Shown here: positions 1 to 64,000 of the stretch, in pieces | Position numbering within the stretch: the first letter of the stretch is position 1 | How the letters are laid out: every line of letters starts with the position of its first letter | NCBI RefSeq assembly: GCF_003977755.1 | Contig: NZ_RQWN01000001.1 | Coordinates: forward strand, 124,001 to 188,000 | Length of the DNA stretch: 64,000 nt | Origin: Haloterrigena salifodinae | GTDB taxonomy: Archaea; Halobacteriota; Halobacteria; Halobacteriales; Natrialbaceae | Direction of reading: 5' to 3' | Program-made: the position numbers and the translations under genes | Notes under the pieces: model-generated | What the model saw: only the letters and a program-made list of their open reading frames with translations | Databases searched by the model: none | Told to the model about the DNA's origin: nothing

Positions 1-573
1 CCCGGCCAGTTCGTTCTACTCCGGGCTGCGCCTCGTGACGTCGACGAAGACGAGACGGTCGACGACGACGAGGTCGTCATGCGCCACTACACGCTCTCGT
101 CCCCATCGGTCGGCGAGACCTTCGAGATCACGGTCGGGATCGACCCCGAGGGCGATCTCTCGCCGTGGCTGGCCGACCTCGAGGGCGGCGAGACCGTCCA
201 CGTTGAGGGCCCGTTCGGGACGATCACCTACGAGGACGACGAGGACGTCGTCGCCGTCGCGGGCGGCCCGGGCGTCGGCCCCGCGGTCGCTATCGCCGAG
301 GCGGCCCACGAGTCGGGCCACGACGCGGTCGTCATCTATCGGGCCGACGCGCCGGCCCACACCGATCGCCTCGAGGCCCTCGAGGACGCGGGCGCGGACG
401 TCGTCGTTCTCGACGGCGACGACGACGCGGGGCTCGAGGACGCGCTCGAGAGCCACCTCGAGGACGGTCGGGTCTATGCGTTCGGCTTCGAGGACTTCGT
501 GACGCTCGTCGCGGACACCATCGAGGACGCCGGCGGAGATCCCGACGAGGCGCTGATCGAGAACTTCGGCTAA
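1..573 (+). CDS. FAD/NAD-binding ferredoxin reductase-type oxidoreductase, 5' partial
   Basis: The reading frame is open from base 1, so the true start lies before the window; 190 residues are visible. The first residues read PGQFV, and about 25 residues on comes RHYTLSSPS, the FAD-isoalloxazine binding pattern (RxYS/T) of the ferredoxin-NADP reductase superfamily. The C-terminal half carries a nucleotide-binding Rossmann-type glycine motif (VAVAGGPGVGPAV) and ends in FG. It would move electrons between a pyridine nucleotide and a protein or flavin partner; the partner cannot be read from here. No [2Fe-2S] CxxxxC motif is present in the visible part. The next gene follows 88 nt later on the same strand. 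Confidence 0.85.
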   Translation, partial: PGQFVLLRAAPRDVDEDETVDDDEVVMRHYTLSSPSVGETFEITVGIDPEGDLSPWLADLEGGETVHVEGPFGTITYEDDEDVVAVAGGPGVGPAVAIAEAAHESGHDAVVIYRADAPAHTDRLEALEDAGADVVVLDGDDDAGLEDALESHLEDGRVYAFGFEDFVTLVADTIEDAGGDPDEALIENFG

Positions 574-661
574 GGGCCGAGCGCGTCGGATGAGTGGCTC
601 AAAAGGGCGACCGGTCGCTCGCAAGCAGTGAGTCTACGCGCGCCCGCGTGTTAGCGCGGCT

Positions 662-1051
662 ATGGTTGACGAGGACCTCGAACTCGAGCGCGACATTGGC
701 GAGGCGACGATCGTGTACGACGAACCCGACGAAACCGTCCGGAAGTCGGTGCCTAACGAACATATCGCCTACTTCCAGGACCACTGGATCATCAAGACCG
801 GCGAGGACGACGAGGGGCGGGATATCGTCCGCCGGGTTCCGGCCCAGCGCGTCCACTACGTCGAGCGCACCGTCGACGAGTTTGCCGAGGAAGTCGAGAC
901 GCTGGTCGATCAGGTTCAGTCGTTCGCCAGCGACCTCCGGACGAAGATTCCGGTCGGCGGGAGCGGCGGCGGCGAGAGCGAACAGCCGGAACCTCACCGC
1001 ATCGACGTCGACCGCGGCGAACCGGGCGAGAGCGAGAACCGACTCGAGTAG
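662..1051 (+). CDS. Conserved haloarchaeal hypothetical protein
   Basis: A 129-residue acidic protein starting at ATG 662. The N-terminal 70 residues form a compact beta-rich block with NEHIAYFQDHWIIKTGEDD and RRVPAQRVHYVER, resembling a small ligand- or nucleic-acid-binding fold. An amphipathic helix follows (VDEFAEEVETLVDQVQSF), then a disordered Gly/Glu-rich tail. There is no signal peptide, membrane segment or metal motif. I do not recognise a characterised family. Acidic bias and codon use match the neighbours, so I take it as a real gene. It is convergent with the epimerase gene, 59 nt away. Confidence 0.7.
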   Translation: MVDEDLELERDIGEATIVYDEPDETVRKSVPNEHIAYFQDHWIIKTGEDDEGRDIVRRVPAQRVHYVERTVDEFAEEVETLVDQVQSFASDLRTKIPVGGSGGGESEQPEPHRIDVDRGEPGESENRLE

Positions 1052-1110
1052 CGTCGATACCCGTCGGTTCCCGCTCGTTCCATTCCATCCCGTTCCGTTC
1101 TGTTTCGCAC

Positions 1111-1494
1111 TCAGTGTTCGACCAGTTCGATCAGAATCCCACCGGTGTCCCTGGGGTGGAGGAACGCGACCGAGTGGCCCCACGCGCCGGGTCGCGGTTC
1201 GTCGTCGATCAACGCGACGTCGTGTTCGCGCGCGGTCTCGAGGGCCCCCTCGATATCTTCGGTCGCGAGCGCGAGGTGATGGATGCCAGCCCCATCGTCC
1301 TCGAGATAGTGCGCGATAGTGCCCTCCTCGAGGGGCTCGAGCAGTTCGAAGTAGCCATCGCCGCACTCGAGGAAGACGACGCGCAGCCCGTCGAACTCCT
1401 CCTCGTGGGCGACCTCGAGGCCGAAGAGGTCACCGTACAGCGCCGCGAGGTCCCGTGCGTCCTCGGTCGCAATCCCTGCGTGATCGAAGTGCAT
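1111..1494 (-). CDS. mce: Methylmalonyl-CoA epimerase
   Basis: This 127-residue vicinal-oxygen-chelate protein interconverts (2R)- and (2S)-methylmalonyl-CoA, feeding the B12-dependent mutase. The start is ATG 1494 (MHFDHAGIAT): the family begins exactly at this beta strand, and the upstream in-frame ATG at 1542 would add an unrelated basic leader. Metal ligand positions of the family are visible: His in FDHAGI, the His pair in GIHHLAL, and the final Glu in ILIELVEH. Length is typical (about 130). A mutase large subunit gene lies 4.3 kb downstream in the same orientation (5818-7503), supporting the assignment. A glyoxalase of other specificity is the alternative, but the GIHHLAL and HPRDTGGILIEL motifs favour the epimerase. 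Confidence 0.9.
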   Translation of the reverse strand: MHFDHAGIATEDARDLAALYGDLFGLEVAHEEEFDGLRVVFLECGDGYFELLEPLEEGTIAHYLEDDGAGIHHLALATEDIEGALETAREHDVALIDDEPRPGAWGHSVAFLHPRDTGGILIELVEH

Positions 1495-1632
1495 CGGTGG
1501 CTCGTTCACCGCGCGCGACAAATAGCGCTGGGATGCCGACAATTCCTCGTCTCCGGTTCGTGACTACCAATGACCGCTCGAGGGACCCAGACGGCGCCGA
1601 ACCGGATGCCTGCCGATAATTTGATCGATATG

Positions 1633-1640
1633 TTTACAAA
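1633..1640 (+). promoter_or_regulatory. TATA box (box A) for the gene at 1665
   Basis: TTTACAAA in a locally AT-rich stretch, centred about 29 nt before ATG 1665. This is the spacing expected for a leaderless haloarchaeal transcript starting at or next to the A of the ATG. Confidence 0.55.
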
Positions 1641-1664
1641 TTTGAATGAAAATAGTCAGGATAT

Positions 1665-2234
1665 ATGGTCCCCGTCCCCTCCCGTCGAACGGTCCTCCTC
1701 TGCTGTATCGGAGCTAGTCTCTTCGTACTCGTTATCGGACCGTTGAGTCCGTTTTCCGCAACTGACGGTGAGTCAGAGTCCCCGAAACTCTCAGTATCGT
1801 CGTTCGAACATCTCGAAACCGGGTGCAAGGACGATATCGCGACGTACGCGTCAAGCGGACACGGCAACGGGTCGTATACGAGGGTCTCATTCATCGAAAC
1901 GGGTACCGAGACGGCGAACCTCTCCGCACGGACCGAACGGACGTCACCGGTCAGAGCGGACCTAACTACATTCCGTGTCTCCGTCGAATCCACCGGTCAG
2001 CCCCGTTCAAACGCCTCCTGTACTATGGGCGTTCAATACCGGCTCGAACTGACGCACGACCGGGGATCGTCGGACGAATTCCTGTCTGGCGACGACGGAA
2101 CTCGCGTTCTCTGGCTGGAAAACGGGGAGTATAGCGGCTGTTCGTCGACCACTTCGGGCTCACTCGATGCCGAGTGCCATCGATTCACGAAAGACAGTCA
2201 GCCCAATCGAACCTGGGCTAATACGACAGGGTGA
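1665..2234 (+). CDS. Secreted or membrane-anchored hypothetical protein
   Basis: A 189-residue protein with one N-terminal hydrophobic segment (LLCCIGASLFVLVIGPLS, about residues 10-27) acting as signal anchor, followed by an extracytoplasmic domain. The body has several NxS/T sequons (NGSY, NLSA, NASC, NRTW), as in haloarchaeal glycosylated surface proteins. Cysteines at about residues 52, 117, 158 and 170 could pair. GC is somewhat lower than in the neighbouring genes. No family is recognised. A TATA box at the right distance supports the start. Confidence 0.6.
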   Translation: MVPVPSRRTVLLCCIGASLFVLVIGPLSPFSATDGESESPKLSVSSFEHLETGCKDDIATYASSGHGNGSYTRVSFIETGTETANLSARTERTSPVRADLTTFRVSVESTGQPRSNASCTMGVQYRLELTHDRGSSDEFLSGDDGTRVLWLENGEYSGCSSTTSGSLDAECHRFTKDSQPNRTWANTTG

Positions 2235-2276
2235 CACGAATTTTCCGTCTCGTATCGAACGATAACCCGGGTGAGC

Positions 2277-3227
2277 TCAACGCAACCCGAGCGTCGCGGC
2301 CACCTGATCCCAGAGGCCGTCGCCGACGTCGGCGACCGCCGCCAGCTCGTCATTCGAGAGTTCGAAGTCGAAGATGTCGGCGTTCGCTTCGATGTGCTCG
2401 CGGCTCGAGGCCTTCGGAATCGCGGCCACGTTGGGCTGCTGGACGAGCCAGCGCAGCGCGACCTGCGACGCCGACTTGTCGGAGGGCTCGCCGATCTCGG
2501 CGAGTCGGTCGTCGCCCGGAACGGTCCCCTCCGCGAGCGGGCTATACGCCGTCAGGCAAACGTCGTGATCGACGCAGTACTCGAGCAGGTCGTCCTGGTG
2601 GTGGTACGGGTGGTACTTCACCTGGTTCGCGACGATCGGCGTCTCGGACAGTTCGAGGGCCGACTCGAGTTGCTCCACCGAGAAGTTGCTGACGCCGATA
2701 TGATCGACGGCGCCCTCCGTCTGCAGGTCGTTCATCGCGGCCAGCGTTTCCTCAAGGGGCGCGCGGTCGCTTGGTGCGTGGAGCAAGAGGAGATCGACCG
2801 CCTCGAGTCCGAGTCGCTCGAGGCTCTCGCGGGTCGATTCGATGACGTCGTCGCGCGCGGCGTTGTCGGGGTGGACCTTGGTGACGACGAAGACGTCCTC
2901 GCGGCTCACGTGTCGCTTCTCGCTCGCGGTTTCACCGCTCGCATTCCCGGGATCCTCGCGTTGCTCGGCTCCCGACGCTCCCGCTCGCTTCTCCGAGGAC
3001 TCACTGCGTTCGTCCTCACAGCCGATGCCGCTAGCGGCGAGGGCCTCGCCGACGGCGCGCTCGTTGTCGTACATCTGGGCGGTGTCGATGTGTCGGTAAC
3101 CGACCTCGAGGGCGGTCTCGACGGCCCGCCGGCACTCGTCGCCGGTCATTCTGGCGGTGCCGAATCCGAGCGCCGGAATCTCGGCGTTCCCTGCGGTAAC
3201 GGTCGCTGTCGAGACGGTTTCGCGCAT
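2277..3227 (-). CDS. Aldo/keto reductase with an internal low-complexity insertion
   Basis: An AKR-family NAD(P)H oxidoreductase of 316 residues, about 35 longer than the AKR at 62645-63487. Catalytic features: GYRHIDTA with Asp48, Tyr53 (AQMYDNE), Lys117 (VVTKV) and the His in LLLLHAP. SNFSVEQLE, the NQVKYHP strand and C-terminal IPKASS (cofactor phosphate binding) are present. ATG 3227 (MRETV) is chosen because the family starts here; ATG 3257 would add ten atypical residues. Residues about 70-106 are a hydrophilic Glu/Ser/Arg/Ala insert between helix 2 and strand 3, absent in the second AKR of this window. Its DNA (about 2910-3020) contains palindromic repeat sequence. The insert falls in a surface loop, so the enzyme is probably still active. 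Substrate unknown. Confidence 0.9.
   Translation of the reverse strand: MRETVSTATVTAGNAEIPALGFGTARMTGDECRRAVETALEVGYRHIDTAQMYDNERAVGEALAASGIGCEDERSESSEKRAGASGAEQREDPGNASGETASEKRHVSREDVFVVTKVHPDNAARDDVIESTRESLERLGLEAVDLLLLHAPSDRAPLEETLAAMNDLQTEGAVDHIGVSNFSVEQLESALELSETPIVANQVKYHPYHHQDDLLEYCVDHDVCLTAYSPLAEGTVPGDDRLAEIGEPSDKSASQVALRWLVQQPNVAAIPKASSREHIEANADIFDFELSNDELAAVADVGDGLWDQVAATLGLR
2910..3020 (-). repeat. Palindromic element inserted in frame inside the aldo/keto reductase gene
   Basis: This stretch encodes the extra residues 70-106 of the reductase. It contains a 6-bp perfect stem, GAGGAC (2995-3000) and GTCCTC (3012-3017), around the loop TCACTGCGTTC. It also carries CGCTCGC-type repeats and CCCGGGATCC-like palindromic sequence. 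The stem-loop layout matches one of the hairpins between dnaK and dnaJ (GGAAGGC, TCACTGCCGTCC, GCCTTCC at 29486-29511), so both appear to be the same family of short interspersed element. Its boundaries are inferred from the protein alignment with the second reductase. Confidence 0.55.
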
Positions 3228-3376
3228 GGCTCCGGTTTTCACGCCGGGAGCCATCAACCCCGGGCCGGCAAAGAGAGTCGCGACCGCCGCTGGTTCGGGG
3301 ACGGGCCTGACGGGTGGCTCGAGTCGACTTGAGCGGGACCGAACCGTCGAACCGAAGCGACGCGGCGACGGCGGGC

Positions 3377-5641
3377 TCAGGCGCCGTCGCTGGTCACGTT
3401 CGTACTGGACGTCTCGTTGTCGGTCGCGTTCTCCTCGGACGTGACGTTCTCGTCCGCGACGCTCTCGTTGTCCGAGACGTTCCCGTCCTCGGTGATCGCC
3501 TCGTCCTGCGTGTCCTCGGTCGCGTTCCCGTTGGCCTCCTGGTTCCCGGATTCGACCGCTTCGTCCTCCGCGGGCGGTTCCAGCGACTCGCCTTCTCCCG
3601 GCGGGACGATCTCGAAGACCGTGCCCGTGTCGCCCTCGGGCACGCCCATCTGATTGGCGAGCACGTACACGTTGCCGTCGAGGTCCTGCCCGAACTGCCG
3701 GACGAAGTACGGGAACGAGCCGTCTTCGGAGCCGGCGAGCTGGAGTTCCTCCATGTTCCAGAGTTCGTCTCGCGGGACGACCTGCTCTTGGCCGCTACCG
3801 CCGACGTCTGCGCCGCCCTCGACCGTTTTGTTGGTCGCGTTCGTCTCGTTAGTCGCGTTCGTCTCGTTCTCGAAGCCTCCCTCTTCGATGCCGCCCTCGC
3901 CGGACGTCACGTTCTCCGGCATCTCCTGGTCGTCGGGACTCATCTCTTCGGTCTGGTTGCCACTGCCGTCGCCGGTCATCCCTCCGGCCCCGTCACTCGG
4001 CTCTGAAGCGGCGAGGATTCGCCCCTGCGGGGACTGTCGTGCCGGGTCAGCCGTCCAGTCGCCGAAGACGTACTTCCCGTCGAGGTCGTCGATATCTCCG
4101 GCCTCGTAGACGTGGCCGCCGATAATCGTGATGCCGACCACTTGCTCCTGGTAGACGTGGGGATACTCGACGATCGGGTCCTGCAGTTCCTGTCCGTCGT
4201 ACGGCGGTTCGTCGGACGCCGAGTCGGGGCAGTCCTCCGGCGGCTGGCTGGGGCTCTCCGTGCTGAAGCAGTGGGTTCCCTCCTTGACGTTCCAGCCGTA
4301 GTTGCCGCCTGCCTCGACGAGATTCGCTTCCTCGAAGAGGTCCTGACCGGCGTCGGAAACGAACAGCCGTCCGTCGCTGTCGAATGAGATGCCGAAGGGG
4401 TTCCGGAATCCCCACGCGTAGTGTTCGTCGAGCCCCTCGTCGGAATCGACGAGCGGGTTATCCTCCGGGATGCCGTACGGTCGATCCTCGCCCTCCTGAT
4501 CGACGTCGACGCGGAGAACGCTTCCGAGGAGGTTCTCGCTGACGTCCTGGCCGTTCCCGCCCGCGTTGTCGTCGTACCAGTCCTCGACGTGACCCTCCAT
4601 GTCATCGTTGGCCCCGCCGCCGTCGCCCATCGGGACGTACAGGTAGCCGTCGGGGCCGAACGCCATCGGACCGGCGTCGTGGTTGTACTGGGGCTTCTGG
4701 AACTCCATCAGAACCCGTTCCGAGTCGGGGTCGCCCGCGCTCATGTCCTCGGTCGTCCGGAACTCGGAGACGACCTCGACGTGGCTCCAGCCGTCCGGCG
4801 TCTCGTCGTTCGGCGGCGCGCTGTAGTGGACGAAGAAGCGGCCGTTTTCCGCGAACTCGGGATGGAACTCGACGCCGAGCAGTCCCCGCTCGTCGTAGTC
4901 CTGATTCGGATCGGCGTAGTCGCCCTCGAACGTGCCGAGTTCGACCAACCGGTCGCTGACGTCGAGGAACGGCTCGTCCTGCAGGCCGTCTCCCGTAACG
5001 ACCCAGAGCTCGCCTGTCTGGTCGGCGACGAAGTATCGCTCCTGCTCCTCGTCGGCGACCGCCATGTCCGTCGGCGCCGTCATCCCTTCTGCGACCGTTC
5101 GCACGCCGATCTCCGCGCCGGGATCGAAGAATGCTGCGGCCTCCTCGTCAGTCGCTTCGTCCTGCTCCGCCCCGCCCGCACCACCGCCGCCGACCGAAAT
5201 CTCCCCGCGCATCGTCGCCGAATGGGGCTCGCAGTAGTACTCGGCCATCTCCTCGGTCGCCTCGAACTCGAGCGTCTGCGTCTCGCCCTGCTCCATCATG
5301 AGTTCCGTCCGCTCGAGTTCGTCGCCCTCGCCGCTCTCGATGACGAAGTTGTGGGGCTGCCCGTCGAGGTTCTCCCACGTGAGTTCGTAGGTAGTCCCCG
5401 CCTCGAGTTCCAGTGTCGGGTTCGTCTCGCCGGCGATCGCCTCAGGCGAGACGCCCTGCCAGCCGCTGACTTGGCCGCCCAGTTCGATCGTCTCGGTCTC
5501 TTGGGCGGCCGCGAGATCGCCTAGCGCGACGACGCCGCCGGCGGCCGCGGCGGCCTGCAACAGGCGCCGGCGGGACGTCGCGGTATAGTCGGTCGCTGAT
5601 TCGGGTACCGAATTCGGCCGCTCATCGGATCGCTCGCTCAT
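3377..5641 (-). CDS. Tat-exported cupredoxin + PQQ-type sugar dehydrogenase (glucose/sorbosone dehydrogenase family)
   Basis: A 754-residue exported oxidoreductase. Residues 23-46 form a Tat signal (SRRRLLQ, hydrophobic Ala/Gly core). Residues about 50-152 are a type-1 copper domain with ligands His97 (QPHNF), Cys137, His140 and Met144 (YYCEPHSATM). After an acidic linker comes the six-bladed propeller of the soluble glucose/sorbosone dehydrogenase family (GVEFHPEF, AWGFRNPFG, GGNYGWNVKEG). Long acidic inserts with NET/NAT repeats interrupt the last blade (about residues 570-620), and a tail rich in N-x-S/T sequons follows. Fusion suggests that electrons from sugar oxidation pass directly to copper. 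ATG 5641 is preferred because the Tat motif then sits 22 residues in. Substrate and cofactor are family inference. Confidence 0.88.
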   Translation of the reverse strand: MSERSDERPNSVPESATDYTATSRRRLLQAAAAAGGVVALGDLAAAQETETIELGGQVSGWQGVSPEAIAGETNPTLELEAGTTYELTWENLDGQPHNFVIESGEGDELERTELMMEQGETQTLEFEATEEMAEYYCEPHSATMRGEISVGGGGAGGAEQDEATDEEAAAFFDPGAEIGVRTVAEGMTAPTDMAVADEEQERYFVADQTGELWVVTGDGLQDEPFLDVSDRLVELGTFEGDYADPNQDYDERGLLGVEFHPEFAENGRFFVHYSAPPNDETPDGWSHVEVVSEFRTTEDMSAGDPDSERVLMEFQKPQYNHDAGPMAFGPDGYLYVPMGDGGGANDDMEGHVEDWYDDNAGGNGQDVSENLLGSVLRVDVDQEGEDRPYGIPEDNPLVDSDEGLDEHYAWGFRNPFGISFDSDGRLFVSDAGQDLFEEANLVEAGGNYGWNVKEGTHCFSTESPSQPPEDCPDSASDEPPYDGQELQDPIVEYPHVYQEQVVGITIIGGHVYEAGDIDDLDGKYVFGDWTADPARQSPQGRILAASEPSDGAGGMTGDGSGNQTEEMSPDDQEMPENVTSGEGGIEEGGFENETNATNETNATNKTVEGGADVGGSGQEQVVPRDELWNMEELQLAGSEDGSFPYFVRQFGQDLDGNVYVLANQMGVPEGDTGTVFEIVPPGEGESLEPPAEDEAVESGNQEANGNATEDTQDEAITEDGNVSDNESVADENVTSEENATDNETSSTNVTSDGA

Positions 5642-5817
5642 GGGTGACTCACGGCACCGCCGTCGGCCGATATTCGGATAAACAGAGCCGACCGTTCCCC
5701 CGAGTTCCCCGCTCAACGGAGTGTTGTCTCCGAACCGCCCGACGGCAGCGTCTGTAAACGAGTATTACTCGAGACACATCGGTAGCGTTACTCGAATCAA
5801 CTCGCGGGTTTAGTTCG

Positions 5818-7503
<1,686 letters not shown>

Positions 7504-7689
7504 TATCGTTACTGATTGACGGGCTGGGGCTTGAAGGTTCATGAAGGCGGCCAGTATCGTCTCGAGTCGTGACAGTGGGCCAGCGGAATCGTCTCGAGCG
7601 GCGCCGCCGTCGCCTCGTACACCTCCGATTTCGTGACCGTCACTCGGCGCGGCACGACCGCTTTTCAGCGATGCCGTGGTAGGGCCGGT

Positions 7690-7926
7690 ATGGAGCCGCC
7701 GGTACCGACCGACGACGACCGAAACCGCCGTCGGGCGGCGCTGTACGTCGCCCCGTTTCTCGCGATCGGGGTGGCGAACCTCGTCCTGTTACTCGGCTGG
7801 GGGCTGGATCCGCTGTGGGGGTTCGCGATCCTGCCGCCGATCCTCGCCGTCTCCGCGATTGCGTGGGTCGCGTTCGCTCACGGGTTCGACAGGCAGCCAC
7901 AGCAGGTACACGATCGGCGTAACTGA
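7690..7926 (+). CDS. Small membrane protein, two transmembrane segments
   Basis: A 78-residue protein from ATG 7690 (MEPPVPTDD). An acidic/basic cytosolic N-terminus is followed by two hydrophobic helices, about residues 16-36 ([20 protein letters not shown]) and 42-62 ([20 protein letters not shown]), with a short basic tail. No family recognised; small two-helix proteins of this kind are common in haloarchaea. It converges on the acetyltransferase gene, 53 nt away. Confidence 0.6.
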
Positions 7927-7979
7927 GCCGTCGCTCGATCCTCGGCGGGACCGAGCGCGACCGGGACGTTTCCGACGCG

Positions 7980-8606
7980 TTATCGACCCGTATCGTACTT
8001 GTACGTCGCCGACTCGGTGTCGATTCCGAAGTCCTCGGCCGATTCGTCGTTCGACACGTCCTCGCGGCCCTCGGGAGCGCGTTTGAACGCCTCGCGGAGG
8101 CGGTCGGGCATTCGGAACCGGTCGACGTCGATCGTGAGCGGCACGGCGTCCGGATCGACGCCGTCGCGCTTGTCCTCGAGTCGGTCCCGGAGCACCGCCG
8201 GCAGTTCCGACTCCTCGACGCGCTCGAAGCCGAACTGGGCGAGGTAGGCACCCTCGCCGGTCAGCGCGTAGACGGTGTCGAACCCTTCGTCGCCGGCGTA
8301 CTCGACGAGCCGTTCGACGACGTGGGCGCCGACGCCCTGTTCGCGCCAGCCCTCGGGCACGCCGATACTGGTCAGTTCGCAGACGTCGTCCGCGCGCCCG
8401 CCAGCGCGATCGGAGTCGGCGTTAGCCGACGCAGTGCCGTCGGTTTTGTGGATCCGGATCCGCCCGAAGCCGGCCTTCTCGCCGGAGGCTTCGTCCACCG
8501 CGACGACGTAGTCGCGCGAGCGGAACGCCGTCTCGTCGAGCCCCATCGCCTCGATGTGATCGAGCAACCAGACCTCTTCCCTGTTTTTCGCGTCCCGCAC
8601 GTACAT
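7980..8606 (-). CDS. GNAT-family N-acetyltransferase
   Basis: A 208-residue acetyl-CoA-dependent transferase. Motif A is clear (LTSIGVPEGWREQGVGAHVVERLVE, with the RxxGxG/A acetyl-CoA pyrophosphate loop REQGVG), followed by YALTGEGAYLAQFGFERVEESELP, the usual beta6-beta7 region. The N-terminal part (MYVRDAKNREEVWLLDHIE) fits the first helix of the fold, so ATG 8606 is chosen over ATG 8681. The tail of about 50 residues is disordered and acidic. Substrate unknown. The coding part of the linker before motif A (residues 80-92) is Ala/Asp-rich and may vary between species. Confidence 0.85.
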   Translation of the reverse strand: MYVRDAKNREEVWLLDHIEAMGLDETAFRSRDYVVAVDEASGEKAGFGRIRIHKTDGTASANADSDRAGGRADDVCELTSIGVPEGWREQGVGAHVVERLVEYAGDEGFDTVYALTGEGAYLAQFGFERVEESELPAVLRDRLEDKRDGVDPDAVPLTIDVDRFRMPDRLREAFKRAPEGREDVSNDESAEDFGIDTESATYKYDTGR

Positions 8607-8833
8607 GATTCGAGGTACGACCCGTGCAGCCAAAAGCATTTGCGGGTTCGCGGACGCTCGATTCGGCCTCCCGTAGCGCAACGGGGAGCCGTCGTCATCG
8701 ATCGACTCCCTTGCTGCAGCTACCTGGATGAACGTTCGAACAATTCTACCGCCATATACTGCGCCCTTAACTCATGTATCCGGGGGGCAGCGCTATACTA
8801 GCTAAGAATAGACAAGTATGTCTACAAGTGGGA

Positions 8834-8841
8834 AATACTTA
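8834..8841 (+). promoter_or_regulatory. TATA box for the zinc protein at 8871
   Basis: AATACTTA centred about 33 nt before ATG 8871, in an AT-rich patch (8800-8870) that contrasts with the surrounding GC. It implies a very short or absent 5' leader. Confidence 0.5.
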
Positions 8842-8870
8842 TCCTTGGCTGTGGTAGTTATTAGCACACA

Positions 8871-9137
8871 ATGGTCGAATGCGAACGCTGCGGTGACGAG
8901 GTATCGCGTCTCTTCGAGCACCGAACCCGAACCGAGACCATGACCCATCGGCGAACCGAACACGTCTGTGCGAGTTACCACCCGACGCTGCCTGCCGAAC
9001 TCGAGCGCAGGCAGACGCGCGAGCGCGCGGTCACCGACGGCGGCACGCGCGTGAGTTCCTGTCCGACCTGTTCGGGAACGACGGTCGACGACGGCGGCGC
9101 TCTCAGGTGCGTCGAGTGCAGCTGGACCGGTGTGTGA
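8871..9137 (+). CDS. Small CxxC zinc-ribbon protein
   Basis: An 88-residue protein with two metal-binding knuckles, CERCGDE at residues 4-10 and CPTCSGTT near residue 64, the latter paired with CVECSW near residue 82. A further Cys33 sits in HVCASYHP. The arrangement CxxC...CxxC in the C-terminal 30 residues fits a zinc ribbon. It could bind nucleic acid or serve as an adaptor; no specific role can be assigned. Start at ATG 8871 is supported by the TATA box about 33 nt upstream. Confidence 0.75.
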   Translation: MVECERCGDEVSRLFEHRTRTETMTHRRTEHVCASYHPTLPAELERRQTRERAVTDGGTRVSSCPTCSGTTVDDGGALRCVECSWTGV

Positions 9138-9335
9138 ACGGGCTGTCCCGTCCGATTCTGCCGGGACCCTTCCCCGAGTCATCTCGCCGGCCGCTCTCGT
9201 TTGCCGATAGTCACTCGTCGCCCGAAACGCGTTCTCGAACGGCTCGAGACGATCGTCGCTACCGCTCGTCGGTTCTACGTCTCCAACAACCCTGTTACGA
9301 TATCGTTCTCGCTAGTCCGGACCGTCTCGAGGCGG

Positions 9336-10292
9336 TCACTGAACCCGTTTCGACCGGCCGTTCGCCGAGCCGGTCCGCGCCCGTTCGACCAACCGTTCGA
9401 CCCGCTCGCTCGTGTCGGGGTGCGTCGAGAAGAGTCGCGTCCAGTCGTCGTCCTCGGTGTGCACGTACAGCGGCGAGAGCAGCCCGCGGCGCGGATCGGC
9501 CACGCGCTGGATCTTCCGGAGCGCGCGGGCGAGCGCGAGCGGGTTCCCGGTGACCGCGGCCGCGCGGTCGTCGGCGGCGTACTCCCGCCGACGCGAGTGG
9601 GCGCGGACGGCGAGGGTCACCAGCAGGAACGCCAGCTGGACGCCGCGCTCGAGGCGCCGGAGGAGGCGACCGAAGATCGTATGCGGCCACGCACCGGGGC
9701 GGCCGCGCATCCACGCGATCGCTCGCGCGGCGCCGACGGTCGCCAGCAGGAGCGGCGAGACAAGCAAGAAGAGGAGTCCGGCGACCGTCTGGAACACGCT
9801 CAGCGCCAGCGTCTGGACGAACGCGTCGTACCCCTCGAGGTGGGCGAGTTCGTGGGCGAGCAGCCCCTCGAGTTCGTCGACGGTCAGGAACCGAAGCAGC
9901 GACCGGTCGAGGACGATCGCGCCGCTGCGCGCCGAGCCGATGGCGAACGCGTTGGGCGCCGGGAGTTGAGCGACGTAGATCGTCGGCGCGCCGACGCCCA
10001 TCCGTTCCTCGAGGCGGTCGAGACGGTAGTAGAGCTTCGGGGCCCGCGACCGCGGGAGTTCGACGGCCTCGAGCCGCGAGAGAACCGCCAACGTGCCGAA
10101 TCGGTAGCTCAGGTAGCCGACCAGCAGTCCGGTACCGACGACGACGAGCGCGGTCGTCGCGGGGCCGGGGGCCGCCCGCCAGAGGGTAGCGAGCGCCAGG
10201 TAGCCGATCCCGGCGACCCCGAGATACGTTAGGAGGAGCAGGCAGCCGACGGCGACCATCAGGAAGCGGGTGCCCGTCGAGCGGGAACGCAT
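9336..10292 (-). CDS. htpX: M48-family membrane metalloprotease (HtpX-like)
   Basis: A 318-residue zinc protease. Two N-terminal transmembrane helices (residues about 10-34 and 38-62) precede the catalytic HELAH motif (LLAHELAHLEGY, near residue 167). The third zinc ligand Glu lies in RRREYAADDRAAA, followed by LFSTHPDTSERVERL, a typical HtpX C-terminal motif. Two more hydrophobic segments lie after HELAH. The family degrades misfolded membrane proteins. No neighbouring gene suggests a specific substrate. Confidence 0.9.
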   Translation of the reverse strand: MRSRSTGTRFLMVAVGCLLLLTYLGVAGIGYLALATLWRAAPGPATTALVVVGTGLLVGYLSYRFGTLAVLSRLEAVELPRSRAPKLYYRLDRLEERMGVGAPTIYVAQLPAPNAFAIGSARSGAIVLDRSLLRFLTVDELEGLLAHELAHLEGYDAFVQTLALSVFQTVAGLLFLLVSPLLLATVGAARAIAWMRGRPGAWPHTIFGRLLRRLERGVQLAFLLVTLAVRAHSRRREYAADDRAAAVTGNPLALARALRKIQRVADPRRGLLSPLYVHTEDDDWTRLFSTHPDTSERVERLVERARTGSANGRSKRVQ

Positions 10293-10365
10293 GGCTACCG
10301 ACCGGTAGGGTCGGCTCTCGGAAACGGGTATCGGATTCTGCGGCCCTGACCGTCGGACCGGGCGA

Positions 10366-11298
10366 CTACCCCGCCGTCAGCGCCTCCTCGAGACGCTCCT
10401 CGATCTCCTCAAGGTCGTCGGTGAGCGCCTCGCCCTCGGCGTCCGCGAGTTCGTCGATGCGGTTAGCAAGCCCCTGCAGCCGCGAGTATTTCTCGTCCTC
10501 ATCGACGCCGATTTTCTGGACGTAGACGTCCTCTTCGGCGTCGAACACCGCGTCTTCCTCGAGGTCGGTCACCGACAGCACGACGTCGAGTTTGTCTGGG
10601 TCGACGCCGAGGACCCACTCGCGGGGGATCCCGCGCTCGTCGAGCGCGGCGAGAACGGTCTCGTCGTCCTTCGGACGCCGGCGCGTGCGGGTCGTCCGCC
10701 GGACGGTCCCGAAGCGGCCGTGCAGTTCCTGCTCGGGGCCGAGCCGATCGAGCAGTTCGTCCCGGGCCGTCGCGCGGACCCCGTCGGCCCCGCGCTGGAC
10801 GTCCGAGGCGAGGACGTAGTAGTCCGTCAGGGAATCGGTATCGAGCGACTCGAGGGCGCCGTGGTCGTCGACGTCTAAGTGTTCGACGAGGTGGGCCAAC
10901 AGCAGGGCGTCGTCGTGGAGCCGCTCCGGCGGCGTTCGCGCGTCGGCCGCCGAGACGAGAAACGGGCTCTCGCCGCCCGTCGCGTCCTCGTCGCTGACGA
11001 TCGTGTCGTCCTTGACTGTGTACGAGTCGGAGAGCGTGAGGACCGTCGCGTAGGGTTCGACGCCCGGCTGCAGGTCGCCGACGGCGATCCCCTGGCCCTC
11101 GAGTCGGTCGTCGAAGACGCCGAACTGCTCGCGCCAGAGCGGGCGTTCCTCGGTGCTGTCCGCGAAGCGGACGACGATTCGGTCCTCGGCGGCGGTCTCG
11201 ATTCGGAACGGCCGCTCGGACAGCGGCGTCAGGAGCTGCGCGCCGGACTCGAGGGCCGTACACTGCGATCGAAGGTCGTTCCAGTCTGCGTTGTTCAT
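10366..11298 (-). CDS. Conserved haloarchaeal hypothetical protein
   Basis: A 310-residue, strongly acidic soluble protein beginning at ATG 11298 (MNNADWNDLRSQ). A basic patch (TVRRTTRTRRRPKDDE, about residue 210) separates an N-terminal mixed alpha/beta region from a C-terminal part with ERGIPREWVLGVDPDKLD and a final long Glu-rich helix (YSRLQGLANRIDELADAEGE onward) likely to form a coiled coil. I cannot assign it to a characterised family. Its length, acidic profile and lack of frame disruption argue for a real gene. The upstream in-frame ATG at 11445 would add an arginine-rich leader unlike the rest. Confidence 0.7.
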   Translation of the reverse strand: MNNADWNDLRSQCTALESGAQLLTPLSERPFRIETAAEDRIVVRFADSTEERPLWREQFGVFDDRLEGQGIAVGDLQPGVEPYATVLTLSDSYTVKDDTIVSDEDATGGESPFLVSAADARTPPERLHDDALLLAHLVEHLDVDDHGALESLDTDSLTDYYVLASDVQRGADGVRATARDELLDRLGPEQELHGRFGTVRRTTRTRRRPKDDETVLAALDERGIPREWVLGVDPDKLDVVLSVTDLEEDAVFDAEEDVYVQKIGVDEDEKYSRLQGLANRIDELADAEGEALTDDLEEIEERLEEALTAG

Positions 11299-11453
11299 AG
11301 CGGTCGCTCCCACCTTCGAGCGCAAAAAGCGATGGCCGGAATCTGCGGTGATCCCGAACGTCCTCGCGGTCGACTCGCGTCGGCTCCGTGCGGCGCGTCG
11401 TTCCCTGACAGTTCGTGGGGAACCGTACCCACTTCCTCGGCGCACGGCCGGCC

Positions 11454-11774
11454 ATGGACTGTCTCTTCTGTAACGCGGCGGTGCCGTTCATCCAGCACGA
11501 GATGGCGTACCACGTCTTCGAACTCGCCGACATCGACAATCGGTGGCGACTCTGTCGGGACTGCGCGGCGTTCCGAGCGGCGGGCGACGAGTACACGGGC
11601 GCCGGCCACCGGAGCACCGGCAGTCAGCACGGACCCGGGACCTGCGTCGATTGCGGCGCGGACGCGGCAGACGGCGTCGCGCTGTTCAAGGAGACGCCCG
11701 CGGACGATCTCGTTTCCGACGATAGCGGCTATCACGCCCTCTGCGAGGAGCACTTCGAGGAACGCCGAACGTAA
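11454..11774 (+). CDS. Small CxxC-rich zinc protein
   Basis: A 106-residue protein from ATG 11454 (MDCLFCNAAV). Pairs of metal-binding cysteines occur as CLFC (residues 3-6), CRDC (near 35), CVDC (near 65) and a final C..H (ALCEEHF), enough for two zinc sites. No DNA-binding domain is obvious. Divergent from the hypothetical gene at 10366-11298 with a 155-nt gap. Function unknown. Confidence 0.75.
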   Translation: MDCLFCNAAVPFIQHEMAYHVFELADIDNRWRLCRDCAAFRAAGDEYTGAGHRSTGSQHGPGTCVDCGADAADGVALFKETPADDLVSDDSGYHALCEEHFEERRT

Positions 11775-11842
11775 AGAACACGCGCGACGAGGACCTCGGA
11801 ACGGACCCGCCCGCTCGAGATCGGGCCGAGGCGATCGTCAGG

Positions 11843-12511
11843 TTACTCGAGGACCGCTGGCAACTGGGTGAGCGAGGCCAGTCGGTAGGTGGGAGCGGCG
11901 TCGGGCGACTCCGCCGTTCCGGTCTCCATCTCGTCGTCCGCGCGGGCGACTAGCGCCGAGTCGATGCCCGCGTTGTGGGCCGCCTGCACGTCGACCGGTC
12001 GATCGCCGACGTACAGCGCCGACTCGGCCTCGAGGGAGTCCATGGCGCGTTCGATGTTGGTCGGATCGGGCTTGCGCCGAGAGAGGCCGTCGGGTGTGAG
12101 CGGACAGCCGTAGACGGTCTCGAACAGCGATCGAAGGCCGAAGCGGTCGAGCAGCCGCGAGACCACGGTCGGGTGGTTGTCGCTGACGACCCCCAGCGGC
12201 GCCTCGAGCGATCGCACGGCGGCGACGTCGTCGTACATCGAACGCAGGCCGCGTTCGACGTCCGCGAGCTGGGTCCGGATCATTTCGCTGGCCGCCTGCG
12301 AACAGAAGGTATCGGTGTCGACCTCGAGCTGTCGACAGCGGTCGGCGATCGATTCGAAGTCGCCGCTCAGTACCTCTTGGACCGTCTCCGCTGCGGGGTC
12401 GGAGCGGCCGAGCTGCTCGTAGGTCCGCGCGAGCGCGTCGTACATGCGCCGTGGCGAGGGATTCTCGACCACGACGCCGTCGAAGTCGAACAGAACGGCG
12501 TCGTACTGCAT
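11843..12511 (-). CDS. HAD-superfamily phosphatase/phosphoglycolate phosphatase-like
   Basis: A 222-residue haloacid dehalogenase-type hydrolase. Motif I VLFDFDGVVVE supplies the nucleophile Asp9 and acid Asp11; motif II is VVSDNHP; motif III Lys lies in RRKPDP; motif IV is YVGDRPVDVQAA. An alpha-helical cap lies between motifs I and II, the subfamily I layout of phosphoglycolate phosphatase and similar enzymes. Substrate is undetermined. A TATA-like GATATAT at 12546-12552 on the upstream side suits a short leader. Confidence 0.88.
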   Translation of the reverse strand: MQYDAVLFDFDGVVVENPSPRRMYDALARTYEQLGRSDPAAETVQEVLSGDFESIADRCRQLEVDTDTFCSQAASEMIRTQLADVERGLRSMYDDVAAVRSLEAPLGVVSDNHPTVVSRLLDRFGLRSLFETVYGCPLTPDGLSRRKPDPTNIERAMDSLEAESALYVGDRPVDVQAAHNAGIDSALVARADDEMETGTAESPDAAPTYRLASLTQLPAVLE

Positions 12512-13160
12512 TCTTGCAGGCTGTTATGCAGTCGAGACCAAAAAGATATATGTGTGAAAGTTACCCACGACAAATCGACACGCACCTCGACTCGCGGGGC
12601 TCCCGGACGAGACAGCGGAGAAAACGCGGCGAATCCGTGAGCGGGGCCGTTCCGACGCGAGCCTCGAGTCGTCCCCGCTCCCGGTGGACTGACCGGTGAA
12701 AAGGTTTCGTCGTTCGTTACATCTCGACGGGATCGCGGAAACGGGCCGCGCGGTAACGGGTCCGGAGCGACGGTGGACGCCCGTTGCAATACGTCACGAA
12801 GGTGCGCGGCCCGCCGTCGAGTACGGTGCGCCCATCGGCCGTCGGACTTGCTATCGCCCGACTGTACTCTTCCTGAGACGGCCACGACTATAAACACCGT
12901 GGGTGACATACTCATGCATCACCGTGACGACAACGGGACCGCTGCGGTCGTCGCTATCGTTGACGGCCGGTACCGATCGAGTGGCTGACAGGACGGATTC
13001 TGCACGCTTCGCGGTCGCCAATCAACCGGTTCTCTCGATCCGACTCGACAGCTCCTATACCTGCCGTCCAACGATTCCATTCCCGACGGAACCTGGTGAA
13101 CGGTTCACACTGTCTATTACCCTTCCAGAGACGATACAGAGGACCGAACCGAACGTGAGC
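12512..13160. other. Intergenic region without a supported gene
   Basis: About 650 nt between the HAD gene and the 3' end of the histidine kinase gene. The left end holds the AT-rich HAD promoter. Short open frames such as 12773-12988 and 12696-12893 are basic or Pro/Arg-rich and look non-coding. No tRNA, hairpin run or homologous fragment was recognised. Confidence 0.5.
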
Positions 13161-15602
13161 CTAGCAGTTATTCTCTACTGCGGGGAGCGAGAACGAGAAC
13201 GTCGTTCCATCATCCGGTTCCGAATCAATCCATATTTCGCCTCCGTGACGTTCGACGATTCGATTGCACAGTGCAAGTCCGATCCCCGTTCCGTCGTGCT
13301 CCTCACGGGAGTGAAGGCGTTGGAAGATCTCGAAGATACGGTCTTGGTCATCGGGGTCAATGCCGATTCCGTCGTCGCTGACCGATACGACCCACTTGTT
13401 ACCGGCTCGTTCGGCCGAGATATGTACTTGGGGTGGCGCGTCGCCACTATATTCGATGGCGTTCTCCAGTAGATTCTGAAAGACTTGACGGAGTTGGCTG
13501 GCGTCACCCTCAACCTCGGGTAAGTCCTCACTCGTAATCTCCGTATCGTGCTCCTCAATCCGGAACTGGAGATTATCTAAAACATCTTCCAGAACCGTCT
13601 CCAGGCCAATTGGTTCGAAGGGATCTCCCTGGGTCTCGACTCGGGAATATTCGAGCAAGCCGTCGATCATCTCCCGCATTCTGGCCGCGCCATCCACAGC
13701 GAAGTTGATGTATTCACGGCCGTCCTCGTCGAGTTCGTCGCCGTAACGCTGGTCGAGCAATTGGAGATAGCTGGATACCATCCGGAGTGGCTCTTGGAGA
13801 TCGTGGGAAGCCGCGTAGGCGAACTGTTCGAGCCGCTCGTTTGACTCTCGCAACTTCTGCTCGAAGGTCTTCCGTTCGGTAATGTCCCGTGCGACGCCGA
13901 TCATCCGCGTCGATCCGTCCTCGTCTTCGATAGGCCGACCTGGAGCTTCGATCCAGCGCTCTTCTCCGTCCCGATCAATCCGGATTTCTTCCTCTTTTGG
14001 TTCACCTGTTTCGAGTGATTTCCTGATCTTTTCCTCGGTTTGTTCTCGGTCGTCAGGGTGGACGATCTCGATGAAATCGTCCCAGGTCTCGACAGTGGTC
14101 CCGTACAACGACTCCGCTGAGGGGTAGAAGGACGTCTGATTCTCGTCGACATTCCAGTCCCAAACGATTGCATCCGTGGCGTTGAGCGCGAACTCCATTC
14201 GGTCCCGGATCTGTTGGAGTTCCCGTTCGCGTTCTTTCTGTTCCGTGATATCTTGGGCAGCGCCGCGGAGCGAAACGACCTCTCCGTCCTCAATATCGGG
14301 TTCACCGATGACTCGGAGCCACCGCACCTCGCCGGTAGGCGTCCGGAACCGAGTCTCGACGTCGAAGGACGTGCCAGATTGAACCGCCTTATCGATAGCA
14401 CGCTCGACATTCGGTCGATCATCATCGAGATACACGTCCAACGCTTCATCCAATGGCGGCTCTTCGTCAGAGGGAATCTCCAGAATCTCGAAGAGATGAT
14501 CCGTCCAGAAGACGTCGCGCGTATCCGGATCAATCTCCCAACCGCCGACGTCCGCAATGTGCTCCGCACGCTCGAGAAGATCGTACACCCGTTCGAGTTC
14601 CCGTTCGCGCTCTTTGCGCTGGGTTATATCTTCGAAGTACACGGAGAGGCCAGATTCGGAGGGGTAAATCCGAATCATCGCCCAGATGCCGAGTGGCTCC
14701 GAGTAGCGTTTAAACCGCAGCGGTTCCTGCGTTGCTAAGGCCTCGTCAAACCGTTCGAAGATCGGGTCGGATTTATCGACACCAAGCACTTTCCACGGTT
14801 TCTGACCGATGAGTTTGCCGGCCGGCTCCCCGAAATGCTCTTCGGCGTGTTCGTTCACGTATTCGTACCGGAACTCATCGTCGAGCGCGTAGAAGGCGTC
14901 GTCAATTCGCTCGAAGACCTCATCGAGCTCCTGTTCGAGTTCGGTCCGCCGACGTTCGAGCTGGTCGGCTTGTTTTTCGAGCTGTTGCTCGTACTCACGC
15001 CGCTCGGTCATGTCTCGAGTGACCTTAGTGAATCCTTGAAGCTCTCCGTTGTCTCTGATGGCAGTGATCGTGACGTTCGCCCAGAAGCGCGAGCCGTCTT
15101 TCCGAATCCGCCACCCTTCGTCCTCGACGCGGCCTTCGGCCGCGGCCCGTTCGAGGTTCTGCTCGGGAACGTCAGTGGCGATATCGTCCTTCGTATAAAA
15201 CGCCGAGAAGTGCTGGCCGATAATTTCGCCGGCGGAATACCCCTTGATTCGCTTGGCTCCCTCGTTCCAACTAACGACCGTGCCCTCGGGATCGAGCATG
15301 AAGATGGCGTAATCCTTGACCTCTCTTACAAAGGCACTGAGCTGCTCACTGTCCGGATTTTGACGGTCCATCCCACCGCTCTCAGTGGACCACCACACCC
15401 GGGTGGAACCATCGATTTGTTTCGTTCGCAACTCTCCCTGTTCGGTGAGATCCTCCAGATAACCGCGTGCCGTCTGTGGTGTACAGTCCAGCTCCGAGGT
15501 GATTTCTTCAACCGATATCGGGGTCTCTGGCTGGTCTAATTGGGTAAAGAATCTCCGAACATCGTCGATAGTGATACTAGAGGAAGAGTCCGAGGTTTTC
15601 AT
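13161..15602 (-). CDS. Multi-PAS sensor histidine kinase
   Basis: A soluble 813-residue kinase without transmembrane segments. Residues 1-75 are a winged-helix-like domain (PISVEEITSELDCTPQTARGYL), as in several haloarchaeal sensor proteins. Four PAS/PAC units follow at about 88-205 (YAIFMLDPEGTVVSWN), 228-335, 345-460 and 465-590, each ending in a D(M/I)T(E/Q)(R/Q) signature. The HisKA helix carries the phospho-accepting His in YAASHDLQEPLRM (about 595). The HATPase domain shows NLLENAIEYS, SDDGIGID and GTGIGLALC. It should phosphorylate a separate response regulator; none is adjacent, the nearest being at 47225. GC and codon use are lower than in flanking genes, suggesting horizontal acquisition or recent duplication. 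Confidence 0.93.
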   Translation of the reverse strand: MKTSDSSSSITIDDVRRFFTQLDQPETPISVEEITSELDCTPQTARGYLEDLTEQGELRTKQIDGSTRVWWSTESGGMDRQNPDSEQLSAFVREVKDYAIFMLDPEGTVVSWNEGAKRIKGYSAGEIIGQHFSAFYTKDDIATDVPEQNLERAAAEGRVEDEGWRIRKDGSRFWANVTITAIRDNGELQGFTKVTRDMTERREYEQQLEKQADQLERRRTELEQELDEVFERIDDAFYALDDEFRYEYVNEHAEEHFGEPAGKLIGQKPWKVLGVDKSDPIFERFDEALATQEPLRFKRYSEPLGIWAMIRIYPSESGLSVYFEDITQRKERERELERVYDLLERAEHIADVGGWEIDPDTRDVFWTDHLFEILEIPSDEEPPLDEALDVYLDDDRPNVERAIDKAVQSGTSFDVETRFRTPTGEVRWLRVIGEPDIEDGEVVSLRGAAQDITEQKERERELQQIRDRMEFALNATDAIVWDWNVDENQTSFYPSAESLYGTTVETWDDFIEIVHPDDREQTEEKIRKSLETGEPKEEEIRIDRDGEERWIEAPGRPIEDEDGSTRMIGVARDITERKTFEQKLRESNERLEQFAYAASHDLQEPLRMVSSYLQLLDQRYGDELDEDGREYINFAVDGAARMREMIDGLLEYSRVETQGDPFEPIGLETVLEDVLDNLQFRIEEHDTEITSEDLPEVEGDASQLRQVFQNLLENAIEYSGDAPPQVHISAERAGNKWVVSVSDDGIGIDPDDQDRIFEIFQRLHSREEHDGTGIGLALCNRIVERHGGEIWIDSEPDDGTTFSFSLPAVENNC

Positions 15603-15624
15603 TGTCCCTTACTTAAGGTGTGAA

Positions 15625-15632
15625 CTAATAAG
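15625..15632 (-). promoter_or_regulatory. TATA box of the PAS kinase gene
   Basis: On the minus strand CTTATTAG, centred about 27 nt before ATG 15602. It matches leaderless haloarchaeal spacing and supports that start. Confidence 0.5.
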
Positions 15633-15769
15633 CCCTTGGCGGGGAGGATTTTTGCTCAGTATAGGGGACCACGAACCGTATACGAGATCTTCCACGAAGT
15701 CATCCAAACTCATCAAAATTGAGTCATGTGGCTTGAAATCGGTGAGTAGAACGATCCCCTTTTTCGCAG

Positions 15770-16537
15770 TTATTCCATCTCGACGGTCCAGTTACCGTCG
15801 GCCTCGACGTCAACCCAGCCGACGCCGTCGTGACTGAACGTCGTTTCCCCCTCGTACTCGCCAATCTCGTTGAACACGCCCTCACCGAACATACCATCCT
15901 CAGGATAGACACGGACCTGGAAGTTCGACTCGCCGTCGTGTTCCCCGTAAGCAGTGTGCCGGCCGTTGAACGCAATCGGACCGACGATGTCCGGCGTGTT
16001 CCCACTGAAGCTCTGCGGGAGATTGTCGGCTTCGGTCTCGGTTGCTCGCGGCTGGCGGACTTCAAGTCGCCAGCTTCCGTCCGCTTCGACGTCCATCGTC
16101 TGGGTTCCACCCTCGATGAGGTCAGCACTGGCGCCCTCGTAGTTACCGATCGCGTTGACGAAGCCGGTCCCGTACTCGTCGTCATCGCCCTCGTAGATTC
16201 GGACCTGAAAGTTCGACTCCCCAGTGTGCTCGGCGTCGACGACGGTTAGTCCGCCCTCAATCTCGACTTCTTCGACTGTCGCACCGCTCCCCTCGAAGGT
16301 CTGCGTTTCCGGTTGGTTAGCGGTCTCGTCGACTTCGTCGTCTCCATCGTTCTCGTCGGGGTCCGACTCGTTTTCAGTATCGGTTCCGTCACCATTCGTG
16401 CCGCCGTTTTCGTCACCGTTCTCGTTCCCATTGGCGTTGCCGTTCACGTCACCGTTTTCGTCAGTGTCACCAGAACAGCCGGCAAGCGCGGTCGTGAGCG
16501 TCACACCACTCGTAAGCAACAGTTTTCGGCGATTCAT
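15770..16537 (-). CDS. Lipoprotein with two tandem beta-rich repeats
   Basis: A 255-residue protein. MNRRKLLLTSG plus a hydrophobic segment ending LAGC forms a signal with lipobox (Cys22), so it is probably exported and lipid-anchored. An Asn/Gly/Asp/Glu-rich linker (residues about 24-85) follows. The rest holds two diverged copies of a roughly 60-residue unit, both starting GESNFQVR(I/V)Y and ending (M/V)DVEADG(S/N)W: about residues 125-185 and 200-255. ATG 16537 is chosen because the RRK-type signal begins there; upstream in-frame sequence is not protein-like. Lower GC than the neighbours, like the adjacent kinase. Binding target unknown; extracellular solute or surface role inferred. Confidence 0.8.
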   Translation of the reverse strand: MNRRKLLLTSGVTLTTALAGCSGDTDENGDVNGNANGNENGDENGGTNGDGTDTENESDPDENDGDDEVDETANQPETQTFEGSGATVEEVEIEGGLTVVDAEHTGESNFQVRIYEGDDDEYGTGFVNAIGNYEGASADLIEGGTQTMDVEADGSWRLEVRQPRATETEADNLPQSFSGNTPDIVGPIAFNGRHTAYGEHDGESNFQVRVYPEDGMFGEGVFNEIGEYEGETTFSHDGVGWVDVEADGNWTVEME

Positions 16538-16547
16538 ATCTCCCTGA

Positions 16548-16840
16548 TTAGACGGTTTCGTGATAAGACTGTTGAATGTCAGTTTCGATATCAGGTTCAG
16601 CGCCGATCTTCCGCGGCTCGAGGTCTGGTCGGATCCGCTCGAGGGAGGACTGGCCGGCGAACAACTCGAACACGATCCCGTCCGTTCCGTCGACGATTCC
16701 GAACGGTGTCCGCTCCTCGAGGTCGGCCACGGCCAGGTCGGCCCAGTCCTCGAGGTCGCCAATCGTCGGATATCTCACTCTAAACAGGACTCGAGCGCCC
16801 GCGGCGACGTCCACTCGTGGAACGACCGGTCCGCCGAATC
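16548..16840 (-). pseudogene. Degraded coding remnant (C-terminal fragment)
   Basis: A protein-like acidic segment (RVRYPTIGDLEDWADLAVADLEE ... GTDGIVFELF) ends at a stop at 16548. Upstream, a second protein-like stretch (FHERTATFDSADRSFHEW) lies in another frame and ends with a stop near 16781, suggesting a frameshifted gene. Further upstream to about 17100 the sequence keeps coding-like composition without one open frame. The original family is not recognised. It sits right behind the lower-GC kinase and lipoprotein genes, consistent with a disturbed locus. Confidence 0.35.
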
Positions 16841-17244
16841 GAAGGTGGCCGTTCGCTCGTGGAACGCGCCGTGTGTCGTGCCCGAGACGACCTCGGACTG
16901 TTAGACCGTTCGGCAGTTCGGCGGTCTCCCGAAGCAGCGGACCGGGAGAGTACGGAGCCTGCGTCCCGCCGAAGGCGAGCGTCGGCTGATCGATTCGACG
17001 GGTCGGTCGCGGGCGTCGAACTCGAGCAATCGACGGACGCCGCCGGGTTCGGTTTGATAGGGAGACCGCGTGCTCGTCGAGGGAGCGAGGTACAGTGCGA
17101 GCACCCAGTTGGAAAATGACGGATAGCGGCCGGAACACATCGCGTCGCCGACCGGGGGCCGACCAGCGCGCGGCTGCCGCTCCTGACGCCGGCGTAGGGG
17201 TGATCGCCGGGAAGGACCCCGTACCGCTTCGGATCACGATGTCC
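16841..17244. other. Intergenic stretch, possibly eroded coding sequence
   Basis: About 400 nt before the ferritin-like gene end. Open frames here are Arg/Pro-rich and mutually overlapping, with no motif or start context I can support. It may be the 5' part of the remnant at 16548-16840. Confidence 0.3.
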
Positions 17245-17772
17245 CTACGAGGGGGTCAGCCGGTCCCACAGGGACTTCATGTCCGAGGCCGTCTCCATCG
17301 CCGACAGTTCGCGGTAGGCCGACTCTTCCTCGTCGTGGTTGGACTTGAGGGGTTTCTTGATCTCGTCGTCGTAGCCGATCTTGTTCGCCATCGTCGTGAG
17401 CCCCTCGTAGGCCGTCATCTCGATGCGCTCGGTCATCATCGCGGCGTTCAGATACGCCATGTCGAGCATGTCGTCGTCGTTGATGGCGTCCTCGAGGGTC
17501 ATCCGTTCCTGCTCGAGGGCGTCGACGACGGGATTCTCCCGTCGCTCTGCCGGCTGGTCGAGGGCCGCGAAGACGTCCTCCAGCCGCTGGACGTGCGTCC
17601 GCGTCTCGTCGCGGTGGTCCGCGAACCCCTCGCTCATCCGCTCGTTGGTTGCGTTGATCGCCATCTCGTCCATCGTCTCGACGAGTTCCTGCTCGGCGTA
17701 GTACATCTGCGCGAGTTTGTGGTGGAACAGTTCCTCGAAGTCGTCGATGCGGTCGACGTTAGTGGTCGCCAT
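17245..17772 (-). CDS. YciE/YciF ferritin-like family protein (DUF892)
   Basis: A 175-residue all-helical protein from ATG 17772 (MATTNVDRIDDFEELFHHKLAQMYYAEQELVETM). The repeated E..H patterns (FHHKLAQMYYAEQE, RDETRTHVQRLE, MTERIEMTAYEG, NHDEEESAYREL) fit a four-helix ferritin-like bundle. Members of DUF892 are stress-associated and probably bind a di-iron centre. No membrane segment. The upstream ATG at 17829 would add an unrelated leader. Function in haloarchaea is not established. Confidence 0.88.
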   Translation of the reverse strand: MATTNVDRIDDFEELFHHKLAQMYYAEQELVETMDEMAINATNERMSEGFADHRDETRTHVQRLEDVFAALDQPAERRENPVVDALEQERMTLEDAINDDDMLDMAYLNAAMMTERIEMTAYEGLTTMANKIGYDDEIKKPLKSNHDEEESAYRELSAMETASDMKSLWDRLTPS

Positions 17773-17968
17773 ACGAACACCGGCAACGAGCACGCGCTTA
17801 GTCGTGGACCCCGAACACGCAGGCCACAAATCGGCTCATCCACCGCCCGAAAATCCTCTTTCCACGAACTCTAAAGGGGGATTAGAGATCGGCGACGAAT
17901 CGGCGGCGCATCACTCGAGGCGACTCGAGGAACGCGACACCGTCGAGAGTTCGATACGCCGGCCGAAA

Positions 17969-18526
17969 TCACGCGACGTCGTCTGGAACGTCGAAGTCGT
18001 GGAAGTGCTCGCCCTTCTCCTTGCTCAGAATGTCCAGCGCCGCCGAGGCGCCGTCGCCCGCGGCGATGACGGCCTGCCACTCCTCGTCGCGGACCATCGC
18101 GCCCGTCGCGTAGAGGTCGTCGACGCTCGTCTCGGTGTCCAGATCGACGTCGACGGTGCCGTCGTCGGAAAAGTCCACCTCGAGGTCCTCGGCCATCGAC
18201 CGGTCGGCGCCCGTCGCGAGGACGACGTAGTCGGCCTCGTAGGCGTCGTCCTCTGTTTCGACGGTGAAGCCGTCGCCGCCGGGGTCGATGTCGGTCACCT
18301 CCTCGCCGACGCGGACGTCGGCGCCGCGGTCGCTGACCTGCCCGCGGGTCAGTTCCATGAACTCGTCACCGCTGATGCTCCGGATTCCGGGGTAGTTGAA
18401 CAGGTGAGCCTTGTGCATCCAGGTCTCGTCGGTGTCGAAAACGACGGTCTCGAGGTCGTTCTTCGCGGTGAACAACGCTGCGCTCAGGCCGGCGGGACCG
18501 CCGCCGACGATTACGACGTCTGGCAT
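17969..18526 (-). CDS. Minimal FAD-dependent oxidoreductase, thioredoxin-reductase-like without the NAD domain
   Basis: A 185-residue flavoprotein. DVVIVGGGPAGLSAAL (FAD GxGxxG), VVLATGADRS, and near the C-terminus TSVDDLYATGAMVRDEEWQAVIAAGDGASAAL correspond to the two halves of the FAD domain of thioredoxin reductase-like proteins. The central NAD(P)-binding domain and its CxxC are absent, so residue about 120 joins directly to the second FAD half. Frame and composition are intact, so this looks like a genuine short family rather than a broken gene. The electron donor is unclear. Start ATG 18526 (MPDVVIVGGG) is the family start. Confidence 0.82.
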   Translation of the reverse strand: MPDVVIVGGGPAGLSAALFTAKNDLETVVFDTDETWMHKAHLFNYPGIRSISGDEFMELTRGQVSDRGADVRVGEEVTDIDPGGDGFTVETEDDAYEADYVVLATGADRSMAEDLEVDFSDDGTVDVDLDTETSVDDLYATGAMVRDEEWQAVIAAGDGASAALDILSKEKGEHFHDFDVPDDVA

Positions 18527-18607
18527 GGACGGCGGTACCACGAACGACCGGAAAAGGATTATTTAGGCGTTAGAGACCGTCTCGGTCTCGAGAACGCCGG
18601 CGGATGC

Positions 18608-20023
18608 TCAGTCATCGCTCGGTCCGGCGGCGGGGGTCTCCGAGTCCGCGCTCGCGTCGGTCGCCACGGGGGCGGCGTCGAACAGCGGGCTCGAGTCGCC
18701 GGGGACGAACGTGTTGAGCGCTAGCGCCGACAGCGCGGTCGCGATGACCGGCTGGCCGAAGAACAGTTCGGCGCGGCTCGGCAGTCCCGCGAGGGCTTCG
18801 GGCGTCGTCGCGATGCCGAGGCCGAGGCCGAGCGAAACGGCGACGATGACCGTGTTCCGGCGATCGAGTTCGATGTGCGTGACGATCAGTCGGAACCCGC
18901 TCGCGGCGACCATCCCGGCCATCAGCAGGACGGCGCCGCCGAAGACCGCACTGGGGATCGTCGTGACGGCGGCACCCACTTTGGGGCTCAGGCCGAGGAC
19001 GGCGAGGAAGACGCCGCCGATGCCGACGACGTGGCGGCTCATCACGCCGGTGAAGTTGACGATACCGACGTTCTGGGAGAACGAGGTGATCGGGAACGCG
19101 CCGAAGATCGAGCCGATCGAACTCAGCAGGCCGTCGTTGAACAGCCCACCGCGGAACTCCTCGTCGGTCGGGTTCCGGCCTTCGGCGGCCGTGACGCCGG
19201 ACATGTCGCCGACGGTCTCCATCGAGGAGACCAGAAAGAGGACGGCGAACGTGGCGATCGCGATCGGCTCGAACTCGAAGCCGAAGCGGGTCGGTGACGG
19301 CAGGGCGATCCACGCGGCCTCGCCGACGGGTCCGAAGTCGACGATCTCGAGGCCCGTCGCGAACGTGAGAGCGATGGCGGTCGCGTAGCCGACGACGATC
19401 GCGACGAGCACGGACAGCAGTCGCGTGACGCCGCGCGTGAACATGTTGAGACCGACGGCGATCGCCAGCACGAGCGCGGCCAGTCCGAGGTGTTGCAGGC
19501 CGCCGAAGGTGCCCGCCGCTTCGGCGGCGGTGCCGCCGGCGACGTAGTCCATCGCGACCGGGATCAGGTAGAGACCGATGATGACGACGACGAGACCGGT
19601 CACCAGCGGCGGGAAGAAGGGTTTGATGCGTTTGAACTGCCAGCCGATCAGGCCCTCGACGACGAAGCCGGTGACGAGAATCGCGCCGAAGACGGCGGCC
19701 AGTCCGAAGCTGGCGCCGATATCGATCGTCGCGCCGACGAAGGTGAAACTCGAGCCCATGACGATCGGCAGCCGAGCACCGACCGGGCCGACGGTGTAGG
19801 CCTGTACCATCGTCGCCAGTCCGGAAAACAGCAGGACCATCTGGACGAGATAGGCCGCGTCGGCCTCGAGACCGACACCGTTCGCGACGACGTACGCCAC
19901 CGCCGTCGCCGGCACGATCATGACCGCAACGTGTTGCAAGCCCAGCAGAATCGATTTCGGTAACGGCGGTTTGTCGTCGACGCCGTATTCGATCTGAATG
20001 CCCCCGTCAGTTTCGTTCGACAT
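18608..20023 (-). CDS. NCS2/NAT-family xanthine/uracil permease
   Basis: A 471-residue nucleobase transporter with about 12-14 hydrophobic helices. The NAT signature QNVGIVNFTG is visible (SFSQNVGIVNFTGVMSRHV), as are the N-terminal GLQHVAVM and the MGSSFTFVGA stretch. The C-terminal tail is acidic and disordered. ATG 20023 (MSNETDGG) is preceded by GGGGAGGG on the minus strand (20027-20034), a good ribosome-binding site, favouring it over ATG 20119. The next gene downstream in transcription is a flavoprotein; upstream on the same strand is a purine phosphoribosyltransferase, pointing to purine uptake and salvage. Confidence 0.93.
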   Translation of the reverse strand: MSNETDGGIQIEYGVDDKPPLPKSILLGLQHVAVMIVPATAVAYVVANGVGLEADAAYLVQMVLLFSGLATMVQAYTVGPVGARLPIVMGSSFTFVGATIDIGASFGLAAVFGAILVTGFVVEGLIGWQFKRIKPFFPPLVTGLVVVIIGLYLIPVAMDYVAGGTAAEAAGTFGGLQHLGLAALVLAIAVGLNMFTRGVTRLLSVLVAIVVGYATAIALTFATGLEIVDFGPVGEAAWIALPSPTRFGFEFEPIAIATFAVLFLVSSMETVGDMSGVTAAEGRNPTDEEFRGGLFNDGLLSSIGSIFGAFPITSFSQNVGIVNFTGVMSRHVVGIGGVFLAVLGLSPKVGAAVTTIPSAVFGGAVLLMAGMVAASGFRLIVTHIELDRRNTVIVAVSLGLGLGIATTPEALAGLPSRAELFFGQPVIATALSALALNTFVPGDSSPLFDAAPVATDASADSETPAAGPSDD

Positions 20024-20196
20024 GCTATACCCTCCCCGTAGCGAATCGATGTACAAAAATTCTCGTATATGCGCCCATCGAGCGGTCTGTCGGGGGCTAC
20101 TATATCCACTATCGTGCACAGAAATGCGGTAGCAGCGACGGGGGCCGCCGCTACTCGGTCCAGCGAAACGAACGATGGGAGCCGTACGAGTGCCGA

Positions 20197-20742
20197 TCAG
20201 TGAACCGTGACTTCGCCGTCTTCGACGGTGATGTCGAGGAGGCTCGTCGCCTCGAACGGCGTCTCGTCGAGCGCGGAGTCGCCGACCTTCCGCATCACGA
20301 CCACGATGTCGACGATGTCGGCGCCGATGTCGTCCAGCGCGGTGCAGATGGCCGCCAGCGTCCCGCCGGTCGAGAGCATGTCGTCGACGATCAGGACGCG
20401 GTCGCCCGCCTCGACGTCGTTGATGTACATCTCCGACTCGGAGTAGCCGGTCTGCTGGTGGAGCGAGACCTCGCCCTCGAGGCCGTAGGGACGCTTGCGG
20501 ATCACGACCAGCGGGATGTCGGTCTGCAGGGAGAGGGCGGTCGCGAGGTGGATCCCCATCGCTTCCGGGGCGACGATCTTGTCGACGTCCAGGTTGGCCG
20601 TCTGCATGACCTCGACGACGACCTCGCGCAACAGGTCGGGATCGAGCATCGGCACGCCATTGCTGATCGGGTGGACGAGGTACTCGTAGCCGTCCTTGTC
20701 GATGATCGGGGCGTCGGAAAGCGACTCGATGAGCTTCTCCAT
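20197..20742 (-). CDS. hpt: Purine phosphoribosyltransferase (hypoxanthine/adenine type)
   Basis: A 181-residue type I PRTase that joins a purine base to PRPP. The PRPP-binding motif is [13 protein letters not shown] (about residues 115-127). The N-terminal [14 protein letters not shown] and [14 protein letters not shown] match the archaeal hypoxanthine/adenine PRTase group. It is transcribed toward the NCS2 permease (173 nt away), fitting purine salvage. Base specificity cannot be fixed by reading: hypoxanthine/guanine or adenine are both possible. Confidence 0.88.
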
Positions 20743-20815
20743 ACCGCCGATTGGGGGAATCGGTGCAAAAACGGATCGTTCTTCGGTTCGCCCCGCGGCG
20801 GTCGACCCGCAGCGT

Positions 20816-22177
20816 TCAGTCGTCGGCCTGCTGTGGGCGTTCCTCGCCCCCGAACGCGCTGGTTATCGTTCCGATACTTCGCTCGAGGAGTAGCCGGAAC
20901 TCCTCGCGTCGGCTGACGAACAGCAGTAGACCGAGGACCATGTAGACCGCGCTGTAGACGAGCAGCATCTCCTCGGTCGTGATCGGCAGCACGATGAGTT
21001 CGCGAATCACGGCGAACTCGAGGAAGACCTGCGAGACGAACAACACGAGCAGCGTGACCGCTTCCCAGGCCGTGACCTCGAAGTTGACCAGGAGGGCGAT
21101 CGCGAAGAACGATTGGGCGGCCGTGAGCCAGATCTCGGCCGACTGCTTCGAGTCGAACGGGAGCGCGCCGTACTCTCCCAGCGCGAGCGAGTAGACGACG
21201 ACGAGCGTCCCGATGAGCAGCGTCCACTGGTTGAGCTTCGAGGAGATCAGGGCGTTGAAGCCGGCCGTCGACCGCGCCTTGTTGACCAGGTAGGCGACGA
21301 CGATGAGTTCCGGCGATTCCGAGGCCAGCGGCGCGATCCACTGGATCATGAAGAAGGGCGGAATGCCGGCTTCGGTCCCGAGTTCCTCTAAGCCGTGGGC
21401 GAACGGTTCGACGGCGACGAAGATGACGAACCCGGAGTAGGCGAACAGCAGGATGATGGTGGCGATTCGTGCGGGTCTGGGGAGCCGCTGGAGCGCGGCC
21501 GGCACGCCGGTGTGGACGTCCTCGGGCTCGACGTCGCCGCGGATCACGATCGCGATGTAGGCGACGTAGAGGCCGACCAGAATCAGCATGTCGAAGATAT
21601 CGATACCGCCGTTCAGCGGCACCAGAAACGCCCAGAGCGTCGCCAACAGCAGGAAGACGATCTCGAGGCTGATGTCGGGGTCGATTGAAACTGCGTCCCG
21701 CAGGAATCCAGCGCGGTCCTTGACGGCGGGATCCTCGTCCGATTTGCGACGGAAGATGGTAAACAGCGCGATGCCGGACCAGCCCAGTCCGATGAGGATG
21801 CGGTTGGCGCCGGTCATGTTCGCGACGGCGAGGTTCCCGGCCTCGATGCCACGTTGGGTCCCCGCAAATTGACCCGCGTTCCAGGCGTAGAGGGCGTCGA
21901 CCGCGTACTCCGGAGCGACCGCCAGCACCGCGAGGATCGCGATCGCGAACGCTCTAGGGACGTCCTTCTCGGCGGTCTCGGCCGCCCACGCGAGCAGGAA
22001 CGCGGCTCCGAGGATCGAGACGCCGCTGACTGCGACGGTCGCGAGCGTCGACAGACTCGCGAACAGCGCCGGATCGTAGCCGACCGCGGGGAGACCAGCG
22101 GTTAGCACCCAGACGGCGACCCACGGCACCGTCAGGCTGACGGCCGCCGCGATCGTCCCCAGCAGCCGCCGCTTCAC
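20816..22177 (-). CDS. CaCA-superfamily cation exchanger (sodium/calcium type)
   Basis: A 453-residue membrane protein with about 11 helices. The two inverted alpha-repeats of the CaCA family are recognisable: [15 protein letters not shown] (about residues 85-100) and [16 protein letters not shown] (about 285-300). A short acidic cytosolic loop ([13 protein letters not shown]) lies between. It would exchange a divalent cation for Na+ or H+ and fits the need for sodium-coupled homeostasis in a halophile. The ion is not determined. ATG 22177 gives a basic start and a first transmembrane helix, as expected. Confidence 0.85.
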
Positions 22178-22549
22178 GGCGAACGCCCCCGAATGTTCGA
22201 CCGTTCCAGCGGCCAGTTCCGACCCGCGATCGGTCCGAGACCGGCCCCGTCTCGACCGCAGTTCGTCGGCTGCTCCATCGAGCCGGCGCCGAGCGACCCG
22301 CTAGCGCTCTGCCGTCGATGCCGGCCGCGTCGGCCGTGCCGCCTCGTCTCGCACATAGATGCACTACTATCGAAGGAACGAGTAAAACCTGCCGCCTGCT
22401 CCTCCCCGCTCGAGCGATCCGTCTACTCAGAGACCGCTCGACGGCGGCAGCTGCCGCGTCTCTATCTCCCCCGCCCGCGAGGCGAGCGTGCGTTATCACC
22501 CCACATCCCTTTTGTCCCGAGTGTCGATAGCACGAGCCGTTGATACCCC
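22178..22549. other. Divergent intergenic region
   Basis: About 370 nt between the exchanger and the Rieske oxidoreductase genes, which are transcribed away from each other. Open frames here are Arg/Pro-rich and non-coding in look. It contains a 14-bp perfect palindrome GCGGCAGCTGCCGC at 22444-22457, of unknown meaning. No RNA gene seen. Confidence 0.45.
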
Positions 22550-24124
22550 ATGTCGGATGATTTCGACCCCGAATCCGCGTCCCCGCGCCCGGAATCGCTG
22601 TGGCTAGCCACGACGCCGACCACTGACTACGACCCGCTCGAGGGCGACCTCGAGGTGGACGTCGCCGTCGTCGGCGGCGGCATCACTGGGCTGACCGCCG
22701 CGATCGAGTTGCAGGAGGCTGGAAAGACGGTCGCGGTCCTCGAGTCGGACCGCATCGTCGAGAGCACGACCGGCCACACGACGGCCAAACTGACCTCCCA
22801 GCACGGGCTGATCTACGATACGCTCGTCTCCAAATTCGGACGGAAGCGGGCCGGACAGTACGCCCGGGCGAACGAGGCCGCGATCGACGCTGTCGAACGC
22901 CGCGTCGAAGAACACGATATCGACTGCGACTTTCGGCGGACGCCGGCCTACACGTACGCGGCGTCGTCCGACGACGTCTCGAAGGTCAGCGAGGAGGTGG
23001 AGACGGCCCAGCGGCTCGGGCTCCCGGCCGAGTACGTCGAAGAGACGCCCCTCCCGTTCGAGACCAACGGGGCGGTTCGGTTCGACGAGCAGGCGGAGTT
23101 CCACCCGCGGAAGTACCTGCTCGCGATCGCCGAGCAGATCCACGAGAATGACGGCGACAGCGCCGTCTTCGAGGAGACCCGCGCGGTCGATATCGATCCC
23201 GGCGAGCCCTGTCGCGTCGAGACCGAACGCGGCGCGGTCGTCGCCGACGACGTCGTCGTGGCCACGCACTTCCCCGTGTTCGATCGGGCCGGCTACTTCT
23301 CGCGGATGCACCCCCACCGGGCCTACCTGCTGGCGGTCCGCGTCGACGAGGAGCCGCCCGAGGGGATGTACTACAACACGGCATCGCCGCCGGCCACAAT
23401 TCGAACGCAGCCGGCCGAACCGGCCGACGACACCGACGAACCCGAAGAACTCGTCCTCGTCGGCGGCCAGAGCCACAAGCCGAGCGTCAGCGGGCCGCCG
23501 ACCTCCGAACGGTATCGACGCTGCGAGCAGTTCGCCCGCGAACACTTCAGCGTCGAATCGATCGAGTACCGGTGGTCGACGATGGACTACTCGCCGGTCG
23601 ACAAGGTACCCTTCATCGGGCAGATCGATCCGCTGGCCGAGCACGTCTACGTCGGTACCGGATTCAAGGGCTGGGGAATGTCCGGCGGCACCGCCGCGGG
23701 GATGATCCTCGCCGACCTGATTGTCGACGGCACGAATCCCTGGGCCGACGTGTTCGACCCCCAGCGGTTCACCCCAAAGGCGTCGGCTAAGAGCTTCCTC
23801 GAGGAGAACGCGAAAGTCGGCGGCAGTTTCGTCGGCGATCGAATCAAGTCCTTCCTCGCCTCGATCGGCGCCGACGGGAGCGATATTCCCGACCCCGACG
23901 AGGGCGGGATCATTCGCCGGACCGGCCGCCCGATGGGCGTCTACCGCGACGAGGGGGGCTCGGTCCACGCCGTCTCCGCGGTCTGTCCGCACATGGGCTG
24001 TCTCGTCCGGTGGAACGACGCCGAGCGGACGTGGGACTGCCCCTGTCACGGCTCGCGGTTTACCCACGAGGGGGACGTGCTCTCCGGGCCCGCGCTCGAG
24101 GGACTGCCGTATCGGAAGCTGTGA
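22550..24124 (+). CDS. FAD-dependent oxidoreductase (DAO family) with C-terminal Rieske domain
   Basis: A 524-residue fusion. The N-terminal domain has the FAD motif VAVVGGGITGLTAAIELQEAG (about residues 36-56), ESTTGHTTAKLT and C-terminal GTGFKGWGMSGG, all typical of glycine/D-amino-acid oxidase-like proteins. The last 80 residues carry a Rieske [2Fe-2S] site: CPHMGC and CPCHGSRF supply two Cys and two His ligands. Such fusions oxidise an unknown amine or are involved in redox housekeeping. The SNF-type symporter gene follows 78 nt downstream on the same strand, hinting that the substrate could be an amino acid or amine taken up by it. Confidence 0.92.
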   Translation: MSDDFDPESASPRPESLWLATTPTTDYDPLEGDLEVDVAVVGGGITGLTAAIELQEAGKTVAVLESDRIVESTTGHTTAKLTSQHGLIYDTLVSKFGRKRAGQYARANEAAIDAVERRVEEHDIDCDFRRTPAYTYAASSDDVSKVSEEVETAQRLGLPAEYVEETPLPFETNGAVRFDEQAEFHPRKYLLAIAEQIHENDGDSAVFEETRAVDIDPGEPCRVETERGAVVADDVVVATHFPVFDRAGYFSRMHPHRAYLLAVRVDEEPPEGMYYNTASPPATIRTQPAEPADDTDEPEELVLVGGQSHKPSVSGPPTSERYRRCEQFAREHFSVESIEYRWSTMDYSPVDKVPFIGQIDPLAEHVYVGTGFKGWGMSGGTAAGMILADLIVDGTNPWADVFDPQRFTPKASAKSFLEENAKVGGSFVGDRIKSFLASIGADGSDIPDPDEGGIIRRTGRPMGVYRDEGGSVHAVSAVCPHMGCLVRWNDAERTWDCPCHGSRFTHEGDVLSGPALEGLPYRKL

Positions 24125-24202
24125 GCGATCCTGGAGTTTCGGATCCGACGGCAGCCCGAACGAGAAATCCTTATGCGCGCCGAGTTGGTTCGGTGAGACA
24201 GC

Positions 24203-25630
24203 ATGGCACGTGAGACTTGGGCGAGTCGCGCCGGATTCATTCTGGCCGCGGTCGGAAGCGCAATCGGCTTGGGGAACATCTGGCGGTTCCCGTGGATGAC
24301 CGCGGAAAACGGCGGGAGCGCCTTTCTGCTGTTGTATCTGCTTATCGTCCTCGTCGTCGGGGTGCCGGGATTGCTGGCCGCGTTCGTGATCGGTCGACGG
24401 GCGAATCGGAACCCGGTCGGAGCGTTCAAATCGCTCGCCGGATCGCGTTTCTGGACGGCGCTGGGCGTGCTCTGCGTCGTCACCTCGATCATGCTGATGT
24501 CGTTCTACAGCGTCGTCGGCGGGTGGATCCTTCGGTACTTCCTCGAGAGCGCGACGGGCGCCTACTTCGCGGATCCCGGCGCCCACTTCGCGGCGATCAG
24601 CTACGGTGCCGAAGCGTTCGGCTTCCAACTCGCCGTCCTCGCGGCCACGTCGCTGATCGTCGCCGCGGGGATCAGACGCGGCATCGAGGCGACGACGAAG
24701 GTGATGATGCCCGGCGTCGTCCTGTTGCTCATCGGACTCGCGGTCTGGGCGGCCCAGCAGCCCGGCGCTGCACAGGGTTACGAGTTCTACCTCGAGTTCG
24801 ACGGCGCCTACCTCGCGGAGAACTTCCTCTCGGTGTTGGGGTCGGCCGCCGGCCAGGCGTTGTTCACCCTCTCGATCGGCAGCGGAACGATGATTACCTA
24901 CGCCTCCTACGTCGACGACGACCGCTCGTTGCCCCTCGACGCCTCGGCCATCGCCGTGTTCAACCTCGGCATCGGTATCCTGGCCGGACTCGTGGTCTTC
25001 CCGTTGCTGTTCTCGTTCGCGCCGGGGCCGACCGAGGGCGGCCCTGGCGCCCTGTTCGTCGGGATCGCCGGCGCGTTCGCGAACCTGCCCGGCGGGCGAC
25101 TCCTCGGCGCGGTCTTCTTCCTCGTCGTGCTCCTCGCCGCCCTCACGAGTTTGATCAGCATGCTCGAGATCCCGGTCTCGTTTCTGGTCGACGAGTTCGA
25201 TCTCGAGCGGTCGACGGCGACGTGGGGGCTATTCGGACTGGTCGCACTCACCGGCGGCGTGAACGCGTTCAGCCCCGCGGTGTTTACGCTGTTCGCGGAC
25301 CAGCTCGTCGATCTCCTCCTGGTGCTCGGCCTGACCGGGTTTATGATGTACACGGCCTGGGTGCTCGGTCCGGCCGCGATCGAGGAGTACCTCGAAGGCG
25401 CGGGGCCGCTCTCGCGCCCGCTGGTGATCCCGTGGCGGTACGCCATCGGGACCGTCTTCCCGGCGTTCCTTCTCTTTACGTTCTACGCCGACGTTGCGGC
25501 CGTGATCGGCCTCTCGACGGGAACGGGGCCGTTGTTGGTGGCGACGCTGCTGACGGTGGTCCCGCTCGTCCTCGTGGCCCGCCGTTCCGTCTCCGAAAAC
25601 CGACCGCAACCGAGCGAGAGCGCGGACTGA
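24203..25630 (+). CDS. Sodium-dependent neurotransmitter/amino-acid symporter family (SNF/NSS)
   Basis: A 475-residue transporter. WASRAGFILAAVGSAIGLGNIWRFPW is the classical NSS helix-1 sequence with the Na+-site glycines and unwound region. About 11-12 hydrophobic helices follow, with SIGSGTMITYASYV (helix 6) and a conserved LAALTSLISMLE stretch. It imports an amino acid or related compound with Na+. A short basic cytosolic loop (GRRANRNPVGAF) separates helices 2 and 3. It lies close behind the DAO-Rieske gene; a shared transcript is plausible. Confidence 0.93.
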   Translation: MARETWASRAGFILAAVGSAIGLGNIWRFPWMTAENGGSAFLLLYLLIVLVVGVPGLLAAFVIGRRANRNPVGAFKSLAGSRFWTALGVLCVVTSIMLMSFYSVVGGWILRYFLESATGAYFADPGAHFAAISYGAEAFGFQLAVLAATSLIVAAGIRRGIEATTKVMMPGVVLLLIGLAVWAAQQPGAAQGYEFYLEFDGAYLAENFLSVLGSAAGQALFTLSIGSGTMITYASYVDDDRSLPLDASAIAVFNLGIGILAGLVVFPLLFSFAPGPTEGGPGALFVGIAGAFANLPGGRLLGAVFFLVVLLAALTSLISMLEIPVSFLVDEFDLERSTATWGLFGLVALTGGVNAFSPAVFTLFADQLVDLLLVLGLTGFMMYTAWVLGPAAIEEYLEGAGPLSRPLVIPWRYAIGTVFPAFLLFTFYADVAAVIGLSTGTGPLLVATLLTVVPLVLVARRSVSENRPQPSESAD

Positions 25631-25750
25631 CGAGCCATCGATCACGGTAGCAGAACGCTCGTCACACCACGATTCGCGCCGAACGCCGTTCGTTCGCACG
25701 CGACCCTTTTGCGCGGCGCGATCCACCACGCGCCACTCGAGAAACACGAG

Positions 25751-26500
25751 TCAGAGCCCGACGTCGTCGAGGTCGATCCGCGTCGGTTCGGGCACTGCGT
25801 CGTCACTCGAGTCCGAGACGGCGTACGCGCCGCGTTCGACCGGCGTCTCGTCGTCGCCGGTGAGGACGATAACGCCGTCGGCCAGCAGCGGCGCGAGCAC
25901 GCCCGCCGCGACGGTCCGGGGATCCGAAAGCGGGGCGCGGACGACCACGCGGTCGCCCGTCTCGAGGCCGTAGTCATCGACGACTCCGCGAGCGGCCTCG
26001 AGGACGTCGGCGTGGCTCACCGTCCGATCGCCGTCGGTCAGCAGCGCGGTCTCGGGATCGATAGAAAGCGGCGGGAACGAGGGGTTCTCGCTCCAGAGGC
26101 CGGCGTCGAAGTGGTGGACGTCGGGCTCGTCGGGTTTCGCGCCGTAGCCGACGCGCTGGGCGCCCGGCGGCAGGTCGTAGGCGTCGGACTCGAGGTCTCG
26201 AACCGGCGCCACGAGCGCCCGGAAGTCCTCGGCGTCGGCGAGGTCTGCAGGCGGATCGAAGCGGGTGGTCCCCTCGAGCAGCGTCGTTCCGAAGAAGGCC
26301 AGCAACGGAAGCGGGGCCTCCCCGACGACGCCGACGGTGACGCCCTCGCGAACGCCCGCGTGTCGCAGGAAGTTCCCGGCCTTCCACGCGGTCGTACACA
26401 GCCAGTGGTGGTCGAACTCCCGTCCGGTCGCATCAACCAGCGACGTGTGCTCGTCCCGGAGTTCGCGCGTCAGCAGGTCGTCGACTGTTGCGGCGGTCAT
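25751..26500 (-). CDS. AMP-binding-like protein, short form
   Basis: A 249-residue soluble acidic protein. The layout resembles the N-terminal part of acyl-CoA/acetyl-CoA synthetase-like enzymes: EFDHHWLCTTAWKAGNFLRHAGV, GVTVGVVGEAPLPLLAFFGTTL and, later, SHADVLEAARGVVDDYGLETGDRVVVRAPL. The ATP/AMP signature loop (SSGTTG-type) and the C-terminal lid are missing, so adenylation activity is doubtful. It is either a haloarchaeal short paralogue or a reduced enzyme. The frame is open and composition normal, so it is not an obvious pseudogene. Confidence 0.7.
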   Translation of the reverse strand: MTAATVDDLLTRELRDEHTSLVDATGREFDHHWLCTTAWKAGNFLRHAGVREGVTVGVVGEAPLPLLAFFGTTLLEGTTRFDPPADLADAEDFRALVAPVRDLESDAYDLPPGAQRVGYGAKPDEPDVHHFDAGLWSENPSFPPLSIDPETALLTDGDRTVSHADVLEAARGVVDDYGLETGDRVVVRAPLSDPRTVAAGVLAPLLADGVIVLTGDDETPVERGAYAVSDSSDDAVPEPTRIDLDDVGL

Positions 26501-26638
26501 ACTACTCCCTCGCGAGTCGGTCGAAAAAAGCGCGCCGACTCGAGTCGGCGAGCGACCGTCAACGGCCGTCGTACGACGGGACCGTCGCTCGTGCGCGCCG
26601 AGCCGTCGTCCGTCTACGCTCGCGAGTACAAGACGTCG

Positions 26639-27235
26639 TCAGTCGTCCGCGGCGGCCGGCGCGGCGTCCGCGTGATCGATCTCGGTGCCGAGCACGTCGA
26701 GGAATTCAGCGAGCCAGTCGGGGTGGTCCGGCCAGGCCTGTCCCGTCACGAGGTTGCCGTCGCGCGTGACGCCGTCTACCCACTCGCCGCCGGCGATCGT
26801 CACGTCGGCCTCGAGCGCCGGATAGCCGGTACAGGTCCGTCCCTCGAGGACGTCCGCGGCGGCGAGGAGCTGGACGCCGTGACAGAGCGACGCGACGGGT
26901 TTCTCCGCCTCGAAGAAGTGCCGGACGATCTCGATGATCTCGTCGTAGGTTCGGAGGTATTCGGGTGCGCGGCCGCCGGGGACGACCAGCGCGTCGTATT
27001 CCGACGGATCGACGGCGTCGAAGTCGTGGTTTAGCTCGAAGTTGTGCCCCGGCTTCTCGGTGTAGGTCTGATCGCCCTCGAAGTCGTGGATCGCCGTCGG
27101 ACAGGCGTCGCCGCTCTCCTTCTCGGGACAGACGGCGTGGACCTCGTGGCCGACCATCTGGAGCGCCTGGAACGGGACCATTACCTCGTAGTCCTCGACG
27201 AAGTCGCCCGCGAGGAGCAGAATCTGTTGTGACAT
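26639..27235 (-). CDS. DJ-1/PfpI-family protein
   Basis: A 198-residue class I glutamine amidotransferase-like protein. The nucleophile elbow is [17 protein letters not shown] with Cys-His (about residues 108-109), and the acidic helper is Glu in the N-terminal DFVEDYEV segment. [16 protein letters not shown] matches the family. Members include proteases, deglycases and hydratases; the exact activity is unassigned. ATG 27235 (MSQQILLL) is the family start; ATG 27247 would add four residues. An AhpD-like peroxidase gene lies upstream on the same strand, suggesting oxidative or carbonyl stress. Confidence 0.88.
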
Positions 27236-27370
27236 GGGTATCCCCACGTGTTCGTTCGGCGACAGTCGTCATAGCTGTGTTGGGTGTTCCCGTGAGACGT
27301 GCGGCGGCGACGCTCGAGTCGACCGTATCGATGGAGTCCAAAGAAAGACTGCGACCGGTGTCCCGGTCAT

Positions 27371-27775
27371 TCAGTCGTCGCTCGGCGCCGCGGCCTGCTG
27401 ATCCCTGACGTGGTCGACGATCTCCTTAGTCTCGGAGACGAACGTCTCGTGGTCGATCTCCGCACCGTGTAACACCGTCGAGAAGTATCGCACGCTACTG
27501 GCGACCCCGATCGCTTCGGACAGTTCCTCGTCGGTCACCTCCTCGAGTTTCGCCTCCTCCCTGTGGAAGTGCACGCAGTACGGACACTGCATCGCCGACG
27601 CCGCGCCGAGGGCGACCAGTGCCTTTTCCCGCCCTTCGAGTTCGGTCTCCTCGAGCTCGAGGTCGCGGACGATCCCCCAGCTGTGGTCCGCGGCCGGCTC
27701 CGGGAGCGCGTCGATCCAGCTCGGAACGCGTCCAAGGTACTCTTCGATTTCCGCTCGCGTCTCGGTTGTTACCAT
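27371..27775 (-). CDS. Carboxymuconolactone decarboxylase/AhpD-like protein
   Basis: A 134-residue helical protein. The redox CxxC-H motif is CPYCVHFH (about residues 64-71), as in AhpD-type peroxidase partners, followed by EEAIGVASSVRYFSTVLHG-like helices. It probably acts in peroxide reduction or thiol redox, by family. A ribosome-binding site GGAGGG lies six nt before ATG (27781-27786, minus strand). It is transcribed toward the DJ-1 gene with a 135-nt gap. Confidence 0.88.
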   Translation of the reverse strand: MVTTETRAEIEEYLGRVPSWIDALPEPAADHSWGIVRDLELEETELEGREKALVALGAASAMQCPYCVHFHREEAKLEEVTDEELSEAIGVASSVRYFSTVLHGAEIDHETFVSETKEIVDHVRDQQAAAPSDD

Positions 27776-28012
27776 TGTCTCCCTCCTGTGGATCTCCCGC
27801 GTCGTCTCGAACCGTCCCGACGCTGCGGTCCGATACCGGGGACACCCGTCTATACTACGTGCCGCGAGGTGATGAACCCGTCACACAAGTATCCGATAGC
27901 AGAGGTCAGAGAGTTACGACGAGTCGTGCTGACGAGAAAACCGGTCTCGTCGACGACGCGTTCAGTGATGGATCGACGGGATCGAAACGGGTTCGCTGAC
28001 GGTTCGGAACGC

Positions 28013-28028
28013 CGCCGTCGCGACGGCG
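28013..28028. repeat. 16-bp perfect palindrome downstream of dnaJ
   Basis: CGCCGTCG followed at once by CGACGGCG. It lies 28 nt past the dnaJ stop codon, between the AhpD-like and dnaJ genes. It may help end transcription or bind a dimeric protein; position alone suggests the former. Confidence 0.35.
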
Positions 28029-28055
28029 ATTCGGAGCGAGGAACTGTCCGTCCGC

Positions 28056-29225
28056 TTAGAACGCCCGCTTGATCTTCTCGAAGAAGCCTTCGTTGACCTC
28101 GATCTCGTCGCCGCCGGCCTCGGCGAACGCCTCGAGGGCCTCGCGCTGTTCCTCGTTCAGGCTCTCGGGGGTGACGATCTGCACCTGCACGTGGAGGTCG
28201 CCGTGCCCGCGGCCGCGCAGTCGGGGCATCCCCTCGCCCTCGAGGCGGAAGGTCTCGCCGCTCTGGGTTCCCTTCGGGATGTCGAGTTCGACGGCGCTGG
28301 AAAGCGTCGGGATTTCGACGGTGTCGCCGAAGGTGGCCTGCGGGAACGAGATGGGGAGCCGATACTGGAGGTCGTCGCCCTCGCGTTCGAACTCCTCGTG
28401 GTCCTGAACCGAGACGTCGATCAGGAGGTCGCCGTGCCGGCCGCCTTCGGGACTCGGCGCGCCCTCGCGCTCCATCCGAAGTGTCTGGCCCTCCTGAATA
28501 CCGGCGGGGACTTCGACGGTCAACTGGGCCTCGTTGCGGACGTAGCCCTCGCCCCGACACTCGTCGCAGGACTCGGAGTACAGTGTTCCGTCGCCTTCAC
28601 AGCGCGGACAGGTGGTCGTCTGCTGGACCCGGCCCAGCGGCGTCTGCTGGACCTGCGTCACCTGGCCCCGGCCCTGACACTCCGGACAGGTCTGGGAGTC
28701 CGCCTCCGGCGGATGGCCCTCGCCCTCACAGACGTCGCACTCCTCGGGTCGCTCGACGGTGAACTGCTTTTGAACGCCCTCGTAGGCCTCCTCTAAGTTG
28801 ATCTCGAGTTCGGTTCGCAGGTCCCGACCCTTGCGCGGTCGCCGGCGGCCGCGCCCGCCGCCACCGCCGAAGACCTGCTCGAAGATGTCGCCGAGACCGC
28901 CGCCGCCCATGCCGCCACCGCCGCCCATGCCGCCGAACGGGCCGCCGCCCATCCCGCCGGCACCGGCGCCGCCCTCGCTGGCGTCGAAGCCGTGTTTCTC
29001 GGCCTGTTCGTAGCGGTCGTGGCCCATGCGGTCGTAGGCCTGGCGCTTCTCCTCGTCGGTGAGGACCTTCTTCGCCTTCTGGATCTTCTTGAATTTCTCC
29101 TCGGCGTCGGGGTCGTCGCTCACGTCCGGATGATACTCGGTGGCCTTCTGCCGGTAGGCCTGTTTGATCTCCTCGGCGGACGCGTCGGCGTCAACACCGA
29201 GTACGTCGTAGAAGTCCTCGCTCAT
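28056..29225 (-). CDS. dnaJ: Chaperone DnaJ (Hsp40)
   Basis: A 389-residue co-chaperone that delivers clients to DnaK and triggers its ATPase. Residues 1-70 form the J domain with the HPD motif (EYHPDVSDDPDAEE). A Gly-rich linker follows (GGAGAGGMGGGPFGG, about 80-120). Then four CxxCxGxG zinc repeats (CDVCEGEG, CPECQGRG, CPRCEGDG, CDECRGEG) and the two C-terminal beta domains, ending at EKIKRAF. ATG 29225 (MSEDFYDVLG) is the correct start; ATG 29273 adds an unrelated leader. dnaK lies 366 nt upstream on the same strand. Confidence 0.97.
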   Translation of the reverse strand: MSEDFYDVLGVDADASAEEIKQAYRQKATEYHPDVSDDPDAEEKFKKIQKAKKVLTDEEKRQAYDRMGHDRYEQAEKHGFDASEGGAGAGGMGGGPFGGMGGGGGMGGGGLGDIFEQVFGGGGGRGRRRPRKGRDLRTELEINLEEAYEGVQKQFTVERPEECDVCEGEGHPPEADSQTCPECQGRGQVTQVQQTPLGRVQQTTTCPRCEGDGTLYSESCDECRGEGYVRNEAQLTVEVPAGIQEGQTLRMEREGAPSPEGGRHGDLLIDVSVQDHEEFEREGDDLQYRLPISFPQATFGDTVEIPTLSSAVELDIPKGTQSGETFRLEGEGMPRLRGRGHGDLHVQVQIVTPESLNEEQREALEAFAEAGGDEIEVNEGFFEKIKRAF

Positions 29226-29610
29226 TCGTTGTACACCGATTGTCGATTGAGACACTTGAAACGAACGTTCCACAAGTACCTTTTTTCGCCTCGGGATTCC
29301 TCGCTTCGCGAGGAACCGCTCGGCGCAAAAATCTACGCTAAAAAGGCCGCTCGCTCACTTCGTTCGCTCGCGGGTGTAGTGCTTACACCGCGACCGCTAG
29401 GTATGGTCTCTACAGAGGACTCGTCCTGTTAGTCCTCATCTTCGTCTACTTCGAAAAGTTCGCTTCGCTCACTTTTCGAAACTACGGAAGGCTCACTGCC
29501 GTCCGCCTTCCGAGCCGACGACTCGGACTCGAGTTACTCGTCCTCGTCGTCGACGTCGTCAGACTACGTCTGACGGGCTGAAGACGACGACTTACTCGTC
29601 GTCGTCTTCA
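29226..29610. repeat. Run of perfect hairpins between dnaK and dnaJ
   Basis: The 366-nt spacer contains no gene but at least six inverted repeats in a row: 29297-29304/29308-29315 (8 bp, TTCCTCGC arms), 29373-29378/29384-29389 (GGTGTA arms), 29450-29459/29471-29480 (10 bp, TTCGAAAAGT arms), 29485-29492/29505-29512 (CGGAAGGC arms), 29557-29564/29568-29575 (CGTCAGAC arms), and 29580-29590/29599-29609 (11 bp, spanning the dnaK stop codon). Loops repeat the words TCACT and TTCGCTC. The last hairpin may terminate the dnaK transcript; the rest look like a patchwork of small interspersed palindromes. The dnaJ promoter must lie at the lower-coordinate edge. Confidence 0.75.
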
Positions 29611-31514
29611 ACGTCTTCGAAGTCCGCGTCGACGAACTCCTCGTCTTCGCCGCCGGCCGCACCAGCGTCGGGACCGGGGTTCGGGCCGCCGCCCATGCCG
29701 CCGGGGCCGCCGGCGGCTGCGCCGCCTGCGGCGCCACCGGCCGCACCGCCAGCGCCGGCGCCCGCTGCGCCGGCCTCCTGATGGATCTGCTTGCCGATCT
29801 CCTGGAGTTCCTTGCTCAGGTCCTCGGTTGCGGCCTCGATGTCCTCGGCGTCGGCGTCGCCGTCGTCGATCGTCTCCTCGAGGTCCTCGATCGCGGCCTC
29901 GATGTCGGCGCGGAGATCGTCGTCGACCTCCTCGTCGTTCTCCTCGAGGAGGGTCTCGGCGCGCTGGATCGTCGCCTCGGCGGTGTTGCGAGCCTCGATG
30001 CGCTCGCGTTTCTCCTTGTCCTCCTCGGCGTGTTTCTCGGCTTCCTCCTGCATCTTCTCGATCTCGGAGTCGGAGAGCCCGGCGCCGCCCTCGATGGTGA
30101 TCTCCTCGCTCTCGCCGGAGCCCTTGTCCTCGGCGGAGACGTTGACGATCCCGTTCTCGTCGATGGAGAACGTGACCTCGATCTGGGGCGTTCCGGCGGG
30201 GGCTGGCGGGATGCCGGTCAGGTGGAACTCGCCGAGCAGTTCGTTCTTCTCGGCCAGTTCGCGCTCGCCCTGGAAGACCCGGACCTGCACGGAGGTCTGG
30301 TTGTCTGCCGCCGTGGTGAAGATCTTCGACTCCTCGGTCGGGATCGTCGTGTTCTTCTCGATGAGGCGCTCGAAGAGACCGCCCTTGACCTCGATACCGA
30401 GCGAGAGGGGCGTGACGTCGAGCAGGACGATGTCGTCGACCTCGCCGCCCAGCACGCCGCCCTGGATCGCCGCGCCCAGTGCGACGGCCTCGTCGGGGTT
30501 GACGTTCTTCTGGGGCTCTTTGCCCGTCAGTTCCTCGACCTTCTCCTCGACCTGGGGCATGCGGGTGGAACCGCCGACGAGGAGGACCTCGTCGATATCG
30601 TCCTTCTCGTAGCCCGCGTCATCAAGGGCCTGCTCGGTGGGCTCGACGGTGCGGTCGATGAGGTCGCTGGTCAGCGACTCGAACTTGGCGCGGGTGAGCG
30701 ACTCCTCGAGGTGGATGGGGCCGTCGTCGGTCGCCGTGATGAACGGCAGGTTGATCTCGGTCTCCTTGCGCGAGGAGAGTTCGATCTTGGCCTCCTCGGC
30801 GGCGTCCTTGAGCCGCTGGAGGGCCTGTCGGTCGTCGCGGAGGTCGATACCGTGTTCCGCCTCGAACTCCTCGGCGAGCCAGTCGATGATCGCCTCGTCC
30901 CAGTCGTCGCCGCCGAGGTCGTTGTCGCCGTTGGTCGCGACGACCTCGTAGACGCCGCCGCCGAGATCGAGAATGGAGACGTCGAACGTCCCGCCGCCGA
31001 GGTCGTAGACGAGAACGGTCTGGTCGGAATCGTCGTCGAGGCCGTAGGCCATCGAGGCGGCCGTCGGCTCGTTGATGATGCGCTCGACCTCAAAGCCGGC
31101 GATCTCGCCGGCGTCCTTGGTCGCCTGGCGCTGTCGGTCCGAGAAGTACGCCGGGACCGTGATGACGGCCTTCTCGATCTCGTCGCCCAGATAGTCCTCG
31201 GCGTCGCGCTTGATCTTCTGGAGGATCATCGCCGAGATCTGTTCGGGCGTGTACTCCTCGTCCTCGATCTCGACGGTGTAGTCCTCTTCGCCGATGTGGC
31301 GCTTGATCGACTGGATCGTCTTCTCGGGGTTCTGAACGGCCTGGTTCTTCGCCGGTTTCCCGACGAGTCGCTCGTCGTCGGTAAAGCCGACGACGGAGGG
31401 CGTCGTCCGTTCGCCTTCGGAGTTGACGATGATCTCCGGATCGCCGCCTTCCATTACTGCAAAGGCGCTGTTCGTCGTCCCAAGGTCGATTCCGAGAATC
31501 TTGTTGCTCGCCAT
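29592..31514 (-). CDS. dnaK: Chaperone DnaK (Hsp70)
   Basis: A 640-residue ATP-dependent chaperone. The actin-like ATPase shows [14 protein letters not shown] at the start, [31 protein letters not shown] and [10 protein letters not shown]. The substrate-binding domain ([14 protein letters not shown]) and helical lid follow, ending in a Gly/Ala/Pro-rich stretch and an acidic tail [14 protein letters not shown], as is usual in haloarchaea. The start ATG 31514 has a TATA box at the proper distance. Gene order grpE-dnaK-dnaJ on the minus strand. Confidence 0.98.
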
Positions 31515-31540
31515 CGTGGAGGGCTATTGTGCGCACTTTG

Positions 31541-31547
31541 TTTTAAA
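31541..31547 (-). promoter_or_regulatory. TATA box of dnaK
   Basis: TTTAAAA on the minus strand, centred about 30 nt before the ATG at 31514. It predicts a leaderless or nearly leaderless dnaK transcript, so dnaK can be transcribed separately from grpE. Confidence 0.65.
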
Positions 31548-31715
31548 GGTTACTAGGGAATATCGGGGGCCGAATAAAATCTCCCGAACGGGTTATAGAG
31601 GCCACTCTAACGGCCCAAAACGCGATCTTGTGAATATGACACGAAGTCGAAAAACGGCCGATAATCGACGCGAAATCGCCGAGAGAAATGGTAGATTTCT
31701 ATCCAGTCTGCAACC

Positions 31716-32801
31716 TTACTCCGAGTCGGCGGTCGCTTCGTCGTCGCCCTCCGTCTGACCGTCCTCGTCTGCGACCTCGCCGCCGAGTTCGATCGCACCT
31801 TCGCTCTCGTCGTCCGATTCGTCCCCGTCGGAATCGGCCGTCGATCCGTCGTCCACAGCCTCGTCGCTTTCGTCCGTCGCGTCGTCCTCGCCGTCTTCGG
31901 CCTCGAGTTCGCCGTTGGAAACGGTCACCTGCGCGTTCTGGATGACCTTGTCGCCCATCTCGTAGCCGGGTGTGTAGACGTCGGCGACGGTCCCTTCGGG
32001 CTGGGCGCTGTCAACCTGCATCATGACCTCGTGGCGCTGCGGATCGGTCTCGGTGCCGGGTTCGGGATCGATCTCCGAGACGTTCTCGTCCTCGAGGATG
32101 CGGTCGAACTCCCTGAGGGTCATCTCGACGCCCTCGCGGAGGCTGTCGGCGTCGTCGCTGTCCTCCTCGAGGGCGCGTTTCAGGTTGTCCCGGACGCCGA
32201 GCAGTCGTTCGACGAGGTCCTCGGTCGCGCGGTCCTTGATCTGCTCCTGGCGCTTCTTGGCCCGCTTCTTGTAGTTCTGGAAGTCGGCCTGTTTGCGCTT
32301 CAGCCGGCTCTTCAGGTCCTCGACCTCGTCTTCGGTCTCTTCGAGTCGCTCCTCGCGGGCCTCGAGTTCGTCCTGGAGGTCCTCGATCGTCGCGGCCTGT
32401 TCCTCGACGCGTTCGGTCAGGTCCTCGAGTTCCTCGCGCTGGTCGGAGACGGTCCCATTCAGGTCCCGGGCCTCCTCGACGATGGCGTTGATCTTGTGCG
32501 CGAGTTCGTCGTCGTACTCCGTGACGCGATCGAGGAGTTGCTGGACGTCGTCGCTCGTTTCGGGTCGCGACGCCGTCTCGCCGGTCGCGTCCGCGCTCGA
32601 TTCGTCGCCCGCGTGCTCCTCCGAGCCCTCGCCGGCGGCCGACGAGTTCGACGAGTCGGTCTCCGTCTTCGTCGCGTCGGCGTTGACGGCCGATTCGTCG
32701 GCGTCCGTCGTCGATTCGCTGTCGGACGGATCGGCGTCGCCGGAGTGGTCCTCGGACGGGACACCCTGGGCGGGAGCGTCCGTGCCCTCGTCTTCGCTCA
32801 T
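31716..32801 (-). CDS. grpE: Nucleotide exchange factor GrpE with long acidic extensions
   Basis: A 361-residue protein that exchanges ADP for ATP on DnaK. The conserved core (about residues 150-285) has the long coiled coil (LTERVEEQAATIEDLQDEL..., with FQNYKKRAKKRQEQIKD) and the C-terminal beta domain (RHEVMMQVDSAQPEGTVADVYTPGYEMGDKVIQNAQVTVS). About 85 N-terminal and 65 C-terminal residues are acidic, Ser/Asp/Glu-rich low complexity, so it is much longer than bacterial GrpE (about 200). ATG 32801 (MSEDEGT) is supported by a TATA box. Confidence 0.95.
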   Translation of the reverse strand: MSEDEGTDAPAQGVPSEDHSGDADPSDSESTTDADESAVNADATKTETDSSNSSAAGEGSEEHAGDESSADATGETASRPETSDDVQQLLDRVTEYDDELAHKINAIVEEARDLNGTVSDQREELEDLTERVEEQAATIEDLQDELEAREERLEETEDEVEDLKSRLKRKQADFQNYKKRAKKRQEQIKDRATEDLVERLLGVRDNLKRALEEDSDDADSLREGVEMTLREFDRILEDENVSEIDPEPGTETDPQRHEVMMQVDSAQPEGTVADVYTPGYEMGDKVIQNAQVTVSNGELEAEDGEDDATDESDEAVDDGSTADSDGDESDDESEGAIELGGEVADEDGQTEGDDEATADSE

Positions 32802-32822
32802 GTGGCTGTCAACGAACAGCGG

Positions 32823-32830
32823 TAATAAAA
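32823..32830 (-). promoter_or_regulatory. TATA box of grpE
   Basis: On the minus strand TTTTATTA, centred 25-26 nt before ATG 32801; leaderless spacing. Confidence 0.6.
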
Positions 32831-32873
32831 GGGTTGAGGTACCGTGATCGTCGTCCCGCCCGTCGCCAGCCCG

Positions 32874-32882
32874 ACAGTATTT
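32874..32882 (+). promoter_or_regulatory. TATA-like box of the XPB helicase gene
   Basis: CAGTATTTG centred about 30 nt before GTG 32908. It overlaps the alternative TTG start at 32881, which is therefore unlikely to be used. Confidence 0.45.
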
Positions 32883-32907
32883 GGTCGTTCGGCCGCGAGT
32901 AGGGACC

Positions 32908-34368
32908 GTGACGCGGCCCCAGAACGACCGTCCGGAGTCACCGCCGATCGCGCTCCGGTACGAGGACGGCACCGTCCGGATCGACGACCTCGAGAGCGAC
33001 GCCCTCGACGCCGTCCGCGAGGCGGTCCCCGACCTCGCGGCCGATCCGCGCACCGACGGGCGGCGCGTTCCCGCGTTTCGCTACGCCGACCTTCGGGCTG
33101 CCCTGGTGGACGCGACCGCGGACGCCGACCGAATCGACGACCGAGTGCTGGAACTCGAGTCCCTTCCGGACCTCCACTCGGCGTACGAACTCCGCGAGTA
33201 TCAACACGAGGCGCTGTCGGCGTGGCTCGAGACGGACCGCTGGCGCGATGGCCTCGGATCCGGGGCCGGACCGGCCCCGGAACGAGCGCCCGCAGGCGTC
33301 CTCGAACTCCCGACGGGCAGCGGCAAGACGGTCATCGCGTTGAAGGCGATCGAGCGCCTCTCGGTGCCGACGCTCGTCGTCGTGCCGACGATCGACCTCC
33401 TCGAGCAGTGGCAGCGCGAACTCGAGCGGGAGTTTCGGTGTCCGATCGGACGCTTCGGCGGAGGCGAGCAGCGCCTCGAGCCGATCACGGTCTCGACGTA
33501 CGACTCGGCATACCTGAAGGCCGACTCGGTCGGCGACCGCTTCGGACTGGTCGTCTTCGACGAGGTCCACCACCTCGGAGGCGAGGGCTACCGCGAGATC
33601 GGGCGCCTGCTCGCGGCGCCCGCCCGCCTCGGACTCACGGCGACGTTCGAACGCCCCGACGGCGCCCACGAGGTGATCGCGGAGATCGTCGGGCCGCTCG
33701 TCCACCGCGTCGGGGCCGACGAACTGGCGGGCGACCACCTGGCGAACTACGATATCAAGCGCCTCGCGGTGTCGCTGACACCCGACGAGCGCGAGGCCTA
33801 CGAGCGCAACCAGGAGGTGTTCACCGACTACCTCGCCCGATCGGGGATCGAGATGCGCAGCGGCTCGGACTATCAGGAACTGGTCAAGCGGTCGGGATCG
33901 GATCCCGAGGCCCGCGAGGCCCTGCTCGCTCGCCAGCGCGCACGGGAGCTTATGTTCGGCAGCGCGGCCAAACTCGAGGCCCTCGAGGGGATCCTCGACG
34001 ACCACCGCGGCGAGCGGACGATCGTCTTCACGGCCCACAACGACCTCGCGTACGACGTCAGCGAACGATTTCTGATACCGACGATCACCCACCAGACCGG
34101 CGCCGCCGAGCGACGGGAGATCTTAGAGCGCTTTCGGGAGGGGACCTACACCCGGATCGCGACCTCGAACGTCTTGGACGAGGGGGTCGACGTCCCCGAC
34201 GCGTCGGTCGCGGTGGTGCTCTCGGGTAGCGGCAGCGAGCGGGAGTTCACCCAGCGACTCGGTCGAATTCTCCGTCCGAAAACCGACGGCGGTCGTGCAC
34301 TCCTTTACGAAGTCGTCGCCGAGAACACGGGCGAGGAACGCATCGCGGGCCGGCGTCGCGACCGCTGA
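32908..34368 (+). CDS. rad25: XPB/Rad25-family DNA helicase
   Basis: A 486-residue superfamily 2 helicase. The N-terminal part (about 1-90) is the small damage-recognition-like domain. Motif I ELPTGSGKT, motif II VVFDEVHHL (DEVH), motif III LGLTATFERPDG, motif V TSNVLDEGVDVPDAS and motif VI QRLGRILRP are complete. The acidic RED-type segment (TFERPDGAHE) follows motif III. In archaea XPB acts with the nuclease Bax1; here the Bax1/DUF790 gene is at 45354, about 11 kb away. GTG 32908 is chosen from the TATA position. Confidence 0.93.
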   Translation: MTRPQNDRPESPPIALRYEDGTVRIDDLESDALDAVREAVPDLAADPRTDGRRVPAFRYADLRAALVDATADADRIDDRVLELESLPDLHSAYELREYQHEALSAWLETDRWRDGLGSGAGPAPERAPAGVLELPTGSGKTVIALKAIERLSVPTLVVVPTIDLLEQWQRELEREFRCPIGRFGGGEQRLEPITVSTYDSAYLKADSVGDRFGLVVFDEVHHLGGEGYREIGRLLAAPARLGLTATFERPDGAHEVIAEIVGPLVHRVGADELAGDHLANYDIKRLAVSLTPDEREAYERNQEVFTDYLARSGIEMRSGSDYQELVKRSGSDPEAREALLARQRARELMFGSAAKLEALEGILDDHRGERTIVFTAHNDLAYDVSERFLIPTITHQTGAAERREILERFREGTYTRIATSNVLDEGVDVPDASVAVVLSGSGSEREFTQRLGRILRPKTDGGRALLYEVVAENTGEERIAGRRRDR

Positions 34369-34534
34369 TTCCGATCGCACTCCGCCCGATTTCGATGACC
34401 GAGACGTGCTCGCTGACCGGCAGGTATCAGCAGCGTCTTCGGCGTCGACGGAGCTTCTGCGTCGACGAAGCGCGAACGTAGCACCGGCGCCGAACTGCGA
34501 CGCTCATTTCTCCGCCTCGTGATAGGTCGACAAC
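34369..34534. other. Intergenic sequence after XPB
   Basis: No gene is seen. Sequence from here to 34997 has decayed coding character and merges with the two fossils described next. Confidence 0.35.
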
Positions 34535-34640
34535 ATGATCCGGATCGGGATTCAACTGTACACGCTACGAGACCGACGACGCGCTGTCGATTGAACTCGA
34601 CGTCTGTTGGGCGACCGCGGCGGGGCACGGACGCTCGCAG
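34535..34640 (+). pseudogene. Sugar-phosphate isomerase/epimerase fossil, copy A
   Basis: ATG 34535 encodes MIRIGIQLYTLRDRR, the typical N-terminus of xylose-isomerase-like TIM-barrel sugar phosphate isomerases, then a stop at 34592. In another frame the sequence continues as DDALSIELDVCWATAAGHG, which belongs near residue 170 of the family. So most of the gene has been deleted and the frame lost. The second part closely matches DDSLLIELDVGWAAAAGHD at about 41070-41130 (copy B). Confidence 0.65.
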
Positions 34641-34654
34641 CGGTTCGCGATCGG

Positions 34655-34935
34655 TCTTCGGGGCACGCGACGGCTCGCTCAACAGCATGCGCGCCCACTC
34701 GCTCGTCCGCACGCCGTTCGTCACGGGATCGGACAGTCCGTAGACGACTAGCAGCGCGGCCGCGCAGTGGACCCGGTGGACCAGTTGCGGCGCGACCAGT
34801 TCGACGATCGGACCGCCGATCACCGCGAGGACGAGCCCGGCGACGGTGACGAGGACGAATTATCGGTAGGCCGTCACGGACGCCTTGAGCGAGCGGAGAT
34901 ACAGGAACTCGAGGGCGACGATCGGACCGCCTCAA
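34655..34935 (-). pseudogene. Membrane winged-helix protein fossil, copy A
   Basis: The minus strand matches the gene at 41447-42028 over its central part: GGPIVELVAPQLVH, AALLVVYGL, DPVTN.VRT.EW. The frame shifts upstream of the GGPIVEL segment, and the C-terminal winged-helix region is missing. The DNA match extends from about 34660 to 34930 against 41720 to 41980. It faces the isomerase fossil just as in copy B. Confidence 0.7.
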
Positions 34936-34965
34936 TGCGGGCGCGAACCGGCGATGCATGCTGAT

Positions 34966-34974
34966 TGTTTACCT
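34966..34974 (+). promoter_or_regulatory. TATA box before the 52-aa membrane peptide
   Basis: TGTTTACCT centred about 28 nt before ATG 34998, predicting a leaderless transcript that begins with the small gene and runs into the permease. Confidence 0.55.
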
Positions 34975-34997
34975 ATCCCTGGGTTGAATAGCTAACA

Positions 34998-35156
34998 ATG
35001 GTTTCGACGCTGGTACTCGGAGCCGTCCTCACGCTGCTGGCGTGGGTGTGGCTCCAGCTCGCCGTTCTTCACGGAAAATACGTCGTCGATAAGATCGCCG
35101 CGGGCGAGTACCGGAAGGGGCCTCTGGACCGACCCGACGGAGAGGAGTCGCCATGA
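34998..35156 (+). CDS. Small single-span membrane protein coupled to the APC permease
   Basis: A 52-residue protein: MVSTLVLGAVLTLLAWVWLQ gives one transmembrane helix, followed by a short polar tail (HGKYVVDKIAAGEYRKGPL...). Its stop codon overlaps the permease start as ATGA (35153-35156), so the two are translationally coupled. A purine-rich GGAGAGGAG within its last codons can serve as ribosome-binding site for the permease. A TATA box sits 28 nt upstream. The tight coupling suggests a small subunit or regulator of the transporter; this is inference. Confidence 0.7.
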   Translation: MVSTLVLGAVLTLLAWVWLQLAVLHGKYVVDKIAAGEYRKGPLDRPDGEESP

Positions 35157-37603
35157 GCGAGGCCGAAGGGCTGCCGGGACACGAGCACGATGAGGAACTG
35201 GCGCGCGACATGTCACTGTTCGACATCACAATGATCGGCGTCGGGGCGATGATCGGCGCCGGCATCTTCGTACTCACGGGACTAGCCGCGGGACAGGCGG
35301 GCCCGGGTCTCGTGATGGCCTTCGCGTTCAACGGCTTCATCACGATCTTTACGGGGATGGTGTACGCCGAACTGGGATCTGCGATCCCGGAGGCCGGCGG
35401 CGGGTACCTCTGGGTCCGGGAAGCGCTCGGCCGATCACAGGCGTTCCTTGCGGGGTGGATGTCGTGGTTCGCCCACGCCGTCGCGGGATCGCTGTACACC
35501 CTCGGATTCGGCGCCTTCGTCCACCTGCTCCTGACCGACTACTTCGGCATCCCGCTCTTCGAGCCGATCGACTTGGCCGTGCTCGCGATCGGTCCGGAAA
35601 AGGTGTTTGCCGCGTTCGCCGGCGTCCTGTTCGCGTACATCAACTACCGGGGGGCGAAGGAGACCGGCCTCGCCGGGAACGTCGTTACACTCGTCAAGAT
35701 CACCGTCATCCTCGTACTCATCGCGTTTGGCCTCGGGTACATCGTCGGTCACCCGGCCGAGGCGAGCGGTCGGTTTCGCCCGTTTCTTCCCCGGGATTTT
35801 AGCGGCATCTTCATCGCGATGGGGCTAACGTTCATCGCCTTCGAGGGGTACGAGATCATCGTCCAGTCCGGCGAGGAGGTCGTCGAGCCGAAGAAGTCGG
35901 TTCCGAAGGCGGTCTTCTACTCGATGTCGATTGTCGTTACGATCTACATGCTCGTAGCGATCGTGCTCATCGGTGCGGTGTCGGTGACGCCCGGGCTGTT
36001 CGAACTGGCCCAGGAGGGCGCCGCCTCCGGCGGGCACGGTGCGACCAACCTGCCGCCGGTTCCGGCGAATATCGAGGACGCGGCCGTCTGGGAGATCCTC
36101 GGGCATCTCGGCGAGTTCGGTCTCGCGCGGGCCGCCGGACAGATCATGCCGTACGGGACGGTGGTCATCCTCGTGGCCGGTATCTTCTCGACGTTGTCGG
36201 CGCTGAACGCGACGACCTACTCCTCGACGCGTGTGTCGTTCGCGATGGGGCGGGACCACGTTCTTCCGGACGCATTCGGATCGGTCCATCCCGAGAAACA
36301 GACGCCCCACGTCGCGACGGCGCTCTCCGGGGCGCTCATCATCTTCATGGCCGTCGTGCTACCGATCGAGGCCGTGGCGGCAGCGACGGACGTGATGTTC
36401 CTTCTGCTCTTCTTACAGGTGAACTACGCCGCGATCGTGATCCGCCGCGAGTGGGGCGATCAGATCGACTACGGTTACGTGATGCCGTACTTCCCCTACG
36501 TCCCGATCATCGGCATCCTCACGAAACTCGCCCTGGCCGTCTACCTGTTCAACTACAGTCCGCTGGCGTGGTACGGCGCGCTCGCGTGGATCCTCGTCGG
36601 CGTCGGCATCTTTTTCCTGTACTCCCGCGGCCGCGTCCGCGAGACGGAAGCCAGGGAAGAAACGCGATTCATCACCGAGGAACGCGCGCCGGTGGATCGC
36701 GAGTATCAGGTGCTTGTTCCCCTCGCAGACCCGAGTAACGCCGAGCAACTGATCCGCGCGGGAAGCGCGATCGCTCGCCGCGAAGACGGAGAACTCCTTC
36801 TGACGAGCGTCGCAACGGTACCCGACCAGACGCCGCTCTCAGAAGGTCGCCGCTACGCGGACGAGCAGGGAGCGCTCCTCGACAACGTGCTGGAATACAT
36901 TCCCGACGACGTCCCCGCCCACCGGACCGTGACGATCGGCCACGACGTCGGAACGAGTATCAACAACGTAGCCTATCAGCGCGATAGCGATCTCGTCGTC
37001 ATGGGCTGGCGGGGGAGACGCAAACGATTCTCGGACTACGCGCTCGGTTCCAACATCGACACCGTCGTCGAGAACGGACCGTGTGACGTCGCCGTAATGA
37101 AGACCAACGGAGCGCCGGCATCGAGCCGTGTTCTCGTGCCCACGGCCGGCGGACCCCACGCGGACCTCGCGGAACGGTTCGCGATCGCGTACGCGGATAT
37201 CGGTGCCGACGTTACGCTCTTTCACGCCGTCACCGACGGCGATGCCGACGCCGCCGAGTCGCACCTCCGCGAGCGAAAGGAGGCGTTGGCCGACGCCGGT
37301 ATCGACGTTGACATCGATACCGCGATCGCAGAGCGTGACGAGATCGACGACGCGATCCTCGAATACGCCCGCGACGGTGGGTTCGACACGATCGTCATCG
37401 GAGCGGCCGGTGAGGGCATCCTCCAGCGCGTCCTGTTCGGCGAGATCCCGGAAACGATCGGCGAGGAGTTCGACGGAACGGTCGTCATGACGCGGAAGCA
37501 CCGCCCTGTCCAGTCGTCCCTGAAACGGGTCGTTCGGAAGTGGGTCGGAAAGGGCGCGCGAGCGACTGATATCGGACCGTCGCCGTCGCGCTCCGACGAC
37601 TGA
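35153..37603 (+). CDS. APC-superfamily amino acid permease with tandem C-terminal UspA domains
   Basis: An 816-residue fusion. Residues about 20-490 hold 12-13 membrane helices with APC hallmarks (GVGAMIGAGIFVLTGLAAG in helix 1, FAFNGFITIFTGMVYAELG in helix 2, GLTFIAFEGYEII in helix 6). The remaining 320 residues carry two UspA-like cytosolic modules: first about 510-645 (REYQVLVPLADPSNAEQL, VVMGWRGRRKRFSDYALGSN), second about 650-795 (SRVLVPTAGGPHADLAERF, DTIVIGAAGEGILQRVLFGEIP, with a nucleotide-loop-like GxxGxG pattern). The UspA units probably sense nucleotides such as ATP or c-di-AMP and control transport; that is inference from family knowledge. It starts inside the upstream small gene. 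Confidence 0.92.
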   Translation: MSEAEGLPGHEHDEELARDMSLFDITMIGVGAMIGAGIFVLTGLAAGQAGPGLVMAFAFNGFITIFTGMVYAELGSAIPEAGGGYLWVREALGRSQAFLAGWMSWFAHAVAGSLYTLGFGAFVHLLLTDYFGIPLFEPIDLAVLAIGPEKVFAAFAGVLFAYINYRGAKETGLAGNVVTLVKITVILVLIAFGLGYIVGHPAEASGRFRPFLPRDFSGIFIAMGLTFIAFEGYEIIVQSGEEVVEPKKSVPKAVFYSMSIVVTIYMLVAIVLIGAVSVTPGLFELAQEGAASGGHGATNLPPVPANIEDAAVWEILGHLGEFGLARAAGQIMPYGTVVILVAGIFSTLSALNATTYSSTRVSFAMGRDHVLPDAFGSVHPEKQTPHVATALSGALIIFMAVVLPIEAVAAATDVMFLLLFLQVNYAAIVIRREWGDQIDYGYVMPYFPYVPIIGILTKLALAVYLFNYSPLAWYGALAWILVGVGIFFLYSRGRVRETEAREETRFITEERAPVDREYQVLVPLADPSNAEQLIRAGSAIARREDGELLLTSVATVPDQTPLSEGRRYADEQGALLDNVLEYIPDDVPAHRTVTIGHDVGTSINNVAYQRDSDLVVMGWRGRRKRFSDYALGSNIDTVVENGPCDVAVMKTNGAPASSRVLVPTAGGPHADLAERFAIAYADIGADVTLFHAVTDGDADAAESHLRERKEALADAGIDVDIDTAIAERDEIDDAILEYARDGGFDTIVIGAAGEGILQRVLFGEIPETIGEEFDGTVVMTRKHRPVQSSLKRVVRKWVGKGARATDIGPSPSRSDD

Positions 37604-37637
37604 CTCCGCCGTGCCGTTTCGGTGTCTCCGCCGACCG

Positions 37638-38972
37638 TCAGTCGCCCATCTGCGCGTGGGTCGGCTGTTCACCGCCGCCGCTCTCGGAGGGACTCGAGCG
37701 GTGGAGCCAGTAGAGGATGGCGAAGACGGCGGTAGCGAAGACGTTCAGCACCATCTTGTAGTTGAGTTCGATCGAGACCTCCGCGACGGTCGCGCTCGAG
37801 CGTGGGGGGATCAGTCCCAGTCCCGCGAACAGGAAGTGGACGACGACGCCGACGACGACCGCAGAGACGAAGATCATCGCCGAGAGGACGGCGGCGAACG
37901 TCGTCCCGTAGTACTCCCGGTAGGCGTCGACGATCGGCGGGACGATCAGGTCGGCGTAGATGTACGCGAGGACGCTCCCGAACGGCAGGCCGTTCGTGAA
38001 GAGGACGGCCGCGAAGGGGACGTTTCCGACCGAGCAGACGAACGTGGCGACGCCGATGATCGCGCCCAGTGCGGACGTCCAGACGACGTACGTCGGCATC
38101 CCGAGGATCGGTCCCGAGAAGACCGAGGTCCAGACCGAGCGAGGGATGAAGCCGGCGATGAGGCCGGCGAAGACGAACCCGATAGCGATCTCGTCCCAGA
38201 GCATCCCCCACTCCTTCCACTGCTTGTCAGCTAGCGCTTCCCAGCCCGAGAGCGAGGTGGCCTGCTCGCGGATCGTCGTGTTCGCTTCGTCGGGATCGAA
38301 GCTCTCCATGCACGACTGCGAGCAGAAGTAGTAGGTCTCGCCGTCTACCTCGGTGGAGTAGTCGGTCTCCTCGGGATTCACTTCCATCCCGCAGACCGGG
38401 TCCTGCGCGGTCGGCTCGCCCTCTTCGCGGACGTTCTCGCGCGCCCGCTCGATGATACCGTCGGGGACGACGTAGATGAACCCGAGCGCCATCAGCCCGA
38501 TGAGCAGGAAGCCGCCGATGACGTCAGCGGCCAGGAACTGCCACCCGAGCAGGAGCACGATGACCGCGCCGATCTCGATGACGAGGTTCGTCGACGCGAA
38601 CATGAACGCACCAAGCGACGCCGCCGCTGACGCCCCCTTCTTGAAGAGGTTCTTCGCGGTGGCGATGGCGCTGTAGGAACACGACGAGGAGACGAAGCCG
38701 AACAGCGACCCGTAGCCGATCTCGCGCGGGCCGTGACCCTCGAGCAGGTCCGAGACGGCCTCCGTCGACGTCCAGGCCTCCACGCCGCCGGCGATGGCGA
38801 AGCCGATGACCAGCGCCCACCACGTGATCCACGCCATGGCGACCGTCGTCGAGACGAACTCGCGCGTTCCCGCGACAAAGAACTGCGCGAGCGGTTTCGA
38901 CGTCGTGACGATGCCGATGCCGATCACCGCGATCGCGACGAGCATCAAGATCGGGTACTCCTCTCGATCCAT
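37638..38972 (-). CDS. DUF318-type permease with internal YHS domain
   Basis: A roughly 444-residue membrane protein. Two blocks of four helices flank a cytosolic loop. The family motif SSSCSYSAIATAKNLFKKGAS is near residue 95, with a matching FVCSVGNVPFAAVLF in the second half. The loop (about 195-235) contains a YHS metal-binding domain (DPVCGMEV, YYFCSQSCMESF). DUF318 permeases include organoarsenical exporters; the YHS module suggests a metal or metalloid ligand. ATG 38972 (MDREEY) is chosen because the TATA box is centred 24 nt before it; ATG 38978 two codons earlier is the alternative. Confidence 0.88.
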   Translation of the reverse strand: MDREEYPILMLVAIAVIGIGIVTTSKPLAQFFVAGTREFVSTTVAMAWITWWALVIGFAIAGGVEAWTSTEAVSDLLEGHGPREIGYGSLFGFVSSSCSYSAIATAKNLFKKGASAAASLGAFMFASTNLVIEIGAVIVLLLGWQFLAADVIGGFLLIGLMALGFIYVVPDGIIERARENVREEGEPTAQDPVCGMEVNPEETDYSTEVDGETYYFCSQSCMESFDPDEANTTIREQATSLSGWEALADKQWKEWGMLWDEIAIGFVFAGLIAGFIPRSVWTSVFSGPILGMPTYVVWTSALGAIIGVATFVCSVGNVPFAAVLFTNGLPFGSVLAYIYADLIVPPIVDAYREYYGTTFAAVLSAMIFVSAVVVGVVVHFLFAGLGLIPPRSSATVAEVSIELNYKMVLNVFATAVFAILYWLHRSSPSESGGGEQPTHAQMGD

Positions 38973-38992
38973 GTTCATCCCTAGGCGATGCG

Positions 38993-39000
38993 TATTTAAC
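38993..39000 (-). promoter_or_regulatory. TATA box of the DUF318 permease gene
   Basis: GTTAAATA on the minus strand, 24 nt from ATG 38972 and 18 nt from ATG 38978, favouring the former for a leaderless transcript. Confidence 0.5.
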
Positions 39001-39533
39001 GGGGTTCGGACTAACGAATCGCGGATCGAACACCGGTTCCGCTTTGGTTCGATAACCGGTTCTCGTTCGGGCGTCGATCGGTACCGCCGGCTCGCGGGCG
39101 ATTTCCCGTCGAAGCCGAACCGTCGCGCCTCTCGCTCGAGCGCGAGGCGGGGACCGTCACTCTCAGGGCCACCGTCTTTCAGTCAGCCTGATAGCTGGTC
39201 CGGTATGCAAAGCGACCGGCCACCGATTCTTTTCTGGGCAAAGTCTGTGGATGTGTGCCCGACCGAGCCGGTCACCAGCGACGATCCCCTCGAGCAGCCA
39301 GACCAGCGATCCGCGCGTCCCTCGAGCATCCGATCGACGGACGCTGTCACCGACGCCGTCGCTCTGGTTAGCGACTGACTCGAGCGCGACCCCTGGCCCC
39401 GCTCCCGCCGGAGCGGGCCGACTATCCGACGAGCGACCCGACCGTCGACGGCGCCTCGGGCGCCAACATCGACGTGATCGACGTGCTGTGAGCCCTCGGC
39501 TGGCGCGACGTCGGCAATCCGGGGTCGCCGGCA
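39001..39533. other. Intergenic region with decayed sequence
   Basis: About 530 nt with no supported gene. A short frame 39205-39378 (57 residues) lacks recognisable motifs. At 39420-39490 a protein-like run in plus orientation (DYPTSDPTVDGASGANIDVI) ends in a stop. A hairpin with 8-bp arms CCCGCTCC/GGAGCGGG (39398-39405/39410-39417) precedes it. The region appears to hold eroded gene fragments. Confidence 0.4.
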
Positions 39534-39590
39534 GTCGTCGCCGAGAACACCGGCGAGGGATGGATCGCGAGACGGCGCCGTGATCGACGG
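39534..39590 (+). pseudogene. Fossil of an XPB helicase C-terminus
   Basis: The plus strand reads VVAENTGEGWIARRRRDR, against VVAENTGEERIAGRRRDR at the very end of the XPB gene (34312-34365). The DNA matches at most positions, including silent ones, but the stop codon is lost and nothing of the helicase precedes it. It is short, so chance cannot be wholly excluded. Confidence 0.45.
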
Positions 39591-39612
39591 TCAGAGAGGA
39601 CGGAGAATACGT

Positions 39613-39774
39613 TCAGTCCGAAACCGAGCGGGGCTGTACTCGTTCGTGGTGGGAGGCGAGATAGCGGGCGACCTCGCGCTGGGTGTGGGAGCCGATGAGG
39701 TGCATCTCGAGCGTCTGGTCCAGTTCCAGCGTTTCCTGACAGAGCGGACACTCGACCGGCGGTTCGTATGGCAT
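39613..39774 (-). CDS. Small C2H2-type zinc finger protein
   Basis: A 53-residue protein from ATG 39774 (MPYEPPVECPLC). One finger, CPLCQETLELDQTLEMHLIGSH, has C-x2-C spacing then H-x4-H. A short helical tail follows (TQREVARYLASHHERVQ). Single C2H2 proteins of this size are common in haloarchaea and may regulate motility or biofilm traits, but this one is unassigned. The alternative ATG at 39834 would add 20 residues without family support. Confidence 0.75.
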   Translation of the reverse strand: MPYEPPVECPLCQETLELDQTLEMHLIGSHTQREVARYLASHHERVQPRSVSD

Positions 39775-39944
39775 TTGCTTACTCTCCGTCCGTCCGAGAC
39801 AAATCGATATAGCATGCATACGCTCGTCCCTCATCCGTTTCGGACGACACGCCGACGGAGCCGCTCGAGCGATACGGCATCAATCCGTCTTTATCGCTCG
39901 GTTTCGGCCGAAACGGCGCGAGCGGTTTCGAACTCGTCCGTCGC

Positions 39945-40820
39945 TCACCGCTGGATACCGAGCGTTTTCTGGATGATCTGGCGTGACGCCATCGAACAGA
40001 GGAAGTACCAGACGATCCACGTCGACATCGGTCCGACGAGGGACTGCTGCCAAGTGACGTGACCCGCTAATGGGACGACTAACCCCATCTGGCCGGCGCC
40101 GAGATGGCCGCCGTTGACCTTCCAGCGGAGCCAGAGGAACACGGGAATCGTCACCAGCATCACCCACACCGTCGGGCGGAACTTGACCTTCAACAGCCCG
40201 AGTTGATCGCCGGCGGCCTCCCGTTGTTCCTGTCGGATCTGCTCGAGAGCCTCGTCGTCGCCACGTTCTTCGGCCGCTTGCTTTCGGTTCTGTAACGCCT
40301 CCATCCGCTGGGTGTACTGTTGGATCTTCTCGTGGTCGGTCAGCCGAGACTGCAACACGGTCGAATAGAGGCCCGTGGCGATCGAGAGCAGCACGATGAT
40401 CCCGTAGAAGGGAATGATCTCGGTAATCGGTCCGAGAACGACGCTTTCGGTCGACGCGACGACGTCTCGGAGCTGCGGGCTCCAGTACCCCGCAAACAAC
40501 GCGACTGCGGTCGCTCCCGCGGCCTTATCCAGTGCCAACCAGCGGTACGGTTCGATCGTCTCGCGGTTCGAACTCGGGCGTCGGTCGTCCGTTTCGAGTC
40601 GGGCACGAACCCCCTCGGGTTCGGCGACCGTGAACCCGGCGCCGGCGCTGACGAGTACCTCCTGTTCGATGAGTCGGCCCCACTGCGCACTCGAGAGCGC
40701 ATCGCTGACGTCGCTCCACTCGAGTTCCTCCCTGCCGTCGTTAGACCGTTCCAGAATCACCGAGATGGCCTCCTGCATCGAGGGGTCGGTGAGGAGCATC
40801 TCCAGCTGTTCCGTGGGCAT
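39945..40820 (-). CDS. DUF106/EMC3-TMCO1-family membrane protein
   Basis: A 291-residue protein. Residues 1-80 form a small helical, possibly winged domain (SVILERSNDGREELEWSDV). Then come a transmembrane helix (IIPFYGIIVLLSIATGLYSTVLQ), a cytosolic coiled coil with KIQQYTQRMEALQNRKQAAEE, and two or more C-terminal helices (VWVMLVTIPVFLWLRWKV, WIVWYFLCSMASRQIIQK). This is the Oxa1-superfamily pattern of archaeal DUF106, proposed to assist membrane protein insertion. Archaeal DUF106 genes often sit near secY; this one does not, so it may be a paralogue. Confidence 0.85.
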   Translation of the reverse strand: MPTEQLEMLLTDPSMQEAISVILERSNDGREELEWSDVSDALSSAQWGRLIEQEVLVSAGAGFTVAEPEGVRARLETDDRRPSSNRETIEPYRWLALDKAAGATAVALFAGYWSPQLRDVVASTESVVLGPITEIIPFYGIIVLLSIATGLYSTVLQSRLTDHEKIQQYTQRMEALQNRKQAAEERGDDEALEQIRQEQREAAGDQLGLLKVKFRPTVWVMLVTIPVFLWLRWKVNGGHLGAGQMGLVVPLAGHVTWQQSLVGPMSTWIVWYFLCSMASRQIIQKTLGIQR

Positions 40821-40979
40821 TCGTTACCGGACACTCTTTTCCTGCGAATTCATCAATTCTTCTCCCTCAATTGGCAGGAAACGCCAACGAGAAGCGACAT
40901 CCGTTCAGCCGGTCGAACGAGCGTCCGATACCGCCGTTACTCTCCGAGTACACAGCCGACGGCGAACGATGATGTTCTT
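40821..40979. other. Intergenic spacer
   Basis: About 160 nt between the DUF106 gene and the isomerase fossil. Locally AT-richer; nothing identifiable. Confidence 0.4.
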
Positions 40980-41360
40980 CCCCCGCGTGATACATCACAC
41001 AACCACGACCACGAGTTCGCTCCGCTCGAGGGCGACGATCGGTGCGCGTTCGAATTCCTGCTCGACGAGACCGACGACTCCCTGCTGATCGAACTCGACG
41101 TCGGCTGGGCGGCCGCGGCCGGTCACGATCCGACCGCGTTACTCGAGCGACTCGAGAGTCGGAGCCCGCTGGTCCTCCTCAAGGACGTGGCCGACGGCCG
41201 TCCAGTCGAACTCGGTGATGGCGAGGTCGATACCGACGCGTGCGCGGCGGCCGCCCGCGATGCCGGTGCCGAGTGGCTGCTCTACGAACACGACGAACCG
41301 TCCGATCCCGTCGCCTCGCTCGGATACGGTGCGCGGGCGCTCGCGGAACGTCGCGAGTGA
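40980..41360 (+). pseudogene. Sugar-phosphate isomerase/epimerase fossil, copy B (C-terminal half)
   Basis: An open frame ending at 41360 reads HNHDHEFAPLEGDDRCAFE, LLIELDVGWAAAAGHDPTAL, VLLKDVADGRPVELGDGEVD and AEWLLYEHDEPSDPVASLGYGA, in the order found in the C-terminal half of xylose-isomerase-like sugar phosphate isomerases, including the metal-binding His-Asp-Glu pattern. The N-terminal half is absent and there is no good start codon, so it cannot be a working enzyme. It faces the winged-helix gene, the same order as copy A. Confidence 0.75.
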
Positions 41361-41446
41361 CCGCGATTGATCGGGAGTGAGTTTCGGGATAGGCGGCGCG
41401 TTGCTTGCCGGGCGGCTCAACGCCGAACCGGTGTCTGGCGGACGAC

Positions 41447-42028
41447 TCAACCCCGAACCCCGGTTTCGGCGTCCGCCGACGCGGTCGCCCGAAGTTGTCC
41501 CCGGAGATACCGCTCGCCGCGCCGCGTCAGCCGATACTTGCCCCGTTCGACCTTTTCGACGAATCCGTGGTCCGCGAGTTCGATTAGGCGCCGGTTCACT
41601 TCCTTCCGGCTGAACCCGGTGTTGAAGGCGACGACCGCCGGCGTCAACACGAGGTCCGTGCCGTGAAGCGCACCGAGGATCTCGTCGTCCATCGGCGTCA
41701 TCCACTCGGCCGGCCGCCGGAGCTGCGACGGTTCGCTCAATAGCACGCGCTCCCACTCCGTCGTCCGCACGTCGTTCGTCACGGGATCGTAGAGACCGTA
41801 GACGACCAGCAACGCGGCCGCGCCGTGAACCCAGTGGACCAGTTGCGGCGCGACCAACTCGACGATCGGGCCGCCGATCACGGCCAGCACCAGTCCGGCG
41901 ACGGTGACGAGGACGAACCGACGGTACGCCGTCACCGACTCCTCGAGCGAGAGGAGGAACAGGAGCTCGAGGGCGACGACGACGCCGATCGCCAGGTTGT
42001 AGCCGATGACGGGGGTCAGTCCGTCCAC
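41447..42028 (-). CDS. Membrane-anchored winged-helix regulator
   Basis: A 193-residue protein. Three N-terminal helices (about residues 8-30, 38-58, 65-82, with LAVIGGPIVELVAPQLVHWVHGAAALLVVYGLYDP) precede a C-terminal winged helix (DEILGALHGTDLVLTPAVVAFNTGFSRKEVNRRLIELADHGFVEKVERGKYRLTRRGERYL pattern, about 110-175). It looks like a membrane-tethered transcription factor responding to a membrane signal. Its start lies 13 nt inside the preceding 105-residue membrane gene, so the two form a unit. A degraded copy occurs at 34655-34935. Confidence 0.8.
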   Translation of the reverse strand: MDGLTPVIGYNLAIGVVVALELLFLLSLEESVTAYRRFVLVTVAGLVLAVIGGPIVELVAPQLVHWVHGAAALLVVYGLYDPVTNDVRTTEWERVLLSEPSQLRRPAEWMTPMDDEILGALHGTDLVLTPAVVAFNTGFSRKEVNRRLIELADHGFVEKVERGKYRLTRRGERYLRGQLRATASADAETGVRG

Positions 42029-42333
42029 GCGGCCTCACCTCCCGATCGCTCGCGGCGGAGCTGTCGGTGGCGGAGTATCAGCAGGCCGATGAAGATCGCG
42101 ACGATCGTGTTCGCCGCGCTCCGGAGAACGTCCAGAACCGGCGACGCCGGCTCGACGACGAGCAACATCGTGTGGTAGATCGTCAGCGCGGCCATCCCGA
42201 CCGAGAGGAGCGCGATCGCCGTACCGAAGGGCGAGTCTCGAAAGATGCCCCAGGACAGGAGCGCGAACACCCCGGCGCCGGTGCCGGCGATGATCGCGAA
42301 CGGAATGCCGAGAAGGTGGACGGAACGGATCAC
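42016..42333 (-). CDS. Three-helix membrane protein paired with the winged-helix regulator
   Basis: A 105-residue protein from GTG 42333 (read as MIRSVHLLG). Three hydrophobic helices: about 7-27 (GIPFAIIAGTGAGVFALLSW), 35-58 (TAIALLSVGMAALTIYHTMLLVV), 65-85 (VLDVLRSAANTIVAIFIGLLIL). The tail RHRQLRRERS is basic and cytosolic. The stop overlaps the next gene by 13 nt. A TATA box 29 nt before GTG 42333 supports this start. Such small membrane genes next to winged-helix genes recur in haloarchaea; a sensor role is inferred. Confidence 0.72.
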   Translation of the reverse strand: MIRSVHLLGIPFAIIAGTGAGVFALLSWGIFRDSPFGTAIALLSVGMAALTIYHTMLLVVEPASPVLDVLRSAANTIVAIFIGLLILRHRQLRRERSGGEAAWTD

Positions 42334-42358
42334 ACCGCGGACTTCAGTTTCGGTAGTC

Positions 42359-42365
42359 GTTAAGC
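42359..42365 (-). promoter_or_regulatory. TATA-like box for the membrane/winged-helix pair
   Basis: GCTTAAC on the minus strand, centred 29 nt before GTG 42333; it decides between this start and longer in-frame options. Confidence 0.45.
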
Positions 42366-42609
42366 TGCGGCATGGTATTTCATCGGTGTGTTGACCGGGT
42401 AGGGAGACCCCGACGCTGGGCGATAACGGCCAGAAGCAGCGCAGTGGTCCCGTCGAATCCGTCATTAGAGCCCTAGTAATCGTCCGTGAACCGCCCCTCA
42501 CCGATCGGCTATCCCTCGGTTCCCACCGCGAGTATCGCGCCTCACCGTTCGGTCGGATCGCGGTGGCCTGTGGATAACAAAGCCGGTCGCCGGCGACCGT
42601 TCGATCGCA

Positions 42610-42963
42610 ATGGCACTGACTCAAATCGACCACGTCAGCGAGAACGAGGAGATGCAGGAGTGTATCGACAACTGCTTCGAAGCCGCCCAAGCGTGCGAGT
42701 GGTGTGCCGACGAGTGCGCCGGCGAGGGCGAGGAGATGGCCGACTGTCTCCGACTCTGTCGCGACGTCGCCGACCTGACGACGATGCACGCCCGGTTCAT
42801 GGCTCGGAACTCGAACTACAGCGCGGAGCTCGCCGAAGCCTGCGCCGGCGCCTGCGAGGAGTGCGCCGAGGAGTGCGAACGCCATGACGACGACCACTGT
42901 CAGGTCTGTGCGGACGCCCTCCGCGACTGCGCGGAGACCTGCCGAAACATGGCGACGGCCTGA
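42610..42963 (+). CDS. DUF326-family cysteine-rich four-helix bundle (copper-binding type)
   Basis: A 117-residue cytosolic protein with 14 or more Cys in CxxC or CxxxC patterns along helices (CIDNCFEAAQACEWCADEC, CLRLCRD, CAGACEECAEECERH, CQVCADALRDCAETCR). This is the DUF326/Csp layout, where cysteines line a four-helix tube that stores Cu(I). Copper storage is family inference. A TATA-like GGATAACA lies about 32 nt before ATG 42610. The neighbouring SPW gene follows on the same strand. Confidence 0.92.
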   Translation: MALTQIDHVSENEEMQECIDNCFEAAQACEWCADECAGEGEEMADCLRLCRDVADLTTMHARFMARNSNYSAELAEACAGACEECAEECERHDDDHCQVCADALRDCAETCRNMATA

Positions 42964-43035
42964 TCGGGACGGCCACGGTCTCAATCGGGAGCTGCGAGCG
43001 CCGACCGCCGTTCATCGAGCCACGAACTCGGATTC

Positions 43036-43407
43036 ATGTACGCGACCGCAAAACTGACCGCCAGCGGAAACGGGATACTCGGCTGCTGGCTGATCGCGGC
43101 GCCGTTCGTCCTCGGTGCGCCGGCGATCGGTCGCTGGAACGACGTCGTCGTCGGCGCAGTCGTACTGCTCGTCGTCGGTTACAACCGCGTCGGGACCACC
43201 GGACGCCATCCCGCGAGCGCGACCGGTGCGGGGCTCGTCGCGACTCTCGGGCTCTGGCTCCTTCTCGCCCCGTTCGTCCTCGGCTTCGAGGGACTGCCGC
43301 TGTGGAACGACGTCATCGCGGGAACCGTCGTTGCGAGCTTCGGCAGCTACGACGCGTACGTTTCGGCGGTCGGTCGAGAACGGTCCGTTCGCACACCCGT
43401 CGAATAG
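43036..43407 (+). CDS. SPW repeat membrane protein
   Basis: A 123-residue protein with four hydrophobic helices arranged as two repeats. Each contains the (W)L(I/L)(A)APFVLG ... WNDV signature (residues about 17-45 and 75-105), characteristic of SPW repeat proteins. Function unknown; they are small bacterial and haloarchaeal membrane proteins. It lies 72 nt after the copper-binding protein on the same strand; a link is not shown. Confidence 0.85.
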   Translation: MYATAKLTASGNGILGCWLIAAPFVLGAPAIGRWNDVVVGAVVLLVVGYNRVGTTGRHPASATGAGLVATLGLWLLLAPFVLGFEGLPLWNDVIAGTVVASFGSYDAYVSAVGRERSVRTPVE

Positions 43408-43480
43408 CGCCCGTTGGAGCGATGGCGAACTGATCGTCGACCGTATCCGTTCTCGCAGCCGATCGCGGCGCCTGGACGGG

Positions 43481-43732
43481 CTACCTCGAGGCCGAACTGG
43501 ACCGACCTCCCGCGTCCGTCTCGGCGTCTCGGTGTCGCTCCAGAAGCTGTTGGACGCCGGCTCGGAGGGCTTCGCTCTTGGAGTGGTAAACGCCGTCGTC
43601 GACGAGCGACTCGAGCGCCGAGAGCTGCTCGTCCGTGGCTCGGAACGTCACTCGCTCGAGCGTGGGGCCGTTCTCCGCGCGGGAATGGTTCGGATCGGCC
43701 GCGATACCGTCGGGCGATGAACTACGCGACAC
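43481..43732 (-). CDS. Ribbon-helix-helix (CopG-like) regulator
   Basis: An 83-residue protein from GTG 43732. LERVTFRATDEQLSALESLVDDGVYHSKSEALRAGVQQLLERH is a standard RHH fold: beta strand VTFRAT, helix 1, helix 2 with SKSEALRAG. The first 27 residues are polar and probably disordered; an internal GTG at 43651 is another possible start. It likely binds DNA as a dimer. It might be one half of a toxin-antitoxin pair, but no toxin gene adjoins it. Confidence 0.75.
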   Translation of the reverse strand: MSRSSSPDGIAADPNHSRAENGPTLERVTFRATDEQLSALESLVDDGVYHSKSEALRAGVQQLLERHRDAETDAGGRSSSASR

Positions 43733-44054
43733 TGCCGGTCACCTCGGTCGAGTCGCGATCGACTCGCGAGTCGGCTGTTCGCTCGTCACCCGCTGCTGCG
43801 TGTCCCATGCTCGTTTTCGTGAGGACCATGTGCTGGGAAGGGGATCGCCGGTAAAAAGGACTCGCGTACCGCGGTGAAAGTGAAACTGGCCGGTTCGAGC
43901 TGAGCAAGCGGTACGGTACTGGTTTCAACCACCGCGGTTCGCCGGCCGATCGGCCGTCGGTACGAGGGGTCGGATCGCTCGATCCCACCCCCGACGGACA
44001 GCGTTATCCTCGTCGAACCCCTGTACGTGACGCGGGCAACCGCAGAAACCAACC
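43733..44054. other. Intergenic region
   Basis: About 320 nt between divergent genes. Open frames are basic and unsupported. I find no repeats or RNA gene. Confidence 0.4.
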
Positions 44055-44612
44055 ATGCCCGAAGATACGCATTCACCCGCTGAGAGCAACGCATCCGAGA
44101 CCGATCGGTTCGAGCGACTCGAGGGCGCCGACTACGACCGCGTCACCGAGTTCCTTCGCGACCGCGTCGCCTTCACCGCCCGCGAGTGGGCGATCGCGCG
44201 CCTCTGTGCCGACTTTCGAACCGGGACGGGCGTCGAGATGACGACCGTCGGGGAACACCTTCCCGATCTCGTCCCCTTCATGGACGACCAGTACACGCGC
44301 CAGGCCGTCTGCCAGTCGCGCCGCTCCTTCGAGGAGAAGGTTCGCAGAGCGGGCGCGACGTTTCTCTACGGCGCCTACGCCGACTTCTTCACGGCCGACG
44401 AGGTCGACGACATCGTCTACGAAGCGACGGAGGTGGCCCGGTTCCTGATCGAGGTCGAAGGGGCCTCCCTCTCGCCGACCGACGAATCGAACGCGGAAGA
44501 ACGGATCAGGGCGGCGATGGAAGCCGTCCACCGCTCGAGCCGTGACCTTCGATACGACCGCTGTCCGAACTGCGGCGAGCGACTTGGGGAGGACGCGATC
44601 GAATCCGAGTGA
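44055..44612 (+). CDS. Conserved haloarchaeal protein with C-terminal zinc knuckle
   Basis: A 185-residue, mainly helical acidic protein. FLRDRVAFTAREWAIARLCADFRTGTGVEMTTVGEHLPDLVPFM resembles a helix-turn-helix core in which the TAREWAIARL helix leads and MTTVGEHL may be the recognition element. A single CPNC pair at the C-terminus (DRCPNCGERLGED) could bind zinc with another subunit. It is a widespread haloarchaeal hypothetical; exact role unknown. It converges on dacZ (57 nt apart). Confidence 0.72.
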   Translation: MPEDTHSPAESNASETDRFERLEGADYDRVTEFLRDRVAFTAREWAIARLCADFRTGTGVEMTTVGEHLPDLVPFMDDQYTRQAVCQSRRSFEEKVRRAGATFLYGAYADFFTADEVDDIVYEATEVARFLIEVEGASLSPTDESNAEERIRAAMEAVHRSSRDLRYDRCPNCGERLGEDAIESE

Positions 44613-44669
44613 GCCGACTCCAGTAACGCGATCGGTGTGAACCGTTCCGGCGACCTGCTCGAGACGAAC

Positions 44670-45242
44670 TCACGCGTACGTCTCCGGATTCCATTCGCCG
44701 CCGAGTTCCGACCGCTTGTCGGTCTCGAACGAGCCGCCCTCGAAGATCGTCACGCGACCGGTCTCCTCGCTCAGCGTCAGCGCCGAGACCACGTTCGGCC
44801 GCCGCGAGGTGTCCAGCGCGCTCATGTGGCGCGATCCCATCCACTCCTCGTACTCGTCTCTCTGCTCGTCGAGGGTCTCGAGTTCCTCGGGCAGCAGATC
44901 GGTAAAGCGAACCATCTGGTGCTGGACGACGCCGTCGACGCTGACGACGAGAGCGCCGTCCCGCGTCATCGCGACCTCGCGGGCCGTCTCGTAGAAGCGC
45001 TCTAAATCCAGACAGACGTCGCGACAGCGGTCCGTCGGCCACGTGTTCCGCCCCATCGGATCCGCGAAGGCCGCGACTGTCGGCCCCGTGACGACGGCGA
45101 TGTACATCCCCGGCCCCTTCACGTACTGCTCGTCCCACCGATCGAAGTTCAGGCTGATCGACTCGAGGGAGTGGTGGAGACAGTCGATCAGCTTCTGGAC
45201 CCCGTCGTGGGTCTCGTAGGCGATCCGAAGCTCGTCGTCCAT
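44670..45242 (-). CDS. dacZ: Diadenylate cyclase DacZ
   Basis: A 190-residue enzyme making c-di-AMP from two ATP. The DAC motifs are visible: DGALVVSVDGV (DGA) and GSRHMSALDTS (variant RHR, here RHM), with TGPTVAAFADPMG and VSALTLSEETGRVTIFEGG around them. No membrane segment, as in archaeal DacZ. c-di-AMP is essential in Haloferax and tied to osmotic balance. ATG 45242 is chosen; the longer frame upstream is antisense to the DUF790 gene. It is divergent from DUF790 with 111 nt between. The APC-UspA permease 8 kb away could be a c-di-AMP target (speculative). Confidence 0.92.
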   Translation of the reverse strand: MDDELRIAYETHDGVQKLIDCLHHSLESISLNFDRWDEQYVKGPGMYIAVVTGPTVAAFADPMGRNTWPTDRCRDVCLDLERFYETAREVAMTRDGALVVSVDGVVQHQMVRFTDLLPEELETLDEQRDEYEEWMGSRHMSALDTSRRPNVVSALTLSEETGRVTIFEGGSFETDKRSELGGEWNPETYA

Positions 45243-45353
45243 ACCGGCGTTTGAACCCGGCGTGCCGTAACCCCGGTGCCTGAACGGCCCCGTCGACCGT
45301 CCGGCGGTTCGGGAGCGGACCACTTTTTGCCGCGCCGCGCCGATACCGACCGA

Positions 45354-46940
45354 ATGCTGACCAAGGACCTGCTCCGTGTCTCGCGGGCCGGAGGCGGCTA
45401 CCACCTCCAGTTCGCCGACCGGGAGCACCGTCCACTCGCCGCCCGCGTGATCGGCACGTACCAGGGCCATGTCGGCGAATCCCGCGCGGAACTCGAGGAG
45501 GCCCTGACCGAACTCGAGCGCGGCGCGGACGACTTCAAGCTCGTCAGGGGGCTGTCGGCGCTGCTCGAGCGCGACGCGACGTTCGAGACCGACGCCGAGA
45601 TCGACCCCGAACGAGCGCGCCGGGCCGCCTTCGAGGCCGCCGAAGCGGTCGGCGTCGTGAGTGAGGACGAGCGCGCCGTGGCCCTCGATCGCGCCAGCGA
45701 GTCGTTCGGCGTCTCGACCGACACCGTCGCGGGGGCGCTGTACGCCGACCTCGAGGAGCGACAGGTCCTCGCCGAACTGGCCGCGCGGTGGGAACCCGAC
45801 GAGCTGGTGGCCCAGTACAACCTTTCGCTGGCCCAGACCGCGCTCTTCGACGCCACCGAACTCCGGGTCCGCTCGAGCGATCCGAAGGCGCTCGTTTCGG
45901 CGATCAAGCGACTGCGACTGATGTACGAGATCCGGCGGCTCGAGGACGAGGACGGCGGTAACGCCTCCGATAGCGCCGTCGCCGAGCGTGAGGTGGTCGT
46001 CACCGGGCCGACCCACCTCTTCCGGGCGACTCGCCGGTACGGCACTCGGTTCGCCCGCCTCCTCCGAACGGTCGCGAAGGCCAACGAGTGGCGCCTCGAG
46101 GCGACGATCGACGACCGCGGGACCGAACGGACGCTGCGGCTCTCCGACGCGGATCCCGTCCGCGTTCCCGACGCCGAGCCCGTCGCCGAGGTGTCCTTCG
46201 ACAGCGGCGTCGAGGCCGACTTCGCCGCGCGCTTCTCGAACCTGAATCTCGAGTGGGACCTCGTGCGCGAACCCGAACCGCTCGCGACGGGAACGCGGGT
46301 AATGATCCCCGATTTCGCGTTCGATTACCGTCCCGGGGGCAGCGCCCGCAGGGACTCGACTGACGAAGCCGACGGCGGGCACGGCGAGTTCCGCGTCTAC
46401 TTCGAAATTATGGGGTTCTGGACGCCCGAGTACGTCGAGAAGAAACTCGCGCAGCTATCGGACCTCGAGGACGTCGAACTGATCGTCGCCGTCGACAAGT
46501 CCCTCGGCGTTGGCGAGGAGATCGCGGCTCGAGACTTCCGGGCGATCCCCTACTCCGGGAGCGTCCGGCTGAAGGACGTCGCCGGTGTCCTCCGGGAGTA
46601 CGAGCGCCAACTCGTCGCCGAGAGCGCCGCCGCGCTGCCGGACGAACTGTGCCCCGACGAGGACGTGCTCTCCCTCGAGGCGCTGGCCGGCCGACGAGGT
46701 GTCAGCGAGGACGCGCTGGCCGATATCGCGTTTCCGGACCACGTGCGGGTCGGCCGGACGCTCGTCCGGCCGGCCGTCCTCGAGTCGCTGGCGGACGAGA
46801 TCGAGGCCGGGATGGCGCTTTCCGACGCCGAGGAGAGCCTCGAAGCGGCCGGGTTCAGCGACTCGAGTGCGATCCTCTCGGAACTCGGTTATCGCGTCGA
46901 GTGGGAGGGGCTGGCCGGTGGGACGCTCGTCGAGCGGTAG
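45354..46940 (+). CDS. bax1: DUF790 endonuclease (Bax1-type XPB partner)
   Basis: A 528-residue protein. It starts MLTKDLLRVSRAGGGYHLQF, as DUF790 proteins do. The C-terminal nuclease core shows IPDFAF, then YFEIMGFWTPEYVEKKL, the PD-(D/E)xK-like acidic and lysine positions (about residues 318-365). In characterised archaea Bax1 binds XPB to form a helicase-nuclease for bubble DNA in excision repair. XPB is at 32908-34368, away from here, though these genes are commonly adjacent. Coding is intact. ATG 45354 preferred over ATG 45276 because the family starts at MLTKDLL. Confidence 0.93.
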   Translation: MLTKDLLRVSRAGGGYHLQFADREHRPLAARVIGTYQGHVGESRAELEEALTELERGADDFKLVRGLSALLERDATFETDAEIDPERARRAAFEAAEAVGVVSEDERAVALDRASESFGVSTDTVAGALYADLEERQVLAELAARWEPDELVAQYNLSLAQTALFDATELRVRSSDPKALVSAIKRLRLMYEIRRLEDEDGGNASDSAVAEREVVVTGPTHLFRATRRYGTRFARLLRTVAKANEWRLEATIDDRGTERTLRLSDADPVRVPDAEPVAEVSFDSGVEADFAARFSNLNLEWDLVREPEPLATGTRVMIPDFAFDYRPGGSARRDSTDEADGGHGEFRVYFEIMGFWTPEYVEKKLAQLSDLEDVELIVAVDKSLGVGEEIAARDFRAIPYSGSVRLKDVAGVLREYERQLVAESAAALPDELCPDEDVLSLEALAGRRGVSEDALADIAFPDHVRVGRTLVRPAVLESLADEIEAGMALSDAEESLEAAGFSDSSAILSELGYRVEWEGLAGGTLVER

Positions 46941-47139
46941 TCGGACCGTCGCGTCGTCGGTGCGAACGCCGACGAACGGGACCCGCGATCGCATCGGAAC
47001 GGCAGTTCGAGAGCTGTTCGCGGATCGATAGCTCGGATCCCTAACCCGAGACCTGCTAGGATTCCGAGGGAAACTAATCAGGACTATCTTTAGTTACATA
47101 CGCTTTTTCGGCCGGTATCGTCGGGAAGCGTTCACACCT

Positions 47140-47163
47140 ATCGAACTCCGAAGAGGGTTCGAT
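47140..47163. promoter_or_regulatory. Inverted repeat before the response regulator gene
   Basis: ATCGAAC (47140-47146) and GTTCGAT (47157-47163) with a 10-nt spacer, about 62 nt ahead of GTG 47225. Symmetry and position suit an operator, but the arms are short. Confidence 0.3.
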
Positions 47164-47224
47164 CCAATTTCTTTAGTACGCAGACTTAACCACGAGTGGT
47201 GTCAACGAAAAAACGTGCATCTCC

Positions 47225-47677
47225 GTGACCAACAATCGTGAGACCGAGCCGATACAGATTTTGCTCGTCGAAGATAATCCCGGCGACGTTCGGCTAGTCG
47301 AGGAAGCGTTCCGGGAGGCCGGCGTCTCGACGACCTTTCACACGGCCCACGACGGTGATGCGGCCCTCGAGTTCCTTCGCGATCAGCGGGACGGCGTCGA
47401 CGCCACCGAGCTGAGTCTGGTCCTCCTCGATCTGAACCTGCCCCGGACGAGCGGGTTCGACGTCCTCGAGGCAATCAAGACCGAGCCTGACGTGTGCGCG
47501 CCGCCGGTGCTCGTGCTCACGAGTTCCGAGGCGGCCGAGGATATCGCCCGGAGCTACGAGCTCTGTGCGAACGCCTACCTTACCAAGCCGAGCGATCCCG
47601 ACGAGTTCACCGAGATCGGCCGGGCCGTCGAAGCGTTCTGGTTCGACGAGGCGACGTTGCCCCCCGCGTCCGCGTAG
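47225..47677 (+). CDS. Single-domain response regulator (CheY/Rcp1-like)
   Basis: A 150-residue receiver-only protein from GTG 47225. Acidic pocket in ILLVEDNPGDVRLVEEAF, phospho-Asp in VLLDLNLPRTSG, Thr/Ser in LVLTSSEAAED, and Lys in AYLTKPSDP. No output domain, so it passes a signal by protein contact. The NPGDVRLVEEAFRE type often partners with PAS kinases or phytochromes in haloarchaea. It could receive phosphate from the PAS kinase at 13161-15602, but no genetic link is present. Confidence 0.92.
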   Translation: MTNNRETEPIQILLVEDNPGDVRLVEEAFREAGVSTTFHTAHDGDAALEFLRDQRDGVDATELSLVLLDLNLPRTSGFDVLEAIKTEPDVCAPPVLVLTSSEAAEDIARSYELCANAYLTKPSDPDEFTEIGRAVEAFWFDEATLPPASA

Positions 47678-47763
47678 TCCCTTCTGCGAGCGCCGACCGA
47701 CGAGACAACCGCCAGCCGAGCGTCGTCCCCAGCGTTATCCCGCCCGCAGTGGTACGATCGTTC

Positions 47764-48690
47764 ATGCCGACGGCAATTCCCGGCCTCCACCACGTCACCG
47801 CCATCGCGAGCGATCCACAGCGAAACTACGAGTTCTACACCGAGGCGCTCGGGCTCCGACTCGTCAAGCGAAGCGTCAATCAGGACGACGTCTCGGTCTA
47901 CCACCTCTTCTACGCCGACCACGAGGGAACGCCGGGAACGAGCATGACCTTCTTCCCCTACACCGACGCCCGCGACGGACGGGTCGGCGCGGGCCAGGCT
48001 AGCGCGGTCTCGTTTCTCGTTCCCGACGGCTCGCTCGACTACTGGCGCGAGCGACTCGCCGACGCCGGCGCCGAACCGGGGGAACCGCGCGAGCGGTTCG
48101 GCGACACCGTCCTCCCGTTTACCGACCCCGACGGATTGCCGCTGGAGCTGGTCGCTCGCGCGGACGCGCCGCCGGCGAACCTCCCGGAGAGTCCCGTTCC
48201 CCACGCCCACGCGATCCGCGGCTTCTTCGGCGTGACCCTCTCGCTGACCGGCGCCGATCCGACCGGCGACCTGCTGAAGGAGATGGGCTACCGCCAGACT
48301 GACCGCGACGGCACGCGCAAGCGCTACACGGCCGACGGCGACCTGGGTTTCGTCGTCGATATCGTGGAGGATCCGGAGGCGCGACGCGGGGTCCCCGGCG
48401 CCGGCACCGTCCACCACGTCGCGTTCCAGGTCGCCGAAGACGAACAGGAGGACTGGCGCCAGTTCCTGATCGACTGCGGGCTACGACCCACCGAGATCAT
48501 CGACCGTAAGTGGTTCAAATCGGTCTACGCCCGCGAGTACGGCACCGTGCTCTTCGAGTACGCCACCAAATCCCCCGGCTACACGGTCGACGAAGAACTC
48601 GAGGCGCTCGGCGACCGGCTCGTCCTCCCCGAGTGGCTCGAGGACCGACGCGAGGAGATCGAGGACAGGTTGCCGGAGTTGTCCCCGTAA
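47764..48690 (+). CDS. Glyoxalase/bleomycin-resistance-type ring-cleaving dioxygenase
   Basis: A 308-residue protein with two vicinal-oxygen-chelate modules. Module 1 (GLHHVTAIASDPQRNYEFYTEALGLRLVKRSVNQDD) and module 2 (AIRGFFGVTLSL..., TVHHVAFQV) each contain metal-binding His in HHVT and HHVAF, with a Glu in TVLFEYAT. This is the pattern of PcpA-like extradiol dioxygenases common in haloarchaea. Substrate unknown. ATG 47764 begins at MPTAIPGLHHVT, the family start. Confidence 0.88.
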   Translation: MPTAIPGLHHVTAIASDPQRNYEFYTEALGLRLVKRSVNQDDVSVYHLFYADHEGTPGTSMTFFPYTDARDGRVGAGQASAVSFLVPDGSLDYWRERLADAGAEPGEPRERFGDTVLPFTDPDGLPLELVARADAPPANLPESPVPHAHAIRGFFGVTLSLTGADPTGDLLKEMGYRQTDRDGTRKRYTADGDLGFVVDIVEDPEARRGVPGAGTVHHVAFQVAEDEQEDWRQFLIDCGLRPTEIIDRKWFKSVYAREYGTVLFEYATKSPGYTVDEELEALGDRLVLPEWLEDRREEIEDRLPELSP

Positions 48691-48740
48691 CAGTATAGCG
48701 CGGGTTCGGTATCCGAACGAGACCTCGAGAGCGGCACAGA

Positions 48741-48747
48741 TTTATCT
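48741..48747 (+). promoter_or_regulatory. TATA box for the zinc finger gene at 48771
   Basis: TTTATCT, centred 27 nt before ATG 48771; leaderless spacing. Confidence 0.5.
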
Positions 48748-48770
48748 GCTTGTCAGGACAACATTGATGT

Positions 48771-48977
48771 ATGGTACCGCGGCGCGCTCACGGGCGATCA
48801 GATTTCGAATGGATACGTGAGCGCTACGAGAACACCGAGAAGCGATGTTCGGAGTGTGGCTACGTGGACGAGGAGGGAAACTGGACGAGCCATACGGACG
48901 GCCAGCGGATCGTGTATCGGCACGTCTGCCCGAGTTGTGAGGCCAGTCACGAACACGTATTCGATCTCGGTAACTGA
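48771..48977 (+). CDS. Small zinc finger protein
   Basis: A 68-residue protein. Zinc ligands CSECG (residues 26-29) and CPSC (about 53-56) enclose a beta-rich strip with GNWTSHTDGQRIVYRHV. It resembles the haloarchaeal zinc-finger family typified by HVO_0649, from memory. It may act in nucleic acid or protein contacts. A TATA box 27 nt upstream of ATG supports the start. Confidence 0.78.
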   Translation: MVPRRAHGRSDFEWIRERYENTEKRCSECGYVDEEGNWTSHTDGQRIVYRHVCPSCEASHEHVFDLGN

Positions 48978-49158
48978 GACACCCACTGCTAAAGCGGTGA
49001 GACTCAGCGCGGGCTGACGTTCTGGCCGGTAGTACCGGCAATAGAACAGCCTCCGTTCACGTTCGACGTCCCGCTTTCAAGCGACTCGCGGCGCCACGGC
49101 ACGAACGGGTTCAACTATTTTACGCGTCGACGGTGCATCACGCCTCGAGAGGATTCGG

Positions 49159-50007
49159 ATGGGAGCCACACTGACGCAACGGTTCGACACCGGACAGTTC
49201 GACGGCCGGTACCCGTACGTCCGCGTCGGCCACGGTCCGGAGACGCTGCTCGTGATCCCCGGTATCGGCGACGCGATGTTCGACGGGGCGTACGGCCGCA
49301 CCGACGCGGTGACGACCGCCGCCACATTCCGCCGATTTCTCGCCGACTACACCGTCTATCTGGTCAGCCGCCCACGCGGACTCGAGGACCGTCAATCGAT
49401 CGGCGCGATGGCCCGCGACTACGAGCGCGTCCTCGCGGACCACGTCGGAACGGCGTCCGTGCTGGGGCTCTCGATGGGCGGGCTGATCGGGCAAGAGCTC
49501 GCCCGCGAGCGGCCCGACCTGGTCGACCGACTCGTCCTCGGCGTCTCGGGCTGTCGGATCGCGGAGAGCGGCCGGCCGCTCGTCCGCGAACTCCATCGCT
49601 TAGCCCTCGAGGGCGAGTGGACCGAGATCCGGGCCCGACTCTACGAGGCCATGTTCACGGGCGCCTGGCGTCGAGCCGTGCCGTTGCTCTCCCGGACGGT
49701 CGGACGAGTCCACCCGCCGAACCCCGCCGATCCGCGAGACGTGCCGATCTCCTTCGAGGCGGTCCGCGACTACGATGGGACTGACCGCCTCGCGGACCTC
49801 GAGTCCCGAACGCTGGTCATCGGCGGCACTGACGACCCGTTCTTCCCCGAGGGGATCCTCCGCGAGACCTACGAGGGGCTCCCGGACGGCCAACTCGCGA
49901 TGTTCTCCGGCGCCCGTCACGGTGCCTTCCTCGAGCGAAAGGCGGGGTTCGACGACTGGGTCGTGCGGTTTCTCCGCGGCGAAACAGCGACTCGAGTGCG
50001 GCAGTAA
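49159..50007 (+). CDS. Alpha/beta-fold hydrolase
   Basis: A 282-residue hydrolase. The nucleophile elbow is VLGLSMGGLIGQE (Ser near residue 98), the oxyanion region is LLVIPGIGDAMFDG, the acid Asp is in VIGGTDDPFF (about 225) and the His in SGARHGAFLERK (about 255). The lid between strands is about 60 residues. Substrate unassigned; esterase, hydrolase and haloperoxidase-like functions all share this layout. A relatively GC-poor stretch CTATTTTACG lies about 43 nt upstream. Confidence 0.88.
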   Translation: MGATLTQRFDTGQFDGRYPYVRVGHGPETLLVIPGIGDAMFDGAYGRTDAVTTAATFRRFLADYTVYLVSRPRGLEDRQSIGAMARDYERVLADHVGTASVLGLSMGGLIGQELARERPDLVDRLVLGVSGCRIAESGRPLVRELHRLALEGEWTEIRARLYEAMFTGAWRRAVPLLSRTVGRVHPPNPADPRDVPISFEAVRDYDGTDRLADLESRTLVIGGTDDPFFPEGILRETYEGLPDGQLAMFSGARHGAFLERKAGFDDWVVRFLRGETATRVRQ

Positions 50008-50031
50008 GAGCGCGTCTTCGGACCGAACGCG

Positions 50032-51054
50032 TCAGTCCGCGGCGGATGCGGCACAGGAGGCGCGACCGGTATCGCGGTCGTCGGGGACGTAGACGTTGCC
50101 GTCGACGACGACACAATCGTCCGCGGCCGGCCGGCGCCGCGGTTTGTAGCCGGCGACCGGCGCCAGCAGTCGCCAGAGCGACGGGAGCTGACAGAGGGCG
50201 AAGCCGAGGACGATCATCCCGAACCCGCTGACCGTCGCGAGCGTGATCGATTCGCCCAGCAGCGCCCAGCCGACGAGAGCGGCGACGACGGGCGACGCGT
50301 AATTGACGAGGCTGAGCTGGCTCGCGCCGATGCGGTCGAGCAGGAGGAAGTACGCGAGGAACCCGCCCGCAGTGGCGACGATCCCCAGGTACGCGAGCGC
50401 GGCGACCGTCGCGGTCGTCCACGCAGCCAGCGAGGGGACGGTTTCGCCCGGGTGAGCGTAGCTCACGCCGTGCAGGATCCCCGCGCCGAGAGCCATCGCC
50501 CACGTCTGCAACGACAGTACCGGCAGCGTTCGCTGCAATCGTTCGGTCAGTACCGAGCCCACCGCGAAGGCGAACGCCGAACCGAACAGCAGGCCGACGC
50601 CGATCGCCTGTCCGCCGAGCGAGCCGCCCGAAAGCGCGATCACGACGACGCCGGCGAGCCCGACGAAGAGGCCGACGACGGCGGGTGCACGGAGCCGTTC
50701 CTGCGGGAGGAGTGCGAGTGCGAGCGGCGGCGTCGCGATCGGCGTCAGACTCAGGACGATCGCGGCGACGGCGCTCGAGACGTACGACTGACCGATGAAC
50801 AACAGCCCGTAATGAGCGCCGACCATCAGCCCGCCCGCGACGCCGATCGTTATCCAGTCGGTGCGCGTCCGGGGTCGCCACTCCCGTCCGAGGCCGACGA
50901 TGGCGCCGGCAAACAATAGTGCCGCGACGTCGAGCCGGAAGGCCGCAAAGAGGATCGGCGGCAGCGTCGCCAGCCCGACCTCGATCGCCGCGAAGGCGGT
51001 CCCCCAAGCGATAGCGAGGAGAACGAAGAGCGTTAGATATCCCTTTTCAGTCAT
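50032..51054 (-). CDS. EamA/DMT-family exporter
   Basis: A 340-residue membrane protein with 10 helices in two EamA repeats (repeat 1 from about residue 8, WGTAFAAIEVGLATLPPILFAAFRLDVAALLF; repeat 2 from about 155 to 290 with SLVNYASPVVAALVGWALLGE). The last 50 residues are cytosolic, with a Cys-containing end. Family members export amino acids or metabolites. A TATA-like CAACATACAA lies about 29 nt upstream of ATG 51054. Confidence 0.92.
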   Translation of the reverse strand: MTEKGYLTLFVLLAIAWGTAFAAIEVGLATLPPILFAAFRLDVAALLFAGAIVGLGREWRPRTRTDWITIGVAGGLMVGAHYGLLFIGQSYVSSAVAAIVLSLTPIATPPLALALLPQERLRAPAVVGLFVGLAGVVVIALSGGSLGGQAIGVGLLFGSAFAFAVGSVLTERLQRTLPVLSLQTWAMALGAGILHGVSYAHPGETVPSLAAWTTATVAALAYLGIVATAGGFLAYFLLLDRIGASQLSLVNYASPVVAALVGWALLGESITLATVSGFGMIVLGFALCQLPSLWRLLAPVAGYKPRRRPAADDCVVVDGNVYVPDDRDTGRASCAASAAD

Positions 51055-51364
51055 TTCATATCGAAACGGTTTCTGGACACTTGTATGTTGCTAATCTCTC
51101 GATATAGGGTCTGAAACCACAGTATTCGCCGATATATGTTAACAACCAACGCGGTGTTCGAACGCCATGATAATCATTGATAGATCAAAACGACCGAGGG
51201 TATCGAAGCTAAGCTGCACCGCGGACTGCCGACGGCGTGTCGGCTCCGACCGAACGACCGTGACCGATCAACGGCGACAACTGTAGTGCCGAGTGGGCTC
51301 GCCGCCGATGATTCGGATACCTCTCGGAGGACCGTTGCGCGAGCGGTCGCGACGTCGGCTGGCG
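51055..51364. other. Intergenic region with EamA promoter
   Basis: The first 120 nt are AT-rich and hold the exporter promoter; a short palindrome GAAACGGTTTC (51063-51073) lies there. The remaining sequence to 51364 has no supported gene. Confidence 0.4.
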
Positions 51365-52405
51365 TCACGAGAACTCGAGTGTCTCGGTCTCCTCCTCGGG
51401 GAGTTCCTGCTGCAGGACGAACGGCCCGAAGTCCGCCGCCGTGCGCCGGGCGATAGTCGCGATTCGGAGTACGTAGAGCAACAGGACGACGAAGGGGCTG
51501 AACAGGGCCGTGATCGTCGCGCTCACGACGAGGACGTACACGTACGGGTGAAGGCCGAGCGCCAGCAGATTTCCGTACGCGATGATGACGAACGCGCCGC
51601 CGAGCAGCGTCGGGAAGCCGACGTAGAGCAGAATCTTCGAGAGATCGGCCAGTTCCTGTTGCATGTAGACGCTCTTGAAGTACTGTCGGGCGATGTGAAT
51701 GTCCCCCAGCAGTTCCTCGAGTCGCTCTAACTGCCCGTCGGCGGCCTCCGAGAGCTCCGACCGATGGGTCTCCCGAAGCTGGCGGACGAGCTGGAGCTGC
51801 CACGGATCGTTGTAGTGGAGGATCACGGAGATGACGTCGAACGACCCGAACCTGACGTCGGCGAGCGTTTCGATGGCGTCCCGATCCTGCGGATCGGTCT
51901 GGGAAACGAACGAGTCGACCCGCGTCCGGACGTCGTCCGGCCCGTCGCGACAGATCGTCTGCAATCCCAGCGCCGTCCGTCGCTTGGCCTCGATGAGGAT
52001 GCGGAGGAACTCCGACGGCTCGGCCGGCGACGGTCGGTAGCCGGTGTGATCCTCGATGCGGCGGCGATAGTCATCGGTCTCCTCTAGGCGCCTGAAGAAC
52101 GCGCCCGTCGAGCCGAACTCCTCGGAGAGGATCAGCTGGTTGATCGCGAGGACGACGGTGATGAAGGGGAGCATCCCGCCGATCAGCGCGCCCGAGAGCG
52201 TCGTCACGTCGCCCGCCTCGGCGGGCGTGATCAGTCCGGCCCGAATGAGCAGCAACGAGACGCCGAAAACGGCCGCGAGGAGGATCGCTGACAGGCGGCG
52301 CCGATCGCCGTAGAGGTAGATCCAGCGAACGAGTTCGCCGGCCTCGAGGCGCTCGGCGAGCCCGGCGTCGGGCTGGGACGCCGTCGGGGCGTCTTCGTCG
52401 CTCAT
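51365..52405 (-). CDS. Four-helix membrane protein, haloarchaeal hypothetical
   Basis: A 346-residue protein starting at ATG 52405 (MSDEDAP). Helices at about residues 45-65 (SAILLAAVFGVSLLLIRAGLI), 75-97 (LIGGMLPFITVVLAINQLIL), 255-285 (LLYVGFPTLLGGAFVIIAYGN) and 290-320 flank a soluble, helical 150-residue middle domain (DYRRRIEDHTGYRPSPAEP...). Unrecognised family; the arrangement resembles bestrophin-like or ion channel-like proteins in overall shape only. Composition is typical. Confidence 0.75.
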   Translation of the reverse strand: MSDEDAPTASQPDAGLAERLEAGELVRWIYLYGDRRRLSAILLAAVFGVSLLLIRAGLITPAEAGDVTTLSGALIGGMLPFITVVLAINQLILSEEFGSTGAFFRRLEETDDYRRRIEDHTGYRPSPAEPSEFLRILIEAKRRTALGLQTICRDGPDDVRTRVDSFVSQTDPQDRDAIETLADVRFGSFDVISVILHYNDPWQLQLVRQLRETHRSELSEAADGQLERLEELLGDIHIARQYFKSVYMQQELADLSKILLYVGFPTLLGGAFVIIAYGNLLALGLHPYVYVLVVSATITALFSPFVVLLLYVLRIATIARRTAADFGPFVLQQELPEEETETLEFS

Positions 52406-52493
52406 ACGGGCGCTACCAGCACCGCTCACTTAGTAGCTAGATGGACCTTCAGCCTGTGAACCCCGCAGGGTCGCTCCGCGGCTCGAGGCCGAC

Positions 52494-53024
52494 TTACAGC
52501 TCTCGCTGGCGCCCCTTCGGCACCATCGAGCGCAGTTCGCCGTGGACGTAGAGGCCGATTCCGATCGGCTCGAGGTCGCCGGCGATTTCGTGAGCGCCGA
52601 TCAGGTACCCCCAGTCGCCCTCCCAGCGCTCGATTTCCTGATCCTCGCCGGTTGCAAAGGCCCGCGCCTCCTCGGGGTCGAGTTCGATCACGCAGTCGGT
52701 CGCGCGACCGCCAAAGCGCTGGACGAAGTCCGTCGTCGGCTTCCAGTGTTCCTGGCGCGTCCGCAGACAGGTCATCCCGATGGCCTCGATCTCGAGGGGC
52801 GTTGGCGCCTCGCCGCCGTAGATCCAGATCTTGCCGGCGCCCTTCTCCCAGAACGTGTAGTCGTCGAACGTTTCCGGTGGCATGCCGAACCGATCACAGA
52901 AGTAGTCGACGACCTCCTCGCGGCTGACCCGACCCTCGACAGTCTGTTCGGCCGGCGTCGCGGGCAGGCGATCGAATCGCTGGCCGTCGTTTTGCTCGAG
53001 GTCCCTGGTCGATTCGTCCGCCAT
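52494..53024 (-). CDS. PUA-like protein coupled to the m5C methyltransferase
   Basis: A 176-residue protein. REEVVDYFCDRFGMPPETFDDYTFWEKGAGKIWIYGG resembles the pre-PUA region of archaeal RNA-modification proteins, and the C-terminal half (YLIGAHEIAGDLEPIGIGLYVHGELRSMVPKGRQ) is PUA-like. Its ATG overlaps the stop of the upstream methyltransferase as TAATG, so they are translationally coupled and probably act together on RNA. Substrate is not determined. Confidence 0.82.
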   Translation of the reverse strand: MADESTRDLEQNDGQRFDRLPATPAEQTVEGRVSREEVVDYFCDRFGMPPETFDDYTFWEKGAGKIWIYGGEAPTPLEIEAIGMTCLRTRQEHWKPTTDFVQRFGGRATDCVIELDPEEARAFATGEDQEIERWEGDWGYLIGAHEIAGDLEPIGIGLYVHGELRSMVPKGRQREL

Positions 53025-53932
53025 TACGCGGTCACCTCCAGTTTCGCCACGAAGAAGCCGCCGGTGTCGTTCTGATGGGGGTAGATCCGCGCCGCCCGCT
53101 CGAGGCTCGAGTCGAATTCCTCGCCGTCCCACTCGGTCAGGCCGGGCGAGTGCTCGAGGCCGATATCGAAGTCGACGACGCGACAGTCCTCCTCTTCGAG
53201 GGCGTGCTGGACGACCGCCTCGTTCTCCTCGGGGGCGAAGGTACACGTCGAGTAGACGACGGTGCCGCCCTCGCGGGTGGCCTGTATCGCCCGCCGGAGG
53301 ATGCCCTTCTGGACGCCCGAGACCGACGCGATGGCCCCCTCCGACCAGTTGTCCAGCGCGTCGGGGTTCTTCCGGATCGTCCCCTCGCAGGTACAGGGCG
53401 CGTCGACGAGCGCGCGGTCGAACTCGTTGAAGTCGAACCGGTTCAGGGAGTAGTTACGCGCGTCGGCGTTCGTGACGGCGAGGCTCGTCGCGCCGAGGCG
53501 CTCGGCGTTAAAGCGCAGCGCTGAGATGCGCCCGAGGTTGTTGTCGTTGGCCACGACGGTCCCCTCGTCGCCCATCAGCGCCGCGATCTGGGTCGCTTTC
53601 CCGCCGGGTGCGGCACAGCTGTCCCAGACCCGCTCGCCGGACTGGGGATCGAGGACGACCGGCGGCACCGCCGAGACCTCCTCCTGGCCGTGGGTAAAGC
53701 CGTGGAACGAGGTCCACGTCGACCCCGGCGACCCCGTCTCGAGGCGCAGCACGCGGGGGTTCCAGTCGGCCTGCTCGTACGCGAGACCCTCCTCCTCGAG
53801 GGCCTCGAGCGTCCGCTCGACCGAGGCCTTGATGGTGTTGACGCGGGCGGCGTTGCCCAGCGGCCGCTCGCAGGCCTCGAGGAACGCGTCGAAATCGTCG
53901 ATAATCGGTCGATACCGCTCGAGTGGCTCCAT
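53024..53932 (-). CDS. RsmB/NOP family m5C RNA methyltransferase
   Basis: A 302-residue SAM-dependent enzyme. AdoMet motif I is VWDSCAAPGGKATQIAA; the two catalytic Cys are in VDAPCTCEGTIRKN (motif IV) and VYSTCTFAPEENE (motif VI). Asp in FDRALVDAP and the C-terminal YPHQNDTGGFFVAKL are also family marks. Which RNA is methylated is unknown. Start at ATG 53932 (MEPLERYRPII); longer forms from ATG 54022 or 54043 would add a basic, unconserved leader. Confidence 0.93.
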   Translation of the reverse strand: MEPLERYRPIIDDFDAFLEACERPLGNAARVNTIKASVERTLEALEEEGLAYEQADWNPRVLRLETGSPGSTWTSFHGFTHGQEEVSAVPPVVLDPQSGERVWDSCAAPGGKATQIAALMGDEGTVVANDNNLGRISALRFNAERLGATSLAVTNADARNYSLNRFDFNEFDRALVDAPCTCEGTIRKNPDALDNWSEGAIASVSGVQKGILRRAIQATREGGTVVYSTCTFAPEENEAVVQHALEEEDCRVVDFDIGLEHSPGLTEWDGEEFDSSLERAARIYPHQNDTGGFFVAKLEVTA

Positions 53933-54029
53933 TGGACCCGGATTTGCACGCGCCGCGTTTGTGGGTTTCGAAGCGGTCGACTCCCGGCAGTGCCGGATGC
54001 GACCGCTCCGACCAAACGACATACTGGAG

Positions 54030-54059
54030 ACAGATATATACATTAAGGTCTATATCTGT
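54030..54059. promoter_or_regulatory. AT-rich inverted repeat in a divergent promoter region
   Basis: ACAGATATA (54030-54038) and TATATCTGT (54051-54059) form a perfect 9-bp inverted repeat with a 12-nt spacer. The right arm overlaps a TATA-like CTATATC centred 28-29 nt before GTG 54082. The left arm provides a TATA for leftward transcription toward the methyltransferase. It could be an operator controlling both genes or two mirrored TATA boxes. Confidence 0.55.
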
Positions 54060-54081
54060 TCAATAGAGGTCAAAAACAGAC

Positions 54082-54789
54082 GTGGGGGATGCGACCGAGC
54101 CGACGAAATTCGAGGTGACTGACTGCGCCGTCATCGGCCGCACGTTCGAGGAGTACGCGGCCATGTTCGATCTCGAGCCGGCTGCACTCGAGGGGCGACG
54201 GGTGCTCGATTGCCCGTCCGGCGTCGCGTCGTTCGTCGCGACCGCGACCGACCGGGGAATCGATGTCGTCGGCGCCGATGTGGTGTACGAACGGTCTCGC
54301 GAGGACCTCGCACGACGATGTCGCGAGGACCGCGAGGCGGTGATCGACCAGCTCTCGGAGAAGAGGGACATGTTCGACTGGTCGTTCTACGACTCCGTCG
54401 CTGAGCGCCGACGCTACCTGCGACGGGCTTCGGAGCGGTTCCGCAAGGACTACGCGGCCGGCCAGTCGAGGGATCGGTACGTCGCCGCCGCGCTGCCGGC
54501 GTTGCCCTTCGAGCGCGACGCGTTCTCGCTGGTCCTCTCCGCGCACTTCCTGTTCCTCTACGGTGACCGGTTCGACTACGAGTTCCACTGCGAGGCGCTG
54601 CGGGAACTCGCCCGCGTCGCGGCCGACGAGGTTCGGATCTACCCACTGCAGGGACTGGACGCGACGCCCTACGATCGCCTCGAGGACGTCCTCGCGACGC
54701 TCGCCGACGAGGGGTACGAGGCGACGCGGGAGACGGTCCCGTTCGAGTTCCAGCCCGGTTCGACCGAGATGCTCGTCCTCTCGCCGTGA
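54082..54789 (+). CDS. SAM-dependent methyltransferase-like protein
   Basis: A 235-residue protein from GTG 54082. Motif I is VLDCPSGVASFVATATDRG (residues about 40-60), followed by GIDVVGADVVYE, the Asp that contacts the ribose. Later, LPALPFERDAFSLVLSAHFLFLYGD is the motif II-III region of class I methyltransferases. The AdoMet loop shows CPSG in place of GxGxG, as in some haloarchaeal relatives. Substrate unknown. A TATA-like box 29 nt upstream, inside an inverted repeat, supports the start. Confidence 0.82.
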   Translation: MGDATEPTKFEVTDCAVIGRTFEEYAAMFDLEPAALEGRRVLDCPSGVASFVATATDRGIDVVGADVVYERSREDLARRCREDREAVIDQLSEKRDMFDWSFYDSVAERRRYLRRASERFRKDYAAGQSRDRYVAAALPALPFERDAFSLVLSAHFLFLYGDRFDYEFHCEALRELARVAADEVRIYPLQGLDATPYDRLEDVLATLADEGYEATRETVPFEFQPGSTEMLVLSP

Positions 54790-54853
54790 GATTCGGGCCG
54801 TCCGAATATCTGCCGCCCTCGATTTTATGGGTACGCCGACAGACGTCTCGAAC

Positions 54854-55600
54854 ATGGCACAGATCCGCCAGCAGGGGCCCGAGATGGACCTCGAGGAACC
54901 GGTTCTCGTCGAGGGCTTCCCGGGGCTCGGACTCGTCGGCAAGATCGCGACCGACCACCTCATCGAGGAACTCGACATGCGCTATTACGCCAGCGTCGAC
55001 TGCGGCAGGCTGCCCCGGGTCGGCGTCTACCGTGGCGGCGACCACACGGCCCGGCCGCCGGTCCGGATCTACGCCAGCGAGGAGCACGACCTCCTCGCCC
55101 TCCGGAGCGACGCGCCGATCAAATCCGACGCCGTCGGCTCCGTCGCCGAGTGTCTCACCGAGTGGATCGTCGGCCAGGACGCGCTGCCGCTCTACCTCAG
55201 CGGGTTGCCGGCCGAACGCGAGGGCGAGGACGAACCCGACATCTACGGCGTCGGAACCGGGAACGCCGCCGAGCGCCTCGAGGAGCGCGGAATCGCCGTG
55301 CCGCCCGAGGACGGCGTCGTCACGGGGCCGACGGGGGCGCTCATCAACCGCGCCGCACAGCGCGACTACGACAGCGTCGGACTCGTCGTCGAATCGAGCC
55401 CGCAGTTCCCCGACCCCGAGGCCGCAAGCGTCCTCCTCGAGGACGGCGTCTGCCCGATCGCCGACGTCGAGGTCGAGGTCCAGGAACTCCTCGACCGCGC
55501 GGCGGAGATCCGCGAGAAGCGCGAGCAGTTCGCTCAGCAGATGCAACAGATCGGCCAGGAGGAGAGTTCGCAGGCCCAGCCGCTGCGGATGTACCAGTAG
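54854..55600 (+). CDS. Proteasome assembly chaperone family protein (PAC2)
   Basis: A 248-residue protein. PVLVEGFPGLGLVGKIATDHLIEEL (about 15-40) and YASEEHDLLALRSDAPI are the PAC2 family signature, with GTGNAAERLEERGIAVPPEDGVVTGPTGALIN following. The final 40 residues form a coiled coil (IREKREQFAQQMQQIGQEE). Archaeal members are thought to help proteasome assembly; direct evidence is limited. ATG 54827 nine codons upstream is an alternative start. Confidence 0.88.
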   Translation: MAQIRQQGPEMDLEEPVLVEGFPGLGLVGKIATDHLIEELDMRYYASVDCGRLPRVGVYRGGDHTARPPVRIYASEEHDLLALRSDAPIKSDAVGSVAECLTEWIVGQDALPLYLSGLPAEREGEDEPDIYGVGTGNAAERLEERGIAVPPEDGVVTGPTGALINRAAQRDYDSVGLVVESSPQFPDPEAASVLLEDGVCPIADVEVEVQELLDRAAEIREKREQFAQQMQQIGQEESSQAQPLRMYQ

Positions 55601-55920
55601 CGATCTCCGCTCGATCGCGGTTCGTGCTCTCGAGCGTCGTCACCGGGACCGAACTCTCGATTCCGGAACCGTGCCGTCGATCGGTGACGCCGTGCCGATC
55701 GCTCGACGCGTCCGCGTTCGGAATGAGCGTCTCGAGAACGCGCCGACCTATTCGATCATGTTCGGGGGAACCACCTTCGACGCGGCGTTGCTTTCTCCGA
55801 CTGTATGAGATTAGGCGAGCCTAAACAGACGGCAGACGACGATGACGACCGATTCCTTCGGCGAAATCTCAACCGAAGCGGTATCGTAGTTGAACCCCAC
55901 ACCGCTGCCGTTCAGAACCG
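55601..55920. other. Intergenic region upstream of the di-iron protein
   Basis: No long gene is supported. An ATG at 55842 opens a 15-residue frame of unknown use, flanked by CTTCGG/CCGAAG arms (55856-55861/55873-55878). The main feature is the iron box listed separately. The segment 55601-55800 is Arg-rich in all frames and non-coding. Confidence 0.45.
55811..55824. promoter_or_regulatory. Predicted DtxR/IdeR-type iron box
   Basis: TTAGGCGAGCCTAA is an inverted repeat with perfect 6-nt arms (TTAGGC, GCCTAA) and a 2-nt core. It matches the TTAGG...CCTAA consensus of DtxR-family iron repressors, which in haloarchaea (Idr1/Idr2) govern iron genes. It lies 97 nt before the Fe-S repair gene at 55921, so iron-dependent control is likely. 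The TATA position relative to it is unclear. Confidence 0.6.
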
Positions 55921-56637
55921 ATGACCGCCGAAATTGACCCGGAGCGACGACTCGGAGCGCTCGTCAGAGACAACCCCGAATTCGCGTCGGTGTTCGAGTC
56001 CGTCGGCATCGACTACTGCTGCGGTGGCGACGACTCGCTCGAGCGGGCCTGTGCCGACGCCGACCTCGAGGTCGGGGCCGTCGTCGATCGACTCCGTGAC
56101 GCGCGGTCGGACGGCGGCGACGGAACCGACGACTGGGACTCGCTGTCGGCGCTCGTCGACGACATTGTCGAGAACCACCACGACTATCTTCGGGCCGAGT
56201 TGCCGCCGCTCGAGCGAACGGTCCGGAAGGTCGTCCGCGTCCACGGGGACGACCACCCGGAACTCCACGACGTCGAATCGACGTTTCTCGACCTCGAAGA
56301 CGAGGTCACCCACCATATCGAGGACGAGGAGGAGAACGTCTTCCCCGAACTCGAACGCCTCGAGGACGAGACGGCGCTGACCGGTGACGAGGAGGCGCAG
56401 GTCCGCAAGGCGATTGACCACCTCGAGGACGAACACGACGCGGCCGCCGCCCACCTCGAGCGGCTCCGCTCGCTGACCGACGACTACGCGGTCCCGGAGG
56501 GCGCGTGTACCAGCTACCGAAACATGCTCGATCGACTGCAGCTCCTCGAGGAGGACATGCACCTGCACATCCACAAGGAAAACAACGTCCTGTTTCCCGA
56601 CGCGCAGGATCGACTCGCGGCGGCGGTCGCGGAGTGA
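55921..56637 (+). CDS. ric: RIC/ScdA-type di-iron protein for Fe-S cluster repair
   Basis: A 238-residue protein that restores iron-sulfur clusters damaged by oxidative or nitrosative stress. An N-terminal ScdA domain has DYCCGGDDSL (about 32-41), and then a hemerythrin-like four-helix bundle has His/Glu di-iron ligands (ENHHDYLRAELPPLE, DLEDEVTHHIEDEEENVFPEL, HLEDEHDAAAAHLE, DMHLHIHKENNVLFP). ATG 55921 is the family start. An iron box lies upstream. Confidence 0.93.
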   Translation: MTAEIDPERRLGALVRDNPEFASVFESVGIDYCCGGDDSLERACADADLEVGAVVDRLRDARSDGGDGTDDWDSLSALVDDIVENHHDYLRAELPPLERTVRKVVRVHGDDHPELHDVESTFLDLEDEVTHHIEDEEENVFPELERLEDETALTGDEEAQVRKAIDHLEDEHDAAAAHLERLRSLTDDYAVPEGACTSYRNMLDRLQLLEEDMHLHIHKENNVLFPDAQDRLAAAVAE

Positions 56638-56663
56638 TCGACCGCACCGCCCGAGTCGGTCCG

Positions 56664-57431
56664 TCATGCGTCGGTCTTTTCGGCGACGATCGCGATCGCG
56701 CGTAGTTGGTCGTTGTACGCATTGAAGACACGCCGCATCGATCGGACGCGGTTCTGGGCCTCCGGATCGGTGAGAACGTTGTACGCGATTTGCAGCGTCC
56801 GGACGAGTCCCTCGTCGGCGACGACCCGCCGCGGTTCGAGGAGGCGCATCGGAGCGGTCGCTCGCCACCGAACGGTGAATCCCGCGTCTTCGAGCAGCGC
56901 CACCCACTCCGATTCCGTCAGCGGCCACGCGTTCACCCTCGACGCACGCGAGAGGTCGTCCCGAACGGCCGATTCGGTCGCTGCGTCTGGTCCGTCGGGA
57001 TCGATCGCCAGTTCGTGAATTCCGTAGACGCCGGTGGTCCGCAGAAGCCGATGGGCCTCGCCGACGAGTGCGGCCTTTCCCTCGTCCGGCTGCATCGACA
57101 ACATCGCTTCGCCGTAGACGACGTCCGCGACGCCGTCCGCGAGGTCAGTGTCGGCCGCGTTACCGACGACGATCTCGCGACCGGTCCCGCCCAGGTCGTC
57201 CCGGAGCGCCCGCGCCGCCGCGCGGTCCAGTTCGATCCCGGTGTACGAGTTCGGCTCGTCCGCCAGCGCGCGTCGCGCCGTCGCTCCGGCGCCGGGCGCG
57301 AATTCGACGACGTCGTCGGCCGGCGTGATAGCCAGCGCCTCGAGGAACTGCTGAGTCAACGCTCGACCGCCGGGACGGAGCACCCGCTTGCCCAGCGCAG
57401 CGAGAACCCCGTGCATCGGCCGGTCCGTCAT
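56664..57431 (-). CDS. Class I SAM-dependent methyltransferase
   Basis: A 255-residue enzyme. Motif I DDVVEFAPGAGATARRAL, motif II SYTGIELDRAAARALRD and motif III VVGNAADTDLADGVADVVYGEAMLSM are clear, followed by GVYGIHELAIDPDG. A final helix bundle (VRSMRRVFNAYNDQL) precedes the end. Small-molecule substrate likely (UbiE/CrtF-like spread), not assignable. Converges on the RIC gene, 26 nt apart. Confidence 0.9.
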   Translation of the reverse strand: MTDRPMHGVLAALGKRVLRPGGRALTQQFLEALAITPADDVVEFAPGAGATARRALADEPNSYTGIELDRAAARALRDDLGGTGREIVVGNAADTDLADGVADVVYGEAMLSMQPDEGKAALVGEAHRLLRTTGVYGIHELAIDPDGPDAATESAVRDDLSRASRVNAWPLTESEWVALLEDAGFTVRWRATAPMRLLEPRRVVADEGLVRTLQIAYNVLTDPEAQNRVRSMRRVFNAYNDQLRAIAIVAEKTDA

Positions 57432-57846
57432 CGTCGCCGGTCGCCGTTTCGTTCGGTCCGCGGTTCTTCGACGACCGGAATCGTTGCACCGGTCACGGAC
57501 AGCACTACACCGAGCGTCGAACGGTGGGAAATCGATGGCATCGGTCGGTTCGGGTCAGTCGCCCGGAACGCGAGACGGAACCGCCGGTTCGTCTCCCCTC
57601 CTCGTGCCGGTCGGGCTCGTCTCCGCGTGGACACGCGACGATTGTCGGGGGACGCAGACCAAGCTATCCCCAAATATCATCGCGCTCTCCGTCGGCACGA
57701 GCAGTTTGTCCGGCAACTGTAACGGATCGGCCAAGGGAGAGTTCGAAGGCCCGGGCGCCGTGAACGCACCGGTAGTTCCGTTCGGGTGTCCTGACTTCCT
57801 CGTTCGACCACGGTCGTTTATATGTAAGTATCACTACGAGTACGAC
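57432..57846. other. Intergenic region upstream of moxR
   Basis: About 415 nt between divergent genes. The moxR frame stays open upstream to 57388 but the extra sequence is not acidic and holds no motif, so I treat it as non-coding. The TATA box at its right end is listed separately. Confidence 0.45.
57817..57824 (+). promoter_or_regulatory. TATA box of moxR
   Basis: TTTATATG centred about 26 nt before ATG 57847; strong match and leaderless spacing. Confidence 0.65.
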
Positions 57847-58797
57847 ATGGATATTACTGACGCGCGCGCGGAGTGTAACGCCGTCCTCGATGCCGTCAGT
57901 CGGAGCGTTATCGCGGACCAGGAATTCCTCGAGACCGTGCTGCTCGGCGTCCTCGGGCGGGGACACGTTCTTCTGGAGGACGTACCCGGAACCGGAAAGA
58001 CCCTGACCGCGAACAGTCTGGCGTCGGCGCTGGGGCTGTCGTTTTCCCGGATCCAGTTCACGCCGGATCTGCTGCCGGCCGACGTGACCGGGACCCACGT
58101 GTTTGACGAGTCCGAGGGCACCTTCGACTTCACCGAGGGACCGATCTTCGCGAACGTCGTGCTGGCCGACGAGATCAACCGTGCACCGCCGAAGACCCAG
58201 GCCGCCCTGCTCGAGGCGATGGCGGAAGGCCAGGTCACCGTCGACGGGGACACGCACCAGCTTCCGCAGCCGTTTTTCGTGATCGCGACGCAGAACCCCG
58301 TCGAACAGGCCGGCACCTTCCCGCTGCCGGAAGCCCAGGTCGACCGCTTCCTGGTGAAACAGTCGATCGGCTACCCCGACGCGGACGGCGAACGGGAGCT
58401 GTTGCAGCGCCGACTCGGCCGCACCGAACGGAGTCCGAGCATCGATCCGGTGCTGGACGGGGACCGCGTCCGAGCGCTCCGGGAGGTCCCCGAGTCGGTC
58501 CGGGTCGACGACGACCTCGTCTCCTACATCGCCGATATCACCCGCGGGACGCGCACGCGAAACCAGGTCGACATCGGCGTCTCGCCGCGGGGCACCCAGC
58601 GCCTGCTCGAGGCGGCGCGGGCCCGCGCCGTCATCGTCGGCCGTGACTACGTGACGCCCGACGACGTCAAGCGGGTGGCCCGCCCCGTGTTGGCCCACCG
58701 GCTGGTGCTCACACCCGACGCCTCGGTCGACGGGGCCTCGAAGGCGGCCATCGTCGAGCAGGTGCTCGATTCCGTCTCCGTCCCGACGCTCGAGTAG
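57847..58797 (+). CDS. moxR: MoxR-family AAA+ ATPase
   Basis: A 316-residue ATPase. Walker A LEDVPGTGKTLTANSLA, Walker B VVLADEINRAPPKTQAALLEAM, sensor 1 VIATQNPVEQAGTFPLPEAQVDRF and the C-terminal arginine finger/sensor 2 region (SPRGTQRLLEAARARA). MoxR proteins act as chaperones for protein maturation, typically with DUF58 partners. It converges on the DUF58 operon at 58857-62449, and the two stops are 60 nt apart. ATG 57847 is set by the TATA box. Confidence 0.95.
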   Translation: MDITDARAECNAVLDAVSRSVIADQEFLETVLLGVLGRGHVLLEDVPGTGKTLTANSLASALGLSFSRIQFTPDLLPADVTGTHVFDESEGTFDFTEGPIFANVVLADEINRAPPKTQAALLEAMAEGQVTVDGDTHQLPQPFFVIATQNPVEQAGTFPLPEAQVDRFLVKQSIGYPDADGERELLQRRLGRTERSPSIDPVLDGDRVRALREVPESVRVDDDLVSYIADITRGTRTRNQVDIGVSPRGTQRLLEAARARAVIVGRDYVTPDDVKRVARPVLAHRLVLTPDASVDGASKAAIVEQVLDSVSVPTLE

Positions 58798-58856
58798 GAG
58801 CAACCGTTTCTACCGGGACTCGCGCGACCAACGGAATCGCGTCGCCGCGGAACTGA

Positions 58857-59372
58857 TTACCGCTGCAACGCCGCCAACAGGAGTATCGCCCCAAACAGCA
58901 TGGCGATCACGGCCGCGACCGGCTGGCCGCTGGGGCCGGCGATAAAGACCGCGTAGCTCCCGACGGCGGCGACCAGCCCAACGACGACCGTGGCGCCGAC
59001 GTGCGGGAGCTCCGCCCGCGCCGTCGTCGCCTCCCGGCCGAGCTGCTCGCCGATCCCGACTGCGTGGTGGCCGGCGTCCCAGGCCAGCACGGTCGCGGTG
59101 ACGCTCGCGAGCATCGGGACCGACGGAACCCCCTGAATGCCGCCCGTGAGTAGCCCCGCGAGCGCGACGGCGGTACCGATCGTGACGGCCCGACGGGACC
59201 CCGTCCAGAGCCCGCCGCCGAGGATCACCAGCGCGGCGGCGCCGCCGACGAGCACGAACGGCGAGTAGAGGGCGCTCGAGAGCACTCCGAGAAGTAACGC
59301 GACGATCGAGAGTCCGCTCGTCAGGACCGCGGGCCGGTGGTCGGGGTCGACCGCGTCGGCTTCGGTGCTCAC
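58857..59372 (-). CDS. Membrane protein of the DUF58 operon (DUF7519-like)
   Basis: A 171-residue protein starting at GTG 59372 (VSTEADAVDP). Five or six hydrophobic helices, such as SGLSIVALLLGVLSSALYSPFVL, AALVILGGGLWTG and VVGLVAAVGSYAVFIAG. Last in the operon; its GTG overlaps the DUF58 stop as GTGA (59369-59372), so it is translationally coupled. Assigned by position and helix pattern; function unknown. Confidence 0.75.
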   Translation of the reverse strand: MSTEADAVDPDHRPAVLTSGLSIVALLLGVLSSALYSPFVLVGGAAALVILGGGLWTGSRRAVTIGTAVALAGLLTGGIQGVPSVPMLASVTATVLAWDAGHHAVGIGEQLGREATTARAELPHVGATVVVGLVAAVGSYAVFIAGPSGQPVAAVIAMLFGAILLLAALQR

Positions 59373-60919
59373 GCCGACCACCGCCGTCGACTGCGCTCGA
59401 GCGTCGCCGCCAGCGATTCGTCCGCCGGCCAGTCGACGACCCTGATGCCCGTCCCCCTGAGCGTCGAGATGCGGACCGCTCGTTCGACCGCTCCGAGCCG
59501 TTCGCCGGGCGTATCCTCGCCCGTCGGATCGGGACTCACGATCGTCACGAGGTGGCCGTCGGCCTCGAGCAACTGCGCGGTCCGCACGATGTCGTCGTCG
59601 CACAGCGGCGTGAACAGGATCACCTGCGAATCGGGCGGCATCCGCGAGCGGAACCGCTTTTGCTGGACGTACAGCATCGACGTCGACGACTCCGGCGGAG
59701 ACAGATCGAACGCGGAATCGGTCGCGAGCAGTCGGCGGGCCGACGCCCGGTGGTCGGCCCCCGAGCCCGGCGCCAGCCACTGCGGGTGCGGGCCGAAACT
59801 GGCGAGGCCGACGTTGTTGCCGCCCGCATCCAGCGCGTCGAGCGCGGCGACGGCCGCCTCGATACTGCGGTCGACCGCGTGACGGCCCGTTTCGTCGGGT
59901 CGACGGTACGCGTCCGTGCGCGTGTCGACGGCGAGCATCACCGTCGCCGACCGCTCCTCGCGAAACGTCACGGTCGTCAGCTCCTGGCCGCGAGCCCGGC
60001 GGTTCCAGTCGATCCGCGAGAGCGGGTCGCCGCGGCGGTACTCCCGCGTCGAGTGAAACTCGAGGCCCTCGCCGCCGACGTCGGTCTCGACGCGGCCGGT
60101 CAGGGGCAGCGTCAGCGACCGCAGCGGGAGGTCGGTCTCAATCTCGGCGGGCGGACAGCGGAGTTCGGCGTCGACGCGGATCCGCTGGACGCGCTCGACG
60201 GCGCCGGTGAACCCTCGCGCGACGACGGCGACCGGTTCGAACGCGTGGGCGCCCTGGCGAGCGGTCACCGCGTAGGAGAACGTCTCCGTCTCGCCCGGCC
60301 GGAGCGCGGTCCCGTGTCTCGGGGAGCCGTCGGTGACGACGAGTTCCGCCGGCACGCCGTCGACGAGCCGGAGATCCGGAAGGAGTTCGTCCCCGTCGTT
60401 GCGGACGTGTACCGTCACGCGAACGGGTTCGCCGGGCTCGAGCTCGCCATCCTCGAGTTCGCGATCGATCGAGAGCGTCGGGGTCGGCGGCCGACCAGCC
60501 CGGGCGTAGGCCGCGTACGCGATGCCGACGACCGCCGCCAGCAACAGCGCCGGCGACGTGACGACGACGCCGGCGCCGCCGAACACAGAGGCGACGGCGG
60601 CAACGCCGGTCCAGCGCTTCGTCTCTCGGACGCTCGAGTCGACGACGACCGATTCCGCGGCGTCTGCGGTCTTGCCATCCGCGTCTTCGGGCACATCGTT
60701 GTCGGGTTCAGTAGCGACGTCAGTGCTGGAGTCCGTCTTGGTGGCAGTACCAGGCTCAGTCTCGGCGTCCGTCCGACCACCGGCGTCGGCATCGGAACCG
60801 GGTTCGGAGCGAGTTTCCGTATCGATTCCGGCAGCCTCGCCGCCGTCGGTTCGCTCGCTCCGGCCGTCCGTCGGTCGCCCGTCGTCAGCCGATCGTCCGT
60901 CCTCGTCTCCGTCCGTCAT
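59369..60919 (-). CDS. DUF58-domain protein
   Basis: A 516-residue protein. An acidic, Thr/Glu-rich leader (about 1-95) is followed by two membrane helices (WTGVAAVASVFGGAGVVVTSPALLLAAVVGIAYAAYA), a beta-sandwich domain (PGEPVRVTVHVRNDGDELLPDL) and the DUF58 core with a von Willebrand A-like fold (EYRRGDPLSRIDWNRRARGQELTTVTFREERSATVMLAVDTR), including the usual DWNxxAR pattern. DUF58 proteins partner with MoxR ATPases. ATG 60919 overlaps the preceding gene's stop (ATGA). Confidence 0.9.
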   Translation of the reverse strand: MTDGDEDGRSADDGRPTDGRSERTDGGEAAGIDTETRSEPGSDADAGGRTDAETEPGTATKTDSSTDVATEPDNDVPEDADGKTADAAESVVVDSSVRETKRWTGVAAVASVFGGAGVVVTSPALLLAAVVGIAYAAYARAGRPPTPTLSIDRELEDGELEPGEPVRVTVHVRNDGDELLPDLRLVDGVPAELVVTDGSPRHGTALRPGETETFSYAVTARQGAHAFEPVAVVARGFTGAVERVQRIRVDAELRCPPAEIETDLPLRSLTLPLTGRVETDVGGEGLEFHSTREYRRGDPLSRIDWNRRARGQELTTVTFREERSATVMLAVDTRTDAYRRPDETGRHAVDRSIEAAVAALDALDAGGNNVGLASFGPHPQWLAPGSGADHRASARRLLATDSAFDLSPPESSTSMLYVQQKRFRSRMPPDSQVILFTPLCDDDIVRTAQLLEADGHLVTIVSPDPTGEDTPGERLGAVERAVRISTLRGTGIRVVDWPADESLAATLERSRRRWSA

Positions 60920-61464
60920 TCGTCGTCGTGCACCCCCGAAATTCGCGCGATCTCGGCCGCGGCGCGTCTGGCGCGGCGGGGGCGGTCGCGACGCACCACC
61001 GTCCGGACCCGGACGCGCCACGGCGCCCAGTCGGGGACCGTATTCATGAACTGGGCCGCCGCCAGCGGATCGTCCGTCCAGGTTCCGTTCTCGAGGGCCT
61101 GTCGGGCCTCGTCCTCGGTCAGCCCCTCCCCGAGCACCAGCGCGTCGACGGCCGCCCGCTCGAGTCGTTCGTTGAGCTTTCGTCCCTGCCGTCCGAACGT
61201 CACGACGCCCGATTCGATCGCCGCGTCGATCTCCTCGCCGGGGGTCGGCAGCTCCTGTGGCCGCTCCGGCGTCGGCAGTTCCGTCTGCCCGACGTCGGCG
61301 TGTCGGCGAGCTTGCGCCGTTCGAAGCCCCTGGAGGAGCGCGATCACGCCGATCACGGTCACGATCGACTCGCCGAGGCTGAAGGGGCCGGTCAGTTCCG
61401 GGACCGCCACGAACGCCAGACCGAGCAGGACCAGTCCGGCGCCGACTATCGCGTACTTGTTCAT
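60916..61464 (-). CDS. Membrane protein of the DUF58 operon (DUF7269-like)
   Basis: A 182-residue protein with two N-terminal helices (YAIVGAGLVLLGLAFVAVPEL and SLGESIVTVIGVIALLQGL) and a cytosolic helical domain containing GLTEDEARQALENGTWTDDPLAAAQF and a very basic segment (RVRTVVRRDRPRRARRAA). The stop overlaps the DUF58 start. The gene begins 10 nt after the DUF4129 gene. Its name is by operon position, not by domain search. Confidence 0.78.
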   Translation of the reverse strand: MNKYAIVGAGLVLLGLAFVAVPELTGPFSLGESIVTVIGVIALLQGLRTAQARRHADVGQTELPTPERPQELPTPGEEIDAAIESGVVTFGRQGRKLNERLERAAVDALVLGEGLTEDEARQALENGTWTDDPLAAAQFMNTVPDWAPWRVRVRTVVRRDRPRRARRAAAEIARISGVHDDE

Positions 61465-61474
61465 GGGTATCCGT

Positions 61475-62449
61475 TCATCGTGTCGCTCCGTTCTCGCGGT
61501 CGCGATCGTCGTCGGCGTAGGTCGCTTCGATCTGTCTGAGTAACTCGACGGCGCGGCGCTCGCGGTCGTCCGTGACCGAGCGATCGCCGTAGCGGACGTC
61601 CTCGAACATCGTCCGCAACTCGTCGACGTGGGACGGATCCAGCCCCGCGTCCCGCGCCGCGGCCGCGAACTCGCCGGGCGTACTCGAGTCAGGTCGATCG
61701 ACCTCGATCGGCTCCGTCATCTCGCGCCAGGCCCGGTAGACGTCGTTCTCGAAATCGTCGCCTTTCTCGATCCGATCGGCGGCGTCGCCGGCCGCGCGGC
61801 CGAGTTCGCCCCGCTGCACGGCGTCGTCCGGTTCCGCGACGGGATCCGTCGATTCCCGGCCCTCGTCGTCGCCGCTGTAGAACAGCGCCGCGAACGCCCC
61901 GACGACGGTCACCAGCAGAACGGTCAACACGAGCAGCGAGGGCAGAGTCGGCCCGGAAACGGAACCGTCGCCGTCGCCGCCGCCGAACGGACCGCCGGAG
62001 CCGTTCTCCGCGGGCGGCTGCAGATCGGCCGGCGGAGCCGGCGGCTCGAGGGTCTGCGTCCCGCAGCCGCCGGTGAGGACGACGAAGACGAGCACGACCA
62101 GCGGGAGCAAGGCGACCGAGAGCATGAGCGTTATTCTGGTATCGTACGATCGGGTCGCCAGCGCGGCGATTCCGACCGCGCCCAACACGAGCGCGAGGAA
62201 CCCGAGCTCCGAGTCGAGGAACGCGACGCACAGTCCCGTGAATTCGAACGCCTCGTCTCCCTCGGGGCCGGAATCGGCCGCCGGGGGTTCACCCTGTTCC
62301 TCGACGTCGCTGGCGCCGCCGTCGGCGCCGCCGAACCCGCCGCCGCTCCCGCCGTTCTCGACCATCGACGGCAACGTCGCCGCCGCGAGCACGACGGCGA
62401 GACAGCACAGGACGGCGATCACCACGACGCGACCCGTATCTCTATCCAC
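61475..62449 (-). CDS. DUF4129-type membrane protein, first gene of the DUF58 operon
   Basis: A 324-residue protein from GTG 62449 (VDRDTGRVVVIAVLCC). Helix 1 at the start (VVVIAVLCCLAVVLAAATL), a Gly/Ser-rich extracytoplasmic loop, then helices LGFLALVLGAVGIAAL, TLMLSVALLPLVVLVFVVLTGG and LLVLTVLLVTVVGAFAALF. The C-terminal cytosolic domain (residues about 225-324) has EVDRPDSSTPGEFAAAARDAGLD and VDELRTMFEDVRYG, the DUF4129 pattern. A TATA box lies 31 nt upstream; longer upstream frames overlap the AKR gene antisense. Confidence 0.82.
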   Translation of the reverse strand: MDRDTGRVVVIAVLCCLAVVLAAATLPSMVENGGSGGGFGGADGGASDVEEQGEPPAADSGPEGDEAFEFTGLCVAFLDSELGFLALVLGAVGIAALATRSYDTRITLMLSVALLPLVVLVFVVLTGGCGTQTLEPPAPPADLQPPAENGSGGPFGGGDGDGSVSGPTLPSLLVLTVLLVTVVGAFAALFYSGDDEGRESTDPVAEPDDAVQRGELGRAAGDAADRIEKGDDFENDVYRAWREMTEPIEVDRPDSSTPGEFAAAARDAGLDPSHVDELRTMFEDVRYGDRSVTDDRERRAVELLRQIEATYADDDRDRENGATR

Positions 62450-62478
62450 GCCCTTTCTTTCTTGTAATACGTGAAATG

Positions 62479-62484
62479 TTTTAC
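62479..62484 (-). promoter_or_regulatory. TATA-like box of the DUF58 operon
   Basis: GTAAAA on the minus strand, about 31 nt before GTG 62449, in an AT-rich patch. Supports GTG as start of the first operon gene. Confidence 0.45.
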
Positions 62485-62644
62485 TCCCGACCAGATCGAC
62501 GCGAACTCGCGTCGAATTCGCGGTGCCGGGGCTCGGTGCGGACGGCTCGTCGCAGCTACTCCCCAGTGTCAAATTGCACGACGGCTTCCGGTAGACACTA
62601 CTGCAAACACAACTCCTTTTCGCGCCCTGTTCCTCCCTGCGCAC

Positions 62645-63487
62645 ATGGAAACGGAAGACGCCGAAACTGTTGCGCCCGGAACGTGTCCGACCGCAAACGG
62701 CATTCCGATGCTCGGGTTCGGTACCTGGCAACACGACGATCCGGATCGGTGCGTCGAGAGCGTCCGAACGGCCCTCGAAGCGGGCTACCGCCACATCGAC
62801 ACCGCCCAGGCCTACGAGAACGAGGCGGCCGTCGGCGAGGGTATCGCGGCGGCCGATGTCGATCGCGACGAGGTCTTCCTCGCGACCAAGGTCTGGCGCT
62901 CGAACCTCGCACACGACGACGTCCTCGAGACGGCTCGCGAGAGCATCGACCGGCTCGGCGTCGACTCCCTCGACATGCTGTACATCCACTGGCCGACCGG
63001 CGAGTACGACCCCGAGGGAACGCTGTCGGCGCTCTCGGAGCTGTATGACGAGGGACTGATCGAGAACGTCGGCATCAGCAACTTCCTCCCCGAGCAGGTC
63101 CAGGAGGCCGTCGACGTCTGCGACGCGCCGATCCTGGCCAACCAGGTCGAACTCCATCCGCTGCTCCCCCAGCCTGACCTCCGGGAAGCCTGCGAGAACG
63201 CCGGTGTCGAGGTCGTCGCCTACTCGCCGATCGCCCGCGGCGAGATCTTTGACCAGCCCGAGGTTCAGGACGTCGCGGAGAAACACGGCGTCAGTGAGGC
63301 GCAGGCCAGCCTCGCCTGGCTGCGCGAGAAGGGCGTCACCGCGATTCCGAAGGCGACCGGCGAGGAGCACATCCGCGATAACTGGGCATCCCTGACCCTC
63401 GAGCTGGATCGAGAGGACATCAACAAAATCGATAGTATCGACGAGACGCAGCGGCAGGTCGACCCCAGCTTCGCGCCCTGGAACTGA
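62645..63487 (+). CDS. Aldo/keto reductase
   Basis: A 280-residue AKR. GYRHIDTAQAYENE gives catalytic Asp and Tyr, VFLATKVW the Lys, and MLYIHWPTGEYDPEG the His. NQVELHPLLPQPDL and VTAIPKATGEEHI (cofactor phosphate loop) are present. Length is normal for the family, serving here as reference for the longer paralogue at 2277-3227. Substrate unknown. ATG 62645 (METEDAETV) is used; the frame before it lacks protein character. Confidence 0.92.
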   Translation: METEDAETVAPGTCPTANGIPMLGFGTWQHDDPDRCVESVRTALEAGYRHIDTAQAYENEAAVGEGIAAADVDRDEVFLATKVWRSNLAHDDVLETARESIDRLGVDSLDMLYIHWPTGEYDPEGTLSALSELYDEGLIENVGISNFLPEQVQEAVDVCDAPILANQVELHPLLPQPDLREACENAGVEVVAYSPIARGEIFDQPEVQDVAEKHGVSEAQASLAWLREKGVTAIPKATGEEHIRDNWASLTLELDREDINKIDSIDETQRQVDPSFAPWN

Positions 63488-63611
63488 GACCTCTCGAGCA
63501 GCCGACACCGGCGAGAGACGCCGCCGACGCCGGTACGGTGGTCGATCGAGACATGTTTCTTTTGCGTGAAATTCAGGAAAGCTTACGGTACACCGGCTTT
63601 ATGGCTCGCGT

Positions 63612-64000
63612 ATGTCTACCCGCTCACGACAACGTGGCGGTGGTGGGTTTGTCGGCGCGATCAAGGCCGACGTACAGCGGTTACACGGTGCGTGGATGGA
63701 GCTCGTCTTTCCACGTCAGCGTGGCCGCGGCCACTCCGTCATGGGGAAGTGGAAGCCGGAGACGCTCCCACAGAAGATCGGTTACAACGGCTGGAGTATC
63801 CTCGGGCTATTCGGCTTACTGCTCCTCTACCCGCTGACCGTCATCGGACTCGCAACCCGCTACTACGCGGCGAAACTCGACTCGACGCGCACCCGCCTCG
63901 GCATCGTCGGCGTCACGGGTGTCGCGCTGCTCGGCTGGGGGCTCCTGACCGTCGCCTGGGGCGCGATGTCGTACATGGAACAGGTCGACATCCCGATGAA
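63612..64000 (+). CDS. Membrane protein, 3' partial
   Basis: From ATG 63612 (MSTRSRQRGGGGFVGAIKAD) the frame is open to the last base, giving 129 residues. A basic cytosolic N-terminus of about 60 residues (HGAWMELVFPRQRGRGHSVM, KWKPETLPQKIGYNGWSI) precedes two transmembrane helices (LGLFGLLLLYPLTVIGLATRYY and LGIVGVTGVALLGWGLLTVAW). The remainder lies beyond the window. Haloarchaeal membrane protein of unknown function. A TATA-like GCTTACGG lies about 32 nt upstream. Confidence 0.72.
   Translation, partial: MSTRSRQRGGGGFVGAIKADVQRLHGAWMELVFPRQRGRGHSVMGKWKPETLPQKIGYNGWSILGLFGLLLLYPLTVIGLATRYYAAKLDSTRTRLGIVGVTGVALLGWGLLTVAWGAMSYMEQVDIPM

Follow-up and report, generated by a model that had tools for sequence, protein, structure and literature searches.

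Haloarchaeal species are known to recombine with each other (review PMC4500145), which allows divergent alleles to replace or join the resident ones via shared flanking genes. The locus analysed here lies in a 64-kb stretch (64,000 nucleotides, referred to as the window) of the Haloterrigena salifodinae genome (4.96 Mb, 11 contigs). It would be alike in this respect, and would differ in that both alleles persist side by side, one of them decayed, with no donor identified. It is located between the genes encoding an XPB-type DNA helicase and Bax1, which are a known functional pair (PMC7293015). In several relatives these two genes are adjacent or within ~1 kb of each other; thus, the interval starting at 34371 in the window is a zone of accumulated insertions.

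A close counterpart of the locus is found in a congener (G004, locus L055), where an intact isomerase of 245 aa lies after the helicase and faces a membrane winged-helix regulator. This isomerase passes the gathering cut-off of PF01261 (Xylose isomerase-like TIM barrel) with 60.5 bits versus 31.1, over residues 22-240. A convergent isomerase/regulator pair, its genes 58 bp apart, also occurs in another genus (G072), with an uncharacterised gene, here gene X, upstream of the isomerase. The first-pass annotation of the window had proposed that the same two parts are present twice in convergent order, and had suggested looking for an intact locus in related genomes. The loci of G004 and G072 bear this out and identify both copies, A and B, as degraded versions of a single genuine locus. 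The G004 locus shares genes, orientation and spacer with copy A, but differs from the window in being single-copy, with an intact isomerase, no transporter genes and no repeat of the helicase tail. Such a repeat does exist in another genus of the family (G055, locus L208), where a full helicase and an isomerase precede a second, degenerate helicase tail and then a zinc-finger gene, as in the window, although the isomerase is intact and the regulator is missing there. The two helicase tails of G055 (82%) resemble each other more than those of any other genome in the comparison, which indicates that an event of similar form took place there separately and independently.

Two copies and their decay

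BLASTN comparison of copy A with copy B revealed 86% identity over 255 bp of the regulator (34667-34921 versus 41725-41979, E 2e-85) and 84% over 63 bp of the isomerase (34567-34629 versus 41065-41127, E 2e-15), similarity that extends beyond short motifs, the pieces being collinear in order and strand. These matches rank strongest and fourth-strongest among the self-matches of the window. The proposal that A/B likeness is due to chance, or that the isomerase pieces come from unrelated subfamilies, has practically no chance of being right: nothing was found in its favour, and it is refuted by these E-values and by the alignment of both isomerase fragments to one intact gene in G004 and G072. 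The self-search also retrieved a third collinear pair that the first-pass annotation had missed, formed by the helicase 3' end (34311-34364) and a fossil downstream (54 bp, E 2.5e-8; Table 1). Therefore, the repeated unit consists of helicase end, isomerase and regulator rather than of the last two only. An inverted pair of diverged homologous stretches (2620-3116 and 62768-63147, 67-82%) was also observed close to both window ends.

Table 1. Features of the helicase-Bax1 interval, in window coordinates
Feature	Coordinates	Strand	Remarks
XPB-type DNA helicase, intact	32881..34368	+	Pfam ResIII, Helicase_C, ERCC3_RAD25_C, XPB_DRD
Copy A helicase-isomerase spacer	34372..34534	+	75-bp ungapped match to G004 spacer after ~84 extra bp
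Copy A isomerase fossil	34535..34652	+	Block alignment to intact G004 and G072 genes
Copy A regulator fossil, reduced to membrane-segment half	34666..34921	-	Single in-frame TAA; lacks DNA-binding half and first codons
Amino-acid permease fused to UspA domains	35153..37603	+	Between copies
ArsP-type permease with YHS domain	37638..38978	-	Between copies; SO_0444-like Cu/Zn efflux match below cut-off
Helicase 3' end fossil (probable displaced native end)	39533..39586	+	83% to 34311-34364; 82-89% to G002/G003/G005; 73% to copy A over 62 bp
Small zinc-finger-like protein (C2H2 by eye)	39613..39834	-	Directly after helicase in G002/G003/G005
Second EMC3/TMCO1-like membrane protein gene	39945..40820	-	PF01956, 143 bits
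Remnant of gene X 3' end (gene X precedes isomerase in G072)	40881..40965	+	79% over 85 bp; score 79, reached by 0/500 shuffles
Copy B isomerase fossil, C-terminal half	40998..41360	+	First 375 bp deleted
Copy B membrane winged-helix regulator, intact, 193 aa	41447..42028	-	
Rest of conserved cassette: holin-like membrane protein (-), DUF326/Csp1-like Cys-rich protein (+), SPW protein (+)	42016..43407		
Bax1 (DUF790), helicase partner	45354..46937	+	PF05626, 410 bits

Compared with the intact gene, copy A retains isomerase nucleotides 1-32, 443-496 and ~705-734, followed by the membrane half of the regulator. These three islands (start, 34535-34566; middle, 34567-34619; end, 34620-~34650) are joined by deletions of nucleotides 33-442 (410 bp) and ~497-704 (208 bp), the first of which joins a 5-bp repeat, ACGAG, and a third loss of ~320-330 bp runs across the isomerase end and the DNA-binding half of the regulator. 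Copy A has thus suffered at least three internal deletions, besides acquiring one stop codon. The isomerase N-terminus had been recognised beforehand as retained in this copy, which holds for the start of the gene; middle and end islands are kept as well, and the loss exceeds the ~570 bp then estimated. The private changes of the copy A regulator remnant distribute over codon positions 1/2/3 as 7/5/8, i.e. the neutral change expected without selection. An exact 16-bp direct repeat, CGACGATCGGACCGCC, occurs at 34802-34817 and 34916-34931, at the broken end of this remnant.

Copy B was correctly anticipated to hold the C-terminal half of the isomerase and an intact regulator. Part of the upstream spacer is kept, and the sequence then jumps to isomerase nucleotide 376; the His of the conserved VHLKD motif, kept in all intact relatives compared, is replaced by Leu. 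Alone, the copy B isomerase scores 19.2 bits against PF01261, below the cut-off, and copy A consists of islands only, so that the complete barrel is absent from both and both are pseudogenes. Between the copy B regulator and that of G003, 1/1/7 differences fall on codon positions 1/2/3, the pattern of constraint that a functional gene would show.

Flanks, helicase ends and neighbourhood in relatives

The allele types of the two copies were assigned from short decisive stretches of 54-255 bp. The helicase end on the side of copy A is 84% identical to that of G004 and shares with it the position of its in-frame TGA stop, and the helicase tail of copy B is 89/87/82% identical to those of G005/G002/G003, the two ends sharing just 73% over 62 bp. 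Tail comparison and a breakpoint scan against G005 revealed that the last ~70-100 bp of the intact helicase are of the divergent, G004-like type. Against G005, 4 differences in the 262 bp before 34262 are followed by 14 in 103 bp, 11 of them at third positions (Fisher p 1e-5); the drop in identity is abrupt, near 34262-34296, and the scan over the gene places the change at 34296 (permutation p = 0.002). Such a break at the junction within a shared gene is what a recombined-in allele, i.e. a merodiploid state, predicts.

The left flanks are also of two types. The copy A spacer aligns locally to the G004 spacer with a score of 48, reached by 0/500 shuffles, and does not match the end of gene X, whereas 40881-40965 in copy B matches gene X of G072; the helicase tail, zinc-finger gene and gene-X remnant of copy B match G002/G003/G005 and G072. 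The zinc-finger-like protein gave no Pfam match above the cut-off. A diverged copy of the EMC3/TMCO1-like gene is located elsewhere in this genome (G000:C1, ~385 kb), ~72% identical in the best DNA segment.

In G002, G003 and G005 the order is helicase, zinc finger and regulator, without the isomerase. The regulator, holin-like, DUF326/Csp1-like and SPW genes make up a cassette conserved across many family genomes, and in G001 the helicase directly adjoins the gene that flanks the far side of this cassette, the site being therefore empty in that genome. The cassette (42016-43407 in the window) is carried on plasmids in some family genomes. A third fossil was detected on a 397-kb contig of G004 (C2; L062:3208-4642), in which the beginning of gene X runs directly into an internal isomerase segment that reads DALSIELDV, as copy A does; DUF326 and SPW genes come after, and the regulator is missing.

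Regarding the transporter genes between the copies, the permease-UspA fusion has no DNA match in the genus, where a search with the transporter stretch retrieved ArsP-type matches only, and the Usp half and ArsP are contiguous at 86% in a genome of another genus (G021). An ArsP permease also lies beside the regulator and holin-like gene in L068, and an ArsP 3' remnant lies next to SPW in G003, which suggests a metal-handling link of the cassette.

A probable allele import and its alternatives

Since the two versions match different relatives, one of them probably came from another strain through recombination and decayed afterwards. We thus consider it quite probable that one chromosomal locus is present in the window as two tandem alleles, a divergent allele having recombined into the helicase 3' end, with decay of the redundant genes. 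The native order would have been helicase, zinc finger, EMC3, gene X and isomerase facing the regulator, followed by the rest of the cassette. A divergent allele comprising helicase 3' end, isomerase and convergent regulator, in a G004-like arrangement, would have entered the terminal ~100 bp of the helicase gene by homologous recombination, giving this gene a new 3' end and shifting the native end, along with all that followed, ~5.2 kb downstream; the transporter genes may have arrived with the import or later. The genome would so have become diploid for isomerase and regulator. As the two versions were functionally redundant, the imported pair would have decayed by deletions, the first between short repeats, and by point mutations, selection presumably keeping one regulator only; the native isomerase would also have been broken, the native regulator remaining functional. 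On the donor side, the arrangement and helicase end of copy A are G004-like, and no donor close to copy A was found among 125 family genomes, its regulator piece being at most 87% identical to any of them.

The first-pass annotation had explained the two copies by an ancient tandem or segmental duplication followed by complementary decay. The existence of two differently decayed copies of one convergent locus stands, but a duplication is disfavoured by the unlike left flanks, where a simple tandem event predicts common boundary sequences on both copies, and by the phylogeny of the regulator piece, where it predicts copies that are each other's closest relatives: in trees of this 255-bp stretch (255 columns, a test of moderate strength) A and B as sisters are rejected (p-AU 0.029). 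In these trees copy B groups with G002/G003/G005 with support of 86/77, and the placement of copy A inside the genus has support of 52/51, its grouping with G004 being neither rejected nor favoured. An older event, in which the block of helicase end, isomerase and regulator doubled within the genus before the species split, with clean loss of one copy in the other species and with decay of both copies and insertion of transporter genes between them here, would accommodate the three homologous pieces in the same order and strand, the position of copy A near the genus clade and the separate origin in G055 of a similar order of full helicase, isomerase and helicase tail. Nevertheless, this scenario appears rather unlikely to us: left flanks matching different relatives would demand extra deletions that recreate the G004 spacer, and the helicase identity break against G005 also argues against it. 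None of the five congeners carries both copies in the helicase interval either, which is weak evidence, since recombination can remove a tandem copy without trace.

The replaced helicase end and the displacement of the old one by 5.2 kb are also what would be expected of a mobile element integrated at the helicase 3' end as attachment site, the element supplying the new end and the original end marking its far boundary. The variability of the helicase-Bax1 interval in many genomes and the independent helicase-tail repeat that flanks the isomerase segment in G055 (194 bp at 82%) point in the same direction. However, the genes between 34371 and 39533 are the permease-Usp fusion and the ArsP permease, with no integrase; no recognisable integrase was read by eye among the listed ORFs of the helicase-Bax1 intervals in relatives, and the window contains no tRNA, which makes an element of this kind very improbable. 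A scrap in G055 that resembled an integrase by eye gave no Pfam match and was dropped. The helicase of G070, split at its 3' end (L222:8745-9725) by a transposase-like insertion that detaches the last 20 codons, is not comparable to the window. More generally, cassettes entering these haloarchaeal genomes might land repeatedly at the XPB helicase 3' end, substituting the final codons of the gene and pushing the previous ones away. This genome and G055 provide at least two independent cases that would fit, a number too small to establish a landing site, and we regard the proposition as unlikely.

Meaning for haloarchaeal genome history

The import of a divergent allele, as the explanation that we favour, is biology of a known kind; as genome history it is commonplace, although exceptionally easy to read. 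Greater importance would attach to repeated insertion at the helicase 3' end, should further genomes show it. Similar fossil pairs need a comparison of their flanks before they are labelled as duplications. The locus of H. salifodinae, a genuine fossil pair in a good state of preservation, provides a readable record of two allele types in one chromosome, in which the redundancy and the steps of decay are still visible.

Follow-up and report, generated by a model that had tools for sequence, protein, structure and literature searches.

In Haloterrigena salifodinae, a very small open reading frame runs into the start of an amino acid permease gene. Is this frame a gene at all, and if so, does its product work together with the permease? 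We addressed this using a 64,000-nucleotide stretch of contig NZ_RQWN01000001.1 (the window), in which all features given below lie on the plus strand, and compared the locus with related loci in other genomes.

The gene pair and its arrangement

The small frame encodes 52 amino acids, starts with ATG, stops with TGA and occupies positions 34998-35156. Its stop overlaps the start of the permease gene (35153-37603, 816 amino acids) in the shared ATGA at 35153-35156. The one-span frame and its overlap are thus exactly as given in the original prediction. Within the peptide gene and 5 nt 5′ of the permease ATG is a Shine-Dalgarno-like GGAGAGGAG (35139-35147), which may serve initiation at the permease. 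The peptide had also been credited with a TATA box of its own. The candidate in the window, TTTACCTA (34968-34975, 30 nt 5′ of the peptide ATG), is weak, but by eye TTTTATA or TTTTAATA is found about 30 nt 5′ of the peptide ATG in 8 of 11 close orthologues. An element at this distance fits a leaderless message that begins at the peptide.

The permease matches PF00324 (148 bits) and PF13520 (144 bits) above the curated cut-off, and its C-terminal tail has two Usp (PF00582) stretches, the better-scoring of which covers residues 520-650 (36710-37102). In NCBIfam it scores best against models of amino acid transporter subfamilies, with a score below the cut-off even for the top model, and its best match in the PDB by sequence is GkApcT (5oqt, 6f34). 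Lys182 of the permease (codon at 35696-35698) aligns with Lys191 of GkApcT, the residue that couples protons in that transporter (PMC5803215), so the permease appears to carry the TM5 lysine of proton-coupled CAT/ApcT-like permeases. That haloarchaeal APC transporters can carry Usp domains was pointed out in 2011, together with a proposed regulatory function for them (PMC3102087). Four APC genes and one peptide were found in the source genome.

Among 23 same-strand peptide-permease pairs, the genes overlap by 8 nt in 13, by 4 nt in four and by 11 nt in four, and are 4-5 nt apart in two (the start in the +5 nt pair, L122/L164, was read by eye). Nineteen of these pairs, including that of the window at -4 nt, fall between -8 and +10 nt, a range that Huber et al. 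took as predictive of termination-reinitiation (PMC10666635); the other four are at -11 nt. In Haloferax volcanii, subunits of complexes were reported for 253 of 560 gene pairs within this range, and for 51 of 910 pairs whose spacing exceeds 20 nt (PMC10666635). Moreover, translation was strictly coupled in 13 of the 14 overlapping pairs tested in H. volcanii and Escherichia coli (PMC6728339). The coupling by a 4 nt overlap that was originally proposed is likely, but the length of the overlap is not conserved, and Halalkalicoccus paucihalophilus has the two genes side by side in divergent orientation. The divergent arrangement speaks against a pure leader function of the frame. A fixed peptide:permease stoichiometry, which might follow from coupling, is conjectural.

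Conservation and distribution of the peptide

The small frame is a real gene under purifying selection. Its pooled pN/pS across 11 orthologues of the close clade is 0.232, whereas the other two frames have values of 1.31 and 2.25. A chance ORF in GC-rich DNA is ruled out by the pN/pS value, by these frame controls and by the similarity-free control described below. The main motif in the alignment, with some exceptions, is G-x2-LT-x2-AW-x2-L-x3-V-x-HG[KR]YV, and the helix is followed by the conserved stretch HGKYVVDKIAxGEYxKGP. All 25 members examined have one hydrophobic span, a 19-residue stretch whose mean hydropathy is 1.89 or higher in every case. In the window peptide this is residues 5-23 (35010-35066, mean Kyte-Doolittle 2.23). 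None of the 25, the window peptide included, has a lysine or arginine ahead of the span, so the peptide is predicted to sit N-out, C-in.

Neither the window peptide nor the 16 members scanned matched a Pfam or NCBIfam family. Weak matches to holin, viral 2b, LapA, OadG, PgaD and phosphatase models involved single members at E-values of 0.03 or higher and were taken as chance. The peptide profile had no match at E ≤10 among all PDB chains of at least 20 residues. RefSeq annotation of the peptide is uneven, as some records list a hypothetical protein and others have no entry for it.

We searched 292 genomes of the class with the window peptide alone as query (E ≤0.1). Of the 21 genomes matched, seven had strong matches (E ≤3e-7); the 14 weak ones (E 0.007-0.09) were left out of the counts as chance. 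In the six strong genomes besides the source, the peptide adjoins a close permease, except that one copy in Halalkalicoccus has a permease fragment beside it. A peptide profile matched 18 of 391 class genomes at E ≤0.01, 11 of them strongly (E ≤2e-14), and its seven weak matches (E 0.0018-0.0098) were likewise set aside as chance. With the permease as query, 42 of the 391 genomes were matched at E 1e-180, 11 with at least 57% identity and the rest with 45-51%. The strong profile matches and the permeases of at least 57% identity fall in one and the same set of 11 genomes, although this agreement is not fully independent because the profile was built partly from permease-adjacent peptides. The single-sequence search and the similarity-free control are independent tests. 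In the 391 class genomes, every strong peptide match lay at a permease gene or a fragment of one.

In a sample of 294 genomes from the phylum, the peptide occurred outside the class only in one genome (G408), in two copies that each adjoin a permease; two other weak matches in this sample were left out as chance. G408 is taken to be Candidatus Methanohalarchaeum thermophilum (locus L035), a member of the Methanonatronarchaeia. Overall, the peptide adjoins 24 of the 24 permease genes found with about 54% identity or more, which come from the eleven haloarchaeal genomes of the 391, further named haloarchaea and one Methanonatronarchaeia genome. Three of the 24 permease genes are damaged, one by an insertion (L160) and two by broken frames in the Methanohalarchaeum assembly (L164, L165). 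In Haladaptatus caseinilyticus (L157), the peptide frame has no ATG, GTG or TTG start. Absence of the small frame ahead of orthologous permeases had been named as the observation that would count against the prediction, and the peptide is in fact kept. The pair is patchy, as five same-genus genomes in the 391-genome sample have neither gene. It also occurs in plasmid records, and the genes that flank it vary between loci.

A permease tree with 98 rows gathers the 22 peptide-bearing rows into one clade of their own (SH-aLRT 100). The peptide was found in none of the 76 rows outside this clade, among them bacterial APC-Usp permeases and 28 rows of the haloarchaeal sister group. It is thus a feature of one clade, and not of APC-UspA permeases in general as the original wording implied. 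A similarity-free control gave the same picture. We looked for any hydrophobic frame of 40-110 residues whose end lies no more than about 13 nt from the start of the permease, and found one in 18 of 20 clade rows and in none of 74 other permease rows (the window and L035 are not among the rows, and two more were omitted for their short flanks). The two negative clade rows are L031, with a divergent gene, and L157. We also compared 28 loci of the sister haloarchaeal clade by eye for a conserved small partner, and saw matches among near relatives only and none clade-wide.

Proposed role and known small partners of transporters

We consider it probable that the peptide serves this clade of APC-Usp permeases as a dedicated accessory subunit, which would bind the transport domain and stabilise or tune the permease. 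A one-helix subunit is the simplest account of a small protein that is tied to one permease clade, conserved at the protein level and predicted to share both message and membrane with the permease, where its conserved tail would point to the side that carries the N-terminus and Usp domains of the permease. Transcription would begin at or near the peptide ATG, and a ribosome would translate the peptide, stop at its TGA and reinitiate at the overlapping permease ATG, so that one message yields both proteins. The peptide may then insert as a single helix, N-out and C-in, and pack on the transport domain, which would place its conserved cytosolic stretch on the face of the membrane where the Usp tails and N-terminus of the permease also lie. 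Its most likely effect would be to stabilise or assemble the permease, or to tune its activity. Of the earlier suggestion that the peptide is a subunit or regulator of the transporter, dedicated partnership is well supported: the peptide is conserved, it co-occurs with one permease clade only and it stays beside the permease after the change of orientation. As judged from sequence, the subunit reading is likely but unproven.

Several observations count against a subunit. Sister APC-Usp permeases do without the peptide, the overlap varies in length among loci, the L157 frame lacks a start codon and one Halalkalicoccus copy stands beside a truncated permease. The 31 clade-specific permease residues include clusters at 93-96 and 123-130 and no clear lipid-facing patch. 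A peptide interface could therefore not be read from these 31 positions, and no obvious site emerges from them. Finally, MgtS, the small protein bound to GkApcT, is oriented opposite to the topology predicted for the peptide.

The complex of GkApcT and MgtS (PDB 5oqt/6f34) is the closest parallel, as it joins an APC/CAT-type permease to one small single-span protein, and GkApcT has the TM5 lysine in common with the window permease. The original prediction knew of no small partner for APC permeases with UspA tails, but a small single-span protein had already been seen on an APC permease, MgtS on GkApcT (PMC5803215). In the crystal, MgtS packs on TM5; in GkApcT without MgtS, the same account describes a melting temperature unresponsive to cholesterol hemisuccinate, and a lower total alanine uptake at similar initial rates (PMC5803215). 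These effects make stabilisation the leading idea for the peptide. There are also clear differences. MgtS is described as an E. coli protein caught in heterologous expression and not co-encoded, whereas the window peptide is native and co-encoded; the N-terminus of MgtS faces the cytoplasm (PMC5803215), whereas that of the peptide is predicted to be outside. The GkApcT chain, at 471 residues, is too short for the Usp tails that the window permease has. As far as sequence comparison goes, the peptide does not appear to be homologous to MgtS.

Other transporters with small or one-span partners are more distant. Heteromeric amino acid transporters likewise combine an APC permease (the SLC7 light chain) with a one-span partner (the SLC3 heavy chain), and SLC3 proteins have a large ectodomain. 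They are glycoproteins and disulphide-linked to the light chain (PMC5803215). The window peptide, with 52 residues, no cysteine and no ectodomain, is not a protein of this type. MetS-type small subunits of bacterial sodium symporters are tiny one-span proteins encoded with a LeuT-fold amino acid transporter. Their partner is an NSS transporter, unlike the APC-Usp permease of the window, and no small-subunit family was matched at E ≤1 when 16 peptide members were compared with Pfam and NCBIfam. MgtR, MgtU, SgrT, AcrZ and similar regulators are small proteins that act on a membrane transporter (PMC10710835), but on other transporter families, and no sequence relation to the peptide was found.

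Could the peptide act against the permease? A negative regulator or turnover factor resembling SgrT or MgtR would bind it only to inhibit it or pass it to a protease. Some small proteins are known to inhibit transporters or to make them unstable (PMC10710835), and because sister permeases are kept without the peptide, it need not be structurally required. However, constant co-expression from overlapping genes would be odd for a conditional inhibitor and the peptide is retained across the whole clade, and we regard this role as unlikely.

Two further explanations seem to us very improbable. The frame might be a translated leader that mainly delivers ribosomes to the permease start, by leaderless initiation and reinitiation, with an idle product. 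The overlap, the SD-like site, the TATA-like element near the peptide ATG and the strict coupling of overlapping pairs in H. volcanii and E. coli (PMC6728339) would all suit a leader, but selection on the peptide acts at the amino acid level and its motif is conserved as far as another class. The divergent, uncoupled Halalkalicoccus copy retains the motif too, and the similarity-free control indicates that other permeases manage without such a leader. Alternatively, the peptide might be an independent small membrane protein that by chance shares a mobile gene pair with the permease. The pair is patchy and often on plasmids, so it would move as a unit, and its neighbours differ. Against chance association are the adjacency of the two genes, which outlasts the flip in orientation, and the finding that in the 391 class genomes no strong match to the peptide stood apart from a permease gene or fragment.

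A more far-reaching proposal is that prokaryotes have, in this pair, a native equivalent of the heteromeric amino acid transporters, with an obligatory one-span subunit whose conserved cytosolic tail connects the Usp domains with the transport domain. We hold this to be speculative and rather doubtful; were it true, a stress or nucleotide signal sensed by Usp would gate uptake. The peptide is a new family, while a one-span small protein on an APC permease is already known. Our searches of open-licence PMC text turned up no native small partner described for APC-Usp permeases, and a native, co-encoded one-span partner of an archaeal APC permease appears to be new. Such a native, clade-defining partner would come with built-in controls in the form of its peptide-less close relatives. 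The pair is present in Haloferax prahovense (L025), and Haloferax has established genetics. In this genus one could then test what a single helix does on APC transporters, as in GkApcT-MgtS and SLC7-SLC3, and what Usp domains do when fused to a transporter.

Rearranged and damaged loci

Several loci depart from the usual arrangement. On Halosolutus gelatinilyticus plasmid NZ_CP095492.1 (L161, 3459-4404), the permease is reduced to its Usp tail, which is 86% identical to that of the window permease; there is no transport domain and no peptide, and just upstream are UPF0175 and DUF3368 genes. The second Halalkalicoccus copy (L163, G215 contig 15, 3835-4752) has an intact peptide frame that is divergent from a truncated permease, in which similarity ends after residue 110. 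The permease gene of Natrinema gelatinilyticum (L160) is broken by about 900 bases at about 3223-4123, and both Methanohalarchaeum permease copies in G408 (L164 and L165) shift frame inside the gene, through either an assembly error or real decay. Halorhabdus amylolytica (L027) has part of another permease, 66% identical, just upstream of the pair (4001-4345). In Haloarcula pelagica (L159, 1887-2153), a small protein annotated as bacteriophage holin is encoded between the peptide-permease pair and an APC permease gene in divergent orientation.
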